This document shows positions 1-14,330 of a DNA stretch of 14,330 nt, piece after piece (the stretch's first letter is position 1; the number at the start of each line of letters is the position of its first letter). The notes beneath the pieces are model-generated. The model was not told the DNA's origin and ran no database searches. It saw nothing but the letters and a program-made list of their open reading frames with translations. Source of the DNA: Eudoraea sp. (GTDB lineage Bacteria; Bacteroidota; Bacteroidia; Flavobacteriales; Flavobacteriaceae); the NCBI GenBank assembly GCA_013042925.1, contig JABDPH010000045.1:1-14330 (forward strand). The letters are read 5' to 3'. Made by a program: the position numbers and the translations under genes.

Positions 1-1
1 G

Positions 2-643
2 AAATGGGCAGCAGCAACACAGGCGGTTCCCGGAGACCTAATTTGTGTTCTTTCGGGTGAAATACAAGCCACCAGAACACAACTAAGTGCTTTACGTATG
101 GAACTGGCAGAAAGGCTAGGCTTGCGAAATTCATCAGATTTCGCACCGCTATGGGTGGTAGATTTTCCCCTTCTTGAAAAAGATGAAGAAACTGGGGATT
201 ACCATGCAATGCATCATCCTTTTACTTCTCCAAAGCCTGGACAATTGGAGTTGTTAGAAACCGATCCGGCAGCAGTACGCGCCAATGCCTATGATCTGGT
301 ATTAAATGGAAATGAGATTGGTGGCGGGTCTATTAGAATTCACGACAAACAAGTGCAGGCGACCATGTTTAGACATCTGGGCTTTAGTGAAGAAGAGGCT
401 AAAGAGCAATTTGGATTTTTAATGGATGCGTTCCAGTATGGAGCCCCTCCGCATGGAGGTATTGCTTTTGGTCTAGACAGGTTGGTGGCCATTTTAGGAG
501 GCCAGGAAACTATCAGGGACTTTATTGCCTTTCCAAAAAATAATAGCGGAAGAGATTTAATGATAGATGCTCCGGCAACCATAGATGCCTCGCAATTAAA
601 GGAACTAAGTTTAAAATTAGACCTTAGACAAAACAAGTCCTGA
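2..643 (+). CDS. aspS: Aspartyl-tRNA synthetase, C-terminal part (5' end off window)
   Basis: This is the 3' third of a class II aspartyl-tRNA synthetase, which charges tRNA-Asp with aspartate in the cytoplasm. The frame is open from base 2, and the codons before the first ATG (98) read [22 protein letters not shown], typical AspRS sequence, so base 98 is an internal Met and not a start. Visible marks are the [11 protein letters not shown] segment, the [12 protein letters not shown] segment (catalytic core after the GAD insertion domain of bacterial AspRS), and class II motif 3 as GIAFGLDRL close to the C-terminus. The protein ends shortly after motif 3 as expected, so the 3' end is complete. 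No obvious intrinsic terminator follows. Identification is firm; whether it is the discriminating or Asp/Asn type cannot be told from this part. Confidence 0.95.
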
Positions 644-687
644 GTTTAACGACTTACACAATGGTTCATAGCCTGGAATATAGTGGG

Positions 688-715
688 TTGGGCGTTCTAA
701 TTTTTTATACCTTTA
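688..715 (+). promoter_or_regulatory. Bacteroidota-type promoter for the ClC gene
   Basis: A TTG at 688-690 lies 17 bp before TACCTTTA at 708-715, a one-mismatch fit to the Bacteroidota -33/-7 consensus TTG-N17-23-TAnnTTTG. Transcription would start near 720, giving a leader of about 10 nt before the ATG at 731. This is pattern matching only. Confidence 0.45.
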
Positions 716-730
716 TATTTTAACCACAGA

Positions 731-2515
731 ATGCCTCATCAGATTAAAAGCTTGTTTACACAATTTTTCAGATGGCGGTATAAGCACATCTCTAACAAGA
801 CGTTTATTCATATCATGAGCGTGGCGGTCGGATTCTTAGCCGGTTTAGCTGCTGTGACCCTTAAAAACACAACTTATTTTATAGAATCGATCGTAGATGA
901 GGGGATCGAATTTTCTAGTACTCAACTGTACTTTATAAGTCCAATTATTGGGCTAACCTTGGTGTACCTCTATGTAAAATATGTCCACAAGAAAAAACTG
1001 GAACACGCTATTTCGTCTATCTTGCTTTCGTTGTCCAAAAAGAAAGGGATCCTTAGTATAAAAAGTATTTACACTCCTCTAATAACTGCTCCTTTAACCG
1101 TTGGTTTTGGGGGTTCTGTAGGGCTTTTGGGTCCTGCCGTTGCTTCGGGATCTGCCCTGAGTTCTAATTTTTCCAGGTTTTTGCATATCAATGCCAAAAC
1201 ACGTTCCTTATTAATTGCCTGTGCCTCGGCCGGAGCCATTGCTTCCATATTTCAATCTCCCATAGCGGCCATTATTTTTGCAGTAGAAGTATTTAGCCTC
1301 GATCTTACAATGCTCTCATTGCTTCCGCTATTGTTTGCTTCTATTTCAGGGGTGCTTACTTCTTATTTCTTTCTTGGGGATGAGAGTCTTTTTAATTTCA
1401 CTATTACAGAAAAGTTTGAGATACAAGACACGTTATTCTATATACTGCTTGGAGTTGGAACTGCTATCGCCTCTGTATATTTTACCAAAATGTATTTTGG
1501 TATCCTTCAATTCTTCAAACGCTTTAAGAGCCCCAAATATAAATTACTGGTAGGAGGACTCGCCATTGGAGCAATGCTTTACGTAGTACCACCGCTTTAT
1601 GGGGAAGGTTTTGGTTTCATTAATGATTTACTCGATGGAAATCATATAAAAGCCCTGGGAGCAACGCCTTTTGACGCCTATACAGAAAACATCTGGGTAG
1701 TTATTGCACTGCTTTTTGGCATTACGATCTTTAAAGCCGTTGCCATGACGACTACATTTGCCGCCGGAGGCGCAGGAGGTATATTTATCCCTACGATGGT
1801 TATGGGCAGCGCACTTGGCAATGTGGTTGCCAAAGTCATTAATAATATTGGGTTTGGGTTCTCGGTTAGCGAAAGCAATTTTACACTCATAGGGATGGCC
1901 GGACTCATTGCCGGTGTGCTCCACGCACCACTAACCGCCATTTTCCTGATTGCCGAGATTACCGGGGGGTATGAACTTTTTGTTCCGTTAATGATAACTT
2001 CTGCTATTTCGTTTTTGATGACTAAAAATGCGATGGATCATACGATTTATACCAAAGAATTGGCAAAAGCAGGTGCTTTGATCACCCACAACAAAGATCA
2101 GACGGTGCTTACCCTCATGCAAATAGATGACGTCATAGAGAAAGATTTTAAAACAGTAACCCAAAACATGACCCTGGGCGACATGCTGCATAAATCAGTA
2201 GCCAAATCTGCCCGTAATATATTTCCGGTAGTTGATAAGAACGATTTTTTGGTCGGAATAGTGGTACTCGATGATATTCGGGAATTTATGTTCGACACCA
2301 CGCTCTACGATAAGATCATTGTAGAATCTTTTATGCATAAAGCTCCTGAGCATATCTTCTATGAAACGGATTCTATGCAAACGGTGATGCAAAAATTTCA
2401 GGATAGCAGTGCATGGAATTTACCCGTGATTAAGGAAGGGAAATATTACGGGTTTGTCTCCAAGTCTAAACTCCTTACGGCCTATCGACGTAAGTTGATT
2501 AACTTTACTAAATAA
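731..2515 (+). CDS. ClC-family chloride channel/transporter with C-terminal CBS pair
   Basis: Inner-membrane ClC-family anion transport protein of 594 aa. The ClC membrane domain covers about residues 25-440 and two CBS domains, probable adenine-nucleotide sensors, cover about 469-590. Family signatures are GGSVGLLGP at 127-135 (helix N-terminus around the anion site, GREGP in E. coli ClcA), the GGIFIP motif at 349-354, and a tyrosine in HTIYTKEL (Y440) at the place of the Cl-coordinating Tyr445 of E. coli. Aligned by eye, the gating glutamate (E148 in E. coli) is replaced by Leu133, and the internal proton glutamate (E203) by Val187 in AVEVFSLDL. The GSGIP motif is also not conserved. Loss of both glutamates points to a channel or an uncoupled transporter instead of a 2Cl-/H+ exchanger (inference). 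The stop lies 1 nt before the next ATG, so the two genes are probably translated together. Confidence 0.92.
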   Translation: MPHQIKSLFTQFFRWRYKHISNKTFIHIMSVAVGFLAGLAAVTLKNTTYFIESIVDEGIEFSSTQLYFISPIIGLTLVYLYVKYVHKKKLEHAISSILLSLSKKKGILSIKSIYTPLITAPLTVGFGGSVGLLGPAVASGSALSSNFSRFLHINAKTRSLLIACASAGAIASIFQSPIAAIIFAVEVFSLDLTMLSLLPLLFASISGVLTSYFFLGDESLFNFTITEKFEIQDTLFYILLGVGTAIASVYFTKMYFGILQFFKRFKSPKYKLLVGGLAIGAMLYVVPPLYGEGFGFINDLLDGNHIKALGATPFDAYTENIWVVIALLFGITIFKAVAMTTTFAAGGAGGIFIPTMVMGSALGNVVAKVINNIGFGFSVSESNFTLIGMAGLIAGVLHAPLTAIFLIAEITGGYELFVPLMITSAISFLMTKNAMDHTIYTKELAKAGALITHNKDQTVLTLMQIDDVIEKDFKTVTQNMTLGDMLHKSVAKSARNIFPVVDKNDFLVGIVVLDDIREFMFDTTLYDKIIVESFMHKAPEHIFYETDSMQTVMQKFQDSSAWNLPVIKEGKYYGFVSKSKLLTAYRRKLINFTK

Positions 2516-2516
2516 C

Positions 2517-2798
2517 ATGACGAAAAAATCGAGTTATATAGTCTTACTTATAGTTATTGCCTCTATTGGAAGCATTATCTACGGCTTTTCAATACTTGAA
2601 GACAACCCTGCTTTGGCCAACAAATATATCGGTTTTGGAACCGTAGGATTGTTCTTGATCGCCATGCCCCTATTCCTCTTTAAAGAGAGTAAAGGCAAAA
2701 AAGTGAAAGATTATATGCTGACCGAAGAAAACATCCGAAAAATGCAAGGGAGGGCCGACAAAAAGCCTAAGGATGAAGACCTTTCGACCAAAAAATAA
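2517..2798 (+). CDS. Small two-helix membrane protein, function unknown
   Basis: A 93-aa protein I do not recognise by function. It shows two hydrophobic segments (about residues 7-26 and 37-55) joined by a short loop with acidic residues (ILEDNPALANK), then a highly charged Lys-rich tail of about 38 residues. The short loop and positively charged tail suggest a helical hairpin in the inner membrane with the tail in the cytoplasm (inference). Its ATG begins 1 nt after the stop of the ClC gene and no separate promoter is evident, so it is very probably co-transcribed and translationally coupled with it. An accessory role for the ClC protein is possible but rests only on position. No terminator is visible after it. 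Confidence 0.8.
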   Translation: MTKKSSYIVLLIVIASIGSIIYGFSILEDNPALANKYIGFGTVGLFLIAMPLFLFKESKGKKVKDYMLTEENIRKMQGRADKKPKDEDLSTKK

Positions 2799-2872
2799 GA
2801 ATTCCTTCTACACTTTCTGAGTAAAAATCCATAAATTAGTAGTACACTTTATTATTCTTTAAATTTAATTTA

Positions 2873-3067
2873 ATGACTGGAACTGTAAAATTTTTTAATG
2901 AATCCAAGGGCTATGGATTTATTACTAACGACGAAACGGAAAAAGACATCTTTGTTCACGCCTCAGCCTTAAATGGGGTTGAATTGAACGAAGGAGACAA
3001 AGTAGAATACGTGGAAGAAGAAGGTAGAAAAGGAATGGTTGCTGCTCAGGTACAAGTGATCAGCTAA
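2873..3067 (+). CDS. csp: Cold-shock protein (CspA family)
   Basis: A 64-aa single cold-shock domain, the full usual length of the family. These small five-strand OB-fold proteins bind single-stranded RNA/DNA and act as RNA chaperones. RNP1 is present as KGYGFI (12-17) and RNP2 as DIFVHAS (25-31), with the usual start MTGTVKFFN. A strong intrinsic terminator follows 28 bp after the stop, so the gene is the end of its transcription unit. The 74 bp upstream is very AT-rich. I could not pick a convincing promoter there, so whether it is monocistronic or read from the ClC unit is open. Confidence 0.95.
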   Translation: MTGTVKFFNESKGYGFITNDETEKDIFVHASALNGVELNEGDKVEYVEEEGRKGMVAAQVQVIS

Positions 3068-3095
3068 GCTTATTTTATTTTGAAAAGTATCGAAG

Positions 3096-3124
3096 CACCC
3101 TGAATTTTCAGGGTGTTTTTTTTT
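3096..3124 (+). terminator. Intrinsic terminator after the cold-shock gene
   Basis: The 8-bp inverted repeat CACCCTGA / TCAGGGTG (3096-3103 with 3108-3115) has a 4-nt loop and is followed by nine T residues (3116-3124). The opposite strand lacks a matching T tract, so it serves only the plus-strand cold-shock gene and not the convergent tadA. Confidence 0.9.
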
Positions 3125-3146
3125 GAATACGAGGTTGACCGGATCC

Positions 3147-3596
3147 CTAGTTTAAATTCCTTTTTTGAATAAAAAACTTTTTTAGCATGGCAGCGGCTTC
3201 TTTTTCCAGAATACCTCCTTCTATCTTGGTCTTTGGATGCAATTGGGTACCTGTAGCCGCATACCCCCGCTGAGGATCATAGGCCCCAAAAACTACCCTT
3301 GGAATCTGACTCCAATACAGGGCCCCGGCACACATTTGGCATGGCTCCAGCGTTACATAGAGGGTGCAATCATGTAAATATTTGCCCCCTAAAAAGTTAG
3401 CCGCAGAGGTTATCGCCAACATTTCTGCATGGGCTGTTACATCATTTAGCTGCTCGGTCTGATTATGGGCCCTTGCTATTATACGCCCTTGTACCACAAT
3501 CACAGCACCAACAGGAATTTCACCATTATCAAAGGCCGTTTCTGCTTCCTGAAGCGCCTTTTTCATAAAGTAAGCATCATCCAATACTATTTCCAT
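3147..3596 (-). CDS. tadA: tRNA-specific adenosine deaminase-type nucleoside deaminase
   Basis: A 149-aa zinc-dependent cytidine/deoxycytidylate deaminase-fold enzyme. The closest role is TadA, which converts A34 to inosine in the anticodon of tRNA-Arg(ACG). Zinc and catalytic residues are visible: His56-Ala-Glu58 (HAE, proton shuttle Glu) and PCQMC at 85-89 (Cys86 and Cys89). I chose the ATG at 3596 (MEIVLDDAYFMKKAL) over the upstream in-frame ATG at 3623. The shorter form matches the usual N-terminus of Bacteroidota homologues, and a -7 element (TATTTTTG on this strand, 3609-3602) lies between the two ATGs. The transcript may therefore have almost no leader. The gene is divergent from dxs. 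A guanine deaminase-like role cannot be fully excluded. Confidence 0.9.
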   Translation of the reverse strand: MEIVLDDAYFMKKALQEAETAFDNGEIPVGAVIVVQGRIIARAHNQTEQLNDVTAHAEMLAITSAANFLGGKYLHDCTLYVTLEPCQMCAGALYWSQIPRVVFGAYDPQRGYAATGTQLHPKTKIEGGILEKEAAAMLKKFFIQKRNLN

Positions 3597-3601
3597 AGCG
3601 C

Positions 3602-3609
3602 CAAAAATA
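3602..3609 (-). promoter_or_regulatory. -7 promoter element of tadA
   Basis: Read on the minus strand this is TATTTTTG, a perfect TAnnTTTG. No TTG occurs at the preferred 17-23 bp upstream; the nearest are 11 and 28 bp away. It ends 5 bp before the chosen ATG, implying a leaderless or nearly leaderless mRNA. Confidence 0.4.
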
Positions 3610-3628
3610 CAATTTTCATACAATTCCC

Positions 3629-3661
3629 TTGGGGCATCAAAAATGAATTAATGTACCTTTG
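3629..3661 (+). promoter_or_regulatory. Bacteroidota-type promoter for dxs
   Basis: TTG (3629-3631), a 22-bp spacer and TACCTTTG (3654-3661) match TTG-N17-23-TAnnTTTG fully. The -7 ends 9 bp before the dxs ATG at 3671, so the leader is only a few nucleotides. The TTG codon at 3659, a possible earlier start, lies inside this -7 element and was rejected. Confidence 0.6.
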
Positions 3662-3670
3662 CCTCTTCTT

Positions 3671-5149
3671 ATGAGTCTGTTAAATAACATAGATAGCCCT
3701 AACGATTTAAGAACACTAACACCGGCAGATCTTTCGTCGTTGGCTAATGAACTAAGGGAGTTCATTATAGATATTGTAGCTGTTAAAGAAGGACACCTTG
3801 GCGCTAGTCTTGGTGTGGTAGAATTAACTATTGCCCTGCATTATGTTTTTAACACGCCCACAGACAGACTTATATGGGATGTGGGCCACCAGGCCTATGG
3901 TCATAAGATACTAACGGGGAGGAAAGCTATTTTTAAAACAAACAGGCAACTTGGGGGAATCAGCGGGTTTCCGAATAGAGCTGAAAGTGACTATGATGCA
4001 TTTGGAACCGGTCACAGCTCCACATCAATATCCGCTGTCATGGGAATGGCCATCGCCTCCAAACTACAAGGAGATACTGCCAAACAACACATTGCCGTTA
4101 TTGGAGATGCCTCTATAGCAAGTGGAATGGCTTTTGAAGGTTTAAATCATGCTGGTGTAACAGACGCTAATGTACTTATCATTTTAAATGACAATGCCAT
4201 AGGTATTGATCCCAGCGTTGGTGCCTTAAAAAAATACCTGACCAACGTTAAAAAAGGCACTGCCAAAGAGGAAAACATTTTTGAGTGTCTCAATTTTGAT
4301 TATTCAGGCCCAATTGATGGTCATGATATTGATGCCCTGGTGGCAGAATTAACCAGGCTTAAATCTCGTAAGGGGCCTCGTTTGCTGCACGTAATCACCA
4401 CCAAGGGTAAAGGTTTGCAAAAGGCCGAGGAAAATCAGATCGTATACCATGCGCCTGGTAAATTCAACAAAGACACAGGAGAATTAATTTCTTCATCTCA
4501 AGAACACTTGCCATCCAAATACCAGGATGTTTTTGGACATAGCCTGGTAGAACTGGCCCAAGACAATGAGAAGATCATTGGGATTACCCCTGCCATGCCT
4601 ACTGGTAGTTCCCTCAAATATATGATGGAAAAATTCCCGGATAGGGCCTTCGACGTTGGAATCGCGGAACAACATGCCGTTACCATGGCCGGCGGGCTAG
4701 CAACCGAGGGCATGATTCCGTTTTGCAATATATATTCTACCTTTTTGCAACGCGCCTATGACCAGGTTATACATGACATTGCCTTGCAGAACTTACCGGT
4801 AGTTTTTTGCCTGGACAGATCGGGTTTGGTAGGACAAGACGGAGCCACTCATCACGGGGTATTTGATATCGCATTTCTGCGATGTATCCCCAATATGGTC
4901 ATTTTTTCACCGATGAACGAGTCAGAACTGCGGAACATTATGTACACGGTTCAGCAAGGTATTTCACATCCGATTGCTATCCGCTATCCAAGGGGGCGAG
5001 GGGTGTTAGATTTCTGGCAGACGCCTTTTGAGACCATCACTATCGGCACTTCCAGAGAACTTGTTAAGGGCAGTTCAATTGCAGTTCTTTCTGTAGGTCA
5101 TATAGGGAATACAGTAACTACTGTACTAAAGGACCTGAACCATGGTTAA
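3671..5149 (+). CDS. dxs: Dxs N-terminal piece as actually encoded (492 aa)
   Basis: If the TAA at 5147 is respected, translation gives 492 aa. This contains the thiamine-binding domain, the pyrimidine domain with the catalytic Glu333, and only the first strand and helix of the third domain (IAVLSVGHIGNTV...LNHG). All known catalytic residues are present, but the third domain, which helps form the dimer, is cut. ATG 3671 was preferred because the upstream TTG lies in the -7 element. Confidence 0.6.
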   Translation: MSLLNNIDSPNDLRTLTPADLSSLANELREFIIDIVAVKEGHLGASLGVVELTIALHYVFNTPTDRLIWDVGHQAYGHKILTGRKAIFKTNRQLGGISGFPNRAESDYDAFGTGHSSTSISAVMGMAIASKLQGDTAKQHIAVIGDASIASGMAFEGLNHAGVTDANVLIILNDNAIGIDPSVGALKKYLTNVKKGTAKEENIFECLNFDYSGPIDGHDIDALVAELTRLKSRKGPRLLHVITTKGKGLQKAEENQIVYHAPGKFNKDTGELISSSQEHLPSKYQDVFGHSLVELAQDNEKIIGITPAMPTGSSLKYMMEKFPDRAFDVGIAEQHAVTMAGGLATEGMIPFCNIYSTFLQRAYDQVIHDIALQNLPVVFCLDRSGLVGQDGATHHGVFDIAFLRCIPNMVIFSPMNESELRNIMYTVQQGISHPIAIRYPRGRGVLDFWQTPFETITIGTSRELVKGSSIAVLSVGHIGNTVTTVLKDLNHG

Positions 5150-5167
5150 AAAGTTGGCCATTATGAT

Positions 5168-5446
5168 ATGCGTTTTGTAAAACCGCTCGATGAAATTCAA
5201 CTTCATACAGTTTTTAAAAACTATGAGGTAATAATTACTATAGAGGATGGCTGTAAAACAGGAGGTTTTGGCAGTGCCATCCTGGAATTTGCCAATACTC
5301 ACGGTTATACGAATACCATAGAAATACTGGCACTCTCAGATGTTTTTCTGGAGCATGGTTCCGTAGAAGAACTGCAACAATTAGGGCATATTGATGCAAC
5401 TACATTACAAAATTCAATAACCAGGCAATTACATGAAGTTTCCTAA
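5168..5446 (+). CDS. dxs: Dxs C-terminal piece (possible reinitiated ORF, 92 aa)
   Basis: The stretch after the internal stop is strongly Dxs-like (MRFVKPLDE, then DGCKTGGFGSAILEF), the rest of the transketolase C-terminal domain. The first ATG is 18 nt after the stop codon and in the same frame, so termination-reinitiation is physically possible, but no ribosome-binding site supports it. The DUF3078 gene starts inside its last 14 nt. Confidence 0.45.
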   Translation: MRFVKPLDEIQLHTVFKNYEVIITIEDGCKTGGFGSAILEFANTHGYTNTIEILALSDVFLEHGSVEELQQLGHIDATTLQNSITRQLHEVS

Positions 5447-6542
5447 ACTAACCTCCTTTCTTTTCATTTTGTTTGTATGGGTAATTGCCCCTGCCAGCTA
5501 TGGCCAAGATACCATCCCTCCTGCTCAGGATATAGATACAACCTTTGTAGACACAATAGTTATCAGATCTGTACAGGAAAAAATAATCATCATACCAAGA
5601 GGAGTAAATCTTGTAAATCCCGTGCTTTCTTTTAACAAAACAAAACCGCTTTTAAAACGATTTAAAAGTTTTAAGATGCCGTCTTTTTGGGTGACTGAAA
5701 ATACTCTTGGCCTAAACCTCAGCGAAGTGGCCTTTGTAAACTGGAATGCAGGGGGTGAAAATTCAGTTTCTGCACTGGGGAGTGCTAAATTTGTTCGTAA
5801 TTACAAATTTAGATATGTACAGTGGGATAATGACCTGGTTTTGCGGTTTGGCTTAAACGCGCAGGAAGGCAGAGAACTTCGAAAAACAGAAGATGCCATT
5901 CGGTTTTCTTCTACATTCGGCTACCGAAGAGACACCTTAAGTAATTGGTATTATTCTGCAAAAGTTAAGTTTAATACCCAATTTGCGAACGGCTTCAAGT
6001 ATCCCGATCGCTCCAAGCCCATCTCCAGATTTATGGCTCCGGGGTATCTATTTGTTGGGGCAGGTACCTCCTATATTTCTAAAACAAACAACTTTAACCT
6101 CTATATTTCCCCCCTTACCCAAAAAGCAACCTTCGTGTTAGATCAGGCCCTGGCCAATGAAGGTGCCTTTGGAGTTGAAAAGGCCATCCTAGATGCAAGT
6201 GGCGCTGTTATTAAGGAAGGGAAAAATAGGTTTATTGAGCTGGGATTCCTGGTTACTAATTCATGGACAACGACCGTTTCTAAAAACGTTGAAATGGAAC
6301 ATAAAATAAGTTTGTATACAGATTACCTGCGTTCCTTTGGAAATGTAGATCTGGATTGGGAGTTAAACTTTAAGTTTATCGTTAATGAATATATCAACGC
6401 TAACTTTGGAACCCAAATCATCTATGATGATGATATCCTTTTTGATAGAACCCTGGCAGACGACGGTTCTGTGCTAAACCCTGGCAGACCTAAATTACAA
6501 TTTAGGCAACTATTAGGTATTGGTCTCTCATACAATTTCTAG
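5433..6542 (+). CDS. DUF3078 outer-membrane beta-barrel protein
   Basis: A 369-aa protein resembling the Bacteroidota DUF3078 family, whose function is not established. It begins with a signal peptide (MKFPKLTSFLFILFVWVIAPASYGQ). Aromatic-rich alternating strands such as YKFRYVQWDNDLVLRFG, and a terminal phenylalanine (LGIGLSYNF*), are typical of outer-membrane barrels. The marker LNLSEVAFVNWNAGGENS lies near residues 93-110. The ATG overlaps the last 14 nt of dxs, so the two are co-transcribed and coupled. Any effect of the dxs nonsense codon on this gene would be polar, softened by translation of the downstream dxs piece if that occurs. Its stop shares four bases (CTAG, 6539-6542) with the stop of the convergent dGTPase gene. 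No function beyond localisation can be stated. Confidence 0.85.
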   Translation: MKFPKLTSFLFILFVWVIAPASYGQDTIPPAQDIDTTFVDTIVIRSVQEKIIIIPRGVNLVNPVLSFNKTKPLLKRFKSFKMPSFWVTENTLGLNLSEVAFVNWNAGGENSVSALGSAKFVRNYKFRYVQWDNDLVLRFGLNAQEGRELRKTEDAIRFSSTFGYRRDTLSNWYYSAKVKFNTQFANGFKYPDRSKPISRFMAPGYLFVGAGTSYISKTNNFNLYISPLTQKATFVLDQALANEGAFGVEKAILDASGAVIKEGKNRFIELGFLVTNSWTTTVSKNVEMEHKISLYTDYLRSFGNVDLDWELNFKFIVNEYINANFGTQIIYDDDILFDRTLADDGSVLNPGRPKLQFRQLLGIGLSYNF

Positions 6543-7882
6543 AGTTGTCTTCCCTGAATTTTATTGTGAATATGCACCGCGGCGCTATCGGATAAACTCG
6601 CTACATAACACGAACTATTTAATAATATAGTATACAAAGAACCTTCTGTAGTCCTGTATCGGGGAGGTAATGTAGTAATTAAGAGTCGGTCATAATTGGT
6701 CGCATTCCCCAATTTGCTTCTTACCAGGGCATTGGTATATCCTTCCAAAATATCTGCTATGATCCGATACCCAGCGATCTCTTTTTCAATAACCTCCTGG
6801 GAGCGGTATATTTTTTCGGCACTTACATTCAAAATATCCTTAATCTGCGCACTATAATTACTTTTGTCTAATAGTGCCGTAGTAAAGTTTCCTTCCAAAA
6901 TAGCTGATTCATTTTCAATAAAAATAGTTACAGCATCATTAATAAGGGTATTAATAGCTAGCGCTCTTAAGTAACTTAACCGGTCTTCCATATGAACAAG
7001 ACCATTATACTTTTTGGTATTAATAGTGTCCTTTACCAAATTAATCAAATACTCCAGCGCATATTCTTCCGAGATTAGTTCCAAATTAATCCCATCTTCA
7101 AAATCAATGATCGTATAACAGATATCATCTGCGGCCTCTACTAAATAGGTTAATGGGTGTCTGCAATAGCCAATATCTGTGCCTTTTCTGGTAGCAAGCA
7201 GTCCAAGTTCCTCGGCGACCTCAGCAAAAAAATCCACATCGTTCTGGAAACACCCGTATTTCTTATCGGCAATGTGTTTGATTGGTTTCTTGGGGAGCGA
7301 TTCTTTAGGATATTTCAAAAATGCTCCAAGGGTGGCATAACTTAATCGTAATCCACCATCAATACCTTCTCGCGATTCGGTTAATATTTTAAATCCGTTG
7401 GCATTCCCCTCAAAATCTACCAGGTCCTGATATTCTTTATCGGACAATTCGGATTGGTATTTCATACCTGCCCCGCTCTTAAAAAATTCTCCGATCGCCT
7501 TTTCTCCACTATGGCCAAAAGGAGGATTTCCAATATCGTGCGCCAGGGAAGCCGCCCCTACTATGGCACCTATATCGTTAAACTGATATCCGTGTACCTC
7601 CTTTAAATGCGGATACTTGGCAAGAAGTTTTTTGCCCACAATACGCCCTAAACTTCTCCCAACAACGGAAACTTCTAAACTGTGGGTAAGGCGTGTATGT
7701 ACAAAATCGGTCTTAGAAAGTGGAATTACCTGGGTCTTGTCCTGTAAACTTCGGAAAGCAGCAGAAAAGATAACCCGGTCATAGTCCACTTCAAAACCCA
7801 ACCGTGTTTCGTCTTGCTCTTTTCTAAGTCTTTTATGGGAATCCCCATACCGTTTTAATGAAAGTAATTGTTCCCAGTTCAT
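6539..7882 (-). CDS. dgt: dGTP triphosphohydrolase-like HD-domain enzyme
   Basis: A 447-aa cytoplasmic protein of the dGTPase family, which hydrolyses dNTPs, classically dGTP to deoxyguanosine and triphosphate, and so controls nucleotide pools. Metal ligands of the HD domain are visible: His67 (RLTHSLEVS), His115-Asp116 (LAHDIGNPPFGHSGEKA) and Asp252/Asp253 (EAADDICY). The N-terminal RLRKEQDETRLGFEVDYDRVIFSAAFRSLQDKTQV is also characteristic. Length is normal for the shorter bacterial group. The start at 7882 (MNWEQLLSLKRYG) is the expected one and has a well-formed promoter 39 bp upstream. Substrate preference among dNTPs cannot be read from the sequence. Confidence 0.92.
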   Translation of the reverse strand: MNWEQLLSLKRYGDSHKRLRKEQDETRLGFEVDYDRVIFSAAFRSLQDKTQVIPLSKTDFVHTRLTHSLEVSVVGRSLGRIVGKKLLAKYPHLKEVHGYQFNDIGAIVGAASLAHDIGNPPFGHSGEKAIGEFFKSGAGMKYQSELSDKEYQDLVDFEGNANGFKILTESREGIDGGLRLSYATLGAFLKYPKESLPKKPIKHIADKKYGCFQNDVDFFAEVAEELGLLATRKGTDIGYCRHPLTYLVEAADDICYTIIDFEDGINLELISEEYALEYLINLVKDTINTKKYNGLVHMEDRLSYLRALAINTLINDAVTIFIENESAILEGNFTTALLDKSNYSAQIKDILNVSAEKIYRSQEVIEKEIAGYRIIADILEGYTNALVRSKLGNATNYDRLLITTLPPRYRTTEGSLYTILLNSSCYVASLSDSAAVHIHNKIQGRQL

Positions 7883-7920
7883 AGTTTAAAATAGGTGTAA
7901 GATAGCCTTTTTACAAGCCT

Positions 7921-7951
7921 TAAAAGTAAGCGTTTTCCGTGGACGTAACAA
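7921..7951 (-). promoter_or_regulatory. Bacteroidota-type promoter for the dGTPase gene
   Basis: On the minus strand TTG (7951-7949), a 20-bp spacer and TACTTTTA (7928-7921) fit the -33/-7 consensus with one mismatch. The predicted leader is about 33 nt. The -33 lies only 14 bp from the phased repeat array of the divergent TonB receptor gene, so a regulator bound there could affect both. Confidence 0.45.
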
Positions 7952-7964
7952 TTTCTTTACCTCC

Positions 7965-8041
7965 TAACAATTAAGTAACATAAATGCAATAAATGTTTAA
8001 CATAGGACTAACACCACCTTTACAAGACCGCACTTTATTTG
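7965..8041 (+). promoter_or_regulatory. Phased 11-bp repeat array (Pho-box-like) and -7 of the TonB receptor gene
   Basis: TAACA occurs at 7965, 7976, 7998 and 8009 and TTACA at 8020. All are on one strict 11-bp register; only the 7987 position (CAATA) is degenerate. The last repeat starts exactly 14 bp before TTTATTTG (8034-8041), a -7-like element with one mismatch. No TTG is present at the -33 position. Direct repeats with an 11-bp period placed where the -35 should be are the layout of PhoB-type Pho boxes in other bacteria. The same layout recurs before two more genes and a putative small RNA in this window. PhoB as the binder is inferred. Confidence 0.65.
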
Positions 8042-8050
8042 CACCAAGAA

Positions 8051-10936
8051 ATGAAAATCAACTTAATGAAATATCTATTAACTATTCTTTTTCTCTTTGT
8101 TGCTATGGCAGGCAGTGCTCAGGAACTTGGCAGTATTGTTGGCTTACTTACGGATAAAGAATATGATAACCAACCCTTGTCCTTTGCCAATGTTGTTTTA
8201 AAAGGCACCGCCAAAGGAACTACCTCAGATTTCGACGGAATATATGAGATACAAAATGTTGAGCCCGGTACGTATACAATAGTCTTTAGTTTCTTGGGAT
8301 ACGAAACACTAGAGATTCCGAATGTTATTGTAGAAAGTGGCAAAGTTACGGAGGTGAATACAGCCCTGGGGGCAGGAAGTGTTTCTTTAGAGGAGGTTGT
8401 AATTACCACATCGGTAGCCAGGGATTCCGAAATAGCCTTATTAATAGATCAGAAAAAGGCGTTGGAAATTAAAGAAGCCATTAGTGCAGAAGCATTAACC
8501 CGAAAAGGGATAGACGATGCAGCAGCGGCAGTAGCGCAAATTTCAGGGATCTCAAAACAACAAGGCTCTAGCGATGTATATGTTCGTGGATTGGGAGATC
8601 GCTACCAAAATACCACTATGAATGGACTTTCACTTCCTTCTAATAACGTTAATAAGAAGAATATAGATCTAGATCTCTTTTCATCGAATATCATTGAAAA
8701 CATTTCGGTGAGCAAAGCGTATACGCCTAGTTTCTATGGTGATTTTTCTGCAGGTAATGTAAATATAGATTCCAAAGAGTATGTGGGTAACGGCTACATG
8801 GAAGTATCACTGGGAAGTGGTGTAAACTCCAATGCAGCGGGGACAGATTTTGTGAGAAGTGAAGGAACTAGTTTTTTTGGTTTTTATAACCGATATGACA
8901 ACGATCCATTTGCCATTGTTCTTTCTCATGGTGTAGAACCAGAGAGTACTTCGAGCCCAACCAACATTTCGGGTGCCATAGAAGGAGGGTACTCTATTAA
9001 CCTCAGTAAGAAATCGAGGCTTAGCTTTTTTGGTATGGCCAGCTTTAGCAATGGTTTTGAATTCCGTGAAGGGCCAGCGCTAGATTTTACGAACGATATT
9101 AAAGTTCGTTTCCCTAATGTAGAGGAATACGCCTATAGTACAACCACAACGGCCTTGGGCAATATCTACTTTCGTATCGATGAAAGAAATAAAATTAAAT
9201 TCAGCTCCTTGTTCGTAAACAGTGCTACAGACGCTGTAGGCTATTATGGAATTGGAGGTGAAGGATTTAATAGAGATGGTTTTAGTAACAATGGCGATGG
9301 AGGATATTTCCAGTTAAACGTTCAATTTAATCAGGACATGATCTTTGTAAACCAGCTAAATGGTTCTCACTCTTTTGATGATAAATGGGGCCTGGATTGG
9401 GGTATTGGCTTCAACAAGGTATTCTCTGATGAACCAGATAGAAAACGAATCTCATTAGAGGATTACCAATTTGCGTTGGACAATGATCCTGTTACCAACC
9501 CCATCTTTTATGACAACATCGCATTTGACAATCAGCGGTACTTTCAAAGTGTAGAAGATGATGAACTAAGTAGTTATATTACCCTTAGTAACAAAGTTTC
9601 AGAAAAGATCACCCTAAATTTTGGCTACAACGGACGTAGAAAAGAACGTCGTTTTAATAACTGGCGTTATGGGTATTTAATTGATGATAAGAATGCCAAC
9701 CCTGTTACAGATCTTACAGACCTGGATAGCTTTTTTGATGTCTCTAACATTAATATTCCTCAAGGCTCCGGGCTATGGGATTTGTTCATAGTTAGGAACC
9801 CTCAAAATGTGGATATAGGACTTGTAAACAGACCCCAAGTTTATGAGAACACCTATACTGGTAATTTAGATGTCCATGCAGGTTTCATAACGGCAGAACT
9901 TAATTTGAGTGATAAATGGTTGTTAATACCAGGATTTCGTATTGAAGCGTACAAGCAATCCATTGTATATGACGTGATCAACCCGGTACCTACAGATCCG
10001 GGATTCAGAGAGGGTTATGAAAACATTTATCTACCTAGTTTAAATGTCCGATACGCCCTTACTGAAGATGCTAACCTTCGATTCTCTTTTAGCAAAACGG
10101 CCTCTTTCCCAGAATTTAAGGAAGCTGCCAATTTCGTATATGAAGGTGTTACGCAGCGTGTGGGTGGTAACCCAGACCTTTTGGGAAAACCAGACGGCAC
10201 GGGTCCAATCTTATCTGAAATCTATAACTACGATCTTAAATATGAATGGTTTCCTAACCGAGGAGAACTAGTTTCGTTAGCGGCATTTGCCAAGACAATT
10301 AATGACCCGGTAAACAGGGTTGTGGCCACCGATGCCACAGGAAATCAGCGTTATTTCAGAACAGGAGACCAGGCGAAGGTATATGGAATGGAAGTTGAAA
10401 TCCGAAAAAATATACTAACAGATGCAGAAGAAAACGGAGTAATGACAGTTGGTGTTAACGCCGCCTACACACACACGGAGCAAGACCTTAAAACAGTAGC
10501 TACTTCCGATGGGTTTACCTTCGGGACTTCCTTTGCAGACAGAACAACGGATGAGTTGGAAGGTGCTTCCCCAATTATCGTAAATGCAGATATAAATTAT
10601 AGCCCTGAGTTTAAAAACTATAAACCGCGAGCAACCTTAGCGTATTCCTATTTCTCAGATCGTATCTACGCGTTGGGTAGTGGAAATCTTGGCAACATAG
10701 TAGAAAAAGCGGTGCCGACTTTAAACTTTGTATGGAAAAATGCTTTTGGAGAAAATTTCGAAGCGGATTTATCCATTAAAAATATCCTGGATCCTACTAT
10801 TTCACTGGTAAGGGAAAACACTGGCGTTGAAGATACAAACCCTTTACTTCAAGGTTTTGTTAAGGACGGTGATGTTACATTACGTGAATATAAACGAGGC
10901 ATGAATATTGGCCTATCTCTTAAATATAAATTCTAA
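8051..10936 (+). CDS. TonB-dependent outer-membrane receptor with N-terminal carboxypeptidase-regulatory-like domain
   Basis: A 961-aa active importer of the outer membrane, powered by TonB-ExbBD. Order of parts: signal peptide (about 1-24, ending AGSAQ), a CarboxypepD_reg-like beta-sandwich (about 28-115, with SFANVVLKGT and GTYTIVFSFLGYE), a plug domain (about 125-250, with AVAQISGISKQQGSSDVYVRGLGDRYQNTTMNG), and a 22-strand-type barrel ending in SLKYKF with the terminal Phe. ATG 8051 was chosen; the in-frame TTG at 8039 belongs to the -7 element, and ATG 8066 is a possible alternative. A beta-helix lipoprotein follows 20 nt later with no terminator between, so they form an operon. The Pho-box-like array and the neighbouring OprO/OprP-type porin suggest uptake of a phosphorus source under starvation (inference). 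The ligand is unknown. Confidence 0.93.
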   Translation: MKINLMKYLLTILFLFVAMAGSAQELGSIVGLLTDKEYDNQPLSFANVVLKGTAKGTTSDFDGIYEIQNVEPGTYTIVFSFLGYETLEIPNVIVESGKVTEVNTALGAGSVSLEEVVITTSVARDSEIALLIDQKKALEIKEAISAEALTRKGIDDAAAAVAQISGISKQQGSSDVYVRGLGDRYQNTTMNGLSLPSNNVNKKNIDLDLFSSNIIENISVSKAYTPSFYGDFSAGNVNIDSKEYVGNGYMEVSLGSGVNSNAAGTDFVRSEGTSFFGFYNRYDNDPFAIVLSHGVEPESTSSPTNISGAIEGGYSINLSKKSRLSFFGMASFSNGFEFREGPALDFTNDIKVRFPNVEEYAYSTTTTALGNIYFRIDERNKIKFSSLFVNSATDAVGYYGIGGEGFNRDGFSNNGDGGYFQLNVQFNQDMIFVNQLNGSHSFDDKWGLDWGIGFNKVFSDEPDRKRISLEDYQFALDNDPVTNPIFYDNIAFDNQRYFQSVEDDELSSYITLSNKVSEKITLNFGYNGRRKERRFNNWRYGYLIDDKNANPVTDLTDLDSFFDVSNINIPQGSGLWDLFIVRNPQNVDIGLVNRPQVYENTYTGNLDVHAGFITAELNLSDKWLLIPGFRIEAYKQSIVYDVINPVPTDPGFREGYENIYLPSLNVRYALTEDANLRFSFSKTASFPEFKEAANFVYEGVTQRVGGNPDLLGKPDGTGPILSEIYNYDLKYEWFPNRGELVSLAAFAKTINDPVNRVVATDATGNQRYFRTGDQAKVYGMEVEIRKNILTDAEENGVMTVGVNAAYTHTEQDLKTVATSDGFTFGTSFADRTTDELEGASPIIVNADINYSPEFKNYKPRATLAYSYFSDRIYALGSGNLGNIVEKAVPTLNFVWKNAFGENFEADLSIKNILDPTISLVRENTGVEDTNPLLQGFVKDGDVTLREYKRGMNIGLSLKYKF

Positions 10937-10956
10937 TTATTCTTAAACTAAAAAAA

Positions 10957-12156
10957 ATGAAAAACAAATTTTTATTAATTGGTATGATAGCCTCACTTGT
11001 TATTGCTTGTGAAAGCGATGATACCGCAGATATTATCATCACAGACAACAGTGTGATAAATAATACGACCAACAATGAGGGTGGCAATGAAGAACCCGGA
11101 GCTACTACCGTAAACCTAAGTGGTGTATATCTCGAAGATTTAACGTTGGATGCGGCAAATGATTACATTATTACCGGACCTGTACTAATGAGCGCCGGAA
11201 CAACGTTAACTATCCCTGCTGGTCTTACGGTAAGAGCCCAACCAGTTGGAGTAAATGCCTATATTGCTATTCAGCAAGGTGCGCAGATCAATGCAGTTGG
11301 CACCAGTACGGATCCTATTATTTTAACCTCTAATGCCTCTAGCCCTTCTTCAGGGGATTGGGGAGGTTTAGTAATTTGTGGTTCTGCACCAATTAATTCA
11401 ACTATTGATGGTTCTACCGATACGTCCACTTCAGAAGTAGGTGGCCTTTCGTATGGTGGTAACACGCCGGCGGACGATTCTGGTTCATTGCAATACGTTC
11501 GTATAGAATACGCTGGTGGTGCTATTGATGGAAATGCAGAATTAAACGGACTTTCCATGTACGCTGTTGGTAGTGGTACTACCGTAGACTATGTTGAAAT
11601 ATTTGAAGGTTCTGATGATGGTATTGAATTCTTTGGAGGTACGGTAAACGCAAATCATATCGTTGTTGTTAATGCCGAAGATGATTCTATTGACTGGACA
11701 GAAGGCTATACAGGAACCTTAACAGACGTATATATACAACATGGTACATCGCACGATAAAGCTTTTGAATGTGATGGTTATAATACTGATTTTAGTAATG
11801 AAGCCGGCTACTTTTCTGGTCCTACAGTAACCAACGTAACTGTTATTGGTGCTAATGACGGTAGTGAAGCAGTTCGTTTACGTGCAGGTACGCAAGGCCT
11901 TTTTACCAACATGGTTCTGACAGATTTTGAAGAAGCTTTTGATCTGGATGGAGATACCGGAGATAATCCAACAGGCCAGGGTGTTCTGGATGGTGTTCTT
12001 GGAATCACCGATGTAACATTCAATAATATTGTTACCAAACTTAAGAACGACACAGGGTTTACGTTTACTGAAGCAGATTTTATTACCGGTGACGGTAATG
12101 GAACAGGAACTGATGTGGCCACCTGGGGAGCTGGCTGGACCATTGGCGTAAATTAA
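10957..12156 (+). CDS. Surface-type lipoprotein with predicted parallel beta-helix
   Basis: A 399-aa lipoprotein. The signal peptide ends in the lipobox LVIAC with Cys18 as the lipidated residue, followed directly by ESDD, an acidic stretch like the lipoprotein export signals that send Bacteroidota lipoproteins to the cell surface. After an Asn/Thr/Gly-rich linker, the body (about 55-399) is rich in short Gly/Asn/Asp-turn strands, such as GTTLTIPAGLTVRAQ and DDGIEFFGGTVNANHIVVVNAEDDSIDW. It resembles a parallel beta-helix family commonly found near TonB receptors in marine Bacteroidota. No catalytic residues can be named. It lies 20 nt behind the receptor gene and ends at a strong terminator, so it is probably the receptor's partner, perhaps binding or presenting a phosphorus-containing ligand. 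This role is by analogy with SusC/SusD pairs and is inference. Confidence 0.85.
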   Translation: MKNKFLLIGMIASLVIACESDDTADIIITDNSVINNTTNNEGGNEEPGATTVNLSGVYLEDLTLDAANDYIITGPVLMSAGTTLTIPAGLTVRAQPVGVNAYIAIQQGAQINAVGTSTDPIILTSNASSPSSGDWGGLVICGSAPINSTIDGSTDTSTSEVGGLSYGGNTPADDSGSLQYVRIEYAGGAIDGNAELNGLSMYAVGSGTTVDYVEIFEGSDDGIEFFGGTVNANHIVVVNAEDDSIDWTEGYTGTLTDVYIQHGTSHDKAFECDGYNTDFSNEAGYFSGPTVTNVTVIGANDGSEAVRLRAGTQGLFTNMVLTDFEEAFDLDGDTGDNPTGQGVLDGVLGITDVTFNNIVTKLKNDTGFTFTEADFITGDGNGTGTDVATWGAGWTIGVN

Positions 12157-12179
12157 ATAGTACCTCTTAAAAAATATGA

Positions 12180-12212
12180 AAAAGTCCTGCTGGTAGGCAG
12201 GACTTTTCTTTT
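12180..12212 (+). terminator. Intrinsic terminator of the receptor-lipoprotein operon
   Basis: A perfect 11-bp stem AAAAGTCCTGC / GCAGGACTTTT (12180-12190 with 12197-12207) has a 6-nt loop and continues into TTTTCTTTT. It separates the operon from the next gene, which has its own promoter array starting 11 bp later. Confidence 0.92.
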
Positions 12213-12222
12213 GTTAATTATC

Positions 12223-12277
12223 TTACGAAATGTTAATCTGTGCGTAACCTTAGTTTTACATAGATCTGTTTCCTTTG
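12223..12277 (+). promoter_or_regulatory. Phased 11-bp repeat array (Pho-box-like) and -7 before the small secreted protein
   Basis: Degenerate repeats lie at 12223 (TTACG), 12234 (TAATC), 12245 (TAACC) and 12256 (TTACA), exactly 11 bp apart. TTCCTTTG, a one-mismatch -7, starts at 12270, 14 bp after the last repeat, the same distance as at the receptor and porin promoters. No -33 TTG is present. The predicted leader to ATG 12298 is about 15 nt. Confidence 0.5.
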
Positions 12278-12297
12278 TAGCAGAAATTTTTTCTAAA

Positions 12298-12687
12298 ATG
12301 AAGTATATTATTTTATTTGGTACGTTACTTTTTACAAGCCTACTGTTCTCCCAAGAATCTGGTACCGTTGCAGGGACAATTATGGATAAAGAAGTCTTTA
12401 ACGAGCCTTTAATTTTTGCTGACGTCCGCTTAAAAAATACTCCTAAAAAAGTACAGACCAATTTCCGTGGTAATTTTCAAATAACTGACGTACCTCCGGG
12501 CAACTATACCATAGTAATTACCTATCTCGGCTACGAAAAAGTAGAAATTCCGGTCATAGTAGAACAAGAAGAAGTCACTAGAATTACGCAGGTGTTATCT
12601 GCCAAAAAATTGAGCATGGAAGATATGTCCACGCTGGTTACTGCCAAAGTAACAGATAGGGCATTTATATCCAAAGATTCGGAATAG
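12298..12687 (+). CDS. Free-standing secreted carboxypeptidase-regulatory-like domain protein
   Basis: A 129-aa protein with a signal peptide (MKYIILFGTLLFTSLLFSQ) followed by one CarboxypepD_reg-like beta-sandwich. It aligns end to end with the N-terminal domain of the TonB receptor in this window, sharing signal-peptide start MKY, QE.G, DKE, an FA-V-LK-T block, YTIV...LGYE, EIP and IVE. It stops just where the receptor's plug would begin, with a tail ending in KDSE. It is a paralogue of the receptor's N-terminus without plug or barrel. Its own phased promoter and its own terminator indicate an intact gene unit and not random debris. It may bind a partner of the receptor's N-terminal domain in the periplasm, or be a remnant of a deleted receptor copy; the sequence cannot decide. 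ATG 12298 was chosen because the upstream in-frame TTG (12211) lies in the preceding terminator. Confidence 0.85.
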   Translation: MKYIILFGTLLFTSLLFSQESGTVAGTIMDKEVFNEPLIFADVRLKNTPKKVQTNFRGNFQITDVPPGNYTIVITYLGYEKVEIPVIVEQEEVTRITQVLSAKKLSMEDMSTLVTAKVTDRAFISKDSE

Positions 12688-12717
12688 CTACACAAATCAC
12701 CTATTTAAGACATAACT

Positions 12718-12757
12718 AAAAAAGGAACATCCCTCCAAACGGCGGGATGTTCCTTTT
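12718..12757. terminator. Bidirectional intrinsic terminator between convergent genes
   Basis: A 14-bp perfect stem (AAAAGGAACATCCC at 12720-12733 with its complement at 12744-12757) has a 10-nt loop. It gives four Ts on the plus strand and six on the minus strand (A run 12718-12723). It lies 30 bp after the small secreted protein and about 20 bp after the end of the convergent YwqK-like gene, serving both. Confidence 0.85.
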
Positions 12758-12777
12758 GAAATCTGTTATTTCAACTA

Positions 12778-13137
12778 TTAGTGATTGTCGGCTAGTTTTG
12801 TCGAGGTTTTAACACCATTAATACTGGCAATGGCGTTATTACTATATTCTACCTTTTTCATAGTATTGTCTGACCAAAAAGACCAGGTTCCTGTTCTGAG
12901 ACCCTTCTCGTAAGATCCCTGAGAAACTTTTACTCCTTCCTCATTATAACTGATCCATTCCCCATGAAGCTTTCTATCCAGGTTAAAAGTTCCCTTTTGA
13001 CTTATTTCACCATTATCATGATAATAAACGGCCTCTATTAATCCTGTTTCTTCATTTAGTGATAGCTCTTTGTCCTTTTGACCATAGGTGCAAACGGTTA
13101 GTAACATCACAAACAAACCTATAATATTCTTTTTCAT
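12778..13137 (-). CDS. Secreted MORN/YwqK-like repeat protein
   Basis: A 119-aa protein with a signal peptide (MKKNIIGLFVMLLTVCTYG). It then carries two to three copies of the MORN_2-like repeat seen in YwqK-family proteins: YYHDNGEISQKGTFNLDRKLHG, then EWISYNEEGVKVSQGSYEKGLRTG, then TWSFWSDNTMKKVEY. Such repeats make short beta-hairpins; in Bacteroidota the family is widespread and mostly uncharacterised. I chose ATG 13137 (MKKNII) as the start because it begins a normal signal peptide; the in-frame ATG at 13146 would add MID. Databases often call this family an antitoxin, but no toxin gene is adjacent and the protein is predicted to be exported, so that label is not supported here. Its promoter looks constitutive, unlike its neighbours. 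Confidence 0.8.
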   Translation of the reverse strand: MKKNIIGLFVMLLTVCTYGQKDKELSLNEETGLIEAVYYHDNGEISQKGTFNLDRKLHGEWISYNEEGVKVSQGSYEKGLRTGTWSFWSDNTMKKVEYSNNAIASINGVKTSTKLADNH

Positions 13138-13157
13138 GTCAATCATAATTTATACTA

Positions 13158-13187
13158 TAAAGTTACTGCTTTTTAACTTTAATTCAA
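13158..13187 (-). promoter_or_regulatory. Bacteroidota-type promoter for the YwqK-like gene
   Basis: On the minus strand TTG (13187-13185), a 19-bp spacer and TAACTTTA (13165-13158) match the -33/-7 consensus with one mismatch. Unlike the flanking plus-strand promoters it has a -33 and lacks an in-register 11-bp repeat array. Confidence 0.5.
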
Positions 13188-13272
13188 TGTTAAGTTTACA
13201 ATTATTTTACATTATAAACGCATTCTTATTGCCTTATAGTATTTCAAGTAAGATCATTTCTATGTAAATTTT

Positions 13273-13327
13273 TAATGATTACTTAATAGTTTGGTTACAA
13301 TTAGGACATTTTAATACATAATATTTG
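13273..13327 (+). promoter_or_regulatory. Weak phased repeat array and -7 of a putative small RNA
   Basis: TAATG (13273), TAATA (13284) and TTACA (13295) are 11 bp apart. One further register position (13306, ACATT) is degenerate, and AATATTTG, a one-mismatch -7, starts at 13320, 14 bp after it. The register relative to the -7 is identical to the other three arrays, but the slot nearest the -7 is poor. The region is AT-rich, so chance matches are easier here. Confidence 0.35.
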
Positions 13328-13367
13328 TACCGTGTTTAAACACAACAATTCGGTAATTCATATAATT

Positions 13368-13383
13368 TATTAGTTTTTGTCGA
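13368..13383 (+). repeat. Left arm of a 16-bp perfect inverted repeat (pairs with 13487-13502)
   Basis: TATTAGTTTTTGTCGA here is the exact reverse complement of TCGACAAAAACTAATA at 13487-13502. The arms are 103 bp apart and enclose the terminator and the porin promoter. The left arm lies in the putative small RNA. Confidence 0.9.
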
Positions 13384-13405
13384 CTAATTATTTTGAATGC
13401 TGTAA

Positions 13406-13435
13406 CTGCCCTTGGCCAGGGCAGTTTTTGTTTTT
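13406..13435 (+). terminator. Intrinsic terminator upstream of the porin promoter
   Basis: Stem CTGCCCT / AGGGCAG (13406-13412 with 13418-13424), 5-nt loop, then TTTTTGTTTTT (13425-13435). It follows no coding gene on the plus strand; the nearest upstream plus-strand gene already ends at its own terminator near 12757. It therefore implies a separate non-coding transcript. Confidence 0.88.
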
Positions 13436-13439
13436 ATGA

Positions 13440-13483
13440 TAATATTAACTTAACGTTCAGGTAACATAGAAATTAGTACTTTG
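13440..13483 (+). promoter_or_regulatory. Phased 11-bp repeat array (Pho-box-like) and -7 of the porin gene
   Basis: TAATA (13440), TAACG (13451) and TAACA (13462) are exactly 11 bp apart, and nnnnTTTG (GTACTTTG, 13476-13483) starts 14 bp after the last. There is no -33 TTG. A start near 13488 would give a 20-nt leader. The association with an OprO/OprP-type porin is the main reason to read these arrays as phosphate-responsive. Confidence 0.6.
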
Positions 13484-13486
13484 TCT

Positions 13487-13502
13487 TCGACAAAAACTAA
13501 TA
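13487..13502 (+). repeat. Right arm of the 16-bp inverted repeat, in the porin leader
   Basis: TCGACAAAAACTAATA covers nearly all of the predicted porin 5' leader and ends 5 nt before the AUG at 13508. It is perfectly complementary to 13368-13383. The start codon itself overlaps the small palindrome TACTAGTA (13501-13508). Confidence 0.9.
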
Positions 13503-13507
13503 CTAGT

Positions 13508-14330
13508 ATGAAGACTAAATTTTTTGCCTACGCGGTTATCTCCCTCTTTCTTTTTTCAGTACAAGCTCAGGAATCTAATGCCCCTGCCTTTGGTAAGGGT
13601 CTTTTTAATTTAGTAGGAAAGGATAGTACCTGGACTATGAAAATTGGAACTCGTATGCAGTTCTTAACTATTGCCGAATGGTCAGAGGATGACAACGGCG
13701 GGTATGGAGATCCGGAACAGAACTTTTTAATACGACGTGCTCGATTAAAATTCGACGGTTTTGCTTACAGCCCCAAACTTAAATATAAGATAGAGTTGGG
13801 CCTTTCCAATAGAGATATTTCAGGTGCCTCCGAATTTACCAGAAATACACCACGTTACATTCTGGATGCCGTGGTTATGTGGAATTTTTATGGAAACTTT
13901 GAACTTTGGGCAGGGCAGACCAAACTCCCTGGCAATATAGAACGAGTAATTTCTTCCGGGAACTTGCAACAAGTAGATCGTTCGTTGGTCAATAGTCGAT
14001 TTAATATAGATCGTGATGTAGGGTTTCAGCTAAGGCATCACTTTAATCTATCAGAAAATTTCCTTGTACGCGAAAAATTCGCTTTCTCACAGGGTGAAGG
14101 CCGCAATGTAACCGAAGGGAACTTAGGCGGGCATCAGTACACAGGCCGACTCGAATTTTTACCTTTTGGTAAATTTCAAAGTAAGGGCGATTACAGTGGA
14201 AGTGATCTAAAACGCGAAGCAAAACCCAAACTTATGTTTGCCGTTAATTATGACATCAATAAAGATGCCGTTAAAACAAGAAGTAACCTGGGTTCTTACA
14301 TGAGGAATGATGTGGGATTATACGAGACTA
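13508..14330 (+). CDS. OprO/OprP-family phosphate-selective porin, N-terminal part (3' end off window)
   Basis: The frame is open from ATG 13508 to the right edge (274 codons). A signal peptide (MKTKFFAYAVISLFLFSVQAQ) is followed by sequence typical of the phosphate-selective porin O/P family: WTMKIGTRMQFL near the N-terminus, then NFLIRRARLKFDGFAYSPKLKYKIELGLS, then FELWAGQTKLPGNIERVISSGNLQQVDRSLVNSRFNIDRDVGFQLRHHF. Members are trimeric 16-stranded barrels; in Pseudomonas they take up phosphate or polyphosphate, while many Bacteroidota relatives are untested. The phased repeat array upstream supports a phosphate-starvation role here. A small RNA may pair with its leader. Substrate specificity is inferred from family and context. 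Confidence 0.88.
   Translation, partial: MKTKFFAYAVISLFLFSVQAQESNAPAFGKGLFNLVGKDSTWTMKIGTRMQFLTIAEWSEDDNGGYGDPEQNFLIRRARLKFDGFAYSPKLKYKIELGLSNRDISGASEFTRNTPRYILDAVVMWNFYGNFELWAGQTKLPGNIERVISSGNLQQVDRSLVNSRFNIDRDVGFQLRHHFNLSENFLVREKFAFSQGEGRNVTEGNLGGHQYTGRLEFLPFGKFQSKGDYSGSDLKREAKPKLMFAVNYDINKDAVKTRSNLGSYMRNDVGLYET

Follow-up and report, generated by a model that had tools for sequence, protein, structure and literature searches.

What is the function of a perfect inverted repeat that links a non-coding, terminator-bearing stretch of DNA to the leader of a porin gene in Eudoraea? We analysed 14,330 nt of contig JABDPH010000045.1 from Eudoraea sp. (Flavobacteriaceae), hereafter the window. An earlier examination of the letters alone (the sequence-only reading) had proposed that the stretch encodes a terminated small RNA (sRNA), tandem to the porin gene and on the same strand, which pairs with the porin leader. 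This proposal is supported at the sequence level by the recurrence of the terminator and by matched changes in the two arms of the repeat, and we regard 13328-13435 as very probably encoding a discrete sRNA whose pairing partner is the porin leader.

The inverted repeat and its locus

The genes around the repeat, and the arm that would serve as target, are as follows.

8039-10936 (+): TonB-dependent receptor of the same locus (PF00593, PF07715, PF13715)
12778-13146 (-): divergent MORN_2-like protein (Pfam MORN_2 below the cut-off, 25.7 versus 29.6 bits)
13487-13502 (+): target arm in the porin 5′ leader, with pairing kept in 131 unique loci
13508-14330 (+): porin, Porin_O_P PF07396 (Pfam E 1.8e-9), cut by the contig end

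The 16-bp repeat noticed in the sequence-only reading proved to be exact: the left arm, TATTAGTTTTTGTCGA (13368-13383), and the right arm, TCGACAAAAACTAATA (13487-13502), are reverse complements of each other. When the 361-nt intergenic region (13147-13507) was shuffled with dinucleotide composition preserved (n = 300), the longest perfect inverted repeat was 13 bp, and 16 bp was reached in 0/300 shuffles. The right arm was found where it had been placed, within the predicted porin leader, and it stops 5 nt ahead of the porin ATG (13508-13510). The terminator had been read as belonging to no gene, and we could likewise assign it to no visible gene because the nearest notable upstream ORF (12778-13146) lies on the minus strand. 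This MORN_2-like gene is locus context, outside the RNA pair.

Other features of the window and of its paralogous locus were recorded alongside. A CarboxypepD_reg-like domain protein is encoded at 12211-12687 (+), between the TonB cluster and the sRNA. Weak BSnc120 matches at 12161-12218 and 12706-12785 (-) scored 29-32 bits against a gathering score of 114 and are probably terminator hairpins. A tRNA scan of the window found none.

Besides the window's locus, the same genome contains a paralogous one (C434). Downstream of its porin come a PHO4-type phosphate transporter and a Na/Pi cotransporter, the latter encoded on the opposite strand. This genome (G000) thus has two paralogous phosphate loci, C434 and C517, each with an sRNA and a porin; another genome of the same genus (G001) also gave two matches. 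In the paralogous locus, the target 13-mer is found once more as an exact copy, the third, where the divergent MORN_2-like gene has its stop codon (L003:2514-2526, minus strand). Opposite-strand matches to TTAGTTTTTGTC in the MORN_2-like stop region were seen in 4 of the 129 loci having at least 700 nt upstream, and the window version is degenerate.

The predicted sRNA and its folds

The two transcripts, sRNA and porin mRNA, and their ends are predicted. The elements of the sRNA are listed below.

13324-13327 (+): TTTG, predicted -7 element of the sRNA promoter, conserved in the alignment
13328-13435 (+): sRNA gene, predicted extent (covariance model match 13328-13432, 100 bits; fold z -2.99; no covering Rfam match)
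13332-13343 (+): 5′ hairpin GTGTTTAAACAC, with a stem of at least 4 bp in 71/100 sRNA 5′ ends
13368-13383 (+): antisense arm (seed) of the sRNA, exact complement of 13487-13502
13370-13387 (+): seed hairpin with loop 13375-13382, UUUUGUCG (RNAalifold on 27 sequences)
13404-13435 (+): intrinsic terminator, 9-bp stem 13404-13412 / 13418-13426, U-tract to 13435

TTTG is taken by us to be a -7 element on the basis of the Bacteroidota -7 consensus. The fold of 13328-13435 was more stable than those of shuffled sequences (1/200 as good), and the centroid structure consists of a 5′ hairpin, the seed hairpin and the terminator. The 100-bit match has to be read with the fact that the window sRNA is a member of the model's own training set.

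The 5′ hairpin varies widely in sequence among loci and its form is often retained, since a stem of at least 4 bp was observed in the above 71 cases as against 34 expected from mononucleotide shuffles. This count used 100 of 131 rows; in the rest TTTG was not found or was too near the end, or the row was a duplicate.

The seed hairpin can be drawn as TTAGT(TTTTGTCG)ACTAA, and in the minimum-energy fold the stem is lengthened to 7 bp, leaving a 6-nt loop. Its 8-nt loop had been described as matching the predicted start of the porin mRNA, and the loop is indeed complementary to CGACAAAA at that predicted 5′ end. Six of the eight loop bases (the inner six) were unpaired with probability >0.99 in the window sRNA, whereas in 130 relatives the mean unpaired probability of these bases was 0.61-0.75, a laxer loop accessibility than in the window. 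The five pairs of the stem were almost invariant among the 27 sequences used for RNAalifold, and double changes were absent. The 3′ arm of this stem (ACUAA) resembles the target.

The terminator behaved differently from the seed stem in the same RNAalifold analysis: its consensus stem has seven pairs, five of them with double compensatory changes. The 131 loci had 83 distinct terminator stems among them, and the 7 nt after the stem contained 5.6 T on average; because these loci had passed a hairpin filter, only the variety of stems is informative. The sequence-only reading had suggested looking for the same terminator upstream of porin genes in relatives, and it recurs there with compensatory changes.

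Distribution of the pair in Flavobacteriaceae

BLAST with 13280-13520 gave matches in 25/99 genomes, the window's own included, and in 0/39 genomes of other families. An alignment of 23 loci (from which the upstream part of L031 is absent) showed a single order: repeats, TTTG, sRNA, terminator, repeats, TTTG, a leader resembling CGACAAAAACTAAT, and porin. A covariance model of 13328-13435, built from 27 sRNAs, matched 160/395 Flavobacteriaceae genomes and 101/203 genera, a total that is an undercount because there are sRNAs that the model missed, and the AAATCGTTAAG subfamily had no model of its own. When genomes were drawn from the whole order, 21/393 contained a match and 20 of these were Flavobacteriaceae. 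The remaining match (G087, from another family) lacks a seed, although a terminator is present, and was set aside as a chance hit.

A pattern scan found at least 118 loci; among the 80 matches listed were Arenibacter, Algibacter, Tenacibaculum, Polaribacter, Winogradskyella and Eudoraea. The titles of these 80 records either state Flavobacteriales or name Flavobacteriaceae. The predicted sRNA-porin pair is thus family-wide in Flavobacteriaceae and not local, a point that the sequence-only reading had not seen; it had likewise missed the likeness of the repeats in the two promoters and the possible persistence of pairing when the arms are far apart. Separately, the non-porin matches to TTTG-N-GACAAAAACTAA, a pattern present in 138/395 genomes, were rejected as background; they include sites, TTTGAAGGTCAGACAAAAACTAA, that resemble gyrB coding sequence.

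Conservation and co-variation of the two arms

From 155 locus records, 131 unique sRNA-leader pairs were obtained, and 20 records gave none. The latter comprised sRNAs without an adjacent leader or porin (L022, L052, L211, L254 and L316), a leader without a porin ORF (L023/L030, one locus), a seed for which no leader passed the filter, though the TTTG-N-GACAAAAACTAA scan lists an adjoining target (L231), a locus with visible arms that failed the filters (L265), a further dropped record (L220), a contig end (L320), a distal sRNA (L321) and pattern matches at other loci (L309, L310, L317, L318, L319, L322 and L323). An inverted copy of sRNA-like and leader sequence at a contig end (L308, in G157) is probably an assembly chimera and also gave no pair. 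A pattern-picked set of named records was excluded from the pairing, duplex-energy and thinned counts, and one alignment that mixed antisense matches was left unused.

A 13-bp core of pairing was retained across the 131 unique pairs. Positions 0-7 were paired in 131/131, position -1 in 122, positions 8-11 in 122-125, position 12 in 102 and position 13 in 96, the search expressions having fixed part of this core before the counts were made. Outside the core, pairing was found at positions -4 to -2 in 19-21 of the 131 pairs, at 14 in 28, at 15 in 50 and at 16 in 71. Columnwise pairing was close to the expectation for independent columns and exceeded it only at position 10 (122 versus 117.6) and position 12 (102 versus 90.1), because most core columns are nearly invariant. 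Since column statistics add little, the case for co-evolution rests on the variants, that is, on lineages with matched changes and on comparisons of own with exchanged duplexes.

Duplexes of sRNAs with their own leaders were more stable than those with leaders of other loci (-19.7 versus -17.9 kcal/mol, 144 pairs; 0/5000 permutations). The difference was also seen in the 53 non-canonical pairs (-19.9 versus -16.6 kcal/mol; 0/5000 permutations) and when one pair was taken per distinct sRNA arm (n = 60; -20.1 versus -17.4 kcal/mol; 0/5000 permutations), a thinning that lowers relatedness without removing it. When either partner of the 53 non-canonical pairs was swapped for the canonical one, 22 natural pairs beat both swaps, 4 fell below both and the rest were mixed.

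Individual lineages show how the arms changed. Leader changes were often compatible with wobble pairing, as at position 8, where C is replaced by T opposite G in 10 leaders. Matched changes on the two sides were found in L276 (GTTTTAGTC with GACTAAAAC), L270/L271 (TTAAG with CTTAA), L226 (ATCAG with CTGAT), L263 (GG with CC), L380 (TTTTAG facing CTAAAA), L325 and L350, and the AAATCGTTAAG subfamily faces CTTAAAACGATTT. In L381 the T run and the A run are each one base shorter, and the leader has a further insertion. An inserted A in five leaders bulges the duplex. Co-varying changes in the arms, which the sequence-only reading had named as a check on its proposal, are therefore present: where a lineage had changed one arm, a matching change in the other was common. 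Conserved complementarity to the initiation region of a target, with matched changes, is one feature expected of base-pairing sRNAs, and as far as sequence can tell, this is what was found here.

Promoter repeats and a possible phosphate connection

Short direct repeats precede both predicted transcripts.

13272-13299 (+): Pho-box-like direct repeats upstream of the sRNA, TTAAT 13272, TTAAT 13283, TTACA 13295
13445-13465 (+): direct repeats upstream of the porin, TTAAC 13445, TTAAC 13450, GTAAC 13461
13474-13483 (+): porin -7 region TAGTACTTTG, with a TTTG/TTTA motif

TTTG could be located in 100 unique sRNA promoters (from 131 rows), and in these the repeat words occurred at -52, -41 and -29 from TTTG in 86, 73 and 71 cases, respectively. 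For the porin, words at -41, -30 and -19 from TTTG were present in 89, 104 and 107 of 129 unique promoters. Both promoters therefore carry words of the TTAAT/TTAAC type in 11-12 bp steps, with the porin array about one repeat nearer TTTG. TTTG or TTTA followed after 4-6 nt by GAC was found in 129/131 rows. This GAC sits 14-25 nt ahead of the porin start codon, giving a leader of about 20 nt that is nearly all target.

The similarity of the repeats in the two promoters suggests that one regulator, perhaps PhoB, is common to both, and PhoB control of the sRNA and porin promoters is plausible from the sequence pattern. Similar TTAACA elements were seen by eye upstream of the TonB gene. In Flavobacterium johnsoniae at low phosphate, the TonB transporter and the lipoprotein of the phoBR locus were up by log2 8.0 and log2 9.9, respectively (PMC8115612), and the TonB receptor of the window is like this Pi-induced transporter in position, the one feature by which the two were likened. 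By contrast, OprP of F. johnsoniae (Fjoh_0542) was not induced by Pi depletion (log2 -1.3, p 0.25; PMC8115612).

A proposed mode of action

We consider it likely that an sRNA of about 108 nt forms a loop-first duplex on the porin leader and blocks translation, with PhoB probably acting on both promoters. Expression of the sRNA, repression, loop-first kinetics and the role of PhoB are elements that we infer. The loop of the central sRNA hairpin, UUUUGUCG, would first contact CGACAAAA of the porin mRNA, at its predicted 5′ end. Since the 3′ arm of the hairpin stem mimics the target, strand exchange would then extend the pairing into this stem and yield a duplex of about 13-16 bp over the leader up to -6. 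Such a duplex would most likely block ribosome loading on the porin mRNA. If one regulator, probably PhoB, switches on both sRNA and porin, the sRNA would cap or delay porin output.

Repression is our best guess for the direction of the effect. Bacteroidota lack Shine-Dalgarno sequences as a phylum, and initiation depends on structure and on the bases just upstream of AUG (PMC6847099). Pairing of FopS-10 at -6 abolishes translation of a SusC mRNA in Bacteroides thetaiotaomicron (PMC11697453), and repression is favoured here because the duplex in the window also reaches -6; AUG and -1 to -5 remain outside it. Alternatively, the sRNA could pair with the leader and activate, the duplex shielding the mRNA 5′ end from decay or opening an inhibitory fold. 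This would agree with the coverage of the predicted first bases of the porin mRNA, and a coherent co-activator could well have promoter repeats like those of its target. However, -6 falls inside the critical initiation window of Bacteroidota (PMC11697453), pairing of FopS and GibS in the start-codon region represses (PMC11697453, PMC7366714), and a leader of this length leaves little to be opened, so we regard activation as unlikely.

Leader motif, separated pairs and alternative readings

We compared porin loci with and without the sRNA, using E <=1e-100 as our chosen cut-off for porin orthologs. An ortholog was present in 214/395 genomes, 150 with and 64 without a model match; 10/395 had an sRNA match alone and 171/395 had neither (Fisher p 1e-43, uncorrected for relatedness). 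As controls we took 40 of the 64 porin genomes without a model match, those with the better porin matches. Thirteen of these 40 loci hold an adjacent sRNA seed that the model missed, and GACAAAAAC was present in the leader in 13/13. Among the loci without an adjacent seed, only 3/27 had this motif (Fisher p 5e-8). The leader motif is lacking in 24 loci, a pattern that fits either loss or non-gain. Of those 24 motif-free porin loci, 20 still have TTAAC-type words within the 120 nt examined upstream. Because the motif is mostly absent without an adjacent sRNA although promoter words usually stay, it goes with the sRNA and not with the promoter or translation as such.

Two of the three motif-bearing exceptions (G354 and G138) have a seed about 3 kb upstream. 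In the third (G385) the leader motif is kept, and no sRNA was found with the patterns used. Altogether four genomes (G138, G307, G354 and G310) have the seed and terminator 2.9-4.0 kb from the leader with both arms kept, and in all four the sRNA is closely followed by opposite-strand ORFs, which by eye resemble a carbonic anhydrase and a SulP transporter. In G307, G354, G310 and G118 (L366, L369, L371 and L372), the seed starts 38-81 nt past the last sense codon of the upstream ORF, and the sRNA in these genomes may have derived from a 3′ UTR.

These comparisons also bear on whether the porin is one of several targets and the main task of the sRNA lies with another phosphate-response gene. The sRNA is retained without an adjacent porin in G023, G143 and G156, and the target in G310 precedes a paralogous Porin_O_P gene. 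Against this, target-like 13-mers with at most one mismatch were not enriched in the window's own genome, which is 76.5% complete (18 versus 27 in the control). The exact target 13-mer occurs there five times, always within the two paralogous loci. On balance we find this reading improbable. As a separate observation, the sRNA in L022, L211 and L384 lies beside an ORF that looks like a PiT-type phosphate transporter, with no porin adjoining, which hints at other targets.

The sequence-only reading had offered attenuation as its alternative, with a single long leader whose two arms pair around the terminator. Such a leader would start from the upstream promoter. The arms are indeed on the same strand and adjacent in the 23 aligned loci, and the sRNA-leader cofold is stable. 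On the other hand, the stretch from terminator to porin has conserved promoter-like repeats and a conserved TTTG, and the same seed occurs at two loci of the window's own genome. An attenuator would place terminator and gene in one transcript, and this does not hold for the four genomes with distant arms. Separation of the arms with opposite-strand ORFs between them disfavours attenuation, which we now consider highly improbable, and favours action in trans.

It is extremely unlikely that the two arms serve as DNA operators bound by a protein, with no RNA pairing: the strong conservation of the arms would suit such sites, but the wobble-compatible leader changes, the matched double changes, the matched change in run length and the missing right arm in 24/27 porin loci without an adjacent sRNA, 20 of which retain TTAAC-type words, argue against it. 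A cis-antisense RNA was ruled out, since sRNA and target are on the same strand and do not overlap.

Relation to known sRNAs

A base-pairing sRNA directed against an outer-membrane transporter is of a known kind; what appears to be new is this particular sRNA family, together with the neighbouring target that it usually has and the likeness of the repeats in the two promoters. Rfam searches of the window and 12 relatives gave only matches below the gathering score, none covering the window sRNA. MicF, MicC and other enterobacterial porin sRNAs repress by pairing with the porin leader, depend on Hfq and have multiple targets. The window sRNA would likewise pair with a porin leader, whereas Hfq (PF17209) was found in 0/21 genomes here, the window's own being incomplete; 5/14 control genomes were positive.

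The FopS family, with RbpB, in B. thetaiotaomicron is similar in that its sRNAs pair near the start codon (-6) of outer-membrane transporter mRNAs and block translation, and it differs in having 14 paralogs, a 5′ seed and several SusC-type targets (PMC11697453). In contrast, the window sRNA has a seed in a central hairpin loop, a Porin_O_P target that usually adjoins it, and a place in a phosphate locus. GibS of B. thetaiotaomicron is also a terminated intergenic sRNA that acts on translation initiation regions, with one affected operon adjacent, but it has a largely unfolded 5′ seed and a role in carbon metabolism (PMC7366714). Both FopS and GibS have the seed in a mostly single-stranded 5′ part, while here the seed is part of a predicted hairpin and is separated from the predicted 5′ end by 40 nt. 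The comparison with FopS and GibS was one of described features.

Rfp18 of F. psychrophilum is a conserved Flavobacterium sRNA whose third stem-loop is predicted to pair with mRNAs of metalloproteases, a description by which we set it apart; the word "porin" is absent from the main text of that study (PMC9723704). No description of the window sRNA was found in searches of open-access main texts. It is possible that it is an unnamed entry in a transcriptome table, e.g. among the F. psychrophilum Rfp RNAs (PMC9723704).

Implications

Our preferred reading, an sRNA that acts on the porin leader, can be taken one step further, and we offer this extension tentatively, giving it somewhat less than an even chance. 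The sRNA may be a dedicated, Hfq-free phosphate regulator with a single target: PhoB would fire the tandem promoters, the sRNA, with a copy of the target in its stem, would invade the mRNA 5′ end from the loop, and porin would be made only above a threshold or after a delay, the pair being locked in sequence even when 3-4 kb apart. The question then is what use a phosphate porin would have for a repressor that is perhaps induced alongside it. RNA-based control is poorly charted in Flavobacteriaceae, and the window sRNA offers an unusually clear target together with natural swap variants. It thereby enables direct tests of how an sRNA blocks initiation without a Shine-Dalgarno sequence.
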